From contig JAOZFN010000011.1 in assembly GCA_027492205.1 (NCBI GenBank), forward strand, positions 62,001-126,000: 64,000 bases of DNA. The letters run 5' to 3'. Of this stretch, positions 1-64,000 are shown in pieces. Each line of letters opens with the position of its first letter. The stretch's first letter is position 1. A program made the translations under genes and the position numbers. Source of the DNA: Thermoproteota archaeon (lineage in GTDB: Archaea > Korarchaeota > Korarchaeia > Korarchaeales > Korarchaeaceae). Below the pieces are notes generated by a model. The model did no database searches, was not told the origin of the DNA, and saw only the letters and a list, made by a program, of their open reading frames with translations.

Positions 1-1
1 G

Positions 2-271
2 AAGATCCTCGGCCCGGGAGATCTCGTGGACAAGGAGAGGCTCCTAAGGGCCCAAGAGAAGATTACGAGGCTGCTGGAGAAAGCGGGCAGCTCCAGGGAC
101 CGGGCCCAGCTCGAGAGGCTCGCCAGGCTCATAGGCAGGATCCTGAACGCCAGGGTCACGTTCGAGAAGGTGGCCGCCGTGATGGAGGTTGACTCGGAGG
201 AGGAGCTCGTCTACGACCTGAGCGTCGAAAGGCGCGAGAACTTCCTGGCTAACGGCGTCTTCGTCCACAAC
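2..271 (+). other. C-terminal segment of an intein (blocks F and G)
   Basis: The translated segment has the order of intein blocks F and G: a VTFEKVAAV stretch, then VYDLSVERRENF, and at the splice junction GVFVHN followed by Ser. His-Asn at the end and Ser at +1 are the usual C-terminal splicing residues; Asn is encoded at nt 269-271 and the +1 Ser at nt 272-274. The insertion falls just before the residues that close a Walker A loop, a common intein site in P-loop ATPases. The N-terminal blocks and any homing endonuclease lie outside the window. Confidence 0.88.
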
Positions 272-1273
272 AGCAGCTTCACGCTGAACCTGATCAGGAG
301 GGGCATGGAGGTCAACCCCAGCCCAAGGTTCCTGATACTCGACAGGAGGGGGGAGTACGAGGGCCTCGCCGACCTGGGCGGGACCGTGATGGAGTACAGG
401 GCCTTCCTACCGACGTCGGGCGCCCTCAGGCCGGAGGACGTCGCCCGCAGGGCCGGGCTAGACAGGGGGACCAGGGCGTGGGAGCTGACCGTGATGGCGG
501 CCGAGGAGGCTGCGGCTGCGGGGGACGCGACCGTGGACGGCATAATCTCGAGGGCTCGAGCCCTGGCCGCCAGGATGGCCCTCAGGGACAGGACGCACCT
601 CCTCCGCCGCCTCGAGGCGAGGCTCAGGAGGGCCGCCCACGATATAGAGAGGTCCAGGGGGGAGGGCGTCGACGTGGTGAAGGTCCTCAGGGAATTCCCG
701 GCGGTGGTGGTCGACCTGAGCCTCGACAACCACTACGACGACCAGTTTGTGGCCCTCCGCAGTATGATCAGGAGGCTGGTGTCGCACGCGGTCGGCAGGA
801 GGAAGGCCGGGGACTTCGCAGCCATAGTGGTGGTGGAGGAGGCCCAGTACCTCGCCCCGGAGAGAGGGTCGCCGGTGGTGGGCGACCCCTACGGCTCCGG
901 CGTGGCGTCGGCCCTGACCGAGGCCATCAGCCAGGCCGGGGGATACAACCTAGGGTTCGTCGTGGTGACGCAGAGGCCGAGCTACGTGTCCAAGGGGGTC
1001 ATCAGCCAGTGCAACACAGTCGCCGCCTTCAGGCTGCAGAGCGGAAACGACCAAGAGGCTATAGCCAAGTACACCGAGGCGGGCGAGGCAGTGGTCAGGT
1101 TCCTGCCGTCCCTCAGGGACCACGAGGCGGTCGTGTGGGGAATGGCCAGCCCGATCCCATTCCCCGTCCTGGTCAGGGTGGAGGTGGAGGCCTTCCCGTC
1201 AAAGGCCTCGGCGAGGCCCAGCGAGGCCTGGAGGAGGATGGCCAGGGCCCAGGGGGGGCCGGGGCCGAGGTGA
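2..1273 (+). CDS. HerA-type (DUF87) ATPase with intein, 5' end outside window
   Basis: The reading frame is open from the left edge, so the start lies upstream. The first 90 codons are the C-terminal part of an intein; the rest is a RecA/FtsK-like ATPase of the HerA/DUF87 group. HerA proteins are hexameric DNA translocases that work with NurA nuclease in end resection; other DUF87 members have different roles. Directly after the intein comes a Ser-Ser-Phe-Thr segment like the end of a Walker A loop. Further on are LDRRGEY (near nt 350), a Walker B VVVEEAQYL (nt 826-852) and a TQRPS motif (near nt 970) typical of HerA. About 333 extein residues lie in the window. Whether it is true HerA or a relative cannot be decided without the N-terminal half. 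Confidence 0.85.
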   Translation, partial: KILGPGDLVDKERLLRAQEKITRLLEKAGSSRDRAQLERLARLIGRILNARVTFEKVAAVMEVDSEEELVYDLSVERRENFLANGVFVHNSSFTLNLIRRGMEVNPSPRFLILDRRGEYEGLADLGGTVMEYRAFLPTSGALRPEDVARRAGLDRGTRAWELTVMAAEEAAAAGDATVDGIISRARALAARMALRDRTHLLRRLEARLRRAAHDIERSRGEGVDVVKVLREFPAVVVDLSLDNHYDDQFVALRSMIRRLVSHAVGRRKAGDFAAIVVVEEAQYLAPERGSPVVGDPYGSGVASALTEAISQAGGYNLGFVVVTQRPSYVSKGVISQCNTVAAFRLQSGNDQEAIAKYTEAGEAVVRFLPSLRDHEAVVWGMASPIPFPVLVRVEVEAFPSKASARPSEAWRRMARAQGGPGPR

Positions 1274-1433
1274 GGCGGTCAGACGAACCTCGCGGCGGGA
1301 CTGCCAGGAGAACTCTCAAGTAACTTCTTTGAGTTTTTGCATTACAGAAGTTATTTATTTTTTTGTTTCAACGCGGAGCCTGAAATTGCCGAAACCCTTA
1401 AAAGGAAGATCGGAGACATCTCCCGGGACCCGC

Positions 1434-4400
1434 ATGAGGTCACGGCTTCAGAGAGCTTTCTGGGCCGCGGTCCCCATCCTCGTCTTCGTTGCGGGTTCGC
1501 CCCTCCTAACTGGGGGGGCGTACGGGCCGGTCAACGGGCAGCCATCGCCCGATACGTCCGCAGTGACCCCCGTTGACGGAAGCGTGAGAGAAGCGAGGGT
1601 GCTGGGGCAGAGTGTGGGGGAGCCGGGCGGGTACCCCTTCGCCGGCTGGTACACGGACTCCGTCGCCGTAGACGAAGCAGGAGACACGGCGATCTTCGCT
1701 TGGGTCTCGGTAGACAGTCAGGGAGACAGAGACGCGGTCTATCTGATGTTTATGAGGTTCGGCGAGTGGAACGCGACGAAGAGGGTGGAGAGGGCCGCCC
1801 TCTGGGAGGACGTCGTGAGCCTAGACTCCATCGCCGTGGGGGGCGGCGTGATCCTCGTGACGATGACCGAGACCGAGTCTGATGGCTCTCAGACCGACGT
1901 CTACGCGTCCATTTTCACAACGGACGGGCAGCACGTGTGGAGCGGCCTGGTGGCCGACACGGTTGACGTGTACGATGAGTACAGCAGGTCCTGCTGGGTT
2001 TCTGGATGGAATAAGTTCCTGGTGGTGTGGTGGAACGGGCTCGACCACCACGTGTACGGGAGGACGGTGGCCCCAGACGGTACGCTCGGGGCGATCATCG
2101 ACATCACGGACACCGACTCCGGGACCTCCATGAGCTGGAGGGACGCCGATCAGATTCTCTGCGTTGGAGGGTCTGACAAGGCCCTCGTCATATACAGGTA
2201 CCTGGACTCTTTGGGGGACTTCGGCGCGTACGCCAGGTTCGTCAGGTCTGACGGATCCGTCAGCTCCTACGTATCCGTGTACGACTACTACGCGTCGGAT
2301 GAGATGTTGGGCGTGAGGGGGGACTACCTCTCAGGGTACTTCCTAGTCCCCTTCATCTCCGGGGGTAAGGTTGGGTACGCGGTCCTTGGCGAGTCAGGGG
2401 AGAACAGGGAGTACTACACCAGCTATCCCTTCCTGGGAGACGGCAGACACCCTTACGCCATTTCGGCGGGAGATAGGTTCGTCCTAGCTTGGATCTCGGC
2501 CTCCAACAACGGGGATGTGGTCGTGGGCAATGTGGATCCCGACACCTGGGGCATAAGCTCCATCACGGTCGAGTCCACTTCGGAGCGCGCGGAGCACCCG
2601 ATCGTGGCCAGCGACCAGGCGGAGGGGAAGTACCTCTTGGTGTGGACGGGCGGACCCGCGCCAGGGGAGTACGACGTCAAGTACGCGGTTCTCAGTGCTC
2701 AGGATCCAGATCAGGCGCCCTCAATCTCCTCGGGGCCCAACACGCTCGTCTCGGATCAGAGAGACCAGGTTGCCGACGCCCTGGGGCTAGTCGCCTCTGA
2801 CAAGTTCGCGGTCCTCTTCAGGGACTGGAGGGACGGGGAGGTCGACCTTTCCGCATTCGTGTCTCTACCGTCTGCCGAGCCCGCTGGCTCGGTGGATCCC
2901 TACTTCCTGCCAGCCCAGGGCGCCGAATACAAGGCGCGGCTCATCGACCTCATAGAATCTTCCTCCTTCGAGGTTTACGCTGCCGTGGCCTTCTTCCAAG
3001 ACCTGGAGGTCGCAGAGGCCCTCGCCGACGCCCACGACAGGGGCGTAGACGTCAGGGTGATCGTGGACGACTCTCCCAACAACACGGATGTCGTGAACCT
3101 CCTGACCGCCCGTGGGGTTCCGGTCATCGACGACTCCTCGCTGGGAGATCCCGACCACATCATGCACGACAAGTTCGTCGTGATCGACCGGGCCTGGCTT
3201 GTGGTGGCCACCACCAACTTGATCCCCGAGGACCTCACCACGAACAACAACACGGCCGTCCTGATCGAGGCCACCGCCCCGGCCTATCACTACAGGCGGG
3301 AGTTCCTCCAAATGTGGAACGGCGGCATCGGGAGGTTCGGCGTGGAGAAAGAGGACGACATGAGCTTCATCTCCCTCCTCAGCCTGGGGGGGAGGACCCT
3401 GCGGGTCGAGGGGTACTTCAACCCGACCGACTACGGCTACAGGACCAAGATCCCGGACCACATATCTTGGTACGTCAACAGGTCATCGGACCGCATCTAC
3501 TTCGCCTCCTACATATTCACCACCAGCTGGACGGTTGACCCCGTAGCCGACGCCCTCGAATCCAGGTTCGCGGCGGGGGTCCAGGTGAGGGGCGTCATGG
3601 ACGAGACGATGAACCTGAACACCCCGGGTAGGAGGTGCTACGAACTCATGGGCGCCGGGATACCGGTAGCCTATCCCCACATCTACCCCCACTACATGCA
3701 CGACAAGGTATTCTCCGTGGACGGCACCGTGGCCATCCTGGGGAGCTACAACCCCACGGGCTCGGCGACGCTCGTTCACGACGAGAACCTCCTGGTCCTG
3801 GTCGATCCGGACCCCTCCGGGATCGCGGCCGGCGTGGAGGGCCACGTCTCGGCCATGTTCGACCAGTGGTTCAGCCCCGACTACTCCTGGAGGTCTGCCC
3901 ACCTGACGATAAACAGGGTCGCGTTCAGGCCCGACGCGTCTGGCCAGCCGAACCTGGAGTGGGTCACCCTGTACAACCCCACCGGCAGGCCCGTGGCGCT
4001 CGGAAGACTGGGCCTTGGCGATATCGACGACCTCTTCAGCGACGCCGACGACGGCCTCTACCAGTTCCCGCCGGGCTACTCCGCGCCGGGCGGGGGGTAC
4101 GTCGTGGTCGCCTATCGGGCCTCCGACTTCGAGTCCGTTTACGGCTTTGCCCCGGACTTCGAGATCGTAGACACCGATCCCACGGTCCCGGACATGATAA
4201 AGATTCGGCCGGGGGACTTCTCGGGTTCCTGGGACCTCTCTGACGCTGGAGACGAGGTTGTACTGGTGGAGATCTCCGACGACTTCATCAAGGTGATCGA
4301 CGCGGCCTGGTACGGGTCCAGCGCATACCTCCCGTCTCCCCCGTCACCCCTGGACATCACGGGGATCCAGTTCGGCGGGTTCAGGGAGAGGGTGGACGGG

Positions 4401-4583
4401 GTCTACGACGTGGACCCCAACGAGAGGTATTCGCTGGCGAGCTTCCCGGACGTATCTCAGTTTGACCCCAAGCCCATGCCCGTCGGTGGTCGAATCGCGG
4501 CCGCCTGGACCCCCGCCAGGGTGATCACGCTAGTCGGCGCGGCCGCCGCGGCCTGGTTCCTGGCGAGGTCCAGGAGGGGGTGA
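1434..4583 (+). CDS. Secreted phospholipase-D-superfamily protein with lamin-tail domain
   Basis: A product of 1049 residues. It begins with a signal peptide (MRSRLQRAFW, then a hydrophobic run to about residue 30). Residues 40-480 look like a beta-rich repeat region similar to sugar-lectin or propeller modules. Two HKD half-sites follow, HDKFVVID with His near residue 578 and HDKVFSVD with His near 756, each with downstream Asn/Ser-Tyr motifs as in the PLD superfamily. From about residue 823 a lamin-tail-like domain (LTINRVAFRP, EWVTLYNPTG) follows, and a C-terminal hydrophobic anchor ends in Arg-rich residues. PLD enzymes cut phosphodiesters; an extracellular nuclease or phospholipase role is inferred. 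ATG 1434 is chosen over an in-frame codon at 1329 because a TATA-like cttaaaa lies near 1397-1403 and the signal peptide starts there. Confidence 0.88.
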   Translation: MRSRLQRAFWAAVPILVFVAGSPLLTGGAYGPVNGQPSPDTSAVTPVDGSVREARVLGQSVGEPGGYPFAGWYTDSVAVDEAGDTAIFAWVSVDSQGDRDAVYLMFMRFGEWNATKRVERAALWEDVVSLDSIAVGGGVILVTMTETESDGSQTDVYASIFTTDGQHVWSGLVADTVDVYDEYSRSCWVSGWNKFLVVWWNGLDHHVYGRTVAPDGTLGAIIDITDTDSGTSMSWRDADQILCVGGSDKALVIYRYLDSLGDFGAYARFVRSDGSVSSYVSVYDYYASDEMLGVRGDYLSGYFLVPFISGGKVGYAVLGESGENREYYTSYPFLGDGRHPYAISAGDRFVLAWISASNNGDVVVGNVDPDTWGISSITVESTSERAEHPIVASDQAEGKYLLVWTGGPAPGEYDVKYAVLSAQDPDQAPSISSGPNTLVSDQRDQVADALGLVASDKFAVLFRDWRDGEVDLSAFVSLPSAEPAGSVDPYFLPAQGAEYKARLIDLIESSSFEVYAAVAFFQDLEVAEALADAHDRGVDVRVIVDDSPNNTDVVNLLTARGVPVIDDSSLGDPDHIMHDKFVVIDRAWLVVATTNLIPEDLTTNNNTAVLIEATAPAYHYRREFLQMWNGGIGRFGVEKEDDMSFISLLSLGGRTLRVEGYFNPTDYGYRTKIPDHISWYVNRSSDRIYFASYIFTTSWTVDPVADALESRFAAGVQVRGVMDETMNLNTPGRRCYELMGAGIPVAYPHIYPHYMHDKVFSVDGTVAILGSYNPTGSATLVHDENLLVLVDPDPSGIAAGVEGHVSAMFDQWFSPDYSWRSAHLTINRVAFRPDASGQPNLEWVTLYNPTGRPVALGRLGLGDIDDLFSDADDGLYQFPPGYSAPGGGYVVVAYRASDFESVYGFAPDFEIVDTDPTVPDMIKIRPGDFSGSWDLSDAGDEVVLVEISDDFIKVIDAAWYGSSAYLPSPPSPLDITGIQFGGFRERVDGVYDVDPNERYSLASFPDVSQFDPKPMPVGGRIAAAWTPARVITLVGAAAAAWFLARSRRG

Positions 4584-4613
4584 GGCTCGAGCCTCACCCC
4601 CCATCAACTTTTT
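4576..4613 (+). terminator. Perfect palindrome with T-run after the PLD gene
   Basis: Two 13-base arms (4576-4588 and 4589-4601) are exact reverse complements with no spacer and include the stop codon of the PLD gene. A T5 run follows at 4609-4613. The layout is that of a hairpin terminator. Confidence 0.7.
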
Positions 4614-4647
4614 GTCAACGGGTTGCTCGAGGGGTCGGTGACGGAGT

Positions 4648-5067
4648 ATGGCGACTTGGCTCTTCTACGCCCTGCTCTCGGCGATCTTCGCCGGCCTGGT
4701 TGGAGTGGTGGGTAAGATAGGCGTCGAGGAGGTCGATCCGATAACCGCCACGGCGATTAGGGCCGTCATAATGGCCATACTCTCGGCGCTTTTCGCGGCG
4801 GCGATCGGGAGGACCGACCTGAGCAAGGTGGACGCCAGGGCCTTGGGATTCATAGCCCTGGCTGGCCTCTTCGGAGCCTCCTCCTGGATGGCCTACTTCA
4901 AGGCCCTCAGCGTGGGCGAGGCGTCGAGGGTCATCCCCATCGACAGGACCAGCGTCGTCTTCGGGGTCGTGCTCGCGGCCCTCGTGCTCGGAGAGAGGCT
5001 GACGCTGCCGAAGGTGGTCGGGAGCCTCTTGATAGTGGTGGGCGCTATCATCGTCTCCATGTTCTGA
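4648..5067 (+). CDS. EamA-family half-size membrane transporter
   Basis: A 139-residue membrane protein with about four or five hydrophobic helices. The C-terminal half has the EamA signature: an Ala/Gly-rich helix, then VIPIDRTSVVFGVVLAALVLGERLT, read here only as the pattern PIDRTSVV followed by LGERLT. This is a single EamA unit; full-length drug/metabolite transporters have two, so it probably works as a dimer. Its substrate cannot be told. The ATG at 4648 follows a weak GGTGA-like site. The next gene starts 22 bases after its stop, so the two may be co-transcribed. Confidence 0.85.
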   Translation: MATWLFYALLSAIFAGLVGVVGKIGVEEVDPITATAIRAVIMAILSALFAAAIGRTDLSKVDARALGFIALAGLFGASSWMAYFKALSVGEASRVIPIDRTSVVFGVVLAALVLGERLTLPKVVGSLLIVVGAIIVSMF

Positions 5068-5088
5068 GGGCTGAGAAGAGGACCCAAC

Positions 5089-5367
5089 TTGACCCGACGC
5101 AGGCGAGCCGGGGCCAGGAAGGGAAAGGCCGAGATAAGGGAGATACTGAGCGCCATGCTGTGGAAGCCGGGTGAGAGGCCCGAGGAGTACGAGATAGTGT
5201 ACATCTCCAGGGGGACGGAGACCGGCCTGGGGTCTGTCAGGGGGAGCGACCTCCTGAAGGTGAGGTCGGACAGGATGGTGCTCCCGGACGGGACGGTCAT
5301 TCCCCTCCACAGGGTGGTCCAGGTGAGGGTGAGGGGGAGGGTGGTCTGGGAGCGCGGGGTCGGGTGA
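5089..5367 (+). CDS. DUF504 / UPF0248 family protein
   Basis: A 92-residue basic protein. The body (KAEIREILSAMLW, YEIVYISRG, then IPLHRVVQV) matches the archaeal UPF0248/DUF504 family, whose members are small and poorly characterised; some occur fused to RNA-processing domains. The start is a TTG at 5089 just downstream of the EamA gene, and the protein begins with a run of Arg and Lys that would suit nucleic-acid binding. Function is not known; assignment is by motif pattern. Confidence 0.75.
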   Translation: MTRRRRAGARKGKAEIREILSAMLWKPGERPEEYEIVYISRGTETGLGSVRGSDLLKVRSDRMVLPDGTVIPLHRVVQVRVRGRVVWERGVG

Positions 5368-5403
5368 CGCCGCCCTCCGCGGATCTGGGACCGCCCGGCG
5401 AAG

Positions 5404-6588
5404 TTACAGGAGCTTGAGGGCCTCCTCCGCCAGCTTCTCGCCAAGCTCGCGCGCAGCCCTGAGGTCCTCGTCCCCCGGCGTCCCCCTGACGGCCAGCTCC
5501 CCGACTATCGGCAGCTTCAGCCCCTCTACCACCTCCCTGACGACCCTGAGCGCCCCGCCGCCCCACCCGTAGGAGCCCAGGAGCGCCACTACCTTGTTCT
5601 TGGGCTTGTACTCCGAGAGCAGGTCGAGGTAGAAGGTCACCCCAAGGAAGGGCCTGGCGTTGTGGGTGCTCGACGCTATGACCAGCGCGGCCGACTCCAG
5701 CGTCTCCGAAAGGAGGTCGTCGTAGTCGGCCTCCGCCGTGTCCATGGCCACGACCTCGAACCCCTTGCCCCTCAGACCCTCTGCCGCGGCCTCCGCGAGC
5801 CTCTGCGTGCGCTCGTACTGGCTGCCAAGCACTATCAGGGCCCTCTTGAGGGGGGTCCAGGACGTCCATCTCTCGTAGGTCTTCAGGACGGACTCGACGT
5901 CCCTGTGGAGGGCCCCGTGTCCCGGCGCTATGAGCCTCGGAGAGATCTCCCTGACCTTGGCCACCGCCTTGGCCACCATGGCCGAGTAGACCATCAGGAT
6001 GGAGGAGTAGTAGTCCCTCAGCTCGAAGCCACCCGGGTCCTCGTCGTGGTAGACGGCCGCGCTGGCCCCGTGCGAGCCGAAGAGGTCGCACGTGAAGAGG
6101 ACCCCCTCCTCCTCAAGCAGCGTCATCATGGTGTCTGGCCAGTGCACGAAGGGGGCCGAGACGAACCTGAGGGTCCTGTCCCCGAGGCTGATCGCCTCCC
6201 CGTCCGCCACGGGCTTAGACCTGTCGGCCGGGTAGCTGGAGAGGGAGGTCCCTATCTGAATCGCCTGCCTCGTGCCCACCAGCCTCGCCTTGGGGGCCCT
6301 CCTCAAGACCTCGGCGAGGGTGCCCGAGTGGTCGGGCTCCGTGTGCTGAGAGACGACCAGGGTGATCTCTGAGGGATCCACAACCGTCTCGAGCGCCTCC
6401 CAGAACGCGTCCGAGACCCGCTCATCGGCGCCGTCTATGAGAGCAACTCCCTCAGACCCCTTGACCACGTAGAAGTTATAGGACGTTCCCTTTGGGATGG
6501 GCCAGAAGTTCTCGAACCTCTTGAACGTGGTGTTGAGAACCCTGACGAGGGTGACCCCCGGGGCGACCTCGGCCTTGATCCAGCCCAA
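5404..6588 (-). CDS. fprA: Flavodiiron protein (F420H2 oxidase / A-type flavoprotein)
   Basis: The 394-residue protein has an N-terminal metallo-beta-lactamase diiron domain and a C-terminal flavodoxin domain. Diiron ligands are visible: HTEPDH (His82, Glu84, Asp86, His87), His149 in FVHWPD, Asp168 in TCDLFG and a His in APGHGALH near 225. The flavodoxin part begins near residue 250 with LIVLGSQYERTQ. Family members reduce O2 to water (or NO to N2O) in the cytoplasm; in methanogens F420H2 is the donor. The TTG start is supported by a GGTGG site and a TATA-like element at 6617-6631 shared with the divergent sfsA. With the bd oxidase and peroxiredoxin nearby it points to oxygen defence. Confidence 0.93.
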   Translation of the reverse strand: MGWIKAEVAPGVTLVRVLNTTFKRFENFWPIPKGTSYNFYVVKGSEGVALIDGADERVSDAFWEALETVVDPSEITLVVSQHTEPDHSGTLAEVLRRAPKARLVGTRQAIQIGTSLSSYPADRSKPVADGEAISLGDRTLRFVSAPFVHWPDTMMTLLEEEGVLFTCDLFGSHGASAAVYHDEDPGGFELRDYYSSILMVYSAMVAKAVAKVREISPRLIAPGHGALHRDVESVLKTYERWTSWTPLKRALIVLGSQYERTQRLAEAAAEGLRGKGFEVVAMDTAEADYDDLLSETLESAALVIASSTHNARPFLGVTFYLDLLSEYKPKNKVVALLGSYGWGGGALRVVREVVEGLKLPIVGELAVRGTPGDEDLRAARELGEKLAEEALKLL

Positions 6589-6616
6589 GCTTCCACCGGG
6601 CGTCGGAGGCCGACAA

Positions 6617-6631
6617 ACCTGAAAAAATTTA
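6617..6631. promoter_or_regulatory. Shared divergent promoter of fprA and sfsA
   Basis: The only AT-rich patch between the two genes (gaaaaaattta) can serve as TATA box in both directions, about 25 bases before TTG 6651 on the plus strand and about 35 before TTG 6588 on the minus strand. Confidence 0.5.
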
Positions 6632-6650
6632 CACGCTGTTGTGGGGGACG

Positions 6651-7337
6651 TTGAGGATAGAGGGTCGGCTCGGGTTCGGGCGGTTCAGGTCGAGGCCGAA
6701 CAGGTTTACCGTGGTGCTCGAGACGTCGACGGGGACGAGGAGGTGCCACCTGAGGGATCCGGGCAGGCTGACCGAGATCCTGGTTACGGGGGCCAGGACC
6801 ATATTCTTGGAGAGGGGCGCCCCAGGGAGGAAGACGGACTGCGAGGTGCTCGCCGTGTGGTCGGGGGGCTGGTGGACCGTCGTGAACTCGGGCCTTCACA
6901 CGGAACTGGCCTCGGAGCTGATACTCTCGGGGGTGGTCCCGGAGCTCCCGGCCGACGCCCCCATCAGGAGGGAGGTCAGGTTTGGCGACAGCAGGGTCGA
7001 CCTCATGCTCGGCACCTCCCCGCCCACGCTTGTGGAGGTCAAGGGGTGCACGCTGGTGGTTGATGGGGTGGCCCTGTTCCCGGACGCGCCCACCGAGAGG
7101 GGCACCAGGCACGTCCTGAACCTCATCAGGGCCGTCCGCTCAGGAATGAGGGCCGCGGTGCTGTTCCTGGTGATGCGGCCCGACGCCGAGAGGCTGGAGC
7201 CGAACGAGGAGACCGACCCGAAGTTCGCGGGGGCCCTCAGGGCGGCCCGCCGGAGGGGGGTCGCGCTGCTCGCCCACAAGTTCAGGCTCAGGGGGAGGGT
7301 CATCGAGCCGGCGGGCAGCATACCCGTGGTGGCGTAG
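6651..7337 (+). CDS. sfsA: SfsA family protein
   Basis: About 228 residues matching the SfsA (sugar fermentation stimulation) family: a conserved RFTVVLE N-terminus, a CHLRDPGRLTEIL motif, VDLML, VEVKGCTL and FPDAPTERG followed by RHVLNLI. The fold joins an OB-like domain to a nuclease-like domain; DNA or RNA cleavage has been proposed for the family but its role is not settled. The in-frame TTG at 6639 lies only about 10 bases from the TATA-like element, so TTG 6651 (leaderless) is preferred. The gene is divergent to fprA and is followed by an unrelated small gene. Confidence 0.88.
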   Translation: MRIEGRLGFGRFRSRPNRFTVVLETSTGTRRCHLRDPGRLTEILVTGARTIFLERGAPGRKTDCEVLAVWSGGWWTVVNSGLHTELASELILSGVVPELPADAPIRREVRFGDSRVDLMLGTSPPTLVEVKGCTLVVDGVALFPDAPTERGTRHVLNLIRAVRSGMRAAVLFLVMRPDAERLEPNEETDPKFAGALRAARRRGVALLAHKFRLRGRVIEPAGSIPVVA

Positions 7338-7382
7338 CCCGCGGGGGGAGCCCTTATTAACCCCAGACGGGGGCCGCGCGGG

Positions 7383-7733
7383 ATGCGTGACTTGAAGGAG
7401 GCATTTGAGGAGGCCGTGAGGGGGTTCAACGAGTTCCGCAGTCCGGAGGCCGTGGCAGAGCTGATCCACGTTGAGGGAGACGTCGCGGTCGTCAGGATGA
7501 GGGGCCCCTTCTGCGCCTCCTGCGGCCTCTACGACTACTTCGAGGACCTCGCCTGGAGGGTCCGAGATCAGCTGGGCGACGAGGTCGTCGTCGAGGCCGT
7601 TGAAAGGGTGGGGCAGGATGAGTACCTGGCCCTCTACAGGGTGGGGGAGAGGGCGAAGGCCCTCAGGGAGCCCGAGGGGCTGACGGCCCACTTCGGACCG
7701 GGGAGGGTTGAGGACCAGCCCCGGAGGCGATAG
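7383..7733 (+). CDS. Small CxxC-containing protein of unknown function
   Basis: A 116-residue soluble protein. The single clear motif is GPFCASCGLYDYFED, a CxxC pair in the middle of the chain, followed by predicted helix and strands (EVVVEAVERV). It could bind metal or an Fe-S cluster, or act in redox; a NifU-like fold is possible but not shown. A TATA-like cttattaa at about 7353-7360 lies 25-30 bases before ATG 7383, consistent with a leaderless mRNA. It stands between sfsA and the bd-oxidase genes, with its own promoter on each side. Confidence 0.65.
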   Translation: MRDLKEAFEEAVRGFNEFRSPEAVAELIHVEGDVAVVRMRGPFCASCGLYDYFEDLAWRVRDQLGDEVVVEAVERVGQDEYLALYRVGERAKALREPEGLTAHFGPGRVEDQPRRR

Positions 7734-7748
7734 GCCCGGGAACGGGTT

Positions 7749-7787
7749 GGTTTGTAATTCTAACCGGATTAATTTAAATTAGAAACC
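7749..7787 (+). promoter_or_regulatory. cydA promoter with imperfect inverted repeat
   Basis: The arms ggtttgtaatt (7749-7759) and aattagaaacc (7777-7787) are reverse complements at 10 of 11 positions and enclose the TATA-like ttaatttaaatt (7769-7780). This fits an operator for a regulator that senses oxygen or redox state, but the regulator is not identified. Confidence 0.5.
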
Positions 7788-7813
7788 AGAGAGGCACGCG
7801 AACAGAGGTTGCC

Positions 7814-9433
7814 ATGCCGGGCCTCGTCGATCTGATCCTGGAGTGGCTCAGGGGATACCCGGCCGGGTACGAGCGCCTCCTGTCCATGATAGGCATAGAG
7901 GTCCACTGGGCCATACTGCAGTACGTCCTCGGCCTGCCGCTCCTGGCGGTCCTGGCCGAGGCCATTTGGCTGCGGACGGGGAACGAGCACTGGAAGAGGC
8001 TGTCCAGGAACTTGGCCAAGGGCTTCGCGGTGGTCTTCGCGGTTGGCGCCGCCTCCGGCACGGCGTCGGAGTTCGGGCTCATACTGCTATGGCCCAACCT
8101 CACCGAGGCGGCCGGCAGGTACATCTACTTCCCGCTCTACCTAGAGATCTTCGCCTTCATCACGGAGGTCGTCTTCATCTACCTCTACTTCTACGCCGAC
8201 GGCAGGGTCTCCCGCAAGGCGCACCTGCTCATCGGGGTGCTCGCCCTGGCCGGCGCCTGGTTCTCCGGGGCCATGATCTTGAGCGTCAACTCCTTCATGC
8301 AGTCTCCGGCAAACGTCTTGGCTAACTACGACCCGACGACGGGATCCTGGGCGCCGCCGGAGGTGCTCCTCTTCGTCCCCACTCAGGTGGCCCAGGCCAT
8401 CGACGCCCAGAAGCTCGCGTCGGTCGGGGGGAAGATCCTGGAGAGCGGTGCCGACTACGTCTTGGTCTCGCTGCCGGCCGGGCTGGTCAGGGCGCTGATG
8501 GGCCAGGCCTTCGCCGGCTACACCGTCGGCGAGAGCCTGCTCGCGGCGGTCGCGAGACCCGAGGCGGCCCAGGCGCTCGCGTCGGTCCCGCTCAAGAGCG
8601 TCCTCGACTCGATAGTGGCCAACACCGTCAGGCACGCCGGCGTGTACACGATCACCTTCAAGTCCGGGACGTACGTGGCCACCTTCGTGCACTCCATAGG
8701 CGCCGCGGTGACCGTCTCGGCCTTCACGGTCATGGGCGCCTACGCGCTGAGGCTCCTCAGGACTCCCAAGGACGATCCGGACAGGGAGTACTTCAGAGGG
8801 GCATTCAAGTTCGCCGCCGTGGTGGCCCTGGTGGCCGTGGCCATCCAGGGGACCGGTTCCGGCCACGCGATGGGGGCCGCCGTCGCCGAGTTCAATCCCG
8901 AGAAGTTCGCCGCCATGGAGGGGACCAGCGAGCAGATAACGAGCCTGCCGGCCTTGATCCACGCCGAAGGGCTGGTCCACGGGAAGCTCATGCCGCTTCT
9001 GGCTTACGGGAGCACGGGCGCAGTTATCCCGTCCTACGACCTCATCCAGTCCGACTTCAGGCCTCCCCTGGTCGTGCACTACCTCTACTACACCAAGATC
9101 GGGCTGGGGGTCCTCCTCGGACTCGTGGCCCTCCTCGCGGTCGCATACCTCAGGAGGTCCGCCGAACCGCCGGGCTGGGCCCTCAACCTCTCCGCCGCCT
9201 CGCCGGTCCTGGCGCAGGTGGTTAGCTTCCTCGGGTGGGCGGTCAGGGAGATAGGGAGGAAGCCCTGGGCCATCTACGGGATCATGGACGTCCAGACCGA
9301 GCTCACCGTGAACCCGCCGCCGACGTGGCAGCTGATGCTAGTCGCCGCCTACCTAGCCGCCCTGCTGGCGCTCCTGTTCGCCGTGGTCTACGTCTACCTC
9401 TGGAAGAGGGAGGAGAGTGGGGAGGTGAGCTGA
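7814..9433 (+). CDS. cydA: Cytochrome bd-type quinol oxidase, catalytic subunit CydA
   Basis: A 539-residue membrane protein with about nine helices that transfers electrons from quinol to O2. Family landmarks: His in IGIEVHWAILQY (haem b595 ligand in E. coli numbering H19), an acidic SEFGLILLWPN segment, FSGAMILSVNSFMQSP, His in TFVHSIGAA (H186, b558 ligand) and GWAVREIGRKPW (the E445/R448/W451 site). At the place of Met393, the other b558 ligand, an ungapped fit to the GxG that follows gives Lys (YYTKIGLG). The loop between helices is short, so there is no long Q-loop. It ends 3 bases before the partner gene. The ATG at 7814 follows a TATA-like box by about 35 bases. Confidence 0.92.
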   Translation: MPGLVDLILEWLRGYPAGYERLLSMIGIEVHWAILQYVLGLPLLAVLAEAIWLRTGNEHWKRLSRNLAKGFAVVFAVGAASGTASEFGLILLWPNLTEAAGRYIYFPLYLEIFAFITEVVFIYLYFYADGRVSRKAHLLIGVLALAGAWFSGAMILSVNSFMQSPANVLANYDPTTGSWAPPEVLLFVPTQVAQAIDAQKLASVGGKILESGADYVLVSLPAGLVRALMGQAFAGYTVGESLLAAVARPEAAQALASVPLKSVLDSIVANTVRHAGVYTITFKSGTYVATFVHSIGAAVTVSAFTVMGAYALRLLRTPKDDPDREYFRGAFKFAAVVALVAVAIQGTGSGHAMGAAVAEFNPEKFAAMEGTSEQITSLPALIHAEGLVHGKLMPLLAYGSTGAVIPSYDLIQSDFRPPLVVHYLYYTKIGLGVLLGLVALLAVAYLRRSAEPPGWALNLSAASPVLAQVVSFLGWAVREIGRKPWAIYGIMDVQTELTVNPPPTWQLMLVAAYLAALLALLFAVVYVYLWKREESGEVS

Positions 9434-9436
9434 CGC

Positions 9437-10708
9437 ATGCCCGAGCCCGTTCCCATCGTGTTCATCCTATCCCTGGCCTTCGGCCTCCACATCGCCCTCG
9501 TAAACCTGGACATAGGGCTTGCGACGCTCATCCCGATCATGAAGAGGGTCGGGGAGCGCAGGGAGGACGAGTTCCTGGTCAGGAGGGCCAAGAACCTCAT
9601 GAGATACTACGCCATGACGTACGCCGTCGCCGGGGTCTTCGGCACGGCCTTCACCGTCGCCCTGCTCGCCTTCTACCCCGCCTTCATAGGGCTGGCCGGG
9701 CACCTCACCTGGGTGCCCTTCGGCCTCGCAATCCTCCTCATAGCCCTCAGGTTCCTCTCAGTGGCCGGCTACTGGTACCTCTGGGATCGCGTCTCCAGCG
9801 GCATCCACCTGCTCATTGGGGCCGTGATGGCCGCCACCGGCATCCTGATCCCCCTCGGCTTCAGGGCGGTCTTCGCGTTTCTTAACGCCCCGTTCGGCCT
9901 CAGGCTCCAGCCAAAGCCCCACCTAATACTGGGCGAGGCGCTATCGAACCCGACCCTGATGCCGCTCTACCTGAAGAGCGTGTTCGGCGCCCTGTCCACG
10001 GGCCTGTTCGTCGTCGCGTCGGCATACGCCTGGAGGTACCTCCGGACGGAGGGTGAGCTGAGGGAGAGGTACGCCGGTCTGGTGAAGGCTCTGCTGCCGT
10101 ACGGCACGCTCTCCCTGTTCTTGATGCTGGTCTTCGGCTTCTGGTACACGCTAAGCCTACTCTCCGTCTCGCAGTACAAGTTCGTCAACATCTTCGGCAG
10201 GTTCTTGGGCGCGGACCCGACCAAGGACTTCTCGTGGCTCTTCCTGGTGAAGATGGCGCTGGTGGCCGTTCAGTTCGGCGTCGTCCTCTACGTCCTCGAC
10301 AGGCTCCTCAAGGGCTTAGAGCTCGACGACGAGCCCATGCGGTGGATAAAGACGCTGGGGCCGGCCGCCCTGGGCACGGTGATCACGGGAGAGCTGCTCA
10401 ACATGTACAGCCAGCTTCCGTACTTCGTGGCCAGGCCCGACCTCTTCAACATGCTGCCGTCCTGGGTCGTCAGCGCCCTCTCCGTCGATACGGTGAACCC
10501 CCTGGCCAACCTGCCTGGCGTCTACATCATCACGGGCGCGGCGCTGACCCCGCTCCTCGCGGCCGTTGCCGCGCTGATCTACGTCGCGACCAAGGGGGAG
10601 CCCGAGGCTCTCGAAGGGGCAAGTCGGCAGCGGGAAGACATGGCAGCGGGAGGCAGAGAGGGGCAGCCTGAAGTGAGCGGGATGGGCGGCGACGGAGGGT
10701 CCGGGTGA
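9437..10708 (+). CDS. CydA' subunit of archaeal bd oxidase (degenerate CydA paralogue)
   Basis: The 423-residue membrane protein aligns over its length with the preceding CydA rather than with CydB. The first His is kept (FGLHIALVNLDIG). The region around H186 aligns without gaps (YLKSVFGALSTGLF against FVHSIGAAVTVSAF), giving Lys in place of the b558 ligand, and the GRKPW block is missing. This is the arrangement described for CydAA' oxidases of archaea (the qOR3-type group, studied in Caldivirga), where CydA' takes the place of CydB. It should pair with CydA in the membrane. The gene follows cydA after 3 bases, so the two form one operon. A Ser/Gly/Glu-rich cytoplasmic tail ends the protein. 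Confidence 0.87.
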   Translation: MPEPVPIVFILSLAFGLHIALVNLDIGLATLIPIMKRVGERREDEFLVRRAKNLMRYYAMTYAVAGVFGTAFTVALLAFYPAFIGLAGHLTWVPFGLAILLIALRFLSVAGYWYLWDRVSSGIHLLIGAVMAATGILIPLGFRAVFAFLNAPFGLRLQPKPHLILGEALSNPTLMPLYLKSVFGALSTGLFVVASAYAWRYLRTEGELRERYAGLVKALLPYGTLSLFLMLVFGFWYTLSLLSVSQYKFVNIFGRFLGADPTKDFSWLFLVKMALVAVQFGVVLYVLDRLLKGLELDDEPMRWIKTLGPAALGTVITGELLNMYSQLPYFVARPDLFNMLPSWVVSALSVDTVNPLANLPGVYIITGAALTPLLAAVAALIYVATKGEPEALEGASRQREDMAAGGREGQPEVSGMGGDGGSG

Positions 10709-10734
10709 GTCCTCGAGGTTCTCTTTTAGGCCCC

Positions 10735-10756
10735 CCTAATTTTTCCATTTTTATTG
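10735..10756 (+). terminator. T-rich terminator after the cyd operon
   Basis: Two T5 runs (within taatttttccatttttattg) follow the C-rich sequence just after the cydA' stop. Archaeal RNA polymerase often terminates at such T-runs; no hairpin is needed. Confidence 0.5.
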
Positions 10757-10904
10757 CCTCTGATTAGTTACCTCTTTGTATCTTTGGGAACTCTGAACAA
10801 CCCGAGATTAATCATTCAGTTTGGGTAAAGGTCGGGTCGTTCAAGTTTGGATAGCGAAGGTAAGGCTTATAATATCACAACCAAGTTGGTTAGCAGGTGG
10901 TATC

Positions 10905-11564
10905 ATGGAGGGAAGGATTCCGCTGCTGGGCGAGAAGTTCCCAACCCTCGAGGTCCAGACGACTCACGGCAAGATAAAGCTCCCCGACCAATTCGCCGGC
11001 AAGTGGTTCGTGCTGTTCAGCCATCCAGCCGACTTCACGCCCGTCTGTACCACCGAGTTCGTCGCCTTCCAGAAGAGGTACGAGAAGTTCAAGGAGCTCA
11101 ACGCCGAGCTCATCGGCCTGAGCATCGACCAGGTGTTCAGCCACATCAAGTGGGTCGAGTGGATTAAGGAGAAGCTCGGCGTGGAGATCAAGTTCCCGAT
11201 AATAGCCGACGACCTGGGCAAGGTCGCCAGCGCGCTGGGGCTCATTCACCCGAACAAGGGCACCAACACCGTGAGGGCCGTCTTCATAGTCGACCCGAAT
11301 GGCATCATCAGGGCCATCCTCTACTACCCGCAGGAGCTCGGGAGGAACGTCGACGAGATACTGAGGATGATCAAGGGCTTCCAGGTGGCCGACAAGCACG
11401 GCGTGGCCATCCCGCACAACTGGCCCGAGAACGAGCTGGTCGGCGACCACGTGATTGTCCCACCGGCCTCTGACGAGGAGACCGCCAAGGAGAGGCTAGA
11501 GAAGGCCAAGGCTGGAGAGATCGAGTGCTTCGACTGGTGGTTCTGCCACAAGAAGGTCGAGTGA
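10905..11564 (+). CDS. Thioredoxin peroxidase (peroxiredoxin, Prx6-like archaeal type)
   Basis: The 219-residue product carries the peroxidatic Cys48 in [12 protein letters not shown] and two C-terminal cysteines, Cys208 and Cys214, in ECFDWWFCH. This layout matches the archaeal enzyme known from Aeropyrum pernix (Cys50, Cys207, Cys213), a decameric thioredoxin-dependent peroxidase that reduces H2O2 and alkyl hydroperoxides in the cytoplasm. ATG 10905 is preferred over the in-frame start at 10821: a TATA box (ttataata, near 10867) lies 30-40 bases upstream and AGGTGG sits 5 bases before the ATG. Together with flavodiiron protein and bd oxidase it suggests life with some exposure to oxygen. 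Confidence 0.94.
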
Positions 11565-11690
11565 GCCGCCCGAACCTCTCCACCTTTTTCTCTTATAACC
11601 GACTCTCGTACTCGGGCTCTTCCCCGTCGAACGTCGGATTCGGGCCCCGGCCCGCGCCGATTTAAAATCTGAACCCCTCGGCGCGCTGCC

Positions 11691-11819
11691 ATGGTTAAAT
11701 TGTTTCCTCGCGAGCATCAGGCCGCACCCCCCCCGACCCAGAGTCGCCTTCACTACTCGTGTAGGGGGCTCGTTTTGGGTTTCGGCAGGGCGCGCCAGGG
11801 GAAAGTGATGCCCGCATGA
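11691..11819 (+). CDS. Possible leaderless 42-residue leader ORF
   Basis: ATG 11691 lies about 25 bases after a TATA-like tttaaaatct (11661-11670), the spacing seen for leaderless genes here. Its TGA overlaps the ATG of the next reading frame (ATGA at 11816-11819). The peptide (MVKLFPREHQ...) has no known motif, so it may be only a coincidence within an untranslated leader. Confidence 0.3.
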   Translation: MVKLFPREHQAAPPPTQSRLHYSCRGLVLGFGRARQGKVMPA

Positions 11820-13451
11820 GTCGTTATGCGCTTCCTGCGCTGATCCTCTGCCTGTTCGCGCCAGCCTCCCCCCTTCCACACGGCCTCTCCAGTCGGGGCC
11901 GCGCAGACCCCACAGGCAGTGCCGCCCGAGCTGGACTTCGGCTCCGTCCACGTTGGCGCCGTGGTGGAGGGGAGCTTCAGGGTGACCGACGCGAACATGG
12001 TGAGGATCAGCTCGGCCCCGAGCTGGATCGAGATCGTCTACTCCAACCCGGAGAGCCGCAACCCGAGCGGATCCGGGCTCGTGGGGGTTAGGGTGGACAC
12101 GTCGACCCCGGGAGACCTGGGGGGCGCCATAGTTGTGGAGACGGATGCCGGCGACCTGACGGTCCCGGTATCCGCAAGGGTCCTGGACTCCACCCCCAGG
12201 CTCGACGTCTTGGTATACTCCTCGCCCTTCTCTGAAGGGTCGACGACGAACCCAAACGCATTCTCGACGCTTCAGAGATTCGTGGAAGAAGCGGAGGTCA
12301 ACGTGAGCTACGTCCTCCGCGAAGACTGGAATCGGGTGTCAGACAGCCTAGAGTCCTTCGACGTAATCATCCTCGACGAGAGGGGCCTGTTCTCGATGAG
12401 TCAATCCCGCATCAAGTCCTACGTCAGGTCTGGAGGGTACCTGGTGGTCTTCGCCTCCTACTTCTTCAGGGGTTCGGTGGACGAGGCGAATCAACTGGCG
12501 GGCGAGTTCGGATTGACGTTCAAGGACGAGGAGGAGACTGGGTGGGTCAGCGCGGACAGGCTGGCGGATCACTGGCTCATGGAAGGCGTTTCCACCGTGA
12601 GGCTGCTCCGACCAACCCCGGTATAGGCCTCGTCACCGAACTCCCTGGTGATCGCGGGCATTCCGGGCAGGCCGGGGGACGTGGGGATGGTCGCCTTCTC
12701 CGAGGTGAATGGAGGTGGGATACTGGCCGTGGGGTCTCCCCTCTGGTGGGCCTTCTTCCTGCAGGGCGACCCCGACGGAAACGATCGACTGCTCCTGAAC
12801 CTCTTCGATCGGGCGGCATCCGGAGGGCGCCCCGAGGAAGCCACCGGGGAGACAGGGCTCAACGTGACCCTCTCGCCCAAAGCGCTGGAGATCTCGCCGG
12901 GGGACTCGGCCGATCTGAACCTCACCCTTCAGTCCCTCGGGGGATTTGAGGCCGACTTGCTGGTGGGGTGGACGGTCACCCCACCCACCGCGCACATGGC
13001 CGTGGAACCCCCGTCCGGGCCCGTGCACGTATCCTCTGGGGAGGTCAAGACGGAGCCCGTGACCGTCCGCGTCGACCAGGGGATCGAACCCGGCAACTAC
13101 ACGGTGAGCCTGACCTGCGTCGCCGGCGGCGAGAGGTTCACGGTGAACGCCACCGTGTCCGTTCAGCCTCCGCCACCCACCGAGACCGCCCCTCCCACGG
13201 AGGCTCCGCCAGCCGAGACCGAGACCCAGCCTCCCACGACCCAGCCCCCCACGACCTCGCCCCCACAGACCGAGGGGCCGTCGACGACCGCGCCTCCACC
13301 CGCCGGGACGGGAGGAGGACTCTCCTCCCCTGTGGCCATTGCCGTCGGCGCCGTCCTCGGAGGAGCCGCCGTCGCTCTGGCCGCGTGGATTCAGGCCGGC
13401 CGACGAGCGAGGCCTGGGGGCGGGGGTGTCGGCGAGGAGGGCACAAACTGA
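11816..13451 (+). pseudogene. Surface-anchored protein gene broken by a frameshift and an in-frame TAG
   Basis: A signal-peptide-like start (MSRYALPALILCLFAPASP) is encoded in one frame, and the body continues one base out of frame, with a C6 run at about 11869-11874 as the likely slip site. The body then runs in a single frame to an amber codon at 12624-12626 and continues in the same frame to the end at 13451. Reassembled, the protein has a beta-sandwich N-terminus, a GATase-like domain (FDVIILDERGLFS and YLVVFAS), a CARDB/NEW3-like domain (near residue 340), a Thr/Pro-rich linker and a C-terminal transmembrane anchor. It would be extracellular. Either the gene is dead or the assembly has errors at both points. 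TAG stops are frequent elsewhere in the window, so recoding is unlikely. Confidence 0.7.
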
Positions 13452-13477
13452 ACGCGGATCCGTGCAAGAGACCCTCG

Positions 13478-13507
13478 CGGGGCCACTTGGCCCCGCCCCG
13501 ATTTTTT
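13478..13507 (+). terminator. Hairpin terminator
   Basis: Arms cggggcc (13478-13484) and ggccccg (13489-13495) pair over a 4-base loop, followed by T6 at 13502-13507. Confidence 0.65.
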
Positions 13508-13638
13508 AACCCAGGTTCCGCGCGGTCGTCGCGAAAGAGGGATTTCACGACGAACCTAGGAAGAGTAAGTTCGCGACATATCACATTTGTAGGCCAAGGT
13601 AAAACTTATATTCCCAATAGGCCTTTCCCCTGTCAAGA

Positions 13639-15213
13639 GTGTCCTGTAGATCCGCTATGAAGACAGTTTGTAAGAAGATAGTGGATAATGTGAAATCTGC
13701 GATGGGCGAGTTCTCGGATTGTTCTAAAGAGTACTTCAGGAAAAATCTTTTCCTAAAATCCCTGATACCTCCACTAATCATCTCTTACACATTGATATTA
13801 CCTACTGTGGCGTTTACATACCAGTTGTTTAAGTCGTCAGCACCAGACTACCTAGCAAAGGCAGGGAATCTTACATTCAAGGAAATCATGACGGAATATC
13901 CACTCAGCAATCCATTCGAATATGCTAGGGTAGTATTGGTGGGCTACCTAATCTACACGATTCTCTTCGCGGTTGTTTGCTGGTATGCCCAGCACAAGTA
14001 CAAAGATAGCTATATAGAGAAAGTACTTAATGCTCTAAAGCGCGAGAAAGGCAAAAGGAATTTCCGGGACTTTCTTCTAATAGCAGGACATGGGCTCTCA
14101 GAATCAACTCACGTGAGTTTCCTCGACGCGCTTGGAACAGTGCTTAAGATTTACTTCCGCCATGTGATTGCGATAGTAGGGTCTTTTGGTCTTCTTATTC
14201 TAGTTACTAAATCACTCTTGGAAAGGATAAACCAGTTTAATTTGGTTGAATATTCCGCGATGTTAATTGTAACATCAGGAATTTCTATCTACAGTTTTGC
14301 ACTTCTATTCATAATAAGGGAGGTAAGATACTTGTCAATAAGAGTAAGAAAAACAGCACATCATTTAGTCGGAATTATCATGGTCTCGGCTATAATAGTG
14401 CTATTGTCTGTAAAAATAGCGAAATTTATTTATCTATTAGTGCCGAAGCTATCTATTGTTTTGGCTGACGTATCATCAGAAATGATGAAAAACCCGAGCA
14501 ACAGCGATACAATCCTTCCGTTTGCTATATTCCTATCTATCCTAGTGGCTTCTATTTGGCCAATTTTTGTGATGTTTTTTACTCAAATCGTAATGGGATT
14601 ATGCTATAGCTGGTTAGCCAAATCAGTGATTCTCTTTATTCTTCGTGTCAATAGTCTAAAAAGAATAATAGTTTACATAGTGAGTCCTGTTAAATCATAC
14701 AAAGTTTTAGAGAGTCTGCTCAGAGAGGTATGGGAGCAGAGTTATCTAGGCCGACTGATCCAAGCTGCCGTAATAATTACAACATTTCTCATAACTGCCG
14801 CTTTCCTGGAATTCCTTCTGGGAATAAATCTCGAAAAAACGACTATGTTATACAACATTCTAATGTTGGCGCTCTTGGTACTTCTTGTACAGGTTGTAGG
14901 AGGGGCAATGAATCCTGACTTTGTGTTCATCGTTATCGGTCTGAGCGATTCGAAGATCTTTCAGGGAATTGTATCCGACATTTTAACTTTATCTACATTG
15001 ATCTCATTCATATGGCCCATTATAGGCCTAACATTTGAGATACACTATTACGCTTCAGAACTATTACCCTTTATGTGGTCAGCCCTTATTTTGCTTCTGA
15101 TAATACCGCTAGTAATGCTGTCAATACTTACACGGGCAACACTTGAGTGTCATGTATCTTCGCCAGAGTTCCCTTGTGCTACAGACTCCGATCTCTCAGC
15201 TAACTCTGAGTGA
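13639..15213 (+). CDS. AT-rich orphan polytopic membrane protein
   Basis: A protein of 524 residues with about ten hydrophobic helices, and no family recognised. The N-terminal 45 residues are basic and Cys-containing, and a short Ser/Cys-rich tail ends the chain. The DNA is strikingly AT-rich (many ATA, TTA, AAA codons) against GC-rich neighbours, with no run of rare AGG-type codons, so it is likely acquired from another source. A TATA-like acttatatt at about 13604-13612 lies 27 bases before GTG 13639; the in-frame ATG at 13657 is the alternative start. It is flanked by a terminator and by an ordinary methyltransferase gene, and carries no mobile-element genes of its own. Confidence 0.85.
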   Translation: MSCRSAMKTVCKKIVDNVKSAMGEFSDCSKEYFRKNLFLKSLIPPLIISYTLILPTVAFTYQLFKSSAPDYLAKAGNLTFKEIMTEYPLSNPFEYARVVLVGYLIYTILFAVVCWYAQHKYKDSYIEKVLNALKREKGKRNFRDFLLIAGHGLSESTHVSFLDALGTVLKIYFRHVIAIVGSFGLLILVTKSLLERINQFNLVEYSAMLIVTSGISIYSFALLFIIREVRYLSIRVRKTAHHLVGIIMVSAIIVLLSVKIAKFIYLLVPKLSIVLADVSSEMMKNPSNSDTILPFAIFLSILVASIWPIFVMFFTQIVMGLCYSWLAKSVILFILRVNSLKRIIVYIVSPVKSYKVLESLLREVWEQSYLGRLIQAAVIITTFLITAAFLEFLLGINLEKTTMLYNILMLALLVLLVQVVGGAMNPDFVFIVIGLSDSKIFQGIVSDILTLSTLISFIWPIIGLTFEIHYYASELLPFMWSALILLLIIPLVMLSILTRATLECHVSSPEFPCATDSDLSANSE

Positions 15214-15323
15214 ACCTAACATAAGGCAAATGTGCTTAATTGGTGCGGTTAAGATCGACCCATGAGTTTTTTCACTTAGGTCGGAATTTCCGAGGGCCTA
15301 GGGAGACTTGAGGGGCTTCCAGG

Positions 15324-15989
15324 ATGACCGTGAGGGATGTTTGGTCCATTCTGGACTTTAAGGGCTTGAAAGTCGTTGACTTTGGCGCCGGCGAATCCAC
15401 CAGGCGCCTCCTCCAGATGGGCGCAAACGTCATCGCGGTCGACCGGGATCTAGAGAGGCTCAAAGAGTTCGCCGACGCTGGCGTTCCGGTCGTGGCCTGC
15501 GACTTCGTAGACTTCCCATTCAGGTGCAGGTTCGCCGACCTGGCGCTGTTCCATTTCACCTTGCACGAGGTTGATCCCTCGAGGCACCGCGACGTCGTCG
15601 CGATGGCCCGCCAGATAGCCCCAAGGATCCTGATCATCGAGCCCTCTCCCGAGGGCTGCCCGGCCTTCCGCAGGTTCTCAGAGCTCTGGCGCGAGGCCAT
15701 GGAGAGCGTAGGTCAGTTCGAGGAGTACAGGCCCCTGGAGTACTGGAGGGGCCTGGTGGAGTCCTGCGGCCTCGAGGTCGAGCTCGCCGAGAGGGTGAGC
15801 CAAGACTCTCCAGTCCCCAGAGAGGAGGTGGAGAGGCTGGCCAGGGAGACGGTAGACCTCTGGAGGAGGCTGGGCGTCTCCGAGAGGATCGTCAAGGAGA
15901 TGCTCGAGTTCCCGGATTACGTCCAGAGGGTTGGCGGGATGAGGTGGTCCGACCTGCTGGTCGTTCTCGGACTTGACAGAGAAGTCTAG
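15324..15989 (+). CDS. Class I SAM-dependent methyltransferase
   Basis: The 221-residue protein has a Rossmann-like motif I, VVDFGAGESTRRL (near residue 17), followed by VIAVDRD as motif II acidic loop, and LALFHFTLHEVDPS as motif IV. These mark a class I methyltransferase. The C-terminal half (from about residue 110) is helical and could hold the substrate site. The substrate is not recognisable. The gene is monocistronic by position, with AT-rich sequence from the preceding island upstream and a toxin-antitoxin pair downstream. Confidence 0.82.
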   Translation: MTVRDVWSILDFKGLKVVDFGAGESTRRLLQMGANVIAVDRDLERLKEFADAGVPVVACDFVDFPFRCRFADLALFHFTLHEVDPSRHRDVVAMARQIAPRILIIEPSPEGCPAFRRFSELWREAMESVGQFEEYRPLEYWRGLVESCGLEVELAERVSQDSPVPREEVERLARETVDLWRRLGVSERIVKEMLEFPDYVQRVGGMRWSDLLVVLGLDREV

Positions 15990-16099
15990 TGCCCTCCTGT
16001 CGCTGCCGTGCTCTCTACCTCGTCAGGGCGAGATTCTCTGCGACCACTAACGGTCTCTCGCGCGCGAACCTTATTTTATCACATTGAGACAAAATCACA

Positions 16100-16336
16100 A
16101 TGTATAAGACTGTCAGGGTGAGGGAGGACACCTACAAGAGGCTCAACGAGCTGGCGGCCAGGCTTAGGGAGAAGCTGGGGAGGCCCGTGAGCATGGACGA
16201 GGTCATCAGGAGGCTCCTGAAGTCTAAGAGGCCCAGTGAGCTGGCCGGCGCCTGGGAGATGTCCGAGGAAGAGGAGGAGGAGATAAGGGAGGCCATCGGG
16301 AGGATGAGGGCGAAGTGGAGGCCTCGTACTGCCTAG
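16100..16336 (+). CDS. vapB: VapB-type antitoxin
   Basis: A 78-residue protein with a DNA-binding N-terminus (MYKTVRVREDTYKRLNELA) like the ribbon-helix-helix antitoxins and an acidic C-terminal tail (EEEEEEIREAIGRM) that would wrap around the toxin. The ATG at 16100 lies about 25 bases after a TATA box (ttattttatc, 16070-16079), so the mRNA should be leaderless. The next gene starts inside its 3' end. VapB proteins block the cognate VapC ribonuclease and repress their own promoter. Confidence 0.88.
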   Translation: MYKTVRVREDTYKRLNELAARLREKLGRPVSMDEVIRRLLKSKRPSELAGAWEMSEEEEEEIREAIGRMRAKWRPRTA

Positions 16337-16812
16337 ACACGGACGTGCTGGTCGACCTCCTCAGGGGCAGGGAGCCGTCGGTAAGCGCCGTCAGGGCCCT
16401 CGAGCACTCGCTGGCCGAGATTGCGACCACGGCGATAACTGCCTTCGAGCTATACTACGGGGCCCTGAAGTCCTCCAGGGTTCAGGAGAACATGGCTGCG
16501 GTCCGGGAGCTGCTCGACAGGCTGGAGGTAATCGACCTAGATGAGGGCGTCGCCGAGCTTGCTGCCCGACACCTGGCGAGGTTGGAGTCCAGGGGTCAGC
16601 CCATAGAGCTGGCGGACCTCTTCATCGGGTGCGCCGCCCTCAGCAGGGGGATGGCGCTGGTCACCCGGAACGTCGATCACTTCAGGAGGATAGAGGGGCT
16701 CAGGGTTGCGACGCCGGAGGAAATCCTTAAGCAGCCCTCCGACTCCAGACGGGATCGTCAAACCAGCGCCTCACCATCCCGTGCCAAAGGATCTCCCCGA
16801 GGCCAGAGGTAA
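16315..16812 (+). CDS. vapC: VapC-type PIN-domain toxin
   Basis: The 165-residue PIN protein starts with YCLDTDVLVDLLRG, has the acidic residues of FELYYGA (Glu) and ADLFIGCAAL (Asp), and ends the domain with LVTRNVDHFRRIEGL. These are the metal-binding residues of VapC ribonucleases. GTG 16315 overlaps vapB by 22 bases. About 25 residues beyond the usual PIN end (after EEILKQ) are polar, Arg- and Ser-rich and look like a run-on extension, so the C-terminus may have lost an earlier stop. Confidence 0.9.
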   Translation: MEASYCLDTDVLVDLLRGREPSVSAVRALEHSLAEIATTAITAFELYYGALKSSRVQENMAAVRELLDRLEVIDLDEGVAELAARHLARLESRGQPIELADLFIGCAALSRGMALVTRNVDHFRRIEGLRVATPEEILKQPSDSRRDRQTSASPSRAKGSPRGQR

Positions 16813-17183
16813 TCTTGAGCCGAGGCTCCGCCTCCGCTACCCCGGGCGGGGCCCCTCTACGCGCGACCTTTCCGCCGACCCGCCTCTGCCGCCACGGCCG
16901 GACCCGATCTCCGCCCGGGAGTTCGGGGGAACTAGCGTCCCTGAACTCCTCAATCCCCGGGGCGGCGGAGGTCGAGCCCGTGTCCCCCTGCCCCCCGGCC
17001 GCCACGCCCTGACCGTCTTGGCCGTCCTGGGCGGCGTCGAGCTGGCCGCCACGGCCATGTGGGTCGAGATCGAGGCGCCTCGCTCGACCGCCCGATTCTC
17101 ACGAACTCGCGCTAAGGGACGCGGGGAGCGACCGGGCCGCGCGAGGTCGGGTAGTCGACCACCATGGCGCGGCCTAGGAAGGG
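16813..17183. other. GC-rich stretch without a supported gene
   Basis: Open frames exist on both strands but have no recognisable protein pattern. One plus-strand stretch encodes a hydrophobic run (ALTVLAVLGGVELAATAMW, near 17010-17065), which could be a remnant of a membrane protein. No RNA gene is seen. Confidence 0.5.
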
Positions 17184-17193
17184 TTTTATATTA
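17184..17193 (+). promoter_or_regulatory. TATA box of the tandem membrane-protein operon
   Basis: The element ttttatatta stands in GC-rich surroundings, about 25 bases before TTG 17210 and 45 before GTG 17229. Downstream of it are gtaaac (17196-17201) and ttaggt (17206-17211), motifs also present in the satD operator. Confidence 0.6.
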
Positions 17194-17228
17194 TGTAAAC
17201 TTACTTAGGTTGACAGAGGTGGCAAGGG

Positions 17229-18041
17229 GTGAGGGCGTCCGCCCGCTGCCCACCGGCGTGGCCAGCCCCCTGGACTGGCTTGCCCCTGGCGCTGGTCTCC
17301 GCGGCAATGTGCTCGACCAGCGCGGCAATACCGCTGGGCTTTGCGTCCTGGGTCGTCAAGAGAAGCGACGTTGCCCTGACATCCGGCGTCCTGATGGCGG
17401 TGGGAGCGACCCTTCTCCTGGTCGCAGGTGGGAAGGAGGCTAAGGTCTCAGGTCAGTCGCTGATCTTGAGCTACGGCCTGCTCAGGAGGGTCGTCAGGCT
17501 CCCCGACATTGTCGAGCTGGCAGACGTGGGGGAGCTGTCAGGGTTCGTCCTCGCGCGGAGACTGCCGGGTCTGGCGCTATCCACAGCCGTATCGACTCTG
17601 TCTGGCTGGGCACCCCTGTGGTGGTCGCTGGCGCAGGTGTGGGCCTCTCCCCTCGTCCCGCTGGCCTCCTTGGCCGGGGCGCTCTCGCTGCAGTACGCAA
17701 TGCTGATCACCCTGATCTCTCCAGGCGGGGGCAGGAGGCTCGGCTTCGGACACGCTCTGGGCATTTCGGCGGGGCTAATTGCCTTGCTCGCATCCGCTGA
17801 TGCGCCAGCTGGCGTGGACAAGGTTCTGGCGGCACTCGGATGCGCCGGGCTGCTCTTCTCGGCGGCCTTTGCAATCACCCCAAGGAGGATGAGGGACCTC
17901 CTGATGATCAGGCTGGCCGACGGGGGCACGTACGTCATAGTAGCGGGGGGAGACTCGACTGATTACCTCAGAGACGCGATCGCAAGGGGAGCCGCTGGCG
18001 CGCCTGCCGCCGCGGAGCGTGGGGGGAGCGAGGATGGTTGA
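17229..18041 (+). CDS. Membrane protein, first of two tandem paralogues (bPH-like)
   Basis: About 270 residues. A pair of helices near the N-terminus is followed by a soluble segment (SLILSYGLLRRVVRLPDIVELADV) read as the pattern SYGLLRR...LPDIVEL, then two further hydrophobic helices pairs, and a C-terminal IRLADGGTYVIVAGGDS segment. The soluble pieces resemble a split bacterial PH domain, by pattern only. The N-terminus is uncertain: frame from TTG 17210 (LTEVARGEGVRPLPTGVASP) reads like a natural leaderless start but runs out of frame near 17290, so a frameshift is possible. The stop overlaps the next start by 8 bases, so translation of the two is coupled. Confidence 0.65.
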   Translation: MRASARCPPAWPAPWTGLPLALVSAAMCSTSAAIPLGFASWVVKRSDVALTSGVLMAVGATLLLVAGGKEAKVSGQSLILSYGLLRRVVRLPDIVELADVGELSGFVLARRLPGLALSTAVSTLSGWAPLWWSLAQVWASPLVPLASLAGALSLQYAMLITLISPGGGRRLGFGHALGISAGLIALLASADAPAGVDKVLAALGCAGLLFSAAFAITPRRMRDLLMIRLADGGTYVIVAGGDSTDYLRDAIARGAAGAPAAAERGGSEDG

Positions 18042-18870
18042 GACGCACGGAGCCTGCGGGAGCGGCCTGACCTCTCCGCCCTGGACGGGTTACAGGTCTG
18101 CGCTGATGGCCGCGGGGGGTGCGGCCCTCTCCGGCGGCGTCGTCTACTCCCTCATGGCCGCCCTTCTTGGCTCGCCGCCTGCGACGTTCATCTCCGCCCT
18201 GGCCCTCTCGCTGACGGTGGGCGCGGCGCTCGCCTACCTCGGGTGGGCTCCCGCAGACCTCGAGCCCCCCGGTCTCCTCGTGGTGAGGAGGAGGCTGCTC
18301 CCGCCTGGGAGGTACGACCTCTCCGAACTCGTGGAGTTCGTTGACGTGACCTCGGTCGAGTGGTACCTGGCGCTCCGGAGGATTCCCGGCCTTCTCGCAG
18401 CAGTCCTCTCCACCCTCGCCGCCGCGGCAGCCGCCTTCGCCTGGGGATACCTGAGGTCGCTTCCACCCGCGGCGGCCGTCCCGGCGGCCGCGCTCTCCGC
18501 GTTGTGCTTCTCGTCCGTCGAGTTCTCGACCTTGATCTCGCCTGGCCTCGGTCTGAGACGTGGGCAGAGCGATCGGCTGATTGGCGCGGCTTGCCTGCTC
18601 CTGCTCCTGGGGGGCATTGCGGTGCTCGCCTGGAGCCTGTGGGGCGGGACCACCCTGGAGAAGATGACCGCAGCGGGGCCGATGGCGGGCATAGGCGTGG
18701 CGGGCACTCTCAAGGGCCTCCTCGGAGTTTCCAGACCAGGGTACAGGTCTGTGTTTAGGCTGGGGTTCCAGGACGGCCGGTTGGTCTACGTGATGGCCCT
18801 CACCGAAAAGGACGCCGCTAATCTCAGAGAGGCCTTGATGGAGGCCGTGGCGCATGCCAAGGCTGCCTGA
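18034..18870 (+). CDS. Membrane protein, second of two tandem paralogues (bPH-like)
   Basis: About 278 residues with the same order of elements as its upstream neighbour: two N-terminal helices, a soluble segment (LVVRRRLLPPGRYDLSELVEFVDV, of which RYDLSELVEF is the key part), RRIPGLL before the next helix pair, and a C-terminal FRLGFQDGRLVYVMALT with an acidic helix after it. The two are diverged tandem duplicates. ATG 18034 is preceded by a strong GGGGGAG site. Nothing catalytic is visible; a role in sensing or binding at the membrane with the HTH protein that follows is an inference from gene order. Confidence 0.7.
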   Translation: MVETHGACGSGLTSPPWTGYRSALMAAGGAALSGGVVYSLMAALLGSPPATFISALALSLTVGAALAYLGWAPADLEPPGLLVVRRRLLPPGRYDLSELVEFVDVTSVEWYLALRRIPGLLAAVLSTLAAAAAAFAWGYLRSLPPAAAVPAAALSALCFSSVEFSTLISPGLGLRRGQSDRLIGAACLLLLLGGIAVLAWSLWGGTTLEKMTAAGPMAGIGVAGTLKGLLGVSRPGYRSVFRLGFQDGRLVYVMALTEKDAANLREALMEAVAHAKAA

Positions 18871-19288
18871 GAGGATGGAGCAGGCCTGGCTCCTTACGGC
18901 CAGGGGGCTCAGCGAGGCCGACGCCGCCAGGGAGCTGGGGACCTCGAGGCAGGCCGTGAACAAGGCCGTCAGGGACGCCAGGGCGAGGCTGGCGGCCTGG
19001 TTCGTCGAGATGGCCGAGTCCCTGAACGCCGACCTGATCAGGATGGATGCGGTGAGCGGATTCGCCGTGATGAGGAGCAGGCAGCTGGCGCTCAGGATCT
19101 ACGCGATCTACGTTCCTGGGAGGGGCCTCAGGGCGATCTTCGGGATGGAGCCCCTCTGCCCGGGGAGAGACGGCCGGAGGCACTGCAGGGAGGTGGTCGA
19201 GGCCGCCCGGGCGCTGGGTCTAATCGAGGGCCTGGGGGAGGGCCTTGAAGATGCGGTGAGGGCCCTGATCAGGGTCATGGAGAGCTAG
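18854..19288 (+). CDS. HTH transcription regulator (Tfx- or sigma-4-like helix-turn-helix)
   Basis: A 144-residue protein whose first 50 residues form a helix-turn-helix: MEQAWLLTARGLSEADAARE with LGTSRQAVNKAVRDARARL (core LGTSRQAVNKAV). This is close to Tfx-type archaeal regulators and region-4-like HTHs. The remainder is a small alpha/beta domain with a CPGRDGRRHC segment that may bind a ligand or metal. It overlaps the end of the second membrane-protein gene by 17 bases, so the three form one operon, and it probably controls it. Confidence 0.78.
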   Translation: MPRLPERMEQAWLLTARGLSEADAARELGTSRQAVNKAVRDARARLAAWFVEMAESLNADLIRMDAVSGFAVMRSRQLALRIYAIYVPGRGLRAIFGMEPLCPGRDGRRHCREVVEAARALGLIEGLGEGLEDAVRALIRVMES

Positions 19289-19316
19289 CCCCGACCGGAT
19301 CGCGGCTGGGCGTGGG

Positions 19317-19721
19317 CTAGGGCTCCACCCTCTCTATGCCCCTTATCCTATCAAAGTCCTCGTCGTAGCTCGCTACGATCCTAATCCCGCTCTCCAGGGC
19401 TGACGCCGCATGCAGCGAGCCTCTGGGCTTGAGCCCGTACTCCTCCATGATCATCCTCGCCCTCAAGACCGTGGACTCCGTCACGGAGAGGAACCTGAGG
19501 TGGGGGAAATTGAGCAGGAGAGCGCCCTGCCTTACGGAGGCCTCGACGCCAGCCAGCTTCCTCACGACCCAGACTACCTCGTCCCACGTGAGGAGCGAGG
19601 TGCTAGCTTCCACCTCGCCCGAAGCTATCTTCAGCAGGAGGTCCCTCGACCTCTTAGCCCGCTCATCTCCTGGGTCGTAGATCGCGGGGTAGATGAACAC
19701 GTTGGAGTCAACGTAGAGCAA
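19317..19721 (-). CDS. vapC: PIN-domain toxin (VapC family)
   Basis: A 134-residue PIN protein: MLYVDSNVFIYPAIYD holds the first acidic residue, TWDEVVWVV the second, GSLHAASALE the Asp-poor site where a His stands, and ASYDEDFDRIRGIERVEP the last. All but one of the usual acids are recognisable, so ribonuclease activity is likely but not certain. The start overlaps the antitoxin gene by 14 bases. It is transcribed opposite to the HTH gene before it. Confidence 0.88.
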   Translation of the reverse strand: MLYVDSNVFIYPAIYDPGDERAKRSRDLLLKIASGEVEASTSLLTWDEVVWVVRKLAGVEASVRQGALLLNFPHLRFLSVTESTVLRARMIMEEYGLKPRGSLHAASALESGIRIVASYDEDFDRIRGIERVEP

Positions 19722-19962
19722 CCCTCTCCTCCACCTCCTCCTCCAAGATCCTCTCCAGATTCACCTCTCCAGTTAGCTTCTCCTTCACCTGCGAGCAGAA
19801 CTCGTTGACGAAGTCAGCCGGATCCATGCTGGGTCTGATTATGAGCCTGTCCTCCTGGACCTCCAGAAGGACCTCGGTTCCGGGCTCCATCCCAAGGAAC
19901 TCCCTGATTATCTTGGGAGTGACTATCTGCCCCTTCGGGCCCACCCTCCTCCTCACTATCAT
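19708..19962 (-). CDS. AbrB/SpoVT-type antitoxin
   Basis: The 84-residue protein starts with an AbrB-like swapped-hairpin domain (VGPKGQIVTPKIIREFLGM, then GTEVLLEVQEDRLII) and ends in a charged helix (KLTGEVNLERILEEEVEER) that should bind the PIN toxin encoded next. The ATG at 19962 follows a weak TATA-like gcattttgag by about 25 bases. Such proteins neutralise the toxin and repress the operon. Confidence 0.88.
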   Translation of the reverse strand: MIVRRRVGPKGQIVTPKIIREFLGMEPGTEVLLEVQEDRLIIRPSMDPADFVNEFCSQVKEKLTGEVNLERILEEEVEERVALR

Positions 19963-20420
19963 TCCGATCGCTCCGGGCTACATTTTCTCAAAATGCAATT
20001 CAACTTTTTCCTACTCTAGATTCCAACTCAATGGCTCCCACGGGGCCGCTAGGAGACGGTCCTAGAACCGCTTCGCGCACGGAGCAGAAGCTCTGCTGGT
20101 GGAAATGGTCATCCTGTCTAGAGGGTTAATGAACGGGCTGCGCGCAGAGCTCGGCTAGGCAGAAGACGTGCAGATACCGGAGGAGAGCGATGACCTCGCC
20201 ATGAAGATCACGGAGCCAACGTTAACGGACTCTCTGCATGGGGTCATGAAGGTGAAGCGCCGCTGGTGCTCTGCCCCCACATAGCCACCGTTCGGGTAGT
20301 ATATCCGGCCGGGGGGTCAGGCTTACCTCTAGGGAGGTTCCAAGGGAGCACGAGATCGATCTGATCTTCAAAAGAAAAGGCACCAAGTCGTTTTTAGGGG
20401 GGGAATTTACGCCGACGCGA
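19963..20420. other. Intergenic stretch with decayed coding sequence
   Basis: On the plus strand one frame reads as protein-like on both sides of a TAG at 20156-20158: SRGLMNGLRAELG before it, and AEDVQIPEESDDLAMKITEP up to a stop at 20282. No start or known domain is found, so this is probably a gene remnant. The right end is AT-rich (20360-20415) and holds a gcgattatcggcgt-type sequence before the satD gene end. No RNA gene is seen. Confidence 0.4.
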
Positions 20421-21089
20421 TTATCGGCGTAGCGTCCGCCGGGCGCTTGACTGCGGGCGCTCAACGGGGCCGAGGGCGGCGAGCCTCACCAGCAAGCGGC
20501 AGTCGGTCCCCCTGAGCACTTTGCTGACGTTTCCCCTCGTCACCCCAAACTCCCTGGCTATGTCGCTCATCTTCTCGCCGAGCCAGGCGTGATGGTAACA
20601 GTAGGCCAGCTTCCTTTCGGACATGTTGGCCAGGAGGCCGACCGTCAGAGATATCACCCCCGCCAAGTGGACGTCGGAGGGGACGGCAGAGGGGTCCACC
20701 TTGAGGTCTGCTATGGACTCCCTCCCCACACCCCTGATCAACTTTAGATCCTCGAGAGCCTCGCGGGCCCTCCAAAACGCCGGTCCGTCGCACTCGTCTG
20801 CGCTCTCCCCTAGCACGTGAACCTCCCCCGCTCCGACGCCGACTCGAAACATTACGTCTGGGACTGAGACCTTTAGGGCGTGGAGAAAGAACGTCGGCGG
20901 TCGCCACCAGTTCACCAAGAACTCCACGCTGTCTCCCGCCGTAAGAGCCGGTCTGACTAGGCACTCTCGCCTGAACCTAAGGTGGGACTCCCCCAGCAGC
21001 CTCCCTATCTCGCCGTAGAGCCTCACCTTCTTCCGGACCTCCATCTCTCTGGAGCCAGACAGGTCCACCACGACCGCCACCGGCATCAT
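20421..21089 (-). CDS. SatD-family protein with C-terminal helix-turn-helix
   Basis: About 222 residues. The N-terminus MMPVAVVVDLSGSREM matches the SatD pattern (a short strand, then D-x-x-G-S-R). RPALTAGDSVEFLVNWW fits the ITLGDEFQ block, FRVGVGAGEV the GIGxG block, and DECDGPAFWRAREALEDLK the DGPAxxxAR block. The C-terminal 60 residues hold an HTH (MSDIAREFGVTRGNVSKVL). SatD proteins are encoded in bacterial SRP-linked sat operons beside a membrane protein; their activity is not established. ATG 21089 overlaps the upstream stop (ATGA), so the pair is translationally coupled. The longer frame to 21434 is rejected because it overlaps the membrane gene and lacks a protein-like pattern. Confidence 0.8.
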   Translation of the reverse strand: MMPVAVVVDLSGSREMEVRKKVRLYGEIGRLLGESHLRFRRECLVRPALTAGDSVEFLVNWWRPPTFFLHALKVSVPDVMFRVGVGAGEVHVLGESADECDGPAFWRAREALEDLKLIRGVGRESIADLKVDPSAVPSDVHLAGVISLTVGLLANMSERKLAYCYHHAWLGEKMSDIAREFGVTRGNVSKVLRGTDCRLLVRLAALGPVERPQSSARRTLRR

Positions 21090-21559
21090 CTCACCAGCAG
21101 AGACAGGAGCAGCCAGCTCATCACGGTTCCGGCGAGGAGGCTTGAGAAGGTTCCGATGATGTGCCAGTCGGCGCACACCCTCTCTTCCGCTCTGGAGAAC
21201 CGGAAGATGGCCTTTCCGGCCACCAGCAGGCCCAAGACGTTCATCACGTCCTTCAGCGGTATGCCCTCGATCTTGGAAATCAAGAACACAGAGAAGACGA
21301 CGCTCCTCTCGAGGTAGCCGATTATCCTCCCTCCCGCCGGCAGCCCCCCGCATTTCTCCCTTATTCCCTCTCCCCCTAGGACGAGCGAGAGCGCCGAGAT
21401 CGCGGCAGAGGGTAGCATCATTGTCGAGAGCCACGCTAAAAGCAGCCTCACTACGAAGCCCAGGTCTAAGGATGCTTGGTAAGGGACTCTCCCTGCCAGG
21501 ATTATCGCCGGAGCCGCTCCCGCGAGGAGCTCGAGGAGGATACGCCAGCTCGACCGCAT
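21086..21559 (-). CDS. Membrane protein encoded with SatD (DUF3307-like)
   Basis: A 157-residue protein with four or five hydrophobic helices. A soluble loop (LERSVVFSVFLISKIEGIPL, VMNVLGLLVAGKAIFRF) and a conserved CADWHIIGTFSSLL near the end resemble the membrane partner of SatD in bacteria (DUF3307 type: GKxxxR, then YxxIGxxSSxxxA). The ATG at 21559 lies about 25 bases downstream of a TATA box that overlaps a perfect palindrome. It forms one operon with the satD-like gene. Confidence 0.78.
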   Translation of the reverse strand: MRSSWRILLELLAGAAPAIILAGRVPYQASLDLGFVVRLLLAWLSTMMLPSAAISALSLVLGGEGIREKCGGLPAGGRIIGYLERSVVFSVFLISKIEGIPLKDVMNVLGLLVAGKAIFRFSRAEERVCADWHIIGTFSSLLAGTVMSWLLLSLLVR

Positions 21560-21582
21560 TGGGATCTCCCCGAGCTGGAGGG

Positions 21583-21608
21583 CTATAAAGTTTACCTATT
21601 AGGTAAAC
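21583..21608 (-). promoter_or_regulatory. satD-operon promoter with perfect palindromic operator
   Basis: On the minus strand the TATA box ctttatag (21583-21590) directly follows the palindrome gtttacctattaggtaaac (21590-21608; arms of 8 with 3 between). A dimer bound there would overlap the BRE/TATA and block TFB/TBP. The SatD-like protein, with its HTH, or the nearby HTH protein at 18854 is a candidate. Confidence 0.65.
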
Positions 21609-21614
21609 AACTGG

Positions 21615-22180
21615 GTGCTGTATACCGTTTTGTTCAACTCTAATTGTCCCCCACTCTCGGTAGTCAAAGCCTTGGGCGGACCCCGGGGAATTTCCAGCGA
21701 AGCTCGTATGGCAAGGGCGTGCAGACGATCCGCTTTGCCCCTTTTATCTGCACCTAGGCTGAGAATAGGTCTCAGCTACTGCGTCTCCGTCACTTTGCCT
21801 TCGGGGGACCTCATGGGGGATTGAAGGCGGGGGGACACGGATGGGGTAAACGGCAACCAACCCAGCCGGTCCTACCGCCATGAGGCCACCAAGTACTCTC
21901 CACTCGCTCATCGGCTTACTGAGAGAGGCTCAGAGGACTCGAGGAGGACCCGGAGTCCGCCAAGGCAAGATCCGGGAGCGTCAAGGGAGAGGTTCGAAAG
22001 GACCGGCAGGAAGTTCGTCGGTGAGGCGGGTCCGACCGACTGTTAAGCGACGATCCCAAGGAGTGGTTAGCAGAGTTCGGGTCTCAGGTTCAAAGTCAGG
22101 AGGGTGGGGTCGCCGAGGAACGCGACGGGGCTGGCCAGGCCGATCTACTGGCGGAGTGGCTCATCACGCAACACGGAGGC
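21615..22180. other. Intergenic stretch with decayed coding sequence
   Basis: No intact gene is seen. On the plus strand one frame has coding character in two pieces: a Glu/Arg-rich piece (EEDPESAKARSGSVKGEVRK, about 21941-22000) ending at a TGA near 22022, then LSDDPKEWLAEFGSQVQSQE (about 22046-22105) and DLLAEWLITQHGG near 22143-22181. The two pieces look like remains of one gene. No known domain is seen and no tRNA could be built from the ggttcaaa sequence near 22087. Confidence 0.4.
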
Positions 22181-22711
22181 CTAGGGATGGGGTCCTCCCC
22201 GGGGTCGGCTCGACCGACGGGCAGACAGATCCCTAAGGTTCCTCCGCCTGGAGCCGGCGGATCGGCGCGCGGCGGGTGCTTGCGGCGCTGAGTCCTCACT
22301 CCTCCTTTCATGGATCTCCCGCTCATCCGCTCTATCTCGCCCCAGCCCTCCCCGTTGTTCCCTCTTACCATCCCCAGCGCACGAGATAGAAGCCCAAGAC
22401 AGACCTACGACCGCCAGCGCCACCAGGGCCAGGGCCGCCCGCGGCGCCCGGAGGTAGGCCGGGCCAGACGCGTCCAGAATCGAGTCAACCATGCTACCCG
22501 CGTTAAACCCTGCAACCGCGGATAGGGGCAGCTCCGGCCTCTTAAGGGCCCTTAAGGTCCCGAGACTGACGTAGGCGAAGGCATAGAAGGTGTTCTCTAG
22601 GACGAGCCAGACCGGGGCCATCTCGACGGAGAAGGCGAGGGCCAGGTCTTGGGCAAGGTACGCGATGCCCAGCGCCGCGCAGAGGACCGAGAAGGCCTTC
22701 CGGGCGAGCAC
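22181..22711 (-). CDS. Small membrane protein, tail possibly frameshifted
   Basis: From GTG 22711 (leaderless, 25 bases after a TATA-like ctttaaatc at 22730-22738) the frame encodes about 115 hydrophobic residues with three or four helices (VLCAALGIAYLAQDLALAF; VWLVLENTFYAFAYVSLG; ALALVALAVVGLSWASI). The following 60 residues are Arg/Glu/Ser-rich without hydrophobic pattern and look like translation out of the original frame after about 22360. No family is recognised. It is divergent to the DUF3160 gene. Confidence 0.5.
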   Translation of the reverse strand: MLARKAFSVLCAALGIAYLAQDLALAFSVEMAPVWLVLENTFYAFAYVSLGTLRALKRPELPLSAVAGFNAGSMVDSILDASGPAYLRAPRAALALVALAVVGLSWASISCAGDGKREQRGGLGRDRADEREIHERRSEDSAPQAPAARRSAGSRRRNLRDLSARRSSRPRGGPHP

Positions 22712-22839
22712 CGGCAGGTCGGGTCGACCCGATTTAAAGTGGAGGCTGGCCGGCGCGGTCAGGCGCCCCTCACCAGAGAGGTGCGAGACACCTCGCACCT
22801 GTCGGCGCAGGGTTAATACGGTCGCTCGGGCAAAGGCTC

Positions 22840-25053
22840 GTGCGCGCCCGATCGCTTGCTATCCTGGCGATCGCCCTCTCACTGTCCGCGGCCGCCTACT
22901 TCTTATGGTCTGGGCGGGGCGGCGGTGGCGTGGTCGGCCCGAGCGGGGGCAGCTACGAACTCTCCTCTCTCAGGAGGCCGGGGCTTCCTCCGCCGGGCGG
23001 CCACCCGGCCAGGCCCGTGCGGGCCTCCCTGAGTCAGTCACTCCCCCTCGAGGAGTCTCAGCTGGCCAACCCGGAGGCCATGGACGTCCTCAACCTGGGC
23101 CGGGCCCAGAGGACATCCCTCCTGGAGAGGGGATTCGTCCTGGTGAGGTGGGGCGCCTTCGACGACTTCTCGGGGGCCTACGAGGCCCTGCCCCCGACCG
23201 TGCCCGTGTACGTCACGGCAGACACCGTACTGCACGCGTACCACGTGCTCTTCGACACAACGCTCGCCCAGATTGAGGAGCGGAGGATCTACCCGGACCT
23301 GGTGGCCGTCACCAGGGCGATGCTCGACGAGAGCCTATCCCTCGGCGGGGGGTCACGGGGGGAGGTGGCCGACGCCGCCAAGAGGAACGCGGCCTACTTC
23401 GCGGTCGCCCTCTCGCTCCTCGACCCGGACTTCGAGCCTCCGTCTGAGGTCGCCGACGTGGTCGAGGCAGAGCTGGACCTGATAGAGGCGCACGAGGGGA
23501 TCCAGAGGAGCCCGCTCTTCTGGTACGAGGAGGACTACAGCCAGTACGTCCCCAGGGGGCACTACACCAGTTCTGAAATCCTGCGGAGATACTTCAGGGC
23601 GATGATGTGGTACGGGAGGATGGCCTTCCTGATAAGGGGCGGGCCCTCTGGGTTCGTCACGCGGGAGCAGGCCAGGACGCTCACCCTTCAGGCGTCTCTG
23701 ATATCTGCCGCCATGCCGTCGGTCAGGCTGGAGGACGGCCACACCGTCGGCGAGGTCTGGAGCGACATATATTCCGTGACCTCGTTCTTCGTTGGGTTCG
23801 CCGACGACCTGACCCCTTACGACTACTTGGAGGCGCTCAGGCAGCTCTTCGGCGACTCTGTCGACCCAGAACAGATCCCCGGGCGGATTGACGAGGTCAG
23901 GGCCCTCGTCGCCGGCATGGGGAGGCCTAGGATATACGGCGGGACCGGCAACTGCGTCGTGTACCCGCCCTTTGACGAGGAGGACTTGGCGCGGTGCCTG
24001 GACGCCAGCGCCGGCATGAGGTTCATGGGTCAGCGCTACGTCCCGGACTCCTACGTCTTCCAGAGGCTCATCACGCCGTCGGTCGGCCTGTACGCTGGGA
24101 GCGACGAGCCCTTCACCCTCGGCCTGACGCCGGGAGGCCCGGCCAGGGTGTTCCCCAGGGGCCTGGACTGGTTCGCCGTCGTCGGCAGCGAGGCGGCCCT
24201 GAACGTGGTCAGGGAGGAGGGGGACGCCGACTACGAGGGGTACGGGGAGGTCGTCGCCCGGTTGAGGGAGGAGTTCTCCAACCTCAGCGAGGGGGACTGG
24301 TCGAGGAACCTCTACTGGTCGTGGCTCGACGCCCTCCGCATCCTCGCTTCTCCCAGGCCCGAGGGCTACCCCGCCTACATGAGGACCGAGGCCTGGGAGA
24401 GGAGGCAGCTGATGGCCGCCCTGGCGTCTTGGGCAGAGCTGAGGCACGACACGATACTCTACGCGAAGCAGAGCTACACGCCCAGGCTCGCGGCGGCCCC
24501 GCCTGGCCCGGCCAAGAGAAGGGCGTTCGTGGAGCCGATACCAGAGCTCTACGACAGGCTCCTCGCTCTGACCAGACAGACCAGGGAGGGGCTCCGGTCG
24601 CTGGGGTACCTGACCGAGGATCTCGACCGCAGGCTGACCGGCATGGAGGACCTGCTGAAGAACTTGGCCAGGATCTCCAGGGTCGAGCTCGCCGGTGAGA
24701 GGCTCAGCGGGGAGGACGTGAGGTACCTCCTCCACGTGGGAGACGCGCTCGAGGGGATCCTCGAGGGCCTCTCGGAGAGGTCTAGGTCGACGGTGATGGT
24801 GGCGGATGTCCACACGGACTTGAACTCCGGCATGGCCCTAGAGGAGGGCGTGGGCCTCCTCGACCTGATGGTGGTGGCCCTCCCGACGCCCGACGGAACC
24901 CACGTGGCCGCCGGGCCGGTCCTTACATACTACGAGTTCAAGCACCCCATCTCAGAGAGGCTGACCGACGAATCTTGGGGAGAGGTGCTCGCTCAGAATC
25001 CCCCGGAACTCCCGAACTGGGTCTCAGACCTTTACGCTGAGAACTGGGGTTAA
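22840..25053 (+). CDS. DUF3160-domain secreted or membrane-anchored protein
   Basis: A 737-residue protein with an N-terminal hydrophobic anchor (MRARSLAILAIALSLSAAAY). The rest matches DUF3160: FDDFSGAYEALPPTVPVYVT, DTVLHAYHVLFDTTL, NAAYFAVALSLL, and GTGNCVVYPPFDEEDLARCL, FMGQRYVPDSYVFQRL, then a long helical C-terminus ending in YYEFKHPISERLTDESW. DUF3160 proteins are extracellular and of unknown function. GTG 22840 lies about 25 bases after ggttaatacg (22811-22820), giving a leaderless start. A long minus-strand frame across this gene is a shadow of its GC-rich third codon positions. Confidence 0.88.
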   Translation: MRARSLAILAIALSLSAAAYFLWSGRGGGGVVGPSGGSYELSSLRRPGLPPPGGHPARPVRASLSQSLPLEESQLANPEAMDVLNLGRAQRTSLLERGFVLVRWGAFDDFSGAYEALPPTVPVYVTADTVLHAYHVLFDTTLAQIEERRIYPDLVAVTRAMLDESLSLGGGSRGEVADAAKRNAAYFAVALSLLDPDFEPPSEVADVVEAELDLIEAHEGIQRSPLFWYEEDYSQYVPRGHYTSSEILRRYFRAMMWYGRMAFLIRGGPSGFVTREQARTLTLQASLISAAMPSVRLEDGHTVGEVWSDIYSVTSFFVGFADDLTPYDYLEALRQLFGDSVDPEQIPGRIDEVRALVAGMGRPRIYGGTGNCVVYPPFDEEDLARCLDASAGMRFMGQRYVPDSYVFQRLITPSVGLYAGSDEPFTLGLTPGGPARVFPRGLDWFAVVGSEAALNVVREEGDADYEGYGEVVARLREEFSNLSEGDWSRNLYWSWLDALRILASPRPEGYPAYMRTEAWERRQLMAALASWAELRHDTILYAKQSYTPRLAAAPPGPAKRRAFVEPIPELYDRLLALTRQTREGLRSLGYLTEDLDRRLTGMEDLLKNLARISRVELAGERLSGEDVRYLLHVGDALEGILEGLSERSRSTVMVADVHTDLNSGMALEEGVGLLDLMVVALPTPDGTHVAAGPVLTYYEFKHPISERLTDESWGEVLAQNPPELPNWVSDLYAENWG

Positions 25054-25343
25054 CCAGCCTTCTCTCTGTTCTCTCTCCTCTCTCGCCTGGAGACTAGGTC
25101 GAGGACTATCAATACGAGCCCAAGCGCGAACACCGACCCCAGCCCCGGCACGAAGAGGGCGAGGGTGAGTAGGGCAGCCAGAATCCACAGATCCGCTGAC
25201 CTCTCAGGGGGCGCTCTGTCCCGACCGCAGATCGCCCTGACAACATACTCGAGGAACCTCTCAACCAGGTCCACCATCAGAGCGAGCGTCAGTATGGTGA
25301 TGACGGGAGGCAGCCCGTACACCCAGGGCGTTAATGGGACCAT
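25050..25343 (-). CDS. Two-helix membrane protein of unknown function
   Basis: A 97-residue protein with a hydrophobic helix near the N-terminus (VITILTLALMVDLVERFLEY), a charged loop with Cys and Arg, and a second helical region (LWILAALLTLALFVPGLGSV, FALGLVLIVLDLV), then a charged tail. ATG 25343 lies about 27 bases after a TATA-like aactttttatc on the minus strand (25366-25376). The stop codon overlaps the end of the DUF3160 gene by 4 bases. Nothing more specific can be said. Confidence 0.65.
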   Translation of the reverse strand: MVPLTPWVYGLPPVITILTLALMVDLVERFLEYVVRAICGRDRAPPERSADLWILAALLTLALFVPGLGSVFALGLVLIVLDLVSRRERRENREKAG

Positions 25344-25445
25344 CGTGGCGCATTGACCCGTTTGTGATAAAAAGTTTTACACATAAATGTCCAGTGGTGG
25401 GTTTCCATTCCGTTGGGCGCGACGTCTCCCTCGGGAAGCAGGGAG

Positions 25446-25494
25446 GCCTGGGGGTTTGGCTAGTGGGGCCGCATCGCGGTGAAGACCCCCAGGC
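25446..25494 (+). repeat. Inverted repeat with 10-base arms in intergenic DNA
   Basis: The arms gcctgggggt (25446-25455) and acccccaggc (25485-25494) are perfect reverse complements separated by 29 bases. The gap 25344-25584 contains no gene. The hairpin could belong to a small structured RNA or be a transcription end signal; no T-run follows. Confidence 0.4.
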
Positions 25495-25584
25495 GGGGAT
25501 AGTGGCGGATCGGAGGCGAGTTCTCGTCTGAGGCCGGCCCTCTAATGGATTTTTATCAATCGCTCACTTCTCCAGCGCGCTAAG

Positions 25585-26619
25585 ATGGTCCAATTTTCCC
25601 GCATGTCGGCGCTCTTGGGGGTACTCGTGGGGTCTGCCGTTGCCCCTCCGCCACTGGTCCCGGGGGGCACAGTCGGTGGTGGAATGGTTCAGTCGCCGGT
25701 CATACCGACCTCACCAGTCCCCTGGGTTGGGCTCGCGGAAGGGGATGTGAGGGGGATAGTCTACATCCTCCCGTCGGAGTGTTGTGCGAGCTATTGGACG
25801 GAGAAATACGGGGACAGGATATACTTCTACGTGTACGCCAACCTCTCAGATTGCAGGAGGCCGATCGGGAGCGACTTCTCCCTGATTGGGAGGTATTACG
25901 ACACCGTGATAGTGATCATTCCCGCGGACGACTCCCCCCTCTTTCGCCACAACTTGAGGGTGATAGACGAGCTCGCGGAGGAGCGATCCATGAGGGTCGT
26001 CTGGGGGGTCTTCCCCAAGTGGAAGTACGGGCCCGAGGACGACTACCTCGAACCCGGAACCCCCATGAATGGGCTGGTGCTGGGGCTCATGGAGTTTCTC
26101 TCAACGTTGAACTCGACCTGGAAGGTGGCCATATGGTACGGGTGGAGCTATAGGCGTGACTACGCGGACATAATCCGGTTCTACGACTCCCTCCCTGAGG
26201 GCCTGAGGGGGCTCTACGCCGCTTGGCTGGACGAGGAGTTCGCTCCGTTGGTCAATCAACTGGCAGTCAGGCCGGAGTTCCTCGTGATCACCGAGCTGTA
26301 CAGCGAGGACGAGATAGCGAAGTTCTCCGGCATCCTGCCGAATCAGATGGTGGTGACGGGCTACGAGGGGGCAGGTGACGCGGAGGAGTGGCTCCGCGGG
26401 ATGTGCCCAAACCTCAGGGCCATAAGGGACCCCTCGCTGGTGGGGATTTGGATGTTCTACGACAAGGGAGACGGGTCGGGGGAGGACTACGGGGCCTACT
26501 TCCCAGGGGAGGGCCTGGCCGACCCGTGGAGGTGCTTAAGCGGCGTGCGGCGCTCCTCCCGTCCGCCGGCGCGGATCCCGGTACCGCGGGTGGTGGGGCG
26601 GATCATAATTCCCACATGA
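25585..26619 (+). CDS. Secreted protein of unknown function
   Basis: A 344-residue protein. ATG 25585 lies 25 bases after a TATA box (ggatttttatc, 25548-25558), so it is leaderless. A short signal peptide (MSALLGVLVGSAVAPPPL) is followed by a mature part with two cysteines (SECCASYW) and alternating strands and helices: GIVYILPSE, DTVIVIIPADD, RVVWGVFPKWKYG, WKVAIWYGWSY, FLVITELYSEDEIAKF, MVVTGYEGAG, GIWMFYDKGDG. This order fits a TIM barrel of the glycoside-hydrolase-like kind, with acidic residues near strand ends (WLDEEF; TELYSED), by inference only. It lies just before the thiamine-transport operon on the opposite strand. Confidence 0.65.
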   Translation: MVQFSRMSALLGVLVGSAVAPPPLVPGGTVGGGMVQSPVIPTSPVPWVGLAEGDVRGIVYILPSECCASYWTEKYGDRIYFYVYANLSDCRRPIGSDFSLIGRYYDTVIVIIPADDSPLFRHNLRVIDELAEERSMRVVWGVFPKWKYGPEDDYLEPGTPMNGLVLGLMEFLSTLNSTWKVAIWYGWSYRRDYADIIRFYDSLPEGLRGLYAAWLDEEFAPLVNQLAVRPEFLVITELYSEDEIAKFSGILPNQMVVTGYEGAGDAEEWLRGMCPNLRAIRDPSLVGIWMFYDKGDGSGEDYGAYFPGEGLADPWRCLSGVRRSSRPPARIPVPRVVGRIIIPT

Positions 26620-26673
26620 GAGGGGGCTCGGGCGCGCGGCGCTGCAGGCCCCTCCCCTCAATCCGGCTTTCCG

Positions 26674-27675
26674 TCACGCCTTCGTACGCAGGATCCTCAG
26701 CTCAGTCGGCCTGAAGGTTACCGTCGACCCCCTCGGCGGGTCTTCCAACACGAGCTCGACTTCTTCATCCCCCACCCTCCCCTTCACCCTGTAGCCGGAT
26801 CTGGAGCGGGACACCGCGATTATCGTGGCGGCAATTCCGGCGGGCGTCTGCTCAACCTCCTCGGGGTAGAAGGCCACGGAGACCGCCTCGCCCACCCACT
26901 CCAGCTCGACCTCGTAATCCCCGAGCCCGTATCTTCTGCCGGCCCTCCGCTCCAGTGTGAGCACGTTGGCCCCAAGGAACCTGGCGACGAACTCGATCTG
27001 AGGATCGTCCACCACATCGCCGGCCGGTCCCTCCCTCAAGATCCTGCCGGCCCTCATCACCGCGAGCCTATCGGCGATGGCCAGCGCCTCCGCCTGGTCG
27101 TGGGTCACGTGGATGGCCGTGAAGCCCCTCTCGGCGTGGAGCCTCCTGACCTCCCAGAGGAGCTCCTCCCTGAGCCTGGCGTCGAGGGCCCCGAAGGGCT
27201 CGTCCAGGAGGAGCACCCTCGGCTCGGGAGAGAGCGCCCTCGCTATGGCCACCCTCTGCCTCTGACCCCCGGAGAGCTGGTGCGGGTACCTCGACTCGAG
27301 GCCCTCGAGCCTGAGGAGCCTCAGGTACTCCCTCGCCCTCCGCCTGGCCTCGCCTCCCTCGACCCCCCTCGCCACGAGCCCGAAGGCCACGTTGTCCAGG
27401 ACGGTCATGTGGGGAAACAGCGCGAGGTCTTGGAACACCATACCGACGTTTCTCTCCCTGGGGGGCACCTCGGTGACGTCGACTCCGTCAAACAGCACCC
27501 TGCCGGAGTCCGGCCTCTCCAAGCCGGCGACCACCCTCAGCATGGTGGTCTTCCCGCACCCGCTGGGGCCCAGCACGGCCGTGATGGCCCCGTCGGGAAC
27601 CTTGAGGGACGCCGAGTCCAGCGCGACCACCTTGCCGAATCTCTTGCTCACCGACCTCAGCTCGACCTCAACCAC
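26674..27675 (-). CDS. thiQ: Thiamine ABC transporter, ATPase subunit
   Basis: An ABC ATPase of 333 residues: Walker A GPSGCGKTTMLR, Q-loop FQDLALF, signature LSGGQRQRVAIARAL, Walker B RVLLLDEPFGALD and H-loop THDQAEALA. The C-terminal 100 residues form a TOBE-like domain as in spermidine/iron/thiamine importers. The substrate is assigned from the thiB and thiP genes upstream in the same operon and the TPP riboswitch. GTG 27675 is chosen: a GGGAGG site lies 7 bases upstream and the gene overlaps thiP by 19 bases; the in-frame codon at 27708 is less likely. Confidence 0.9.
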   Translation of the reverse strand: MVEVELRSVSKRFGKVVALDSASLKVPDGAITAVLGPSGCGKTTMLRVVAGLERPDSGRVLFDGVDVTEVPPRERNVGMVFQDLALFPHMTVLDNVAFGLVARGVEGGEARRRAREYLRLLRLEGLESRYPHQLSGGQRQRVAIARALSPEPRVLLLDEPFGALDARLREELLWEVRRLHAERGFTAIHVTHDQAEALAIADRLAVMRAGRILREGPAGDVVDDPQIEFVARFLGANVLTLERRAGRRYGLGDYEVELEWVGEAVSVAFYPEEVEQTPAGIAATIIAVSRSRSGYRVKGRVGDEEVELVLEDPPRGSTVTFRPTELRILRTKA

Positions 27676-29231
27676 CCCATCCTCCCCTCCACGATCTGCT
27701 TCGCCCACAGCGCCCCCCAGGTCAGCAGGGCCACAAGGGACGAGACCGCCGCGGCCTCCTGGAACCTCCTCACTCCGGCGTACCTGAGGGCCACTACCGT
27801 CAGGGTCTGGGTGGCCGGGGAGGCCAGCAGGGTGCTGGCCGCCGTCTCCGACAGTGAGAGGGCGATGGCGTAGAACGCCCCGGAGAGCACGGCGGGCGCG
27901 GCTGCGGGCAGCAGCACCTTGAAGGCGGCGTCCAGCCTGCTCAGGCCCAGGGTCTCGGCGGCGTCCAGCAGGCTCTCCGACAGTCCCGACATTCCGGACT
28001 CCACGGCCCTCATGGCGAAGGGCGCCGCGATCAAGACGTGGCTGGCCGCGATGAGGGTCCAGCCCGGGATTCCGAGCCTGACGCCGAGGGCGTAGAGCCC
28101 CAGGGCCGCCGTGATGGAAGAGGTCCCCAGAGGAAGTGAGGAGACTCCCAACGCCAGCGACCTAGCCCTGGTGGGCGCTGAGGCCACCAGGGAGGCGAGG
28201 GAGAGGGTGACGATGGCCGTTATGGCGGCGAAGAAGGCGCTGTTGACGAGCCCTCTGACGGGCTCGACCCCCAGGGACGCGTCGTAGGCGGTCGAGAGGA
28301 TCCTCGCGTAGACCGTGGGATCGAACCTGTCGGTCAGCGGGTCGAAGAGCGATCGCAGGACCAGGTAGGCGACGGGGTAGATCGCTAGGGCGGCTGAGGC
28401 GTATCCATAGACCGCGGCGAGGGCCGCTCGAGACCCCACCAGGGGCCTCCTCCTCCTGACCTCCCCCGAAACCCCCACGGGGGACCACCTCAGGGATGCC
28501 CACGCAACACCCATTGTGGCGGCCAGCTGGATCAGCGCCGCGGCGGAGGCCCGATCGGTGTCGAGGAACACCTTGTACAGGGAGTAGATCTCCACCTCGA
28601 GGGTCCTGTACCGTGGCCCCCCCAGGAGGAGGGGTATGGCGAAGCTGGTGAAGCTCAGGGAGAACGTGAGAGAGAAGCCGGCCGCGATCCCCCTCAGCGC
28701 GAGTGGGAGCGTGACCCTGAAGAACCTCGTGAGCGGCCCTGCTCCGAGGGTCTCGGCCGCCTCCTCGAGGCTCAGTCCAACGGATCCGAGGGATGCGGAG
28801 ATCATCTGGGCGCAGACCCCGAAGTTGAAGTAGGCGTGCGCCAAGACTATCGCGATCCAGCCCTGCGGAACTAGGCCGGCCCTAACGAGGAGCAGGAAGG
28901 CCAAGGCCACCGACACGGTCGGAAGGGTGAACGGAAGCGCCACGAGTGTCTCCACCAATTCCCTGCCAGGGTAGTCGTATGTGGAGTTGAGGTAGGCTAG
29001 CGGCAGGGCGAGCAGCACGGCCGCGCCCGCGCTGGCGAGGGCCTGGAGGAGGGAGAACCTGAGGGATCTCAGGACTACCGGGTCTGTGGCGGCGTCCGCC
29101 AGCGCCCGGACTCCCTCGAGCAGCAGCGCCCCCGCAGAGGAGGCCCAGAGGGAAAAGAGCAGGGCGGTGGCGAGGAGGGCTGGAATCCAATCTCCTGCCT
29201 CCCATCCCCGCCGACCGCCCACGGGGAACAC
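27657..29231 (-). CDS. thiP: Thiamine ABC transporter, fused permease
   Basis: The 524-residue permease has two homologous halves of about six helices each. Each half has an EAA loop: EAAETLGAGPLTRFFRVTLP and LDAAETLGLSRLDAAFKVLL. This double permease is the ThiP type of thiamine/TPP importer, which has only one permease polypeptide. Half-domain order and overall length fit. Start GTG 29231 has a GAGGAG site about 13 bases upstream; the gene follows thiB after 30 bases. Import of thiamine, its phosphates, or both cannot be told apart. Confidence 0.9.
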   Translation of the reverse strand: MFPVGGRRGWEAGDWIPALLATALLFSLWASSAGALLLEGVRALADAATDPVVLRSLRFSLLQALASAGAAVLLALPLAYLNSTYDYPGRELVETLVALPFTLPTVSVALAFLLLVRAGLVPQGWIAIVLAHAYFNFGVCAQMISASLGSVGLSLEEAAETLGAGPLTRFFRVTLPLALRGIAAGFSLTFSLSFTSFAIPLLLGGPRYRTLEVEIYSLYKVFLDTDRASAAALIQLAATMGVAWASLRWSPVGVSGEVRRRRPLVGSRAALAAVYGYASAALAIYPVAYLVLRSLFDPLTDRFDPTVYARILSTAYDASLGVEPVRGLVNSAFFAAITAIVTLSLASLVASAPTRARSLALGVSSLPLGTSSITAALGLYALGVRLGIPGWTLIAASHVLIAAPFAMRAVESGMSGLSESLLDAAETLGLSRLDAAFKVLLPAAAPAVLSGAFYAIALSLSETAASTLLASPATQTLTVVALRYAGVRRFQEAAAVSSLVALLTWGALWAKQIVEGRMGWLRSS

Positions 29232-29261
29232 GCCGATCGCCTCTCCTCGACCTTACTCGGG

Positions 29262-30374
29262 TTAGGATCCCACGGCCCTCCTCCACTCGTCGAGCCACCG
29301 CCTGAGGTTGGCCGCCACCTCGTCTGGGGTCAGCACCTCGTTCATAAGCTTGATCTTCGTGGGATCGATGGCGTACTGCGCGTACTCCGGGGGAAGATGG
29401 ACGTTCTCGTTGGCCGGGTACATCCAGTTGTTCAGCGGTATGAGCCTCTGCACCTCGGGGCTGAGGAAATACTCGATGAACTCCTCCGCCAGCTCCCTGT
29501 GCGGGGCCCCCTTGACTAGGCCTATGCCCTCTATCTGGAGCCAGCCCCACTCCTCACCGTTGTAGGTCACCAGCGTCGCCCTGTATCTGGTTTCCTGGTA
29601 GAAGTGATAGGAGTACGCCCCGTCGGTCCCGTAGCTCACCACGATCGGCCTGCCCTGAGCCTCATCCAGGAAGACGTCGTAGGCGTCCCCCCAGCTCCCC
29701 GCGACCAGAAGGCCGTTGTCGATCGCCCGAGTCCACCAGCTCCTCCAGTCCCCGCCGGTCATCTTGTAGTAGGCGATCTGCCAGAGCAGGAAGCCGAGAC
29801 CGGTGCTGCTCACAGTCGGATCCTCGGCCACCAGCCTCGAGGCGTACTCCGGCCTGGCCAAGTCGTCGAACGTGAGTCTGCTCATTTCCTCATCCGAGAT
29901 GCGCTGACTGTCGTACACGAGGGCGATGAGGCCGTAGTCGTAGGGCACGACGTGGTGCGTCGGATCTAGGGAGCTGACCAGCCAGTCGTAGATCTCGTCG
30001 AGGTTGCTCGGGGTGTAGGGCTCGAGCACCCCGGCATCGACGGCCTCGTGCACGAGCACGTTGTCAATCCCTATGATCACGTCCGCCTGCGGGTTGTCCT
30101 TCTCCTGGATCAGGGCCAGCAGCGCGGACCTCGCGTCGTCGAACTCCCTGACCACGACCTCGCAGTTGTACCTGCGCTCGAACTCGCCGTAGACCGCGTC
30201 GAGCGTCGCGTTGGGATCATCCCCCCACTTGAGCAGGCTCTCGTAGGTGTAGATGACCAGCCTCCTCTCGGCCCGAGCCTCGCCGGTCCTCTGCAGGGCC
30301 ACGTACGCTGCGGCAAGCACCACCACCGCCGCAAGGGCTAGGGCCAGGATCCGGCCAGCAGTCCACCTCACCAC
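29262..30374 (-). CDS. thiB: Thiamine ABC transporter, substrate-binding protein
   Basis: The 370-residue periplasmic-type binding protein matches TbpA/ThiB: VIYTYESLLKWG at the mature N-terminus, NPQADVIIGIDNVLVHEAVD, a conserved GTDGAYSYHF, and at the C-terminus NWMYPANENVHLPPEY and VAANLRRWLDEWRRAV. A signal anchor (RILALALAAVVVLAAAYVAL) precedes it, so it is held at the outside of the membrane. GTG 30374 (or 30371) is preferred: GGGAGGGG at 30379-30386 lies just before it. An ATG at 30419, 12 bases after the riboswitch, has no Shine-Dalgarno site and gives an unusual Pro/Ala-rich start. Confidence 0.92.
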   Translation of the reverse strand: MVRWTAGRILALALAAVVVLAAAYVALQRTGEARAERRLVIYTYESLLKWGDDPNATLDAVYGEFERRYNCEVVVREFDDARSALLALIQEKDNPQADVIIGIDNVLVHEAVDAGVLEPYTPSNLDEIYDWLVSSLDPTHHVVPYDYGLIALVYDSQRISDEEMSRLTFDDLARPEYASRLVAEDPTVSSTGLGFLLWQIAYYKMTGGDWRSWWTRAIDNGLLVAGSWGDAYDVFLDEAQGRPIVVSYGTDGAYSYHFYQETRYRATLVTYNGEEWGWLQIEGIGLVKGAPHRELAEEFIEYFLSPEVQRLIPLNNWMYPANENVHLPPEYAQYAIDPTKIKLMNEVLTPDEVAANLRRWLDEWRRAVGS

Positions 30375-30378
30375 CACA

Positions 30379-30428
30379 CCCCTCCCGGCAGACACCGGAG
30401 GGGCCGCGGGAGTCGGCATAAGGAGGTG
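30379..30428 (-). promoter_or_regulatory. Candidate Shine-Dalgarno / anti-Shine-Dalgarno pair of thiB
   Basis: On the minus-strand mRNA, CACCUCC (30428-30422) comes directly after the 3' arm of the riboswitch P1 stem and can pair with the GGAGG of the thiB ribosome site (30379-30386). Closing of P1 on TPP binding would leave it free to hide the site and lower translation. This is inferred from base pairing only. Confidence 0.5.
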
Positions 30429-30430
30429 CC

Positions 30431-30534
30431 GCGGGCACGCTCCCTACGCCGGCATTACCCGGATCAGGTTCCAGGGGTCGGCGGCGCGCTAGCCGCCCTC
30501 TCAGCCGGGTTGCCCCAGCTCCCCCGGTGCCCGC
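30431..30534 (-). promoter_or_regulatory. TPP riboswitch (THI element)
   Basis: On the minus strand, the conserved TPP-aptamer blocks are present in order: GGGGGAGCTGGGGCAACC, GGCTGAGAGGG, ACCCCTGGAACCTGATC, CGGGTAATGCCGGCGTAGGG. The P1 stem closes with GCGGGCAC (30534-30527) and GTGCCCGC (30438-30431), an exact complement. A P3 arm with GCGGC-GCCGC is also present. The element lies between the promoter and thiB, so thiamine uptake should be switched off when TPP is abundant. Confidence 0.95.
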
Positions 30535-30557
30535 CGGGTGGCGAGAAACCCCGGGCA

Positions 30558-30567
30558 GTATAAATCA
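30558..30567 (-). promoter_or_regulatory. TATA box of the thiBPQ operon
   Basis: The minus-strand element gatttatact stands about 25 bases before the first base of the riboswitch, so the transcript should begin almost exactly at P1. Confidence 0.65.
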
Positions 30568-30697
30568 TTTACTGAAGTCGCCAGGGACGCCCCTTCGTCG
30601 TCTTCCCGTCGGGCTTGACGCTCACGGTTCCCGGCGGACGTAGATCGCTCTTGAGAGGCTGCCACGCCCGTGAGGAGAGCTGTCGGGCCCCCGGATT

Positions 30698-32629
30698 TCA
30701 CCCGTCGGACCCGGTCGGGGGGTCGTAGGTGAGCCCGTCCATCTGGTGACAGCGTGGTATCGGGGAAATCAGGTCGATCACGGTCTCCCGGACGACGTCC
30801 AAGTTATCGAGCGCATACTTCCTCGTCGAAAACCGATCCTCCCCCCACAGCCATATCAGCACCCTCCCGGGGCCGAGATCGTAAATCCCAGGCCCGCCTA
30901 GGGCGCGGGTGAGCGGGCGGAGCAGGTCGCCGAGGTGGGGACTCTCGGGCCCGCCCAACAGGATGAGCACCTTGCTGTCTAGCATGGCCAGCCTCAACCC
31001 CTCCTGGTCCAGCCTGGCCCTGCGGACCTCGACGCCCATTTGACGAATTTCGTCGGCCAGCCGAGTCCCGGTCAGGTTCCAGTCTATGTCGTTCGACAGG
31101 ATCGCCACCTCGATCCCTGGTTCCCGCCACTCAGACCACAGCTCGAGTGCGCCCCGCCGGCTCAGGGCGTGGATCCTCACTTCGCAGCCCCCAGCCGCGG
31201 CTATGGTCTCCATAGCCGCCCGCGCGACTTCCCCATAGACGGGGACCTCGAGTTCCCACGAAGTGCAGCGGATCTCTGCGCCCTCCTTCGCCATGAGGAG
31301 GAACACCCTCCCCCAGGGATCTCTGCCAAAGTCCAGCGTACTGGGCAGCTCCAAGAGGACTCCGTCGTACAGGTCGAGCGCCCAGGCCCCCACCAGGCCC
31401 TCGGGTACCGTGGCCGGGGCCTGCCCCACGGCGACCAATCCGGCGTCGTAGACGCCTATGGCCCAGCGATCCCCGAAGGTCGATCCCCTCCAGCACCCGA
31501 GCCAGTAGAGGTTCGGCAGGTCCTCCAGCTGGACTTCTCCCTCCACCTCGGACGGGGCGTAGGCCGCCCCGTCGTGGCCGAACACCCTGGCCCCGGCAAA
31601 GGAGTAGAAGGCCGCCTCCCTTCCTCCCCTGTCGGGAAGGGCGTAGCTCAGGTGAAAGAACCCCAGCTCGGGGTTGCGTCTCCGGGCCTCCTCGTAGGGT
31701 CGGACGACGAGTTCGGGGACGTACATTGCCGGACTCTCCCACGAGCTCCCGTCCCACGGGAAGAGCACGGTAGCCCCCTGCACGACGTCCGAGTAGTACG
31801 ATTCGCTTATGTCCCAGTCCACGTACTCCATGGGCTCGTGGCCGCACCTGTAGGCCTGATTGGACACGATCACGAGGTCGATCCCCCTCTCCTCGGCCCC
31901 CTCCCTCAGCTCCAGCAGGAACTCCCTCAGCGCCTCCCAGAGCGTCTGGTTTGGGTGCCTCTCCCTGAACGCCTCGACGTACCCCGGCACCTCCGACGCC
32001 CATTCCTCCGAGCACGCCGCCGGGAACCAGTCGAAAAAGACTGCGGAGTACCCGCCGTCGGCCAGCGCGTCCAGCAGATTGAGAACCCGCCTCCTCCGGA
32101 GACCCTCACTGCCGTAGTCGTATGCAAGAGCCCTCCCGTAGGGGCCGTCGAAGCTGACGAGGAAGTCTCCTGGCCTGTAGCCCTCGGCGTCCCACTCGTA
32201 GGCGGCGAATATCCAGTCGTACATCATGAGCCGGACTCCCGCGTCTAGGAGTTCAGACCTCGCCTCCGGGGGGAGTTCGGCGGCCTCCACGATATCCGCC
32301 CTCCTTGCCAGCCTGAGCCTGTCCTCAGTCGGCGGGCCCATGAAGTACAGGCTGATCCTCGCGTTCGGTCTCGGGGCGAGGCCCCCCAGATCAGTCTGGG
32401 AGGGGGAGCCCATCCCGGGGGCCAGGCTGAGGGACGTCGCTCCGGTTCCAATCTCCGATCCACCTGTCCCGGAGCCGTCAGAAGGTAGGGCCTCAGAGTT
32501 GTGGATCTCAGGGCCGGATGAGAGTCCGATCGGGGCTCCATCCCGGCCGACGCGCTTCAATCCCACAGGCAAACTGAGCACGAGCGCCAAGAGGACCACA
32601 GGCGCCACGTCTGAAACTGGCACCCTCAT
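30698..32629 (-). CDS. Large secreted glycoside-hydrolase-like protein
   Basis: A 643-residue protein with a signal peptide (VAPVVLLALVLSLPVGL), a low-complexity Ser/Gly/Pro region (about residues 30-85) and a domain that looks like a TIM barrel: ISLYFMG, VRLMMYDWIFAAYEWD, GYSAVFFDWFPAACSEEW, DLVIVSNQAYRCG, and DWDISESYYSD. Acidic residues stand at strand ends (FDW, EYVDWD), as in endo-polygalactosaminidase-like glycosidases. The C-terminal 150 residues have an alternating alpha/beta pattern with ILLGGPESPHLGDL resembling surface-layer cell-surface proteins. Role is not proved. A TATA-like cattaaacac (32690-32699) is shared with the divergent gene at 32744. Confidence 0.65.
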   Translation of the reverse strand: MRVPVSDVAPVVLLALVLSLPVGLKRVGRDGAPIGLSSGPEIHNSEALPSDGSGTGGSEIGTGATSLSLAPGMGSPSQTDLGGLAPRPNARISLYFMGPPTEDRLRLARRADIVEAAELPPEARSELLDAGVRLMMYDWIFAAYEWDAEGYRPGDFLVSFDGPYGRALAYDYGSEGLRRRRVLNLLDALADGGYSAVFFDWFPAACSEEWASEVPGYVEAFRERHPNQTLWEALREFLLELREGAEERGIDLVIVSNQAYRCGHEPMEYVDWDISESYYSDVVQGATVLFPWDGSSWESPAMYVPELVVRPYEEARRRNPELGFFHLSYALPDRGGREAAFYSFAGARVFGHDGAAYAPSEVEGEVQLEDLPNLYWLGCWRGSTFGDRWAIGVYDAGLVAVGQAPATVPEGLVGAWALDLYDGVLLELPSTLDFGRDPWGRVFLLMAKEGAEIRCTSWELEVPVYGEVARAAMETIAAAGGCEVRIHALSRRGALELWSEWREPGIEVAILSNDIDWNLTGTRLADEIRQMGVEVRRARLDQEGLRLAMLDSKVLILLGGPESPHLGDLLRPLTRALGGPGIYDLGPGRVLIWLWGEDRFSTRKYALDNLDVVRETVIDLISPIPRCHQMDGLTYDPPTGSDG

Positions 32630-32743
32630 TGACTCCAGCTCACGGGAAGAGCACTTACGCTTATCGGGCCCCGCCCCCCACCGCGGTGGTGTGTTTAATG
32701 GATTCGGGTCTCGGAGCAGAGAAGGCCCTCTCCGGGCGTGGTG

Positions 32744-33337
32744 ATGGACTTGAAGGGGCAGGTCGAAGAACTTAGGAGAACGTTCGAGGAAGAGGTCTCG
32801 TCGGAGCTGGCTAGGGAGCCAGATTCGACCACGAGGATCCTCATCTTTCTCTCGTGGCTCAACGAGTACCTGGAGGCCAGAGGGATTGGCAGGGTGATCC
32901 TAGTCGGCGGTTTCGCGGTCGAGGTGTACACGGGATCGACCTACAGGACCCTCGACGTGGACATAGTCGTCACGGGCGGGATCGACTTGGTGAAGTCCTT
33001 CTTGGATGCGATCGCCGACAGGGTTGGGAGGACTTGGGTCCCCCGGCTTCGTCCCCTCGCTGAGAGGGGGATCGACCTGGTCGGGACGGTCCCCACGGGG
33101 AAGAGGAGGCCCGTGGAACTGGTGGTCAGGGGGAGGAGGCTCTACGTCGAGGCCCCCGAGGATCTGATCGTCAAGTCCCTGGCGGGCTGGAAGTTCTGGA
33201 ACTCTGGGATGGATAGAGACAAGGCCATCCTTCTCCTGAGGGCTCTGAGGGGGCGCCTAGACTTGGACTTCCTCAGGAGAAGAGCTAAAGAAGAGGGGGT
33301 CCTTGACCTTCTCGAGGAGGCGGAGGGCCTTGCCTGA
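32744..33337 (+). CDS. Nucleotidyltransferase-fold protein (AbiEii/MNT-like)
   Basis: The protein is about 197 residues. Key pattern: VILVGGFAVEVYTGSTYRT then LDVDIVVTG, which is the GG...T.D.D layout of the nucleotidyltransferase fold used by AbiEii and DUF6036-type proteins; then VEAPEDLIVKSLAGWKFW and a helical tail. Similar proteins act as toxins or as minimal NTases in abortive-infection and toxin-antitoxin modules. The following gene overlaps by 8 bases and could be its partner. ATG 32744 is preferred over GTG 32738 or 32741. Confidence 0.78.
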   Translation: MDLKGQVEELRRTFEEEVSSELAREPDSTTRILIFLSWLNEYLEARGIGRVILVGGFAVEVYTGSTYRTLDVDIVVTGGIDLVKSFLDAIADRVGRTWVPRLRPLAERGIDLVGTVPTGKRRPVELVVRGRRLYVEAPEDLIVKSLAGWKFWNSGMDRDKAILLLRALRGRLDLDFLRRRAKEEGVLDLLEEAEGLA

Positions 33338-33623
33338 GGGGGGCGGCGAGTCCCTGACCTTGGTTGACTGGGATGAGCTCAGGTCATCAAGGGACAGAGT
33401 GGCCCTCCGAGAGGCCCTTAAGGCGGCCCTTCGGGCGAGGGAGAGGGAGAGGATCAGGGGCTCCAGGAGGAGCCTGGAGGACGTGAAGAGGCTTGGAGAT
33501 CTCGCGAGACTCGTTCTGGAGGAGATGGGGGAGAGGGGGGAGATATCCTTCCGGCTGGACGAGAGGGGGGCGATCGAGGCGGTGTACATCGGGTCAGGCC
33601 CCGCGGAAAGGGACAGGCGCTGA
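33330..33623 (+). CDS. Small charged partner protein of the nucleotidyltransferase
   Basis: About 97 residues, strongly charged and helical (VALREALKAALRARERERIR, RSLEDVKRLGDLARLVLEEM) with a short beta ending (GEISFRLDERGAIEAVYIG). No family is recognised. TTG 33330 overlaps the preceding stop (33335-33337) and is preceded by GGAGG; the longer frame from 33303 has an Arg-rich start unlike protein. Two genes of this arrangement suggest a toxin-antitoxin-like pair. Confidence 0.6.
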   Translation: MPEGGGESLTLVDWDELRSSRDRVALREALKAALRARERERIRGSRRSLEDVKRLGDLARLVLEEMGERGEISFRLDERGAIEAVYIGSGPAERDRR

Positions 33624-33661
33624 TCCGGGCCCTGCGCCCGTCTCACCCTGGGTGGGGGGCG

Positions 33662-34660
33662 GTGTCCCAGTTGTCCGGAAAGGCCCGCAGGGAACTCCTG
33701 AACCTGATCACGAGGCTGTCCGGCGCTAGGCGGGCGGATGTCAAGGTTCCACCCAACCCGCTCCTGGACGCGGGGGTCGTTTCGGGCTCAAGGTCAATGT
33801 ACGTCTGGGCCACCGACCCGGCCCTTGGGGTCCCGGGGGAACACCTCGGGATACTGGCCTTCCACTTTACGGCCTCCGATGTTGCCGTCATGGGGGGAAG
33901 GCCCGAGTACGTGGCCGTCAACCTCCTCCTCCCCACGGGGTTCACCGGCGAGGAGGCCGTGGAGATCATGCGGCAGATCCACGAGGAGGCGCGCCTGTAC
34001 GGGGCCTCCGTGGTGACCGGTCACACCGGCTGGTATCCAGGCGTGAGCGAGCCGGTCGCGGTGACGACGGTGGCCGGGAGGGTCGACAGACTGATGCTCC
34101 CCTCGAACGCCTCCTCCGGAGACAAGATATTGTTGGCCGGCGCCGTCGGAGGCGAACTTCTGTACTCCCTTGCCCACTTCAGACCCTCCGTCTTGGCAGA
34201 CGCCTACGGAGAGGAGGGTGTCAGGAGATGGAGGGGCTACTACAGGGACCTGTCGGTCGTGGACTCTGCCATGCTCCTCTCCCGCAGGGGCCTGGCCTTG
34301 GCCATGAAGGACGGGGCGGAGGGCGGGCTCGTGAGGGCCCTGAACGACCTGGCAGACGCCTCCGGGCTGGGATTCTACGTGGAGGAGGAGAAGCTCCCGA
34401 TCCCCCCGGAACTCCTGGCCCTGGCCGACGAGCACGGGTTCAATCCGCTGGCCGCCTCCAGCTCCGGTCTGCTGGTGGCAGTCGTCAGGCCAGAGTGGGC
34501 TAGGGAGGCTGTGTGGTGCCTGGGGGTCATAGGCATCTCTGCCGAGGTCGTGGGCGCGCTCCTCGGGCGGCCGGAGGAGAGGCTGATCCTGGGCCCTTCA
34601 GGGAGGAGGCCATTCCCCCGGGAGGCTGAGGACCCCTACTCCCGTCTCATCTCGCGCTAG
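33662..34660 (+). CDS. AIR-synthase-related (PurM/HypE/ThiL superfamily) protein
   Basis: A 332-residue protein of the AIR synthase superfamily. The N-terminal part has MYVWATDPALGVPGEHLGIL followed by HFTASDVAVMGGRPEYVAVN, which is the nucleotide-binding start of PurM-like folds. GASVVTGHTGWYPGVSEPVAVTTVAG then GDKILLAGAVGGELLYSLA and AMKDGAEGGLVRALNDLADASGLGF are typical of HypE/ThiL relatives. These bind ATP and activate a carbonyl or phosphate; the reaction of this member is not known. It shares its last 4 bases with the end of the convergent hydrolase gene. GTG 33662 is taken. Confidence 0.85.
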   Translation: MSQLSGKARRELLNLITRLSGARRADVKVPPNPLLDAGVVSGSRSMYVWATDPALGVPGEHLGILAFHFTASDVAVMGGRPEYVAVNLLLPTGFTGEEAVEIMRQIHEEARLYGASVVTGHTGWYPGVSEPVAVTTVAGRVDRLMLPSNASSGDKILLAGAVGGELLYSLAHFRPSVLADAYGEEGVRRWRGYYRDLSVVDSAMLLSRRGLALAMKDGAEGGLVRALNDLADASGLGFYVEEEKLPIPPELLALADEHGFNPLAASSSGLLVAVVRPEWAREAVWCLGVIGISAEVVGALLGRPEERLILGPSGRRPFPREAEDPYSRLISR

Positions 34661-36018
34661 CCCCGCGCCGTGCCCCCCTCGACGATCACGAACCGGGGAG
34701 AGGACGCGTACCCCGTGACCCCACCCGAGGAGAACCGCACCTCCACGAACACGCCAGCGTAGGCCTTGGTCACTGGAATCGACGCCCTCCAGACACCCTC
34801 TTCCAGGGTCATCCGGATTGGGCTCCAGCCCGCGGTCACCAACCCGGCGAGGCTCTCAGAGGTCGCCGTCCACGCGGCGACCCCCAGGATCTCGCAGCGG
34901 CAGGTCACCTCAGCCAAGACCCACGCAGAGCCTCCGGTCGAGTGAGAGACGTGGACGTTGACCTCAGGCAGCTCGGCCGCGCCGGTGACGTGGGCTAGGA
35001 AGGCCCTCCAGGCTGCCGCCGCCCTCTCGGTCGAGTGGAGCCCGGTGTGCGTAGCGTTGGGGACGATCTCGAACCACAGCGGCCCGTGGTAGTAGGGGGC
35101 GTAGGTCCACTCGACTGCCGGTGGACTCAGCTGGTCGGCAGCCTCGAAGATCACCATGACCGGGATCGAGAGTTCGTCGAAGTGTTTCACCGGATCGTAC
35201 ACCCCCAGCAGGTCATCCACGTTGGCTGAGCGGTTCACCTGGTCCAGGACGCCGTAGGCTTCCATAACGGCCGGCGACCCGATCGGCCTCCCGTAGGCCT
35301 GATAGTGGGACCGCAGCAGGGCGGTGAGGTTGGCCCCGTTGTAGGAGCGCGGCGCTATCGCCGCGACCCGGTCGTCGTAGGCGGCCACGATCCAAGTCGT
35401 GAGTCCCCTCTTGCTACCTCCGCTCAGCACGAAGCGGCTCGGGTGGGAGGGGACCAGCAGGCTCTCGAGTGTCATGGCCCGTGAGTAGGCGAACGCCATG
35501 GGATAGACGAGGTGCCAGGTCAGGTCGCCGGTTTCGAGTGCCTTGGATATGGAGAAAGCCATGAGTTCAGTCTCCTCCAGCCCGAACTGGCCGTTGGGCA
35601 CGTCGAACAGTATCAGAACGGGGACGCAGGTCTCTGCGACCGCTCTGGCGCCGAACTCCACCGCGAATCGCTTGAACCCGGCGGGACCAGGACCGCCGGC
35701 GACGACGGCGCCGAGTTCGGAGTCGCACCCCTCCGAGTAGAAGATCCAGGCCCGGTGACTCCACCGCTTACCCTTCCACCTGATGCCCGAGAACTCGACG
35801 GCGAGGTACCTGACCTGGCGACCCTCAACCTCGATGGTCCCGTTGGCCAGCAGCTCGTAGGAAATCTCTTCGGGATCCCTCGCGTTGCTGAGGTCTAGCG
35901 TGAGGGACTCGGTTCCGCCCCCGCCACGAAGTTTGGTTGGCCTCACCCAGTGAAGAACTCCTACGACGACCAAGCCGGCGAGCAGGACGACGATCAGGAT
36001 AAGCGCGCCTCTCCCCAC
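34657..36018 (-). CDS. PqaA-type (PhoPQ-activated) alpha/beta hydrolase, membrane-anchored
   Basis: A 453-residue protein with an N-terminal membrane helix (ALILIVVLLAGLVVVGVLHW). The hydrolase part has the nucleophile elbow VLSGGSKRGLTTWIVAAYD (core GGSKRG), AIAPRSYNG, an Asp in IFEAADQLS and a His in NATHTGLHS. That pattern matches the PhoPQ-activated pathogenicity-related family. In that family the serine-Asp-His triad is inferred; substrates are unknown, and it may serve at the outside of the cell. The C-terminal 100 residues are a beta-sandwich (GGSAWVLAEVTCRCEILG). It is convergent with the AIR-synthase-like gene. Confidence 0.82.
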   Translation of the reverse strand: MGRGALILIVVLLAGLVVVGVLHWVRPTKLRGGGGTESLTLDLSNARDPEEISYELLANGTIEVEGRQVRYLAVEFSGIRWKGKRWSHRAWIFYSEGCDSELGAVVAGGPGPAGFKRFAVEFGARAVAETCVPVLILFDVPNGQFGLEETELMAFSISKALETGDLTWHLVYPMAFAYSRAMTLESLLVPSHPSRFVLSGGSKRGLTTWIVAAYDDRVAAIAPRSYNGANLTALLRSHYQAYGRPIGSPAVMEAYGVLDQVNRSANVDDLLGVYDPVKHFDELSIPVMVIFEAADQLSPPAVEWTYAPYYHGPLWFEIVPNATHTGLHSTERAAAAWRAFLAHVTGAAELPEVNVHVSHSTGGSAWVLAEVTCRCEILGVAAWTATSESLAGLVTAGWSPIRMTLEEGVWRASIPVTKAYAGVFVEVRFSSGGVTGYASSPRFVIVEGGTARG

Positions 36019-36106
36019 TCTTCACTTCACCGGGGAGCATCGGAGGGGAGGCTAGTTTAGGGACGCCTGGGAACGATCTTGAAACAGGCGAAACGCCATC
36101 TCGGCC

Positions 36107-36217
36107 TCACCTTAGGCCCAGCTCTCTCTTCCACCTCCTGCCTAGGAGGTAGAGCACCAAGTAGGTTATGAAAGCGGTCGCGATTACCACTGCCGTGATT
36201 ATCACCTTCACGCCCAT
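36107..36217 (-). CDS. 36-residue single-helix membrane peptide
   Basis: ATG 36217 to TGA at 36107 encodes MGVKVIITAVVIATAFITYL followed by VLYLLGRRWKRELGLR: one transmembrane helix and a basic C-terminal end. A TATA-like aaatttattg on the minus strand (about 36254-36263) is 35 to 45 bases upstream. Base composition and the TATA favour a real gene; no family is recognised. Confidence 0.6.
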   Translation of the reverse strand: MGVKVIITAVVIATAFITYLVLYLLGRRWKRELGLR

Positions 36218-36391
36218 CCGCGGCACCCAGCCCGTCGACCATCATATGTTGAAGTCAATAAATTTTGTGTTTGTCATTGTTATCGGAACCCTTATAGGCT
36301 GGCGCCCCGGACTCATGGCCGGTGCCTCCGGACGACGAGGCCCCTGGTGAAGTGAAGGTGCGGGGGCAGACTACCGGAGCCCTGGCAGGCC

Positions 36392-36550
36392 GTGAAGGTC
36401 CGGGCGACCAGGAATAGGGGAGTCTTCAGGGACAAGGTGCTCAGCCCAGGGAAAGTGCGCGCCCTGGTAAGGTCCGCGGAGATCTTGATTCACAAGGCCA
36501 TAATAGCCGCGCTCTACGAGGGAGCCCTTGCGTCGGGGAGCTGTGCTACC
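36392..36550 (+). pseudogene. Possible tyrosine-recombinase remnant
   Basis: The frame gives DKVLSPGKVRALVRSAEILI, then HKAIIAALYEGALASGS. This resembles the start of the catalytic domain of archaeal XerA-like recombinases (KAL..LLYEGALRIGELLSLR), but Arg and Glu of the GLRxxELxxL block are lost and the frame then ends without the catalytic RHxxH and Tyr motifs. If real, it is a short remnant of an integrated element. The evidence is only pattern similarity. Confidence 0.35.
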
Positions 36551-36752
36551 GAGCTCCGGTCGGCTGTGCGCCCGGTTATCTGGTGCTTCAGGCCCCGATC
36601 CTGGCCTCCCTCCCGTCGCCCTCCTGGCCCTGGTGGGCTTGGTGACCCTCTGGCTGCTGGAGGTCGGGAGGCTGGCCGACTCCGCCCTCAAATTGTTTTT
36701 ATTTAGCGGTACAGTCTACGCTGGGAAGCGCGAGTCGGGTCGGGGGATCTCT

Positions 36753-37217
36753 TTGGACAGACGCAGGGTGCTCCTCTCCTTCATCAGGCTGCTGGAGGAG
36801 AGGGGGATACTCAGGTTCGACCCCGACAGCCTCGACTCCAGGCTCAGGCTGCAGAAGTACGTTTATCTGGCGAGGCCTTTCGGCCTGAGACTGGGCTACG
36901 GGTTCTCCCTCTACATCAGGGGTCCTTACTCTCCAGACCTCGCTAGGGACTACTACGACCTCCCGGAGGGGGGGGATTCGCTGCCCGCGGAGTTCAAGGC
37001 TGAGGAGTTCATCGAGTTCGTCCGGGATAGGGACGAGAGGTGGCTAGAGGCCGCCAGCACCCTGCTCATGCTGGCCGAGGAGAGCCCTGACGACCTCGAG
37101 TGGGTGATATCGAGGGGCAGAGAGCTGAAGCCCTGGGCCGGGGAGGAGTGGCTCAGGGGCATCCTGGAGGAGATCAGGAGGAGGAATCTGATACCGGTCA
37201 CTCCTCTGAGATCTTGA
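36753..37217 (+). CDS. YwgA/SocA-like protein
   Basis: About 154 residues. LDSRLRLQKYVYLARPFGLR then GFSLYIRGPYSPDLARDYYDL follow the pattern KLQKxVYLxxxxG...FxxYxxGPYSxxL of the YwgA and SocA/Panacea (antitoxin) families. The C-terminal half is helical. TTG 36753 is preferred: a TATA box (tttttattta, 36697-36706) lies upstream and the longer frame to 36528 overlaps no protein-like sequence. The 3' end overlaps the convergent PIN gene by 20 bases. Confidence 0.7.
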   Translation: MDRRRVLLSFIRLLEERGILRFDPDSLDSRLRLQKYVYLARPFGLRLGYGFSLYIRGPYSPDLARDYYDLPEGGDSLPAEFKAEEFIEFVRDRDERWLEAASTLLMLAEESPDDLEWVISRGRELKPWAGEEWLRGILEEIRRRNLIPVTPLRS

Positions 37218-37692
37218 GCTTCCTGCGGCGCCTCCCCTCCTTCGTCAACCGCTCGTTGATCTCGTCTATGGCCTTGGACTCGATCACCTCTCTGTCAGTC
37301 GTCAAGAGCCTCGTGGAGTCCGGGTCCAGTAGCGCTTGAGCCGCGATCATTGAGTCCGCTGGCTTTATCCTGTAGTCCCTCTCTCGGATCTCTGCAGCCA
37401 GCCTGCAGACCTCCTCGTTGGCCCAGGCGATCGCGGGGTCGAGTGCCTCGAACAGCTCTCGAAGCCTGCGGACGGCATCCGCCGCCTCCGGGCCGCTGGC
37501 GCTCACGGCCAGCCACAGGAGGACCTCGACAGCAGCCGCGGACGACACCACCACGCGGGATCTTCCCCTCTCTCGCTCCTCCCTCAGCCTGTAGACGACG
37601 CGGTGCCCGTACTGATACTGATCCCTGTCCCCGAGGTTCATGTAGGCTATGATCACGCTGGAGTCGAGGTGGGTTGTGCTCTCGCCCTCCAT
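37198..37692 (-). CDS. PIN-domain protein, probable VapC-type ribonuclease
   Basis: The 164-residue protein has the PIN acids in THLDSSVIIAYMN, VVVSSAAAVEVLLW, RIKPADSMIAAQALLD and RLLTTDREVIESKAID. Its helical insertion (YRLREERERGRSRVVVSS) is longer than usual. No antitoxin is seen in the same direction; the convergent YwgA/SocA-like gene may be its antitoxin but this is only suggested by the position. ATG 37692 lies 25-35 bases downstream of a TATA-like gtttaaaag (37718-37726). Confidence 0.85.
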   Translation of the reverse strand: MEGESTTHLDSSVIIAYMNLGDRDQYQYGHRVVYRLREERERGRSRVVVSSAAAVEVLLWLAVSASGPEAADAVRRLRELFEALDPAIAWANEEVCRLAAEIRERDYRIKPADSMIAAQALLDPDSTRLLTTDREVIESKAIDEINERLTKEGRRRRKLKISEE

Positions 37693-37743
37693 CCAGGTCC
37701 CTCGAGCCGAGCACAGCCTTTTAAACGGGGAGGCGTTACCAAC

Positions 37744-38076
37744 CTTCTCCTAGATCACTACGTCGCTGGGCCGGACGGGAGGAAGAGGCACGTCCAGCAC
37801 TACGTCGGCCCGGCGGGCGAGAACCCTGAGCTGGCCAGGCTCGTTGTGAGCAGGCTGTCAGCAGATGTCAGCAGTTATCAGCATGAGGGGGAGGGGCCTA
37901 GGGGCCTGGTGGTCGAGCTGACGCCTGAGGAGGTGGAGGCGTTCTACGTGAAGGTCGTCGAGAAGGTCGGGAGGGGGAAGTACAGGCCGGAGAGGCACGG
38001 GGGGATGACCTGGGGGCAGGTGAGCGAGGCGTGGAGTTCGCTGAAGGCCAAGGTCCTGGCCCTGAGGCACAAATGA
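37744..38076 (+). CDS. Small protein of unknown function, start unclear
   Basis: The frame gives DHYVAGPDGRKRHVQHYVGP, then an acidic region (SSYQHEGEGPRGLVVELTPE) and KYRPERHGGMTWGQVSEAW. Codon use is coding-like. A TATA box (ttttaaac, 37718-37725) predicts a transcript from about 37748, but no ATG, GTG or TTG occurs in this frame before GTG near 37847. Either the first part is lost or the protein begins at that GTG. The GPDGRKRHVQHYVGP stretch is reminiscent of sequences near archaeal transposon genes but is not diagnostic. Confidence 0.5.
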   Translation, partial: LLLDHYVAGPDGRKRHVQHYVGPAGENPELARLVVSRLSADVSSYQHEGEGPRGLVVELTPEEVEAFYVKVVEKVGRGKYRPERHGGMTWGQVSEAWSSLKAKVLALRHK

Positions 38077-38237
38077 GCGGGCATTTTAACTGAATCTTCA
38101 TTAAATACGGTCTGTCCCAAACCTTGGCCACTTCTTCTGTCTTTTGTCGATGTGGTGACGCGTATAAGGTTAACATTTTTAATTCTTAAAATTGATAACG
38201 TATTTCACAAGGGCCCGGCTGAGGGGTCGATGGAGCT

Positions 38238-39539
38238 ATGCCCGCCGACGACGCTAGTCAGAGCGCAACCAATCCGGATCTCGCGGGGCAAAGCTCGGCG
38301 GTAACGAGCAAGCGGGAGAGAATCCAAAGGCTCTACGGTGAGTACTGGAGTCCGAGGTTGGTCACCACCACCTACATGCTGGTGTACCTGACGGAGGGGG
38401 CCGTGCGCAGCCTAGGGATCTTCCTCCCATTCTACCTGTCGGAGAGATTCGGCTTAGGACCGGCGGACATCGGCTTCTTCGTCGCCGCGGCGTACATAGC
38501 GTGGCACTTCAAGTTCATCATAGGCCTGGTGATGGACCTCACCCCCTCCGTGAGGGGCTGGAGGCGCAGGATGTACCTCATGGCCGGCAACGTCATGAGG
38601 ATGGTCGGCTTCTTCCTCCTCGCGAGGGCCGCGGATCCGTGGAGACAGGCGTTCCCCGCCGCGCTGATCATCTTCTCGGGGGACGCCCTCCTGGACATCG
38701 CGGCCGACGCTCTCCTCCTCGATGTCACCCCTCCCGACTACCACGGTATGGGGTTCGGCTTCGGCTGGGGGGGCAGGGCCATTGGATACTCGCTCTCCGC
38801 CCTCTTCGTGACCTGGGCCGTCTCAAGGTTCGGGTGGGACGGCGCCATCTCTCTCATGGCCCTCTACACCATTCCGGCCTTCGCCATGGCCGCCGTGAGG
38901 GAGCCCCCGCTCACGGAGGAGAGGAGGATCAACAAGAGGGTCCTTGCCCTCACGTTCACCGACCCTAGGCTGCTGGCCGCTGTGATCTTCGCAATATTCG
39001 GGGCGTCCGTCTACTCCTTCGACCCCAACAGGGGCGTGTTCTCCCTAGTGATCAAGGAACTCTCCGGGAGGAGCCTCAGGGGTGGAGGCCTGGCCTCCGT
39101 GGCCTTCGGGTTGGCGGTCGCCGTTGGATCCCCGATCACCGGCATGCTGGCCGACCGAATAGGTCACAAAAGGGCGTACTACTTCTCCCTCGCCGGGGCC
39201 GCCGCATCCCTGGCCGGGATGTCTCTCCTGACCTCGGAGAGGGTCTGGCTCACGTATCCGCTGTCCTTCGCCCTGGGCTTCTTCGAGGGCTTCAACTTCA
39301 CCACTTGGGAGACCGTGCTCGGCGACCTCTGCCCACCAGAGTTCCCGTCGTTCCTCTTCCAGTACTTCATGTCGATGCTCCACGTCTCGGCCTACCTGAC
39401 GGCCGTGTTCGTGGGGTGGGGGATAGAGGCCCTGGGGCCCAGGATGACAGTGCTCCTCTCGGCCCTGTACATATCGATGGGCTTCATTCCCGCCTACTTC
39501 GTGAGGCCGCTGGCCACGGGTAAGGCCGAGAGGATCTGA
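38238..39539 (+). CDS. Major facilitator superfamily transporter
   Basis: A 433-residue membrane protein with twelve predicted helices and a polar N-terminal tail of about 30 residues. MFS motifs: FFVAAAYIAWHFKFIIGLVMD (motif A-like: GLVMDLTPSVRGWRRR), GMLADRIGHKRAYYFS, and a GFFEGFNFTTWETVLGDL segment. The substrate is not recognised; the pattern fits BT1/folate-biopterin-like or nucleoside transporters only loosely. An AT-rich promoter (tttttaattcttaaaattg, 38177-38195) precedes the ATG by 40-60 bases. Confidence 0.85.
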   Translation: MPADDASQSATNPDLAGQSSAVTSKRERIQRLYGEYWSPRLVTTTYMLVYLTEGAVRSLGIFLPFYLSERFGLGPADIGFFVAAAYIAWHFKFIIGLVMDLTPSVRGWRRRMYLMAGNVMRMVGFFLLARAADPWRQAFPAALIIFSGDALLDIAADALLLDVTPPDYHGMGFGFGWGGRAIGYSLSALFVTWAVSRFGWDGAISLMALYTIPAFAMAAVREPPLTEERRINKRVLALTFTDPRLLAAVIFAIFGASVYSFDPNRGVFSLVIKELSGRSLRGGGLASVAFGLAVAVGSPITGMLADRIGHKRAYYFSLAGAAASLAGMSLLTSERVWLTYPLSFALGFFEGFNFTTWETVLGDLCPPEFPSFLFQYFMSMLHVSAYLTAVFVGWGIEALGPRMTVLLSALYISMGFIPAYFVRPLATGKAERI

Positions 39540-39560
39540 GGGACACTCCCTCCCTTTTTT
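39538..39560 (+). terminator. Hairpin terminator after MFS gene
   Basis: Arms gaggga (39538-39543) and tccctc (39547-39552) with a 3-base loop, then T6 at 39555-39560. Confidence 0.6.
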
Positions 39561-39632
39561 CAAAACTGCGAAGAACCTCGCACCTTAAGCACACGGTTTA
39601 TTTACCCTCCTTGGACCTCAGAAGCGGTGAGC

Positions 39633-40640
39633 ATGACCAAGAGGGCGCTCTACGTGATTGGGTTCATCTTGCTCTCCGGCCTAGCCGGCTACCTCCTCCT
39701 GGGATACGTGGGTCTCGCCCCCCTGGGGGTCGGGCGGGCTCCGCCCGCCCCCGGCTTGGAAGAGGTCCCTCAGGGCGGGGTCAAGGCGGCTAGGGGGGCG
39801 GGCCTCCTGGTCACGCCCGAGGTGGGAGAGGCCGCCTACGGCGGGGCCGGAGTCCCGGCGCCGACGGCGCCTCCCGCGACGTATCCCGTCACGTCGGCCG
39901 GAGGCGCGGAGATCCCCACCTCGGCCTACGCAGGGAGGTCGCTGATCATAAGGGTGGAGGTGGGCGTCGAGGTCCCCGAGGGCCAGGTTGGACAGGCGGC
40001 CTCGGCCGTGGAGAGGGTGGCGGTCTCCAAGGGGGGCTGGGTCGAGTACTCCATGGTAACCGACGAGTACGCCACCGTGACCGTGAGGGTCCCGGTCGAG
40101 AGCCTCGACGCGGCCCTGGCGGAGATCAGGCAAATAGGCACCGTAAAGAGCGAGACCAGGAGCGCGACCGACGTCACGGACCAGCTTGTCGACCTTGACG
40201 CCAGGCTGCGGAACGCTAAGGCGGAGGAGCAGAGGCTGCTGGAGATCCTGAGCAAGGCCGAGACCGTCAACGAGATACTGCAGGTTGAGGACCGACTCTC
40301 CCACGTGAGAGAGAGGATCGAGAGGCTCGAGGCCCAGAAGAAGATGCTGGAGGAGCAGGTAGACTACGCGACCGTGACCGTCACGATCTCCGTCCCGGAG
40401 CCCGAGCCGCCCGAGGAGCCGCTACTCCCAGGCTTCAGCCTCAGAGACCTGGTGAGGGCGGCCCTGAAGGCGCTTGTGCTTGCCCTCACCCTGATAATCG
40501 TCGGGGCGGCCTTCCTTGCGCCGATCGTGGTGGTGGGCTGGGCCATCCTGACGGTCTATCGGAGGTCGAAGGGGGTACTGGGGCAGGTCCCTCAGTCTGG
40601 GTCTGGCCCCTCTCAAGCGCTCGCTCCGGAGGGAGGTTGA
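39633..40640 (+). CDS. DUF4349-domain membrane protein
   Basis: The protein has 335 residues. An N-terminal helix (ALYVIGFILLSGLAGYLLLG), a Pro/Ala-rich linker, then the DUF4349 body: IIRVEVGVEVPE, VERVAVSKGGWVEYS, TVTVRVPVESLDAALAEI, ATDVTDQLVDLDARLRNAKA, and a coiled coil (LSHVRERIERLEAQKKMLEE), YATVTVTISVPEP, and a C-terminal helix (LVLALTLIIVGAAFLAPIVV). Members sit in the membrane with the soluble part outside; function is unknown. ATG 39633 is chosen over GTG 39627. TATA-like ggtttattta is at 39595-39604. Confidence 0.88.
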   Translation: MTKRALYVIGFILLSGLAGYLLLGYVGLAPLGVGRAPPAPGLEEVPQGGVKAARGAGLLVTPEVGEAAYGGAGVPAPTAPPATYPVTSAGGAEIPTSAYAGRSLIIRVEVGVEVPEGQVGQAASAVERVAVSKGGWVEYSMVTDEYATVTVRVPVESLDAALAEIRQIGTVKSETRSATDVTDQLVDLDARLRNAKAEEQRLLEILSKAETVNEILQVEDRLSHVRERIERLEAQKKMLEEQVDYATVTVTISVPEPEPPEEPLLPGFSLRDLVRAALKALVLALTLIIVGAAFLAPIVVVGWAILTVYRRSKGVLGQVPQSGSGPSQALAPEGG

Positions 40641-40701
40641 CCTTCGCCCCCTCCCCCCTTCTTTGAACCGGGCCTTCGGACGTTGAGCTCGGGGTGAGGG
40701 C

Positions 40702-42678
40702 TCACACCGAGTTCCTAGAGGCCTCGACCCTCAGCGCGAGCTCCTCCCTAACAAGCCGGTAAAGCCCGCCGAGGAGCGAGGACGCGGACTCCTCCTCGAG
40801 GCCGATCATTCGCAGGATGGCGTTATCCAGCTCCCACCTCTCCTCTGAGCCAATCTGGTCGGGCAGGGGCGGCAGCTCCCTGGAGCCGATCCTCAGGAGG
40901 ACCTCGGCCGCCTTATCAACCTTGCCGGGGGATAGAGAGGGAACGTTCGGCGTGGGGATGCTCTCGTAGTCGTCCAGCAAAAACCTAAGCCAGCTCGGAC
41001 CGATCTCCCGACCGGCCAGCAGCAGGTAGGCCAGGAACGCGGTGGAGTTGTACCAGGCCGCCAGGGCCGCCTCCCAGGTGGGATCCCCGCAGTCCACTAG
41101 GTAGAAGTTCTTGGTCGCCGTCACCTGCTCAGGCGAGTAGAGGGCCAGGCTGCCGCGCCTGGAGGGATCCAGCTTGTCGAGGAGGAAGAGCCTGGCGAAG
41201 GGCCTCTTCGACGCCACCTGCCTAGTCGCGTGGGCCCACCAGGCCGGTCCGAACGATCGAATGGCTGGCCCGGCCGCGCCGCTCTCCTCTCCCCACTTGA
41301 CGTACTCCCTCACGTCCGGCGGAGCCGACGAGAGGTCCTCCGGCAGCGTCAGAAGCAAGTGCGAGGGGTACGTAACCGCAATCCACCTGTGGGCCTCCGG
41401 CTTCCTGAAGGCCGGTAGTAGGAACTCAGACGGGATGAAGAGTTCTCTCCCGTTTTCGCCCACTATGAAGGCACCCTCGGGGCCCCAACCCATGAGTGAC
41501 CAGTACCTGTTGGGGATGAGGAAGAAGTCGGGGCCGTACATCTCGACCCCCCTCAAGGACCTGCAGGGCGGGCCGTGCCTCAGGGCCCCGCTCGAAAGGC
41601 CCTCCAGCAGGACTGGCAGGAGGAGGTCCTTGATGGGGTGCCTCCTCACGGCCGCTAGGAAGCTGGGGAAGACCCTTGCCTCCGCCTCGATCCTCTCTGC
41701 GGGCATCGCGCGCCTGCCTATCATCCGCTCGACCTGGCCGAGCGCTTCCTCCGTGAGTCTGAGGTGTTCAATCCCCCTGAGCCCGAGACCGCGGGTGGCC
41801 AGCAGGATGACCTCTTTGAATCCGCTGCCCGCGCTGGCCGAGTGCCACGGCCCCTCGAGCAGGGCCACGTGGTCGAACCTGTCCCTGAGCATTCTCACAA
41901 CGCCGCGGCCGTAGAGGGTGTAGAAGGTCGAGGCGGGGAGGACGCTCGCGAGCACCCCTGCATCTCTGAGCAGCTTCTCCGAGAGGGCGAGGGCGAACGC
42001 CTGAAGGGAGGGCTGGCCCCCGAGGTCCTCGGGCGCCCCGGGCCCCTCTGACCGCAGGAAGGAGCGGTAGTCCCTCTCCAGCAGCTCCCACCTGGTGAAG
42101 GGCGGGTTGGTGAGAATCACGTCGACCTCCGACTCCTCGCCGGAGAGGGTGCGGAAGCTGTCGCCCGCCCTCACATCGAGTACCCCCTCGTCGCCGCGCA
42201 GGGCCGTCAGGACCGTGGCGTAGCAGGCCAGGGCCGCCTCGGGAACTATCTCAGATGCCAGGACCAGCCTGGGGTTCAGCCCGGCCATCACGGCCTCCCA
42301 CAGGGTCACGCCCGCGCCGGCGAACGGGTCAGAGATCTCCGGCGATCCGCCGATCACCCTCCAGGCCGACCTGGCCATCATCCTCGCCACCGGCCTCAGG
42401 GTGTAGTAGGCGGCCAGCCTCTTCCTGAGGCCGCCCAGCTTCGGGGCCAGGGAGTCCTGTATCTCCCTGGCCAACCTCATGGCGCCGTGCCTAGAGAGAC
42501 CACGTGCCCTCCTGACGGCCTCTTCCAAGATTTGAGGATCCAGCTCGTCGATCTCGACGCCCGAGAGGCCCTCCGGCTGCTCGAACTCCTCGGGTGAGGT
42601 CAGGCCCCTCCAGTAGGCGATAAGGGCCAGGGAGCCGACGGCCTCTCTCCTGAGGCCGGGCCTAATCATCACCCTCAT
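40702..42678 (-). CDS. N6-adenine DNA methyltransferase (type II-like)
   Basis: A protein of 658 residues. SAM motif I is ISDPFAGAGVTLWEAVMAG, and motif IV is VILTNPPFTRWELL with the catalytic NPPF, typical of N6-adenine methylases. A helical N-terminus (about 80 residues) precedes it; the C-terminal 350 residues should hold the target-recognition part, with FIVGENGRELFIPSEFLLPA and SWLRFLLDDYESIPTPNVPS characteristic of Eco57I-like enzymes. No restriction gene is next to it, so it is a solitary methylase or a fused type IIG enzyme without visible nuclease motif. ATG 42678 lies 20-25 bases after TATA-like cttattttt (42693-42701). Confidence 0.88.
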   Translation of the reverse strand: MRVMIRPGLRREAVGSLALIAYWRGLTSPEEFEQPEGLSGVEIDELDPQILEEAVRRARGLSRHGAMRLAREIQDSLAPKLGGLRKRLAAYYTLRPVARMMARSAWRVIGGSPEISDPFAGAGVTLWEAVMAGLNPRLVLASEIVPEAALACYATVLTALRGDEGVLDVRAGDSFRTLSGEESEVDVILTNPPFTRWELLERDYRSFLRSEGPGAPEDLGGQPSLQAFALALSEKLLRDAGVLASVLPASTFYTLYGRGVVRMLRDRFDHVALLEGPWHSASAGSGFKEVILLATRGLGLRGIEHLRLTEEALGQVERMIGRRAMPAERIEAEARVFPSFLAAVRRHPIKDLLLPVLLEGLSSGALRHGPPCRSLRGVEMYGPDFFLIPNRYWSLMGWGPEGAFIVGENGRELFIPSEFLLPAFRKPEAHRWIAVTYPSHLLLTLPEDLSSAPPDVREYVKWGEESGAAGPAIRSFGPAWWAHATRQVASKRPFARLFLLDKLDPSRRGSLALYSPEQVTATKNFYLVDCGDPTWEAALAAWYNSTAFLAYLLLAGREIGPSWLRFLLDDYESIPTPNVPSLSPGKVDKAAEVLLRIGSRELPPLPDQIGSEERWELDNAILRMIGLEEESASSLLGGLYRLVREELALRVEASRNSV

Positions 42679-42742
42679 TTGATCCCCCACCTGAAAAATA
42701 AGGTGAGGGGTGCGCCCGACCCGAGGGGCCTCCCTTCCACCT

Positions 42743-43639
42743 TCAGGCCATGAGGCCCTGGACCACCACCCCGACGGTCGCCAGCAGCGGGGTGATCAGA
42801 GTCGCCTGGACATTGGCCGCCATGAATGGCACCAGCGCCTCAATTTCCTCTGAGTGCCTCAGGGCCCCAGAGATGGCCTTGAAGGCGGGAAAGGCGCCGA
42901 CGAGCCCCAGCAGGGAACCCACGGGGAGGACTCCAGAGGTCACCAGCGCCGCCAGGAGCAGGAACGCGAGAACGTGCACGGCGGCAAATATCCTGGCCGC
43001 GGCGGGCCTTCCAACCAAGATGGGGAGCGTCCTCCTCCCACCCCTGGCGTCGGCCTCGACGTCGGGAAACTCGTTGAGGATCAGCAGGTTTGCCACCAAG
43101 AGCCCGATGGGGATGCCGGCGAGGAAGCCCTCTAAATCCATCCTTCCAGTCTGGACGTAGTAGGCACCCAAGACCATGAGCGGGCCGAAGTTAAGGCCCG
43201 TGGAGAGTTCTCCGACTCCCAGTCTGGTGAGGACGGGCGTGTAGAGGTAGGCCGTCGCGGCTCCCACGAGCCCCAGCGCCAGCACCCACGGGCCGACCGT
43301 AAGCGCGAGATACGCGCCCACCGCCAGGCCGCCCAGCAGAGACGCCACGCCGAGGGAGTGCACAGACTTCGGGCTCAAGAGCCCGGCGGGCAGGATTCCG
43401 CTGCCCCCGGAGAAAGGCGTCCTCTTGGTGTGGAGGTCGACCCCCGACACGTAGTCGAAGTAGTCGTTGAGGACGTTGACAGCTACGTGGAGCATCAGGG
43501 CGCCGATCACGGTGATGGCGAAGAGCCGCAGATCGAAGTGCCCCCGTGACCAGGCCAGGACAGACCCGAAGGCCACTATGTCGGGCGTCAAGAGGAGAAA
43601 TGGTACCCTCAGCTCGGCCAGCCAGACCTTGACGCCCAT
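42743..43639 (-). CDS. UbiA-family prenyltransferase (MenA-like)
   Basis: A 298-residue membrane enzyme with eight or nine helices. The first Asp-rich motif is NDYFDYVSGVD and the second is LILNEFPDVEADARGG; both bind the Mg-prenyl diphosphate. The pattern, especially TKRTPFSGGSG, is close to MenA/1,4-dihydroxy-2-naphthoate prenyltransferase, suggesting menaquinone-type or other quinone synthesis, which would supply the bd oxidase. The regulator gene is 9 bases upstream, so they are one operon. Confidence 0.9.
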   Translation of the reverse strand: MGVKVWLAELRVPFLLLTPDIVAFGSVLAWSRGHFDLRLFAITVIGALMLHVAVNVLNDYFDYVSGVDLHTKRTPFSGGSGILPAGLLSPKSVHSLGVASLLGGLAVGAYLALTVGPWVLALGLVGAATAYLYTPVLTRLGVGELSTGLNFGPLMVLGAYYVQTGRMDLEGFLAGIPIGLLVANLLILNEFPDVEADARGGRRTLPILVGRPAAARIFAAVHVLAFLLLAALVTSGVLPVGSLLGLVGAFPAFKAISGALRHSEEIEALVPFMAANVQATLITPLLATVGVVVQGLMA

Positions 43640-43648
43640 CCTATCCCC

Positions 43649-44062
43649 TCACCCCGTCTCCCGCGGGGCGAGGCGCGCCGTGCCTATAAGCTTCTGCATC
43701 CTCCGGCAGATGCCGTCGATGTTCTCCTTCTCTATGGAGTAGACCTTGAACCTGCCTGCCCTCTTCTCGCGCACCAGGCCGGCCATCTTCAGCTCGGAGA
43801 GGTGGTGGGAGATGAGGGACTGATCCTTCCCCAGGAGCTTGGATATCGCGCAGACGGGTAGGCTGGACTGGCTCAGGAGGGACAGGATCTCAAGCTTCGG
43901 CTCGGACGAGATCAGCCTGAACAGCCGGGAGACCTCGTAGATCTCCTCCTTGGACGGGAGGATTATCTTGCTTGGTATCTCACCCTCTGCGTCCAGAACG
44001 GCGAGGCAGTCCTCGCCGATCAGTTTCTTGATGTCATCCAACCTGAGGACAGCCTTGGCCAT
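43649..44062 (-). CDS. ArsR-family winged-helix regulator
   Basis: A 137-residue protein: a 45-residue extension, then the ArsR helix-turn-helix (LFRLISSEPKLEILSLLSQS, then AISKLLGKDQSLISHHLSEL) and the beta-wing (GLVREKRAGRFKVYSIEKEN). A CxxxxxC-type metal site is not seen; the single cysteines (CLAV, PVCAISKLL, ICRR) are spread out, so the effector is unknown. It probably controls the operon, whose promoter has the inverted sequence at 44115-44130. Confidence 0.88.
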   Translation of the reverse strand: MAKAVLRLDDIKKLIGEDCLAVLDAEGEIPSKIILPSKEEIYEVSRLFRLISSEPKLEILSLLSQSSLPVCAISKLLGKDQSLISHHLSELKMAGLVREKRAGRFKVYSIEKENIDGICRRMQKLIGTARLAPRETG

Positions 44063-44114
44063 CTGCGCTCAGGTCCAGCGGCGCTCCCCAAGGATTTAAA
44101 ATATGCTAATAATG

Positions 44115-44130
44115 AAAACGTGTATGTTTT
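44115..44130 (-). promoter_or_regulatory. Inverted repeat upstream of the arsR-ubiA operon
   Basis: aaaacgtgtatgtttt has 5-base complementary arms. It lies just upstream of a TATA-like atattttaaatcc (minus strand, about 44092-44104). It may be the operator of the ArsR-type regulator. Confidence 0.4.
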
Positions 44131-44152
44131 AGTGAACTGTACTCGCAGAGCC

Positions 44153-44380
44153 TCATCGCCCTCCAGGCACTCTCGTTATCACCAAGGGCCCCGGAAAGAA
44201 CCCCTTCGACCACAGCCTGGCCAGCAGGCCGTGGTAATCCCTTGAGTGCCCCACCAGCCTCCCCCCAAGCACGGCAACGTACTCCCCGGGATAATTCCTC
44301 TTAAGCCTCTCCATGTTCTCGCTGACCCACGCCCAAGACTCAGAGAGGAGCCTGACTTCCTTTGATATGGGAGAGGCCAT
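44153..44380 (-). CDS. DUF5678-domain protein
   Basis: A 75-residue protein. The DUF5678 pattern is WVSENMERLKRNYPGEYVAV, then VGHSRDYHGLLARLWSKG. This small family occurs in archaea and bacteria and has no known function; it sometimes lies next to toxin-antitoxin genes. ATG 44380 lies about 25 bases downstream of a TATA-like agttaaattg. Confidence 0.8.
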   Translation of the reverse strand: MASPISKEVRLLSESWAWVSENMERLKRNYPGEYVAVLGGRLVGHSRDYHGLLARLWSKGFFPGPLVITRVPGGR

Positions 44381-44538
44381 GCTACCTTGACGTCCTCGCC
44401 CCCAATTTAACTGGTCCAGACCGTTCGTAATACGAAAAGTATGACTCAGCTCATTAGCCCCTATTACGCGCGAATTGATTCTTACCGCCCGTACTTACGG
44501 GTGATACCGTTAAATCTAACACCCATGCCCCCTGAGTA

Positions 44539-45903
44539 GTGGAACCGCTGAGAGACGCAGACAGACGAGGAGCCAAGGTTCCCCCCCTTAAGAGAGCCTG
44601 GCTCCTCGCGCAAGCCGCTCCTCTGCTCCTTGTGATTGAAATCATCATTCACCCGCCGACGGGCTGGCAGGTGCGTCACTCCCCCCACGCGGTGGAGTCA
44701 GCGTTCATGCTCATTCTGTACGCCTCTGCCTGGTGGATTCCAGCCATCTCCCTCTCTAGCGCCTGGAGGATCCTTAAGAGACCACTACTCAGGAAGACGC
44801 GCGCCACGATGGCTATCGGCGCCGCGGAAATCTCGCTGGGGGTTCTCGTGCTCTCCGTGGGGGAGTTTAAGAAACTCCCCTTTGGCATTCTCCTGGCGTC
44901 CGCCCTTACGATAGCCGTCGGCGAGCTGATAATCTCCACAGACGGCGTGATCTCCATGACTAGGCTGAGTTCCGTCGAGTATTCCCCGTTCGAAATTGAG
45001 ACCTCGGGGGGCTGGTCTCAAGTGGTCGGTGTTGCCCTCCTGGCTCCGATTATGGCCCTGGTCGCGACCCACCTGACCCGCACGCTGACGGTTGCCCAAG
45101 ACCCCAGGTGGTGGGCGGCCCTAGGCGCGACGCCCGGGCCCGCGCTGACAATGACTTGGTGCGTTCGCGCCAGGAGGGAACTTACCCTGATGAGGGGAGA
45201 GGAGGGCAAGCTCCTCTGCATGGCGATCCTCCTCTCCCTGGTATCTGCCGTCCTCCTCTCCCTGTCTTTCCTCCTGTCTCCGAGGGTCGTCTGGCTCGCC
45301 GCCGCCCTGACGGTGGTTTCGGCCAGCGGGATAACGTTCGACAGGGCCATCACCTACTGGTCCCTCAACTCCCTCTTCCAGAGGGTGAGCATCTTCCCCA
45401 AGGGGGTGACCGAGGGGGTCATCCTCATTGAGGCCGAGCCGGCTGCCTACACCGGGGGGCTACTGGCAGCTCTACGCGACATCTTAGAGCGTTCACCGGG
45501 CACCATCCTCCTTCTAACGAGGAAGGGGTCGCCGCTTGCCGGACTCCTGAGGCGAGCCGGCCGAACCGTCCTGGCCTACTTGACGACGACCCCCATCTCT
45601 CACCCCAGGGCCTTGGACGAGGAGGGGAGAGAGTACGAAGTTGGGGTGTCGGTGTCTCAGCTGTCGGCCCTAGTGAGTTCGGTCGTGAAGGAGGCCGGCA
45701 CACCTATCACGCTGATCGTGGACTCTTTCAACGACCTGGCGGGCAACCTCGGGGTCAGGGAGGCCTACTCCCTCCTGAGGGTCCTCTCAGATCTGGCGCT
45801 GGGCGAGGGTGGGAGGGTGATCGTGATATCCTTCCCGTCAGCGCTCGGTCCCAGGGAGGCGGCGGTCGTCAGGACGCTTGCGACGGAGATACTCCTCGTG
45901 TGA
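44539..45903 (+). CDS. Membrane protein with C-terminal RecA-like (DUF835-type) domain
   Basis: The protein has 454 residues. Seven or eight helices occupy the first 270 residues (AQAAPLLLVIEIIIHPP, AFMLILYASAWWIPAISL, LSLVSAVLLSLSFLLSP, and others). The C-terminal 185 residues are soluble: TEGVILIEAEPAAYTGGLLA, LRDILERSPGTILLLTRKGS, PITLIVDSFNDLAGNLG, and GRVIVISFPSALG. This fits the archaeal DUF835/KaiC-like signalling domain. A role in signalling at the membrane is inferred. GTG 44539 lies 22-30 bases after a TATA-like cgttaaatct (44509-44518). Confidence 0.7.
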   Translation: MEPLRDADRRGAKVPPLKRAWLLAQAAPLLLVIEIIIHPPTGWQVRHSPHAVESAFMLILYASAWWIPAISLSSAWRILKRPLLRKTRATMAIGAAEISLGVLVLSVGEFKKLPFGILLASALTIAVGELIISTDGVISMTRLSSVEYSPFEIETSGGWSQVVGVALLAPIMALVATHLTRTLTVAQDPRWWAALGATPGPALTMTWCVRARRELTLMRGEEGKLLCMAILLSLVSAVLLSLSFLLSPRVVWLAAALTVVSASGITFDRAITYWSLNSLFQRVSIFPKGVTEGVILIEAEPAAYTGGLLAALRDILERSPGTILLLTRKGSPLAGLLRRAGRTVLAYLTTTPISHPRALDEEGREYEVGVSVSQLSALVSSVVKEAGTPITLIVDSFNDLAGNLGVREAYSLLRVLSDLALGEGGRVIVISFPSALGPREAAVVRTLATEILLV

Positions 45904-45964
45904 ATTGTGCTAGCGCGGCCCAACCTTGACTCAGAATTTTATCGCCGACCCGATAACCCCGCCC

Positions 45965-46645
45965 GTGCCTCCGATAGTTGTAGGAGAGGGAGCCTCTACC
46001 ATAGGCGCGTACGTGGCGGCCGGAGTCGTGGGTGGAGTCGAGGTCAGGGAGGACTGGCCGGGGCTGGCTGGGCTCATTGCCTCAGTGGAGAGCGATCTCC
46101 GGGCCAGGATGACTCTGGACTCCCTCAGGGACGACCCGGTGGTGAGGGCCTTCAGGGACTTCTTCTGGCGCATTGGGATAGACCCGACAAAGACGAGGCC
46201 GTCTGCGGAGGCCCTGGCGAGGAGGGTCTTGTCGGGGAGGGGGATCCCTCGGATTAACAACGTCGTGGACGTCGGAAACGTGGCGAGTCTCGAGTTGCTC
46301 GTGCCAATAGGGCTCTACGACCTTGACAAAATCGAGCCGCCCATCTATCTGAGGCTGGCGGAGGCGGGCGAGGAGTTCACGCCCATAGGAGGCAGCACCC
46401 GAACCCTGAGCGGAGGTGAGCCCGTCCTCGCGGACTCGCTGGGGATATTGCACCTTTTCCCTCACAGAGACTGCCGACGCACCATGATCAGGCCGGACAC
46501 CCGAAGGGTCCTCGTGGTGGCCTGCGGCGTGCCGAAGGTCGAGCCTGCCAGGGTTCTCGCAGCCGCGAGGCGCGTCGCCACGCTCCTGTTCGATTTCGCC
46601 GGCGGCAGGATCGTCGAGGAGGTCCGTCTCTTTGGAGCACGCTGA
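45965..46645 (+). CDS. B3/B4-domain (PheT-like) protein
   Basis: The 226-residue protein has the tRNA-synthetase B3/B4 domain: PSAEALARRVLSGRGIPRIN, NVVDVGNVASLELLVPIGLY, and GGEPVLADSLGILHLFPHRD. In phenylalanyl-tRNA synthetase this domain edits mischarged Tyr-tRNA; stand-alone forms are thought to act on free tRNA or amino-acid adducts. GTG 45965 is chosen, about 25 bases after TATA-like aattttatcg (45935-45944), which would itself be inside the frame if TTG 45926 were used. Confidence 0.83.
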   Translation: MPPIVVGEGASTIGAYVAAGVVGGVEVREDWPGLAGLIASVESDLRARMTLDSLRDDPVVRAFRDFFWRIGIDPTKTRPSAEALARRVLSGRGIPRINNVVDVGNVASLELLVPIGLYDLDKIEPPIYLRLAEAGEEFTPIGGSTRTLSGGEPVLADSLGILHLFPHRDCRRTMIRPDTRRVLVVACGVPKVEPARVLAAARRVATLLFDFAGGRIVEEVRLFGAR

Positions 46646-46688
46646 CGCCGACTCAACGTTTTAACCTTCCCCGAGCTGAGGGTCGGGG

Positions 46689-47063
46689 GTGAAGCCTCTG
46701 TCCATATCCGAGGAGCTTCAGAGCCTGATCAAGGAGATGAGGAGGAGAATCCCCGATCTTCTCTACTCTGCCGTGATAAGCGCCGACGGGCTGGTCATAG
46801 TGGCTGACCTTCCCCCAGAGGTGGACGAGGATCTCTTCGCCGCTACTCAGGCCGCCCTGATCAGCGTCAGCGAGAGGGTGGTCGGCGAGGTGGGTATAGG
46901 CCCCCTGAGCGAGATAGTCGTGGCCGGCGACAGGGGGCGGGTTGTGGCCATGCAGGCCGGTCCCGAGGCCATCCTCGTGTCTGTGGTTCCAGCCGACGTC
47001 AAGCTTGGCCTCCTCCTGGTGGAGATGAGGAGGCTGGCCAGGGAGATCGCCAGCAAGTTCTGA
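46689..47063 (+). CDS. Roadblock/LC7-domain protein
   Basis: The 124-residue protein folds as Roadblock/LC7: LLYSAVISADGLVIVADLPP, a helix with ISVSERVVGEVGIGPLSEIV, VAMQAGPEAILVSVVPADVK, and LGLLLVEMRRLAREI. Such proteins bind small GTPases or form signalling scaffolds in prokaryotes. GTG 46689 lies about 25 bases after TATA-like acgttttaac (46655-46664), a leaderless start. The V4R gene follows after 28 bases. Confidence 0.9.
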   Translation: MKPLSISEELQSLIKEMRRRIPDLLYSAVISADGLVIVADLPPEVDEDLFAATQAALISVSERVVGEVGIGPLSEIVVAGDRGRVVAMQAGPEAILVSVVPADVKLGLLLVEMRRLAREIASKF

Positions 47064-47091
47064 TAGGCCCCCTCCAGAGGTGGAGTCTGTG

Positions 47092-47598
47092 ATGGCCAGG
47101 GAGTTTCCGCGCGGCGTGCTGGAGTTTGACGAGAAAGGTAGGCTGACCCTCCTCGGCAGGCCGGTCATCCTCATGGGGAAGGACACGATTGCCCAGCTCC
47201 AGCACTCCGTTGAGACCGTCCTGGGGTCGAGGACTGCCAAGCTCGCGTTCTACCACGCTGGATTGTCCGTCGGCAGGGACCTCGCAGAGAGGTACTCCGA
47301 CTTGGAGGATCACGAGTCGGCCCTCCGGGAGCTGGCCGGGTGGGCCTCCCTGGCCGGGTGGGCCTCTAGGATGGATGTTGTGAGGATAACCCACTCTCCC
47401 CCTGGGGCGATCGTCAGGGCCTGGGGGACCTACGCCGAGAACTACCCCGCCAAGCCCTCGGAGGGGGTGTGCCACCTGATAGCGGGGCTGCTCGCAGGAT
47501 TCCTGTCCGCGAGGTTCGGCCGCCGCATGGTGTCGAAGGAGACCTCCTGCCTTGCAAAGGGCGACGAGTACTGCGAGTTCGTTATATCGGGGAAGTAA
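47092..47598 (+). CDS. V4R-domain protein
   Basis: A 168-residue protein. The V4R (4-vinyl reductase) pattern: VLGSRTAKLAFYHAGLSVGR, then EGVCHLIAGLLAGFLSARFG and the Cys-rich ending SCLAKGDEYCEFVISG. V4R domains bind small hydrophobic ligands or metals through these cysteines. A tandem duplication of 6 residues (LAGWAS twice) lies near residues 81-92. ATG 47092 follows a GAGGTGG site; GTG 47080 is the alternative. With the roadblock gene it should be part of one signalling unit. Confidence 0.88.
   Translation: MAREFPRGVLEFDEKGRLTLLGRPVILMGKDTIAQLQHSVETVLGSRTAKLAFYHAGLSVGRDLAERYSDLEDHESALRELAGWASLAGWASRMDVVRITHSPPGAIVRAWGTYAENYPAKPSEGVCHLIAGLLAGFLSARFGRRMVSKETSCLAKGDEYCEFVISGK
47332..47367 (+). 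repeat. Tandem 18-bp duplication inside the V4R gene
   Basis: ctggccgggtgggcctcc (47332-47349) is repeated at 47350-47367 with one difference in the last base. The copy keeps the reading frame and adds LAGWAS. Confidence 0.85.
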
Positions 47599-47658
47599 CC
47601 CCTGGGCCTGGAGGAGACCGGCGACCCCCGCGGTCGGACCAGGGGATGGTGCTCGTTG

Positions 47659-48549
47659 ATGCTGGCGGCAACTTGGCGGGTGAGCCTCGCCCTGCTCGCG
47701 GCGGGCCTCCTGCTTGCCTCGGCGGCAGCGGTGGGGGCTCCAAGGTTGTCAGAGCCCCTCACCCCAAGGCAGGGTGGAGAAAAGGCGCCCAACAGGCTCC
47801 TCGTAGCTGCGGGGGCCATCTGGGCCTTAGCGCTGGCATCCCTCGCCCTGACCGCCGCGAGGAACGTGGGGGTCCTCCAGGCTGGTGGGCGGACGAGCTG
47901 GGTGAGGGCCCTGACGTCGCTGCTGTCGCTGGCCCTCATTCTGGCCGCCCTTTACCTGTCGAATCCGGGGGAGTATGAGGGACTGAAGGGCTCCGGTGAG
48001 GGAAGGCGCTTCATACCCCCTGACTGGCTCTCAAACCCGCCCATCCTATCTCTGGGCGTCCCCGCTTCTCCTGGCGCCTCCCGGGCGGGTGCGTCGCTCG
48101 TTCTGTGGACGGCCATCGCGATCGGGCTGGCGGTCCTGGCGTTCTCCGTCGGCACCCCCCTGAGGCCGGGTGTCTCGCTCTTCGGCGGGCTCACTGGACG
48201 TCTGTCAGGACGCGAGGAACGAGAGAGAATCGTAAAAGATGGGAGCAGGAGGGTATGGCCCAGGAGGCGGTGGGAGGGAGCCCGCCTACAGGTCATAGAG
48301 TCCTACAGATCTGCGGTAGAGCACTTGCGCGGTCAGGGCGTCCCAATGAAACCCAGCTGGACGCCGAGAGAGCACCTCGAGCAGGTCAGGCGCATGGGCC
48401 TGCCGGAGGCCTCACCCCTGTCCGACCTGGAGCGGCTGTTCGAGCTCGCTCGGTACAGCAGAAGGCCCGTGAACCCCGAACATGCCGAGCTGGCGAGGAG
48501 GCTCTCAGAGGCGGTCAGGAGAGGCGAGGGTGATGAGGCTCAGGCTTGA
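47659..48549 (+). CDS. Membrane protein with DUF4129-like C-terminus
   Basis: About 296 residues. Four helices are predicted in the first 200 residues (AATWRVSLALLAAGLLLASA, RLLVAAGAIWALALASLALT, ALTSLLSLALILAALYLSN, LVLWTAIAIGLAVLAFSVG). The C-terminus (RLQVIESYRSAVEHLRGQGV, PMKPSWTPREHLEQVRRMGL, LERLFELARYSRRPV) is the DUF4129 pattern found next to MoxR and DUF58 genes. The next gene starts 17 bases before its stop. Confidence 0.82.
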   Translation: MLAATWRVSLALLAAGLLLASAAAVGAPRLSEPLTPRQGGEKAPNRLLVAAGAIWALALASLALTAARNVGVLQAGGRTSWVRALTSLLSLALILAALYLSNPGEYEGLKGSGEGRRFIPPDWLSNPPILSLGVPASPGASRAGASLVLWTAIAIGLAVLAFSVGTPLRPGVSLFGGLTGRLSGREERERIVKDGSRRVWPRRRWEGARLQVIESYRSAVEHLRGQGVPMKPSWTPREHLEQVRRMGLPEASPLSDLERLFELARYSRRPVNPEHAELARRLSEAVRRGEGDEAQA

Positions 48550-48964
48550 GGTTGTCCTGATCTTCCTATTGGCGCTGGCTGCCTCCGCTCCCGTGCACTT
48601 CTTCGTCAGGTGGCTTGCGCTGCTGATCCTGACCGTCTGGACCGGGGTTACCGCGCTGTCTCTGCTCCCGCCGCCCCGCGGCAGGTCCACCCGAGAGCCC
48701 TCGGTCGCGCCGGGAAACAGGCTGCTCGTCCTCTCAGAGGTGGTAAGATCTGCCCTGAAGGGATCTAGGCAATCTCGCAGGATCGTCGCGGATGAGGTCT
48801 CCGACCTGGCCAGGGAGGCCGGCCTCTCGCGGTCGGAAATCGAGGCTGCCAGGACGGAGTTGCTGGAAGGCGATCTGGCGACCGGTCTGGAGTTCTGGCT
48901 CGCCAAGATTCGAGGCGCCCGCCCCGGGCGCCCGAGCGCGCGGAGTCAGACGGAGGTGAAGTGA
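48533..48964 (+). CDS. Small two-helix membrane protein of the MoxR operon
   Basis: A 143-residue protein with two N-terminal helices (LEVVLIFLLALAASAPVHFF, LALLILTVWTGVTALSLLPP) and a soluble, charged C-terminal 85 residues (VADEVSDLAREAGLSRSEIE). ATG 48533 follows GAGGCGAGG and overlaps the DUF4129 gene. No family is recognised; gene order puts it in the MoxR operon. Confidence 0.7.
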   Translation: MRLRLEVVLIFLLALAASAPVHFFVRWLALLILTVWTGVTALSLLPPPRGRSTREPSVAPGNRLLVLSEVVRSALKGSRQSRRIVADEVSDLAREAGLSRSEIEAARTELLEGDLATGLEFWLAKIRGARPGRPSARSQTEVK

Positions 48965-49915
48965 TTGGAGGTTGAACAGGTCCGAGACAAGGTTGGAGCG
49001 GTGCTCGACGAGGTCTCCAAGGTAATAGTCGGAAAGAGAGATGTCTTAGAGGTCCTCATGGCCTGCGCCCTGTCCCAGGGCCATGTCCTCATCGAGGACG
49101 TGCCCGGCCTCGCCAAGACGCTGATGGCGAAGACGCTGGCCGGGGCCATGAGGCTCGAGTTCTCGAGGATCCAGTTCACACCGGACCTCCTGCCGGCCGA
49201 CATAACCGGGACGTACGTCTTCGACCAGTCCACGGGGGACTTCAAGCTCAGGAGGGGGCCCGTGTTCGCCAACATAGTCCTGGCGGACGAGATCAACAGG
49301 GCCCCCCCGAAGACCCAGTCCGCGCTTCTGGAGGCCATGCAGGAGCTGCAGGTGACCATCGAGGGGGAGACCCACAGGCTCGACAGGCCCTTCATGGTGA
49401 TCGCCACACAGAACCCCATAGAGTTCGAGGGCACGTACCCACTGCCGGCGGCCCAGGTCGACAGGTTCCTGGTCCGCCTCCGGGTGGGGTACCCGAGCGA
49501 GGAAGAGGAGGTGGAGATCCTCAGGAGGAGGCTCTCCAGGAGGTCCGACGAGGCGTCAGTGGAGCCGGTGATAGGCAGGGAGGAGTTCTTGGAGATGCAG
49601 GAGGCGGTCGAGTCAGTCCACGTGGACGAGTCGATACTCCGCTACATGGCGAGGGTCGTGCGCAAGACCAGGGACGTGCCGGAGGTAGAGCTCGGAGCCA
49701 GTCCTAGGGGGACTCTGGCCCTGCTGAAGCTCTCCAGGGCTTTGGCGGCCATGGACGGCAGGGACTTCGTCACACCCGACGACGTCAAGCGGATCGCGAT
49801 ACCCGCGCTGGCGCACAGGCTCATGCTGAAGAGGGAGCTCTGGTACACCAGGGTGACGCAGGAGTCGGTGGTGGCGTCCGTCTTGAGGCAGGTGGAGGTC
49901 CCCAAGTTTGAGTGA
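48965..49915 (+). CDS. MoxR-family AAA+ ATPase
   Basis: A 316-residue AAA+ protein: Walker A is replaced by VLIEDVPGLAKTLMAKTLAG, Walker B is VLADEINRAPPKTQSALLEA, sensor-1 region IATQNPIEFEGTYPLPAAQV, and sensor-2 ASPRGTLALLKLSRALAA. MoxR proteins act as chaperone-like ATPases for assembly or activation of other complexes, usually with DUF58 and VWA proteins. TTG 48965 follows the stop of the previous gene without a gap. It is the core of the operon 47659-51645. Confidence 0.94.
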   Translation: MEVEQVRDKVGAVLDEVSKVIVGKRDVLEVLMACALSQGHVLIEDVPGLAKTLMAKTLAGAMRLEFSRIQFTPDLLPADITGTYVFDQSTGDFKLRRGPVFANIVLADEINRAPPKTQSALLEAMQELQVTIEGETHRLDRPFMVIATQNPIEFEGTYPLPAAQVDRFLVRLRVGYPSEEEEVEILRRRLSRRSDEASVEPVIGREEFLEMQEAVESVHVDESILRYMARVVRKTRDVPEVELGASPRGTLALLKLSRALAAMDGRDFVTPDDVKRIAIPALAHRLMLKRELWYTRVTQESVVASVLRQVEVPKFE

Positions 49916-51173
49916 GGAGCCTCCGCTCTCTCTGGGCCCGTCGGCGGGACCGCTGCTGCTGGCGCCGATCGTGCTCACCTGTCTGGCCATAGCGACCCTC
50001 AGGTGGCGCCTGCTCGCCGCCGCGGCTCCCCCGCTGATCCTGCTGGTCGTAGCCCTCGTCCTCTCCACCCCCCGAGAGGTCAGGGCAGAGAGGAGGATCG
50101 ACAGGGACGTCGTCGCCGAGGGAGAGCGGGTCGACGTGAGGGTAGAATTGGAGTTCGAGGGGGGAGTCGCGGCCGCCGTGGAAGACGATCTCCCCCCTCG
50201 GGGGGAGGTGGAATCCGGGACGTGGGCGGCACTGGTTGGGGGTGCAGGCCGGGTCGAGCTGGACTACTCGCTTAGGACCATGAGGGGCTTCTGGAAGTTC
50301 AGATGGGTTCGGGTTGGCTTCAGGGATCCACTGGGGATATTCGAGCGGTGGAGGAGCATCGAGTGCAGGGGGTACCTCTCCGTCATGCCCTCGCTGGCCA
50401 GGGCGGGAGGGCTGAGGACCGAGGCCAAGGGCGTGAAGCCCCTCCTCGGGAGGTCGCCATCTGACGCGCCGGGCATGGGGACCGAGTTCTACGCCCTGAG
50501 GGAGTACGTTCCGGGGGACCCCATGAGGTCCATCAACTGGAAGGCCACGGCGCGTCTCGGCCGGCTGATCTCGAACGACTACGAGGCGGAGAAGGCGGCC
50601 GACCTAGTGATAATCGTAGACTCCACACTCCCCACAGGAGTGGGCGACGGCAAGGGTGACACCCTGTTGGACGTGGAGGCCAGGGTCGCCATAGCCCTGG
50701 CGGACGAGGCGCTGAGGTCCGGACTCAGGGTGGGACTGGCGAGCGTCGGGGGCCCAGGGGTGTGGTTGGGTCCAGACTGGGGGAACAGGCAGCTCCTCAA
50801 ACTCGGCAGGACTCTGGCGGTGCTCTATCCCTCGGGCGGGGCGGAGACGGCCCCCTTGGTCGCCGAGTCGATAGCCGTGCACATCGGACCCAGGACGCAC
50901 GTGGCCGTCATAACGCCCCTGACGGGGGATCAGTGGATAGACGCGGTGGCGAGGCTGGCGGCGGCTGGCAGGAGGGTCACGGTGATATCACCCTCGCCAA
51001 ACGTCTTCAGTCTCCCAGAGAGCCCTGACCTGGCGAGCTCTCTGGCCTTCCACATACTCGAGACGAGGAGGATTCTCCTGCTGGCTAAACTCAAGCCGTA
51101 TGCCGAAGTGGTCGATTGGAATCCGAAGAGCGATCTCGGGTTGATCTGGAAGAGGGTGAGGCTGGGTGCGTAG
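49908..51173 (+). CDS. DUF58-domain protein
   Basis: The 421-residue protein has two N-terminal helices (LLLAPIVLTCLAIATLRWRL, LAAAAPPLILLVVALVLSTP), a beta-rich domain and the DUF58 core with FYALREYVPGDPMRSINWKA then TARLGRLISNDYEAEKAADLV followed by VIIVDSTLPT (a von Willebrand-like fold). DUF58 proteins partner with MoxR. TTG 49908 overlaps the MoxR stop by 8 bases. Confidence 0.92.
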   Translation: MSEEPPLSLGPSAGPLLLAPIVLTCLAIATLRWRLLAAAAPPLILLVVALVLSTPREVRAERRIDRDVVAEGERVDVRVELEFEGGVAAAVEDDLPPRGEVESGTWAALVGGAGRVELDYSLRTMRGFWKFRWVRVGFRDPLGIFERWRSIECRGYLSVMPSLARAGGLRTEAKGVKPLLGRSPSDAPGMGTEFYALREYVPGDPMRSINWKATARLGRLISNDYEAEKAADLVIIVDSTLPTGVGDGKGDTLLDVEARVAIALADEALRSGLRVGLASVGGPGVWLGPDWGNRQLLKLGRTLAVLYPSGGAETAPLVAESIAVHIGPRTHVAVITPLTGDQWIDAVARLAAAGRRVTVISPSPNVFSLPESPDLASSLAFHILETRRILLLAKLKPYAEVVDWNPKSDLGLIWKRVRLGA

Positions 51174-51645
51174 GCTCAGGGTGCTATCGGCCGTCTGCTC
51201 CGCCGTCGTGGCCTTGGCGTGTCTGAGGTGGTGTCCTCCCTTAGCCCTGGCGCTCCCGGCGGCCTCAGCAGCCGCGGCGTTGGCCGGTTGGATCGGACCT
51301 TACTCTATTCTCTCCAGCCTGTCGTGGATCGTCCTGGCGGCCTACTCCGGGGACGCGGTTCAAGCGCTCACTCGGTCGTGGCTCGGACTCACCGCCACGG
51401 TCGTTGGCCTGGCCGCCCTCGACGCTGACCAGAGGGGCTACTCGCTCAGGCGCCCGGGGCTCATCGCCACCCTGCTAGTGGTGGAGCTGTCTACCCCGCT
51501 TACCGTGCCGCTGGCTGCCATGCTCCTGCTCCGGGGAGTCGGGCTGAGGGTGTGGCTCACACCCATGGTGACCGGTGCGGTTGTCCTCGCGTGGTTGGCG
51601 ATCAGGGCCCTGAGCTCGGCGTGGCGCCCACCACCTCAACGATGA
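51166..51645 (+). CDS. Membrane protein at the end of the MoxR operon
   Basis: A 159-residue protein of four or five hydrophobic helices (LSAVCSAVVALACLRWCPPL, PAASAAAALAGWIGPYSILS, LSWIVLAAYSGDAV, TVPLAAMLLLRGVGL). GTG 51166 overlaps the DUF58 stop by 8 bases. Its last 44 bases overlap the convergent glycosyltransferase gene. No family is recognised. Confidence 0.7.
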   Translation: MRRLRVLSAVCSAVVALACLRWCPPLALALPAASAAAALAGWIGPYSILSSLSWIVLAAYSGDAVQALTRSWLGLTATVVGLAALDADQRGYSLRRPGLIATLLVVELSTPLTVPLAAMLLLRGVGLRVWLTPMVTGAVVLAWLAIRALSSAWRPPPQR

Positions 51646-53245
51646 CCACGCGGCCGCTCGGAGTGTCCCTCTCGTAGACCACCCTGAAGTAGGGGGACTT
51701 CAGGAACTTGTCCTCGCAGATCTCTACTCCGAACTTGTAGCCGTTGAGGCTCGAGATCATGTTCCCGTACCAGACCATCATGTCCGAGTAGTAGATGTGC
51801 GTTAGGTTGTACCTCCTCGCAATGGCCCAGGCCTCGGCCGCATTGCAGGTAGAGTACATGCGGTATAGATCGTCTTGGACCCTCCCTGGCGCCTTGATGT
51901 AGGGGTAGTCCACGTTTCTGAGGGGGAAGGCCCCTCCTAGGAGCGCGCGGCCCCCGCACACCCCAGCGAACATCTGCGCCCGGTAGTAGTCGGCGCTGAT
52001 CCTCGCCCACTCGCCCGCGTGCTCCCTGAACCAGACGGCCGCGTTGTACTCATCCACGGTCATTCCGGCGTTGGTGAGCTTGCCCCCGAGGTCGTAGAGG
52101 GCGAGATCTATCCCCGCCCCCACGAGGATCAGCCCGAGGGCCAGCAGCCGCCTCCTCTTAGGTGCCTGACTGAGGCCCCAGAAGAGGGCCGCCCCGGCCG
52201 CCAGGGCCGGGGGTTGAGCCAGGAACGGGAAGAACCTGTACCCCTCGAGGGGCTTGGCAAGGGTGGACCAGCTCAGGTGTATGGCTCCGAGGGCGCTTAG
52301 GATGACCTCGTTCTCCGCCTCTATGGCGTTGGGGACGATCCACAGCAGGACGGGGAGGTGATCCCTCCACCTCTCGAGGATCAGCAGCGTCCCCGCTATC
52401 CCTATGGCCGCGGCGAAGGGGCCGTACAGGGCTATCTGCTCCTCCGGGGGGAGGAGGCCGCTCGACGTGGTAAGGGCCTTGATCCACCACCAGTACAGGT
52501 TCCTGGGCAGCCACCAGGGCGCGGCGATCAGCTGAGATAGCCCTATGGCCACCACGAGGTCCCTGAAGATCCACCTCCCTGCCCTGCCCTGGAGGTAGAG
52601 CCCGAGGCTGAAGAAGATGAGGTCGAGGGCCTCCAGGAAGTATGAGAGGTGGAAGAGGAAGTTCAGGCCCATCAGGAGGCCCGCGAGGAGCACGTTTCCG
52701 CGGGACGGGTCGGAGGCGTGCCTGTACCACGTCGCCAGGAGGAGGGGGATCATGAACATCGTGAGGGACTGCGGGTCTGCGATGCCCGTGAAGTAGACGA
52801 AGTTCGGCGTCAGGGCAAGGATGAGCGTCGCCGCCGCCCCGACCCAGCGGTCGTACATCTCCCTGCCAAGCACGTAGAGGGAGAGGGGAGAGAGGGCCTC
52901 CATGAACGGGACGAGCCTGGTCACGACTGTGGGGATGTCCAGGCCGGTGAGCCTGGCGGCGAGGGCGAGGAGGAAGGGGGACCCGGGGGGGTACCACATG
53001 GGGACGTAGCCATATGGGGCGTACCTGATGTCCGGCTCCGGCAGGGACCAGTTGTCGAGGATGTACTGGGCCATGCAGATCCTGTACCACACGTCTGCCA
53101 TGAAGGCCGGCAGGTGCGGGTCGACGGAGAGCTTGGGGATGAGCCTCAGGGCAACGCCCACCGCGTAGACGACGATCAAGAATGCGATTTCGGTTCTGCT
53201 GAACCTGAAGAGGTCTCTCAGCCCCCTTCTGCTTGTTGAGCCCAT
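51602..53245 (-). CDS. GT-C fold membrane glycosyltransferase
   Basis: A protein of 547 residues with about eleven helices in the first 390 and a soluble C-terminal part. LPAFMADVWYRICMAQYILD with DVWYR and DIRYAPYGYVPMWYPPGSPF (an Asp-rich first loop) are GT-C features, as in the oligosaccharyltransferase/STT3 and dolichyl-phosphate-mannose enzymes; YPPG and FADPQSLTMFMIP-like stretches fit. The final part, WAIARRYNLTHIYYSDMMVW, resembles the acceptor region of related archaeal proteins. It may add sugars to proteins or lipids at the outside. ATG 53245 is about 30 bases from the shared TATA region. Confidence 0.82.
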   Translation of the reverse strand: MGSTSRRGLRDLFRFSRTEIAFLIVVYAVGVALRLIPKLSVDPHLPAFMADVWYRICMAQYILDNWSLPEPDIRYAPYGYVPMWYPPGSPFLLALAARLTGLDIPTVVTRLVPFMEALSPLSLYVLGREMYDRWVGAAATLILALTPNFVYFTGIADPQSLTMFMIPLLLATWYRHASDPSRGNVLLAGLLMGLNFLFHLSYFLEALDLIFFSLGLYLQGRAGRWIFRDLVVAIGLSQLIAAPWWLPRNLYWWWIKALTTSSGLLPPEEQIALYGPFAAAIGIAGTLLILERWRDHLPVLLWIVPNAIEAENEVILSALGAIHLSWSTLAKPLEGYRFFPFLAQPPALAAGAALFWGLSQAPKRRRLLALGLILVGAGIDLALYDLGGKLTNAGMTVDEYNAAVWFREHAGEWARISADYYRAQMFAGVCGGRALLGGAFPLRNVDYPYIKAPGRVQDDLYRMYSTCNAAEAWAIARRYNLTHIYYSDMMVWYGNMISSLNGYKFGVEICEDKFLKSPYFRVVYERDTPSGRVVIVEVVGATPSSGP

Positions 53246-53270
53246 GCCCTCTGAATCACCGGACGGGCTG

Positions 53271-53287
53271 CGTGATATACTTTTTCG
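53271..53287. promoter_or_regulatory. Shared divergent promoter (glycosyltransferase / nucleoside hydrolase)
   Basis: gtgatatactttttcgc is the only AT-rich patch between two divergent genes. It gives a TATA box about 25-30 bases before each start. Confidence 0.5.
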
Positions 53288-53309
53288 CTACACCTCCACA
53301 ACCCGGCCG

Positions 53310-54278
53310 GTGGACGGAGTGGCCAAGAAGGTGATCCTAGACGTCGACACCGGCGTCGACGACGCCGTTGCCTTGATCCTCGCGCTCAGGTCGCCCGAGC
53401 TGGAGGTCCTGGGGATCACCACCGTCACCGGGAACGTCGACGTGGAGAAGGCCACCAGGAACACGCTGCACGTGCTAGAGCTCCTCGACAGGACGGATGT
53501 CCCCGTGTATCCGGGCGCGAGGGGCCCGGTGACCCCGGGCGCGTGGAGCGTCGGGGAGAGGTTCCACGGAGCTGGCGGTCTTGGCGGCGTTCAGATCCCA
53601 GAGCCGTCCATCAGGCCAAGCGAGGAGCACGCGGTGGACTTCATCAGGAGGGCGGTCAGGGAGGGGGGCCCCGGCGAGGTCACGCTGATCACCACGGCCC
53701 CCATGACCAACGTGGCCTTGAGCCTGCTCATCGAGCCGGACCTGGCCGAGAGGCTGGCCGCGATAGTCTCCATGGGCGGCGCCTTCTGCACGGGGAGGCA
53801 GGGCACCGGAAACAGCTCCCCCAGGGGTGAGTTCAACGTCTGGTTCGACCCCGTGGCGGCCAAGGTGGTCTACAACTCGGGCGCCAGGGTCTACGCGGTC
53901 GGGCTGGACGTGACCACTCGGCGGGACGCCGCGATATCGAGGGAGATCTACGAGCGCCTCGCGGAGTCCCCCGACGAGGCGGGGAGGTTCGTCCACGCCA
54001 TCCTCGGGGCCTACGTGGAGGCCGTGGGCTACGCGCCCATGCACGACCCGATGGCCGTCGCCTCCGTAATCCTCCCGGACCTGATGACGTTCGAGCTGCT
54101 GCCCGTGGACGTGGAGATCTGCGGAGAGCTCACGAGGGGAGAGACCGTGGCGGACTTCCGGGACTTCGACGCGGAGGTCCCCAGGCGCAGACCGAACGTA
54201 CACGTCGCCGTGGACGTCGACGGGCCGGAGTTCCTGAGGCTCCTGCTGGACAGGGTGGCCGGCCTCGAGCTGGGTTGA
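53310..54278 (+). CDS. Inosine/uridine-preferring nucleoside hydrolase family protein
   Basis: A 322-residue enzyme that splits nucleosides into base and ribose. The metal-binding start is KVILDVDTGVDDAVALILAL, the DxDxGxDD motif; further marks are ITTVTGNVDVEKATRNTLHV, TTAPMTNVALSLLIEP, IVSMGGAFCTG, EFNVWFDPVAAKVVY, and the catalytic His in APMHDPMAVAS. GTG 53310 fits a leaderless start from the divergent TATA; GTG 53319 is the alternative. The PfkB kinase gene follows directly; together they would convert nucleoside to base plus ribose phosphate. Confidence 0.93.
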   Translation: MDGVAKKVILDVDTGVDDAVALILALRSPELEVLGITTVTGNVDVEKATRNTLHVLELLDRTDVPVYPGARGPVTPGAWSVGERFHGAGGLGGVQIPEPSIRPSEEHAVDFIRRAVREGGPGEVTLITTAPMTNVALSLLIEPDLAERLAAIVSMGGAFCTGRQGTGNSSPRGEFNVWFDPVAAKVVYNSGARVYAVGLDVTTRRDAAISREIYERLAESPDEAGRFVHAILGAYVEAVGYAPMHDPMAVASVILPDLMTFELLPVDVEICGELTRGETVADFRDFDAEVPRRRPNVHVAVDVDGPEFLRLLLDRVAGLELG

Positions 54279-54292
54279 GGGGGGTGATCTCG

Positions 54293-55267
54293 GTGGGAGG
54301 CCTCCTGGCAACCTGCGGGGCGATAAACTGGGACGTAAGCCTGTTCGTGAGGAGGTTCCCAGAGCCGGGGGAGGAGGTCAGGGTCGACAGGATAGAGAGG
54401 GTCCCCGGCGGAACTGCCGCCAACGTAGCCGTGGCCGCCGCCAGGATCCTCGGCCCGGACAGAGTGGCCTTCCTGGGGGCGCTTGGGGATGACGAGATAG
54501 CGAATCGACAGATCGAGGAGCTGCGGAGGGAGGGCGTCATCACGGACGCGATAGAGGTGATCGAGGGCGACGAGTCGGGCCAGGCCTACATAGTGGTGGA
54601 CTCGACCGGTCAGAACGTCATCCACACCTACTTCGGCGCGAACCTGAGGGTCGACGCTGAGTACGTCGAGAGCGATCCCGTCAGGGAGATCGTCGAGAGG
54701 TGCAGGGTCGTCGTCATAATGGACCCGCCCCTGGAGGCGGCCGACGCCCTCGCCAGGCTCGCCAGGGAGTCTGAGGCTACGGTTATCTGGGACCCCGGGG
54801 TTTACGTGGACCGTGGGCTGCGGGGTCTGGCTCGGGTGATGGGGAACGTGGACTACTTCGTCCTCAACGAGGTGGAGACGAGAAACCTGCTCGGATCCTC
54901 CGATCCGTCCTCAATAGCCTCCAAGATGGCAGAGGTGTCCCCGGGGGCCAAGTTCATCGTGAAGCTCGGGGCGAGGGGTTCCATGCTGGTGGACGCCTCC
55001 ACGGGCAGGTGGATCAGGGTGGGCGCTCCCTCCTTGGAAAGGCTGGGGATGAGGGTGGTCAACACGGTCGGGTGCGGGGACGCCTTCATCGGCGCCCTGG
55101 CGGCCTCGAAGTACGAGGACTTGGACGACGCGGAATCGCTGGTTAGGGCGAACGCCGCCGGGGCTCTGAAGGCGACCAGGCTGGAGACCAGGGGGAGCCC
55201 AACGAGGGAGGAACTCCTGAGCTTCCTGGAGCGGGCCAGGGAAATGATGGAGGTCCAGGAAGGCTGA
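54293..55267 (+). CDS. PfkB-family sugar kinase (ribokinase-like)
   Basis: The 324-residue protein has the PfkB marks: LLATCGAINWDVSLFVRRFP, VPGGTAANVAVAAARIL, the DxxGAGD-like VVNTVGCGDAFIGALAA. The C-terminal motif has Asp as base and the anion hole. It would phosphorylate ribose or a related sugar or nucleoside using ATP. GTG 54293 is chosen: the sequence GGTGATC, a good match to the anti-Shine-Dalgarno, ends 3 bases before; GTG 54284 or TTG 54275 are alternatives. If 54275 is used it overlaps the hydrolase stop. Confidence 0.88.
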   Translation: MGGLLATCGAINWDVSLFVRRFPEPGEEVRVDRIERVPGGTAANVAVAAARILGPDRVAFLGALGDDEIANRQIEELRREGVITDAIEVIEGDESGQAYIVVDSTGQNVIHTYFGANLRVDAEYVESDPVREIVERCRVVVIMDPPLEAADALARLARESEATVIWDPGVYVDRGLRGLARVMGNVDYFVLNEVETRNLLGSSDPSSIASKMAEVSPGAKFIVKLGARGSMLVDASTGRWIRVGAPSLERLGMRVVNTVGCGDAFIGALAASKYEDLDDAESLVRANAAGALKATRLETRGSPTREELLSFLERAREMMEVQEG

Positions 55268-55278
55268 GATCGGCACAC

Positions 55279-55695
55279 TCAACTCTCCGAACCCGGCCCC
55301 AGCCTCAGCCTCTCTACCTCCGAGAAGACCTCCTCGATTCTGTCGAGCAGGGTGCGGAGGGCCTCGTCGACGCTGGCGAATCCTATCACCATTGGATAGC
55401 GCCCGGACCGCCTGATCCTGAGGTAGTTCGGGCCCATTCTGGCCGCGATGAACACGTCCACGTCGGACAGGAGCCTCACAACGGCCCTGAACTTCCTCGG
55501 GTCTCCGTGCTCTCTCTCCTCCAGGTCCCGGACCGAGTTGGGGCGCCTCTCGACGAACTCCACGCGTCCGTCCCTGTAGACGTCGTAGAGCAGGAACGCG
55601 TATGAATCGCCGAAGTGCTCGCGGCTCAGGCGCTCTCCGGTCTCATCCACGCCGAGGGCGACTCTGATCCTCTCCAGATGAGACCTCCGCTCCAT
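55279..55695 (-). CDS. NifX/NafY-like dinitrogenase-cofactor-family protein
   Basis: A 138-residue protein. VALGVDETGERLSREHFGDS, FLLYDVYRDGRVEFVERRPN, SDVDVFIAARMGPNYLRIRR and SGRYPMVIGFASVDEALRTL follow the NifB/NifX/NafY domain pattern. There are no nitrogenase genes here; many archaea have such stand-alone proteins of unknown function that may bind metal cofactors. ATG 55695 overlaps the last base of the stop of the upstream GDPD gene, so translation may be coupled. Confidence 0.82.
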   Translation of the reverse strand: MERRSHLERIRVALGVDETGERLSREHFGDSYAFLLYDVYRDGRVEFVERRPNSVRDLEEREHGDPRKFRAVVRLLSDVDVFIAARMGPNYLRIRRSGRYPMVIGFASVDEALRTLLDRIEEVFSEVERLRLGPGSES

Positions 55696-56408
55696 CAGTC
55701 CATCGCCGCCGGCTGTCTCGTGGACGTCAGCCTTCTGTATATCTCCCGGCCTATGGACCTCCTGGGTGCCTCCCCCCTGACGACCGGGCCGATCAGGTCG
55801 GGTCTCTCGGTGACTATCACGTCGACGCCCAGCTCAACCAGGCGCCTGGCCTGATCGGCGTCGTTCACGGTCCACGCCGCGACCAGCATCCCCGCTGAGT
55901 GAAGCGTGTGGACGAGCTCGGCGTCCACGAACCCAACCTCCACGGCCAGCCCCCGGGCCCCCGCGGACCGGGCGATCGAAAGGGGGTCCACCGGGCGGCA
56001 CTGGATCGAGGCCAGAATGGTTGCTCCCTCCAGGCGGCGAGAGAGCCCCCTCAGCAGGGGGTGAAACTTCGACGTGATTATGAGCCCCCTCCTCGCCTCC
56101 TCCTCCACGAGGGTGATCATCTGCTCGGCGAGCCTGGGCGACTTGAGGTCCAGAACGAGGGGAATTCGCCCCCCAACGCCCGATAGGAACTCCTCGGCGG
56201 ACTGCCCCTCCCCGTTGCCGAGCGCTGCGATCCTCTTGAAGATTGCCTCCCTCAGTGTGGCTGGCTTGATCGAGTCGGGCCCGTGATCTATGAACCCCTC
56301 GTAGAGGTCGACCTCCACAGCGTCGACGCCCTGCCTCAGGTACCTGCCTAGCTTCGCCAGGGTGTTTGCCCTGTGCCCAACCAGGAGCGGCCGGTCGCGC
56401 CTTCCCAA
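55695..56408 (-). CDS. Glycerophosphodiester phosphodiesterase
   Basis: The 237-residue TIM-barrel protein has LLVGHRANTLAKLGRYLRQG, VDAVEVDLYEGFIDHGPDS (His and Glu/Asp of the GDPD site; second His in IDHG), IPLVLDLKSP, VGFVDAELVHTLHSAGMLVA, AWTVNDADQARRLVELGVDV, and VTERPDLI. It splits glycerophosphodiesters into sn-glycerol-phosphate (here likely archaeal glycerol-1-phosphate forms) and alcohol. TTG 56408 is supported by a TATA-like aagttcaaatcc (56433-56444, minus). NifX-like gene follows in the same operon. Confidence 0.9.
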   Translation of the reverse strand: MGRRDRPLLVGHRANTLAKLGRYLRQGVDAVEVDLYEGFIDHGPDSIKPATLREAIFKRIAALGNGEGQSAEEFLSGVGGRIPLVLDLKSPRLAEQMITLVEEEARRGLIITSKFHPLLRGLSRRLEGATILASIQCRPVDPLSIARSAGARGLAVEVGFVDAELVHTLHSAGMLVAAWTVNDADQARRLVELGVDVIVTERPDLIGPVVRGEAPRRSIGREIYRRLTSTRQPAAMD

Positions 56409-56564
56409 CTCGACAGCGGGCCCTCAATTCAAGGATTTGAACTTATCGCGGCGCGAATCGCCGAGCGACCTTCCGACCCCTCCGCTCTGCGCTGGAACGG
56501 CTGGAGGCTGCACACCGCCGCGAACGAATATTAGATAGCTGTGGAGGCTGCCTCGGGGGAGAAT

Positions 56565-57731
56565 ATGAGGAGGAAGGCCGTAGCGGCCGCGCTGGCGATC
56601 GGCGTGGTCCTGTCTCTCCTCCCCGTGTATCAGTCTCAGGCCTGGTGGTCAGACGGGCACAGGCTCATGACCACTGAGGCCGTCAAGCTCATACCAGACC
56701 CCGAGTGGCGGCAGTTCTTCGAGCACTACGCCTACTTCCTCAACGAGACGTGCGTCTGGCCGGACTCTATCTACAAGTCCGAGGACCCGATGGAGGCGCC
56801 CAGGCACTACTACGACCTGGAGATCCCTCCGTCGCAGAGGAAGTATGAGGACGGAGTCCTACCCCAGGCGGTCCACAACTACACTATAGCCATGGTCGAG
56901 GCCCTGAAGAGGGGAGACTGGTTCGAGGCCCTGGCTCTGGCCGGTAGGGTGGCTCACTACGTCGAGGACGCCCACCAGCCCTATCACGCTACCGTTAACT
57001 ATAACCCAATGGATAAGCACGCCCTCGCCGACTCCCTGGTCGAGAAGCACTGGAGTGAGCTCACTCTTGACCTGTCCGCCCCGATCGAGCCCGTCGACAA
57101 CCTCACTCAGTTCGCATTCGAGATTATCGTCGACAGCAACCACAAGGTGGCGAGGCTCAACGCCACCCTCATCGGGGACCCGAATGACCCAAGCGACGAC
57201 AGGGAGTGGAGTGACGACCTGAGGGACTTGATCAGCGAGCAAGCCAGCAGGGCCATAGTGGCCGTAGCGAGGGTATGGTGGACGGCGATCACGCTGGCTG
57301 GGGTCGAGCCTCCCGACCTGTCACAGTCCTACTCCATCAGTGTGGACCTCGCCGCGCCCGACAGGGCCAAGACAAGGCTGCTGGCCGAGGCCACCGTACT
57401 TGACGGCCTCGAGATACCGCTAGACGCTGAGGTGACCTGGACGTTCGGGCAGGATTCCGGCGAGGCCAGGAGGGCGGATGTGGGGCTCTACAAGATCAGA
57501 ATAGACAGCGAGGTACTCCAGAAGTACGCCGGTCAGACGGTCACGCTGACCGTCAAGGCCGCCAAGGAGGGCTACGGCACGACCGAGGCCTCCGCTCAGG
57601 TATACGTCGAGCCGCTGGAGATGCCGACTCCACAGCCCTCTGGGCCTTCCCTGGAGCTCAAGTGGGTGACCCTGATAGCGGTAGTGGTCGTCGCGGCCGC
57701 GGTGGTGATACTCCTCCTGAGGAGGAGGTGA
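56565..57731 (+). CDS. Zinc-dependent phospholipase C / S1-P1 nuclease-like secreted protein
   Basis: A 388-residue protein. A signal peptide ends before Trp27; mature N-terminal WWSDGH has the Trp and His32 that ligate zinc in this family. Further ligands: Asp67 (VWPDSI), His81 (RHYYD), His131 and Asp135 (AHYVEDAHQPYH), and His162 (KHWSE). That trinuclear-zinc set is that of phospholipase C and S1-P1 nucleases. A C-terminal beta domain (LEIPLDAEVTWTFG) and a transmembrane helix (LIAVVVVAAAVVILLL) hold it at the cell surface. ATG 56565 follows GGGGGAG; GTG 56541 is the alternative. Confidence 0.9.
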   Translation: MRRKAVAAALAIGVVLSLLPVYQSQAWWSDGHRLMTTEAVKLIPDPEWRQFFEHYAYFLNETCVWPDSIYKSEDPMEAPRHYYDLEIPPSQRKYEDGVLPQAVHNYTIAMVEALKRGDWFEALALAGRVAHYVEDAHQPYHATVNYNPMDKHALADSLVEKHWSELTLDLSAPIEPVDNLTQFAFEIIVDSNHKVARLNATLIGDPNDPSDDREWSDDLRDLISEQASRAIVAVARVWWTAITLAGVEPPDLSQSYSISVDLAAPDRAKTRLLAEATVLDGLEIPLDAEVTWTFGQDSGEARRADVGLYKIRIDSEVLQKYAGQTVTLTVKAAKEGYGTTEASAQVYVEPLEMPTPQPSGPSLELKWVTLIAVVVVAAAVVILLLRRR

Positions 57732-57800
57732 CCCTCCGGCTTCTTTCTCCCACTATTTTTCGCCCTCCTAAGCTTCCGCTGGGAGGCAGGCGTCGGCCCG

Positions 57801-58196
57801 TCACCTGGATCTGGATAGCTTGGATAGGAACTTCTGCCTGTTCACGATGAACCGTTCGTGGGTCCCCTCCCCGACCAGCGTGTCGCCGTAGAGGCACTTG
57901 ACCTCGAAGACGAGCCTCCTCCTATCGACCTCAACGAGCTTGGCCTTCACGGTCACCTCTCCGCCCACCGGCGTCGGCGCGAGGTGTCTGACGTTCACTG
58001 CGGTTCCGACGGTCGTCTCCTCCGGCGGCAGGTGCGGCTGCACGAGGTCCCTCGCCGTTGTCTCCATGAGGGCGATCATGGAAGGCGTGGAGAGCACGGA
58101 GACGTCGCCGCTCCCGATGAACGAGGCCGCCATGTCCCCGGTGACCTTGAATCTCCTCTCAGCCTCCATTCCCACCTTGATTCTGCTCTCGACCAT
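57801..58196 (-). CDS. Hotdog-fold thioesterase (FlK-like)
   Basis: A 131-residue hotdog protein: GSGDVSVLSTPSMIALMETT, then VGTAVNVRHLAPTPVGGEVT, VKAKLVEVDRRRLVFEVKC, and GEGTHERFIVNR. This pattern (VxxTPxxIxxMExxx...VGTxVxxxHLAxTPVG) is the acyl-CoA thioesterase group with fluoroacetyl-CoA thioesterase FlK. In archaea it should act on acyl-CoA. ATG 58196 is chosen over a far upstream in-frame codon that would overlap the divergent kinase gene. Confidence 0.9.
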   Translation of the reverse strand: MVESRIKVGMEAERRFKVTGDMAASFIGSGDVSVLSTPSMIALMETTARDLVQPHLPPEETTVGTAVNVRHLAPTPVGGEVTVKAKLVEVDRRRLVFEVKCLYGDTLVGEGTHERFIVNRQKFLSKLSRSR

Positions 58197-58257
58197 TAGG
58201 CTCCCCCGCGGCCGGTGGGGAAATGTGAAATAAGCTTGCCACCGGGAGCGCCCGCGG

Positions 58258-59022
58258 ATGCCGAGAGTCACGGCGACTTTCGTCAAGGTGGGAGGGTCCA
58301 TCATCACCGTGAAGGACGCCCCTGAGCCCACCCTCAGGAGGTCCGTGATCGCCGACCTAGTCAAGGAGGTGGCCGAGGTATACTCGGAGGGCGAGCCTCT
58401 GATCCTCGCGAACGGCGCGGGGAGCTTTGGGCACCCTCTGGCCAAGAGGGCGGGGCTGGACAGGGGCTTGCTGGAGGGGAAGGAACTACCGTCGGCCCTG
58501 ACCGCTCAGTCCGCCCTGAGGCTGAACTTTACGATAGTTGAGGGGCTCCTAGAGCAGGGGGTCCCGGCAATATCCTTCTCCCCGCGCTCCTACGTCTACG
58601 GAACCGACTCCGGATGGGAGGCCGAGATCACACCCATGAGGATGGCCCTCGAGAGGGGTTTCGTTCCGGTCACTTTCGGGGATGTGGTCATGCACCAGAC
58701 CAGGGGAGCGGCCATATTTTCGGCGGATGACGCTCCCGTAATTCTGGCACCCCTCATCAGGCGGGCTGTGTACCTAGTCGACGTCCCGGGCGTGCTGGGT
58801 CCCGACGGCAGGGTCTTGGAGACCGCCAGCCCAGAGGTTCTAGAATTCGCGGGCGGCTCCGGCAGAGTGGACGTCACCGGAGGGATGGCCGAGAAGCTCA
58901 GGAAGGGATTCAGGCTGGCGTCCAGTGGGATAGAGGTCAGGGTGGCCGGCTATGCCTCTTCAGGCGACCTGAAGAGGGCTCTCGCGGGAGAGGCTGGCAC
59001 TCTCCTCTTGGCCGAAGGGTGA
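58258..59022 (+). CDS. ipk: Isopentenyl phosphate kinase
   Basis: A 254-residue amino-acid-kinase-fold enzyme of the archaeal mevalonate pathway: TFVKVGGSIITVKD at the start, ILANGAGSFGHPLA with the catalytic His59, GIPAISF-like segment AISFSPRSYVYG, ITPMRMALERGFVPVTFGDV, SADDAPVILAPLI, and GVLGPDGR...VDVTGGMAEKLR. It phosphorylates isopentenyl phosphate to isopentenyl diphosphate with ATP. ATG 58258 lies about 25 bases after gaaataagc (58228-58236), a leaderless start. HMG-CoA reductase is 1.3 kb away. Confidence 0.95.
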   Translation: MPRVTATFVKVGGSIITVKDAPEPTLRRSVIADLVKEVAEVYSEGEPLILANGAGSFGHPLAKRAGLDRGLLEGKELPSALTAQSALRLNFTIVEGLLEQGVPAISFSPRSYVYGTDSGWEAEITPMRMALERGFVPVTFGDVVMHQTRGAAIFSADDAPVILAPLIRRAVYLVDVPGVLGPDGRVLETASPEVLEFAGGSGRVDVTGGMAEKLRKGFRLASSGIEVRVAGYASSGDLKRALAGEAGTLLLAEG

Positions 59023-59024
59023 GC

Positions 59025-59874
59025 TCAGCGGGTATCCAGCTTGCCGTAGGGGCACACCGCCATGCAGGTGGAGCAGGACGCTCCATTCTCGCACCAGTAG
59101 AGGTAGCACCTCTCCGGGTCAATGTACCACTTCAGGGCCCCCGGGTTGTTCGACTTGGTCGGCCCCTCTAACGTGGGCTCATCGTCCTTCGAGATGGCTC
59201 CGACCTCGCAGCTCTCCGCGCAGAGCTTGCACCTCCTGCAGAACTCCCTGACGCCGAACTCGATCGGGCTGTCGGGCTCCATCGGGAGGTCGGTGAACAC
59301 CTTGCAGAGCCTTACCCTCGGGCCAAACTGCGGAGTTATCAGCAGCCCGTTCCTGCCCAGCTCTCCTAGACCGGCGTCTATAGCCAAGGGGATGTTCAGG
59401 GCGGTGTCGTTCCTCGACTCGATGGCCCCGTAGCCGAGAGACCTGATGAACTCACCCACGCACGAAAGGAGGAATACCAGCTTGGAGTAGCCCAGGCCGG
59501 TAGCCGCCTCGGCTCCGAGGGCAGGTGAGGTCTCTATGGCCTCCCTGTCCATGGCCACGGCCATGACGACGACGTAGTCGAACCCCTCAGGTATGTCCGC
59601 GTCTTCATAAACCCAGCAGGAGGGAGTCGGGAGCCCTCGAAGCCCTGGCTAGCGCATACTCTGGGAGGGAGTAACCCTCCCTTTCCTCCTCCAGGATCCG
59701 CGGAATCTCGGCGGCGAACCACCGCCTGTACCCGTCCCACGAGCGGTCCCACTCCACCCTCCTGAACACGGTCATGCTGCTCCTGAACCTCCTTATTCGG
59801 CTGAGATCCAGAACGTACGGCGGCTGGTTCGCTTTCATCACGCGAAACCACGTCGTGCGACTGGCGTCTCCCAA
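59025..59874 (-). pseudogene. Reductive-dehalogenase-like Fe-S/cobalamin protein, frameshifted
   Basis: Two frames together make one protein of about 283 residues. The N-terminal part (59874 down to about 59625) has MKANQPPYVLDLSRIRRF, FRRVEWDRSW and YSLPEYALARAS; the other frame carries on from about 59640 with WVYEDADIPEGFDYVVV and then the RdhA body: SRNDTALNIPLAIDAGLGEL, PQFGPRVRLCKVFTDLPMEP, FCRRCKLCAESCEVGAIS (first 4Fe-4S), KSNNPGALKWYIDPERC and SCSTCMAVCP (second 4Fe-4S). Homologous frames overlap near 59610-59650, where a one-base change would restore one frame. No TAT signal is seen, so it would be cytoplasmic; the substrate may be a halogenated or methoxy compound, or epoxyqueuosine-like. 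TTG 59874 follows a TATA-like ggtttatttg. Confidence 0.75.
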
Positions 59875-59956
59875 CGTAGAACCCAGGGTCCTTCCCCCAG
59901 ATCAAATAAACCGTGAGCATCCGACCCCGGCGGCCGTTCTCGGGCGCGGCCGACTA

Positions 59957-60250
59957 TTAGGGATCCTCTCGTATCTGCCCCGGCCCTAAGAGAATGTCCC
60001 TGAGCATGACGGTGAGCGGGTGGTCGCTGATCCTTATCAGGACGACCCTTCCCACCCTCCTCACGTCCACGAGCCCGAGTTCCCTGAGTCTATCTACATG
60101 CGACTTGGTCGATTCGTAGCTGAGTCCCGACTCCCTGGCAAGGCGGCTCATGTTGACCTGCCCCTTCCTAGCGAGCACCCTGAGTATCCTAATCCTCCCC
60201 CTGCTGCCCAGGGTCTCCTCGATCAGCTCGTCCCAGGTCATATCCTCCAT
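59957..60250 (-). CDS. Winged-helix (ArsR/MarR-like) transcription regulator
   Basis: A 97-residue DNA-binding protein: GSRGRIRILRVLARKGQVNM, then SRLARESGLSYESTKSHVDR and LRELGLVDVRRVGRVVLIRI, the helix-turn-helix and wing. It lies 37 bases after hmgA, on the same strand, and before the dehalogenase-like gene, and could regulate either. ATG 60250 is taken; ATG 60241 is an alternative. Confidence 0.87.
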   Translation of the reverse strand: MEDMTWDELIEETLGSRGRIRILRVLARKGQVNMSRLARESGLSYESTKSHVDRLRELGLVDVRRVGRVVLIRISDHPLTVMLRDILLGPGQIREDP

Positions 60251-60287
60251 GAGCCTCGCCCGCCGCCGGGGAGAGGCTGACGGGCCC

Positions 60288-61571
60288 TCACCCTCCGCCG
60301 GCCCTCTCCCTCCTGATCTCGCTTAGGACCTCCCTGGCCACGTCCTCTCGGATCTTCTTCATCCTCACGAGCCTCTCCACGACCAGGTCGACCTCCTCCC
60401 CGACGGCTCCGACAGCCATGGCCACGTTCCTGGCGTGGAGCTTCATGTGCCCCGCCTGGATGCCCTCCGTGGCGAGGGCCCTCAGGGCCGCGAAGTTCTG
60501 GGCGAGGCCGACGGCGGCCATGACCTCCGCCAGCTCCCTGGCGGTCTTTATCCCGAGGATCTTCAGGGCCAGCCTGGCGACCGGGTGCACCTTCGTCACG
60601 CCGCCGACCACGCCGACCGCCATCGGCATTTCCAGATATCCCTCGAGGTCCCCGTCCTCGTTCTTCCACCAGGTGCTGAGGCTCGTGTACCTGCCGAACC
60701 TTGCGGCGTATGAGTGGGCCCCCGCCTCAATGGCCCTCGTGTCCTGCCCCGTCGCCCTCGCGACCGCTATGACTCCGTTCATGATGCCCTTGTTGTGAGT
60801 GGCCGCCCTGTAGGGGTCGTTGGCGGCGAACTCGTAGGCGTAGACTATGCCGTCCACCACCTCCCTCCCGCCTATGTCCTCGGCCCTGAACACAGCGTGC
60901 GCCCTGGCCAGCCTGCGGTCGGCCAGGTTGGAGATTATCCTCAGCAGGGCCCTCCCCTTGGTGATCCTCTCCAGAAACGGGGCCACGGCCTCGGCCATCG
61001 TGTTAACGGCGTTGGCCCCCATGGCGTCCCTCACGTCCACCAGCAGGTGGACGATGACCATGGGCCCAACGCCCGTCTCGATGATCCTGACCTCCACATC
61101 CCTGGCCCCGCCCCCGAACTTCACGAGAACGGGGTCCTGCTCGTTGGCTATCTCCAGGATCCTGTCCCTCTCCATGAGGATCTGAACCCTCGCCTCCTCT
61201 GGGTTGGGGACGTCGATCAGCTGGATCTGTCCTATCATTATCGACTCGGTGGAGCTGGCCCTGAAGCCCCCGGCGGGCCTGGCCATCTTTGCGGCGTTGC
61301 TTGCCGCCGCCACGACCGACGGCTCCTCGATGGCCATGGGTACGAGGTAGTCTCTCCCGTTGATCAGGAAGTTGGTCGCGACCGCGAAAGGCAGCGGCCA
61401 GGTCCCGATGACGTTCTCGATCATCCTGTCGGCCACGTCCATCGGGAGCGGCCCCTCCTTCCGGAGGAGCTCCACCTCCTCCTGGCTGAGGTCGGCGAAC
61501 TCCCTGACGGTCTCAACCCTCTCATCGATGGGCAGCCTGTAGAAACCCGGAATGCGAGAGGTCTTCGCCAT
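60288..61571 (-). CDS. HMG-CoA reductase, class II
   Basis: The 427-residue enzyme reduces HMG-CoA to mevalonate in the archaeal lipid pathway. The class II pattern is visible: SRIPGFYRLPIDERVETVRE, ADRMIENVIGTWPLPFAVAT (catalytic Glu), EEPSVVAAASNAAKMARPAG, MGANAVNTMAEAVAPFLERI, THNKGIMNGVIAVARATGQD (Lys), and GHMKLHARNVAMAVGA (His). Class II enzymes often use NADH and occur in bacteria and some archaea (Archaeoglobus, Thermoplasma). A TATA-like tttttagg (61601-61608) precedes it on the minus strand. The small regulator follows. Confidence 0.95.
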   Translation of the reverse strand: MAKTSRIPGFYRLPIDERVETVREFADLSQEEVELLRKEGPLPMDVADRMIENVIGTWPLPFAVATNFLINGRDYLVPMAIEEPSVVAAASNAAKMARPAGGFRASSTESIMIGQIQLIDVPNPEEARVQILMERDRILEIANEQDPVLVKFGGGARDVEVRIIETGVGPMVIVHLLVDVRDAMGANAVNTMAEAVAPFLERITKGRALLRIISNLADRRLARAHAVFRAEDIGGREVVDGIVYAYEFAANDPYRAATHNKGIMNGVIAVARATGQDTRAIEAGAHSYAARFGRYTSLSTWWKNEDGDLEGYLEMPMAVGVVGGVTKVHPVARLALKILGIKTARELAEVMAAVGLAQNFAALRALATEGIQAGHMKLHARNVAMAVGAVGEEVDLVVERLVRMKKIREDVAREVLSEIRRERAGGG

Positions 61572-61659
61572 GGTGGGTCGGTTGAGGCGGCCACGCCAAT
61601 CCTAAAAATGCGGTCATCCGGCCGGATCCCGCCCTCCTCTGGGGTGCGAGCAGAGCCCC

Positions 61660-62283
61660 CTACTCTCCTCCCTCACCCCCCTCCGCTCCTCCCTCCTCCT
61701 CAACGCCCGTCCTCTTGAGGATTGCCCTAGCCACGCTCCTGACGATTCTCTTAGACACTGTGGGTATCCCGCCTTCGAGATAGGCCTCCTCGTCCAGGTG
61801 GCTTATCTTCCCGGAGATGATGCCCCCCACGTCTACCCACCACGCCCTGGACCCATTGGGGTCTGGGAAGACGCTAGTGAGGCTCGCCACAACCTTGGCT
61901 TCGGGAGAGAGGGACTCTATGAGCTCCTTCCACGCCCTGGCCTGGCCCCCGCCCTCCCTGGTGCAGATGACGACGTATCTGGAGTACCGGAGGATGTCCA
62001 TCTCCTCTTCGGAGAGCCTCGAGTTCTCCTCCAGCCTCCTCCCCCTGAGGCTCATCACGATGAAGTGAACGTTTCCCTCCCTTGCGGCCGTCCGAAGGGC
62101 CTCCCTGAGCCAGGTCAGCCTTCCCTCCCTGGCGGCATCCTCCAGGTCTATGCCGAGCGTGAGGGTGGCGTACCCACGCGACTTGAGTTCGTTGCTGATC
62201 ATCTTGACCAGCACGCCCTTCCCGGACCGCGGCTCGCCGACGACGAGCACCACCTCAGCATGTCCGGCGCGGCTCGCGCTCAT
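61660..62283 (-). CDS. P-loop NTPase of unknown role
   Basis: A 207-residue protein: the Walker A is VVLVVGEPRSGKGVLVKMIS, strand and Asp in LTLGIDLEDAAREGRL, HFIVMSLRGRRLEENSRLSE, and YVVICTREGGGQARAWKELI. The C-terminal region is acidic (VEEEGGAEGGEGGE). It resembles SIMIBI or KAP-like small NTPases but no family is certain. It stands upstream of hmg-CoA reductase on the same strand with an 88-base gap. Confidence 0.72.
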   Translation of the reverse strand: MSASRAGHAEVVLVVGEPRSGKGVLVKMISNELKSRGYATLTLGIDLEDAAREGRLTWLREALRTAAREGNVHFIVMSLRGRRLEENSRLSEEEMDILRYSRYVVICTREGGGQARAWKELIESLSPEAKVVASLTSVFPDPNGSRAWWVDVGGIISGKISHLDEEAYLEGGIPTVSKRIVRSVARAILKRTGVEEEGGAEGGEGGE

Positions 62284-62615
62284 CTAACCGAATCACCACC
62301 CATTGCCTCCGACTGGCGGTCGCGGAAGCGCCCAACCTGCCGGGCCACCTCCACACGCCGTGCGATCCTGGCCCCGGCCATGCGCCCCTCCGGCCAGCAT
62401 TTAAGCAGTTCGAGTTTGCTGACGTCAGGGGCTGACCTCGTAGGACGTCGCACATTCCACTGGAATCTCCGCCAGTTGTAGAGGGGTTATGCACCTCTCG
62501 TTCAGACAGGCCCGATCTTGGCCTGGGACGCAGACTCCGGGGGCGTATCAGGCGCCCTCGCCGGTCGCACCTCGGAGTGGTAAAGAATTTTAGCAGGTCG
62601 CCCCGGCGGTGTCAT
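62284..62615. other. Intergenic stretch with short perfect palindromes
   Basis: No gene is seen. Two perfect palindromes lie in it: ctgacgtcag (62419-62428) and attccactggaat (62454-62466), as possible protein-binding sites. A TATA-like aaagaatttta (62582-62592) serves the ferredoxin gene. Confidence 0.5.
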
Positions 62616-62855
62616 ATGCCCAAGTTCAAGGTGACCATCGACAGGGACCAGTGCATCAGCGACGGCGTGTGCTGGGCCCTCTGCCCCCAGGTCTTTGAGA
62701 TGAACCCCGACGACGGGAAGTCCCAGATCGTCGAGGAGTACAGGACCGACGACATAGGGACCGGCGTGGTGCCGGAGGACCTCGGCGACTGCGTGAAGCA
62801 GGCCGCCGACGCCTGCCCGGTCCAGATCATACACGTCGAGGAGGTGGAGGGCTGA
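62616..62855 (+). CDS. Ferredoxin with Asp-ligated cluster site
   Basis: The 79-residue protein has CISDGVCWALCPQVFEM: the ligands Cys, Asp, Cys, Cys-Pro follow the Pyrococcus furiosus layout, where Asp replaces the second Cys of a single cluster, and the last ligand is in DACPVQIIHVEE. It should carry one [4Fe-4S] (or [3Fe-4S]) cluster and transfer electrons in the cytoplasm. ATG 62616 lies about 25-30 bases after the TATA-like aaagaatttta. The longer in-frame start at 62577 overlaps the TATA and is rejected. Confidence 0.92.
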   Translation: MPKFKVTIDRDQCISDGVCWALCPQVFEMNPDDGKSQIVEEYRTDDIGTGVVPEDLGDCVKQAADACPVQIIHVEEVEG

Positions 62856-62886
62856 GCCCCCGACCGGGGCTCACCCCCTTTCTTGC
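62853..62886 (+). terminator. Hairpin terminator after ferredoxin
   Basis: Arms tgagcccc (62853-62860) and ggggctca (62866-62873), loop 5, then a T/C-rich run to 62886. Confidence 0.6.
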
Positions 62887-62903
62887 TTTCTCACCAAAAA
62901 AGC

Positions 62904-63716
62904 TCAGGGCTTTGACTGGCCGTTTATCAATCTGCTCAGGGTCTTTGCCCTCTCTGTGGCCGCCTCCACGGCCTTCATCACCGAGGACCTGACCCCGCCC
63001 TCCTCAATGTAGAATATCCCCTCTATCGTCGTGCCCCCCGGGGTCACTACCATCTCCTTGAGCTGGGCCGGGTGGACCCCCTGCTCCAGCACCATCTTGG
63101 CTGCCCCCAGCAGCGTCTGGGCCGCGGACTTCAGGGCGACGTCCCTCGGCAGGCCGACCTTCAGCCCGGCGTACATCAGGGCCTCTATGAAGAGGGCGGC
63201 GTAGGCGGGCCCGCTCCCGCTCAGCCCGGTCACGGCGTCCATCAGCTCCTCGTGGACCTCCTCGCAGGTTCCGAGGCAGCCGAACAGCTCCTTGACGAGC
63301 TTTACGTCCTCGTCCGTGACTCTGGGCCCCCTGCAAAAGGCCGTGAAGGACTCCCTGACCGACACGGCTATGTTGGGCATGGCCCTTATGACCCTGGCCC
63401 CCGGCGCAGCCTTCCCCAGGGTCTCGGTGCTGACGGCCGCTGCCAGGGATATCAGGAGCTTCCCTTCGATCTCCTCAGAAATCTCTGCCGCCACTCCCGC
63501 GGCCTTGTGCGGCTTGACCGCGAGTATGATCACGTCCGCCTCCCTGGCAGCCCGCCTGTTGTCGGATGTGAGTTCCACACCCTTCTCCGCCAGGTGCCTC
63601 GCCCTCTCGATCCTCCTCCTGGTTGCGACAACCCTCCAGCCCGACTCCGCTAGGGCGGCGGCGACGGCTCCCCCTATGGCGCCGGCGCCTATCACCGCAA
63701 CGACCTGCCTGCTCAC
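62904..63716 (-). CDS. proC: Pyrroline-5-carboxylate reductase
   Basis: A 270-residue enzyme that makes proline from pyrroline-5-carboxylate with NAD(P)H. VVAVIGAGAIGGAVAAALAE is the dinucleotide-binding start; ADVIILAVKPHKAAGVAAEI, RVIRAMPNIAVSVRESFTAF, and VTGLSGSGPAYAALFIEALM, ... KEMVVTPGGTTIEGIF give the ProC signature. The length matches the family. GTG 63716 lies about 25 bases after the TATA-like cttattatatc (63740-63750), a leaderless start. Confidence 0.95.
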   Translation of the reverse strand: MSRQVVAVIGAGAIGGAVAAALAESGWRVVATRRRIERARHLAEKGVELTSDNRRAAREADVIILAVKPHKAAGVAAEISEEIEGKLLISLAAAVSTETLGKAAPGARVIRAMPNIAVSVRESFTAFCRGPRVTDEDVKLVKELFGCLGTCEEVHEELMDAVTGLSGSGPAYAALFIEALMYAGLKVGLPRDVALKSAAQTLLGAAKMVLEQGVHPAQLKEMVVTPGGTTIEGIFYIEEGGVRSSVMKAVEAATERAKTLSRLINGQSKP

Positions 63717-64000
63717 AGGGCCTCACACCCCAGCACGCGATATAATAAGTTGTGCCCAGCCTCCTAGAGGTTCGAACTGTCCGCGGCACTTCCACGGGGA
63801 ACTCATCCTGATCTGCAGGCGCCAGATCTGGTCGCAGGCTCTACCCGAGGCCGTCCCCTCTTGACCCCTGCGACCCCGAACTCCCAAACGCTTACCTTGC
63901 CGTACCATCTTTTAACGCGGGGGCATTGCCAGGATCTCCCAAATCTCCTGCGCGCTCTGGCGAGCATGGCAACCCAGACTGCTCTCCTGACTCCCCTAGA
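63717..64000. other. Right-edge intergenic region
   Basis: No complete gene is seen. A TATA-like ttttaacg (63909-63916) points rightward; ATG 63966 opens a frame (MATQTALLTPL) that runs off the edge, too short to identify. The ggttcgaac near 63770 does not fold as a tRNA arm. Confidence 0.4.

Follow-up and report, generated by a model that had tools for sequence, protein, structure and literature searches.

The window, by which we mean the whole 64,000-nucleotide stretch of DNA that was analysed, contains an RdhA-family (reductive dehalogenase) gene that lies in two reading frames (Table 1), and its host is very probably a korarchaeon from the family of Korarchaeum cryptofilum, although from a different genus. 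The C-terminal piece includes an open reading frame of 179 aa (59025-59564, minus strand), with the same frame staying open upstream past 59636, and it is here that AGLGELGR, PQFGPRVR and VFTDLP, together with AGLGELGRNGLLITPQFGPRVRLCKVFTDLP and two Cys-rich 4Fe-4S motifs, are all found, in agreement with the RdhA-like pattern described in the original prediction, which had also correctly placed an N-terminal part in a second frame. When the intact archaeal RdhA L035 was compared with the window genome, its residues 148-340 matched 59040-59618 (70% identity, 4e-96) and its residues 7-82 matched 59635-59862 (45% identity, 4e-16); these two spots were the sole strong matches in the genome and stood in the expected order, residues 83-147 having no counterpart, a result far beyond chance expectation. 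A profile of 21 intact relatives gave the N-terminal piece 64.8 bits, and the C-terminal piece scored 363 bits with the clade profile. Neither piece contains an extra stop, several of which the original prediction had named as grounds for abandoning it. Inside the N-terminal piece there is also an imperfect inverted repeat of 18 nt (59714-59731 and 59815-59832, 78% complementary), possibly due to chance.

Table 1. Coordinates of the rdhA remnant, its motifs and its immediate neighbours within the window.
Feature	Position	Strand	Remarks
rdhA pseudogene, whole remnant	59025..59874	-	RdhA-family gene in two reading frames
N-terminal piece, own frame	59605..59874	-	RdhA similarity 59635-59862: PPYVLDLSRIRRF...YSLPEYALARASRAPDSLL
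C-terminal piece, second frame	59025..59615	-	Most of the corrinoid-binding core and both Fe-S motifs
Tyr codon, aligned with PceA Tyr246 (LGYSK)	59487..59489	-	Alignment of PceA with an intact relative and the window copy
Asn codon, aligned with PceA Asn272 (ESRND)	59409..59411	-	Same alignments
Arg codon, aligned with PceA Arg305 (GPRVR)	59310..59312	-	Same alignments
First 4Fe-4S motif, CRRCKLCAESC	59208..59240	-	Fer4_7 and Fer4_16 matches, alignment
Second Cys-rich 4Fe-4S motif, CYLYWCENGASCSTCMAVC	59052..59108	-	Fer4_7/Fer4_16 matches, alignment
Deletion junction with frame change	59613..59620	-	Left ...DSLL, right WVYEDADIPEGF...; length inferred from intact relatives
Small winged-helix regulator gene, intact, just upstream	59957..60250	-	Syntenic in sister genome; same strand as rdhA
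Isopentenyl phosphate kinase gene, intact, convergent	58258..59022	+	Marks the shared locus in sister genome

Motifs and neighbourhood of the remnant

The catalytic Tyr and the active-site Asn and Arg of RdhA, whose roles in PceA have been described for Tyr246, Asn272 and Arg305 (PMC5500849), are all kept in the window copy when it is aligned to PceA, and every one of the Fe-S cysteines in the two 4Fe-4S motifs near the C-terminus aligns with those of the relatives. A C-terminal truncation had been suspected from comparison with the distant relatives L002-L004, but the close relatives also stop about 5-30 residues past the last Cys motif, and so the short C-terminus is normal for the clade. 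As predicted, both pieces lack a TAT motif, nor can one be seen in the intact clade relatives. The adjacent reading frames, read by eye, encode the winged-helix regulator, HMG-CoA reductase and isopentenyl phosphate kinase, with no rdhB among them, such that both the TAT signal and the adjacent rdhB by which a respiratory (exported) RdhA is recognized are lacking. A conserved neighbourhood was looked for as well, but none of four window neighbours was found near 20 intact relatives. Both genomes of the genus lack the cobalamin synthase CobS; however, CobS is missing also from some genomes with an intact RdhA, which makes the lack of cofactor a possible reason for the loss.

Other features were noted on the same stretch and in the sister genome. 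A hotdog thioesterase at 57801-58199 (minus strand) matches the Pfam model FlK (fluoroacetyl-CoA-specific thioesterase) with 133 bits, a family name that need not imply a fluorinated substrate, and the product of 56541-57731 (plus strand) matches S1/P1 nuclease and zinc phospholipase C models and, read by eye, has hydrophobic ends resembling a signal sequence and a membrane anchor. The sister genome (G001) encodes a strong corrinoid-binding domain at C22:40700-41041 (L135; E 4e-30), and the window genome has no comparably strong match.

Family membership and archaeal relatives

Even on its own, the 59025-59564 reading frame scores 175.8 bits with the NCBIfam reductive dehalogenase model TIGR02486, above the cut-off of 160.35, whereas with the epoxyqueuosine reductase (QueG) model TIGR00276 it reaches 45 bits and falls far short of the cut-off of 200. 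This weak match, and the core fold that QueG and RdhA have in common, are what could be said for the locus being a relative of QueG instead of RdhA, a reading that we find hardly conceivable given the 70-75% identity of the window copy to archaeal RdhAs and its placement among them in the tree. That phylogeny with RdhA and QueG, which had been suggested as a check, consisted of 94 rows, was built by a quick search and has long outgroup branches, for which reason we rely on it solely for the position inside the clade: both genus copies fall inside a clade of 21 rows (SH-aLRT 99) made up of Bathyarchaeota RdhAs together with Methanomethylicota, Culexmicrobium and one Sigynarchaeota sequence, the nearest placement being beside L032 (SH-aLRT 84) and QueG lying far off. 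The predicted fold of an intact relative was also compared using Foldseek, where PceA gave TM scores of 0.75-0.81, NpRdhA 0.67-0.69 and QueG 0.37-0.45. Judged by its sequence, the window gene is a member of the reductive dehalogenase family and not a QueG.

Archaeal RdhA homologues, described as few in the original prediction, turn out to be more plentiful than that, since a scan for close relatives returned 80 loci of which well over half are archaeal (Bathyarchaeota, Lokiarchaeota, Thermoplasmatota, Theionarchaea and others). The Bipolaricaulota contig L080 carries two rdhA-like genes close by one another on one strand (5569-6603 and 7628-8635). Within the korarchaeal family, none of 22 genomes outside the genus has an RdhA over the cut-off, and this, combined with the nesting among Bathyarchaeota, suggests that the gene was transferred from Bathyarchaeota-like archaea into the stem lineage of the genus and was later lost.

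The internal deletion and the sister-species copy

In alignments with close intact relatives, the N-terminal piece stops at ...ASRAPDSLL and the C-terminal piece starts at WVYEDADIPEGF, and about 59 conserved residues, for which the relatives have GGFSW...MSxYVKRAAKLFGASLVGICKLNRD, are absent between them. By codon count the net loss is about 176 bp, which is not divisible by three, and hence a single deletion explains both the gap and the change of frame. The frameshift of the original prediction therefore holds in that the frame does change, but its cause is the loss of about 59 codons from within the gene, and a simple one-base frameshift is ruled out by the missing residues. In the model of the intact relative L034 (360 aa, mean pLDDT 91) the missing stretch corresponds to a helix (120-133) and a strand (138-143), the first of the corrinoid-binding core, and its counterpart in PceA is residues 142-172, which precede the main corrinoid-binding block. 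With these residues gone and the remainder in two frames, no single frame of the window copy encodes a complete corrinoid-binding core, and the copy would be a relic of an RdhA member and no working member.

The sister genome is the only other genome of the genus that was examined, and there too the gene sits between these neighbours, flanked by HMG-CoA reductase and the winged-helix regulator at one end and by isopentenyl phosphate kinase at the other; no second rdhA copy exists in either genome. This copy has two private 2-bp deletions and an internal deletion of its own that overlaps with, but differs from, that of the window copy, so that disabling lesions are confirmed outside the window assembly. 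A deletion ancestral to both species had been suspected, as the alignments diverge at the same base, but the sister copy keeps sequence that matches the segment expected next, FSDPREASAWVRRDTK, which resembles YDVDDPHEMSAYIK of the relative L032; the retained middle segment reads RHGFSDPREASAWVRRDTK and is followed by a jump to TLGAEAATG. The match of the retained segment is of moderate strength, with 1 of 500 dinucleotide shuffles as good, and a plain profile search of the piece was not significant. A foreign insert in the sister copy was also considered and set aside, no second copy of it being found in either genome. Given the different lesions in the two species, the gene seems to have been lost separately in each.

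The timing of these losses can be approached through the rates of change. Between the two copies, dN/dS is 0.52 for the C-terminal piece and 0.65 for the N-terminal piece, with values of 0.06, 0.09, 0.12 and 0.26 in four neighbouring genes. At 127 positions with a conservation of at least 90% in the intact relatives, 18 changes are common to both species, 9 are private to the sister copy, 3 positions differ in both and the window copy has no private change, which points to a very recent break in the window species and an earlier one in its sister, and bears out the recent pseudogene of the original prediction. Furthermore, the total divergence of the copies (6-10%) is lower than the silent divergence of the neighbours, and so drift has not acted throughout the period after the two species diverged. 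As a separate observation, the isopentenyl phosphate kinase gene (58258-59022, compared with L006:1923-2708) has a dS of 0.61 against 0.10-0.25 in its neighbours, a possible trace of local recombination or allele replacement.

Probable gain and later loss of a dehalogenase homologue

We favour, with a probability of roughly 90%, the explanation that the remnant is a recently inactivated pseudogene, that its intact form encoded a reductive dehalogenase homologue of the cytoplasmic type, dependent on a corrinoid and on Fe-S clusters, and that the gene was transferred in and then lost separately. A Korarchaeum-related archaeon probably obtained the gene from Bathyarchaeota-like archaea before the genus split into its two known species, and the intact ancestor would most likely have bound cobalamin and two 4Fe-4S clusters and carried out, in the cytoplasm, a dehalogenation or some comparable reduction. 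The gene of the window species would then have lost about 176 bp in one deletion, which took out the helix-strand unit that opens the corrinoid-binding core and threw the halves out of frame, and in the sister species the same gene would have been broken through other deletions and frameshifts. What is left in the window most likely yields no working enzyme.

Now considering that, its one deletion aside, the window copy is undecayed at conserved sites (0 as against 9 private changes), as if it had been constrained until very recently, one could propose that the gene is intact in the population and the deletion an assembler joint or a minority allele. We regard such an artefact or strain variant as unlikely, and the assembly error raised in the original prediction has lost ground accordingly: this gene is also broken in the sister genome, which is a separate assembly, there is no direct repeat of at least 10 nt in 59400-59900, and no long shared word appears to be available at the junction to collapse on, since the ICKLNRD expected before the right end differs from ASRAPDSLL. 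The open C-terminal piece with its unaltered conserved sites could also be taken to mean that a shortened gene is in use, either as a stand-alone Fe-S or half-core protein of 179-200 aa or as two pieces joined by frameshifting. This is highly improbable, because the corrinoid-binding core would be without its first helix and strand, frameshifting could not bring back the missing residues, and the equivalent piece of the sister species has a 2-bp deletion and broken motifs, such as AGLGELGR altered to AGLGKLGG. Very unlikely, too, is that the species separately lost overlapping parts of the corrinoid core and that the window copy kept its Fe-S half without change because this half is still useful, for example as a small Fe-S protein. 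The preferred reading, a transfer followed by separate losses, makes this a case of recent gene loss that is real but ordinary, in which a known family has left a pseudogene in a lineage that has received little study, in a hot-spring-type archaeon. It nevertheless provides a clear example from the Korarchaeota of a dehalogenase-type gene recently gained and lost, and surveys of rdhA presence or absence in archaeal MAGs should verify that the gene is whole.

Among known systems, QueG has a corrinoid-binding and Fe-S core in common with the family of the window gene but is distant from it in sequence, structure and tree. PceA from Sulfurospirillum multivorans (4uqu) and the tetrachloroethene reductive dehalogenase 8q4h serve in respiration and are exported, with a TAT signal and a partner in the membrane; they have the RdhA core fold, the equivalents of Tyr246, Asn272 and Arg305 and the two 4Fe-4S motifs in common with the window gene, although its intact relative is about 30% identical to them. 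Loki- and Thorarchaeota RdhAs have been published, and no signal peptide was reported for them (PMC6737245); in the tree, Lokiarchaeota sequences form a clade separate from that of the window copy. The putative korarchaeal RdhA PMB78244 is a hybrid type of 452 aa with three N-terminal membrane helices (PMC6797604), which the window gene does not have. Closest are the RdhAs of Bathyarchaeota (L032, M10_bin139; L035, CSMAG_546) and of Methanomethylicota/Culexmicrobium (L034, L037), with 70-75% identity over the C-terminal piece and the same short C-terminus, lack of a TAT signal and Fe-S motifs, except that these proteins are intact at about 340-380 aa, whereas the window copy is short of some 59 residues and divided between two frames.
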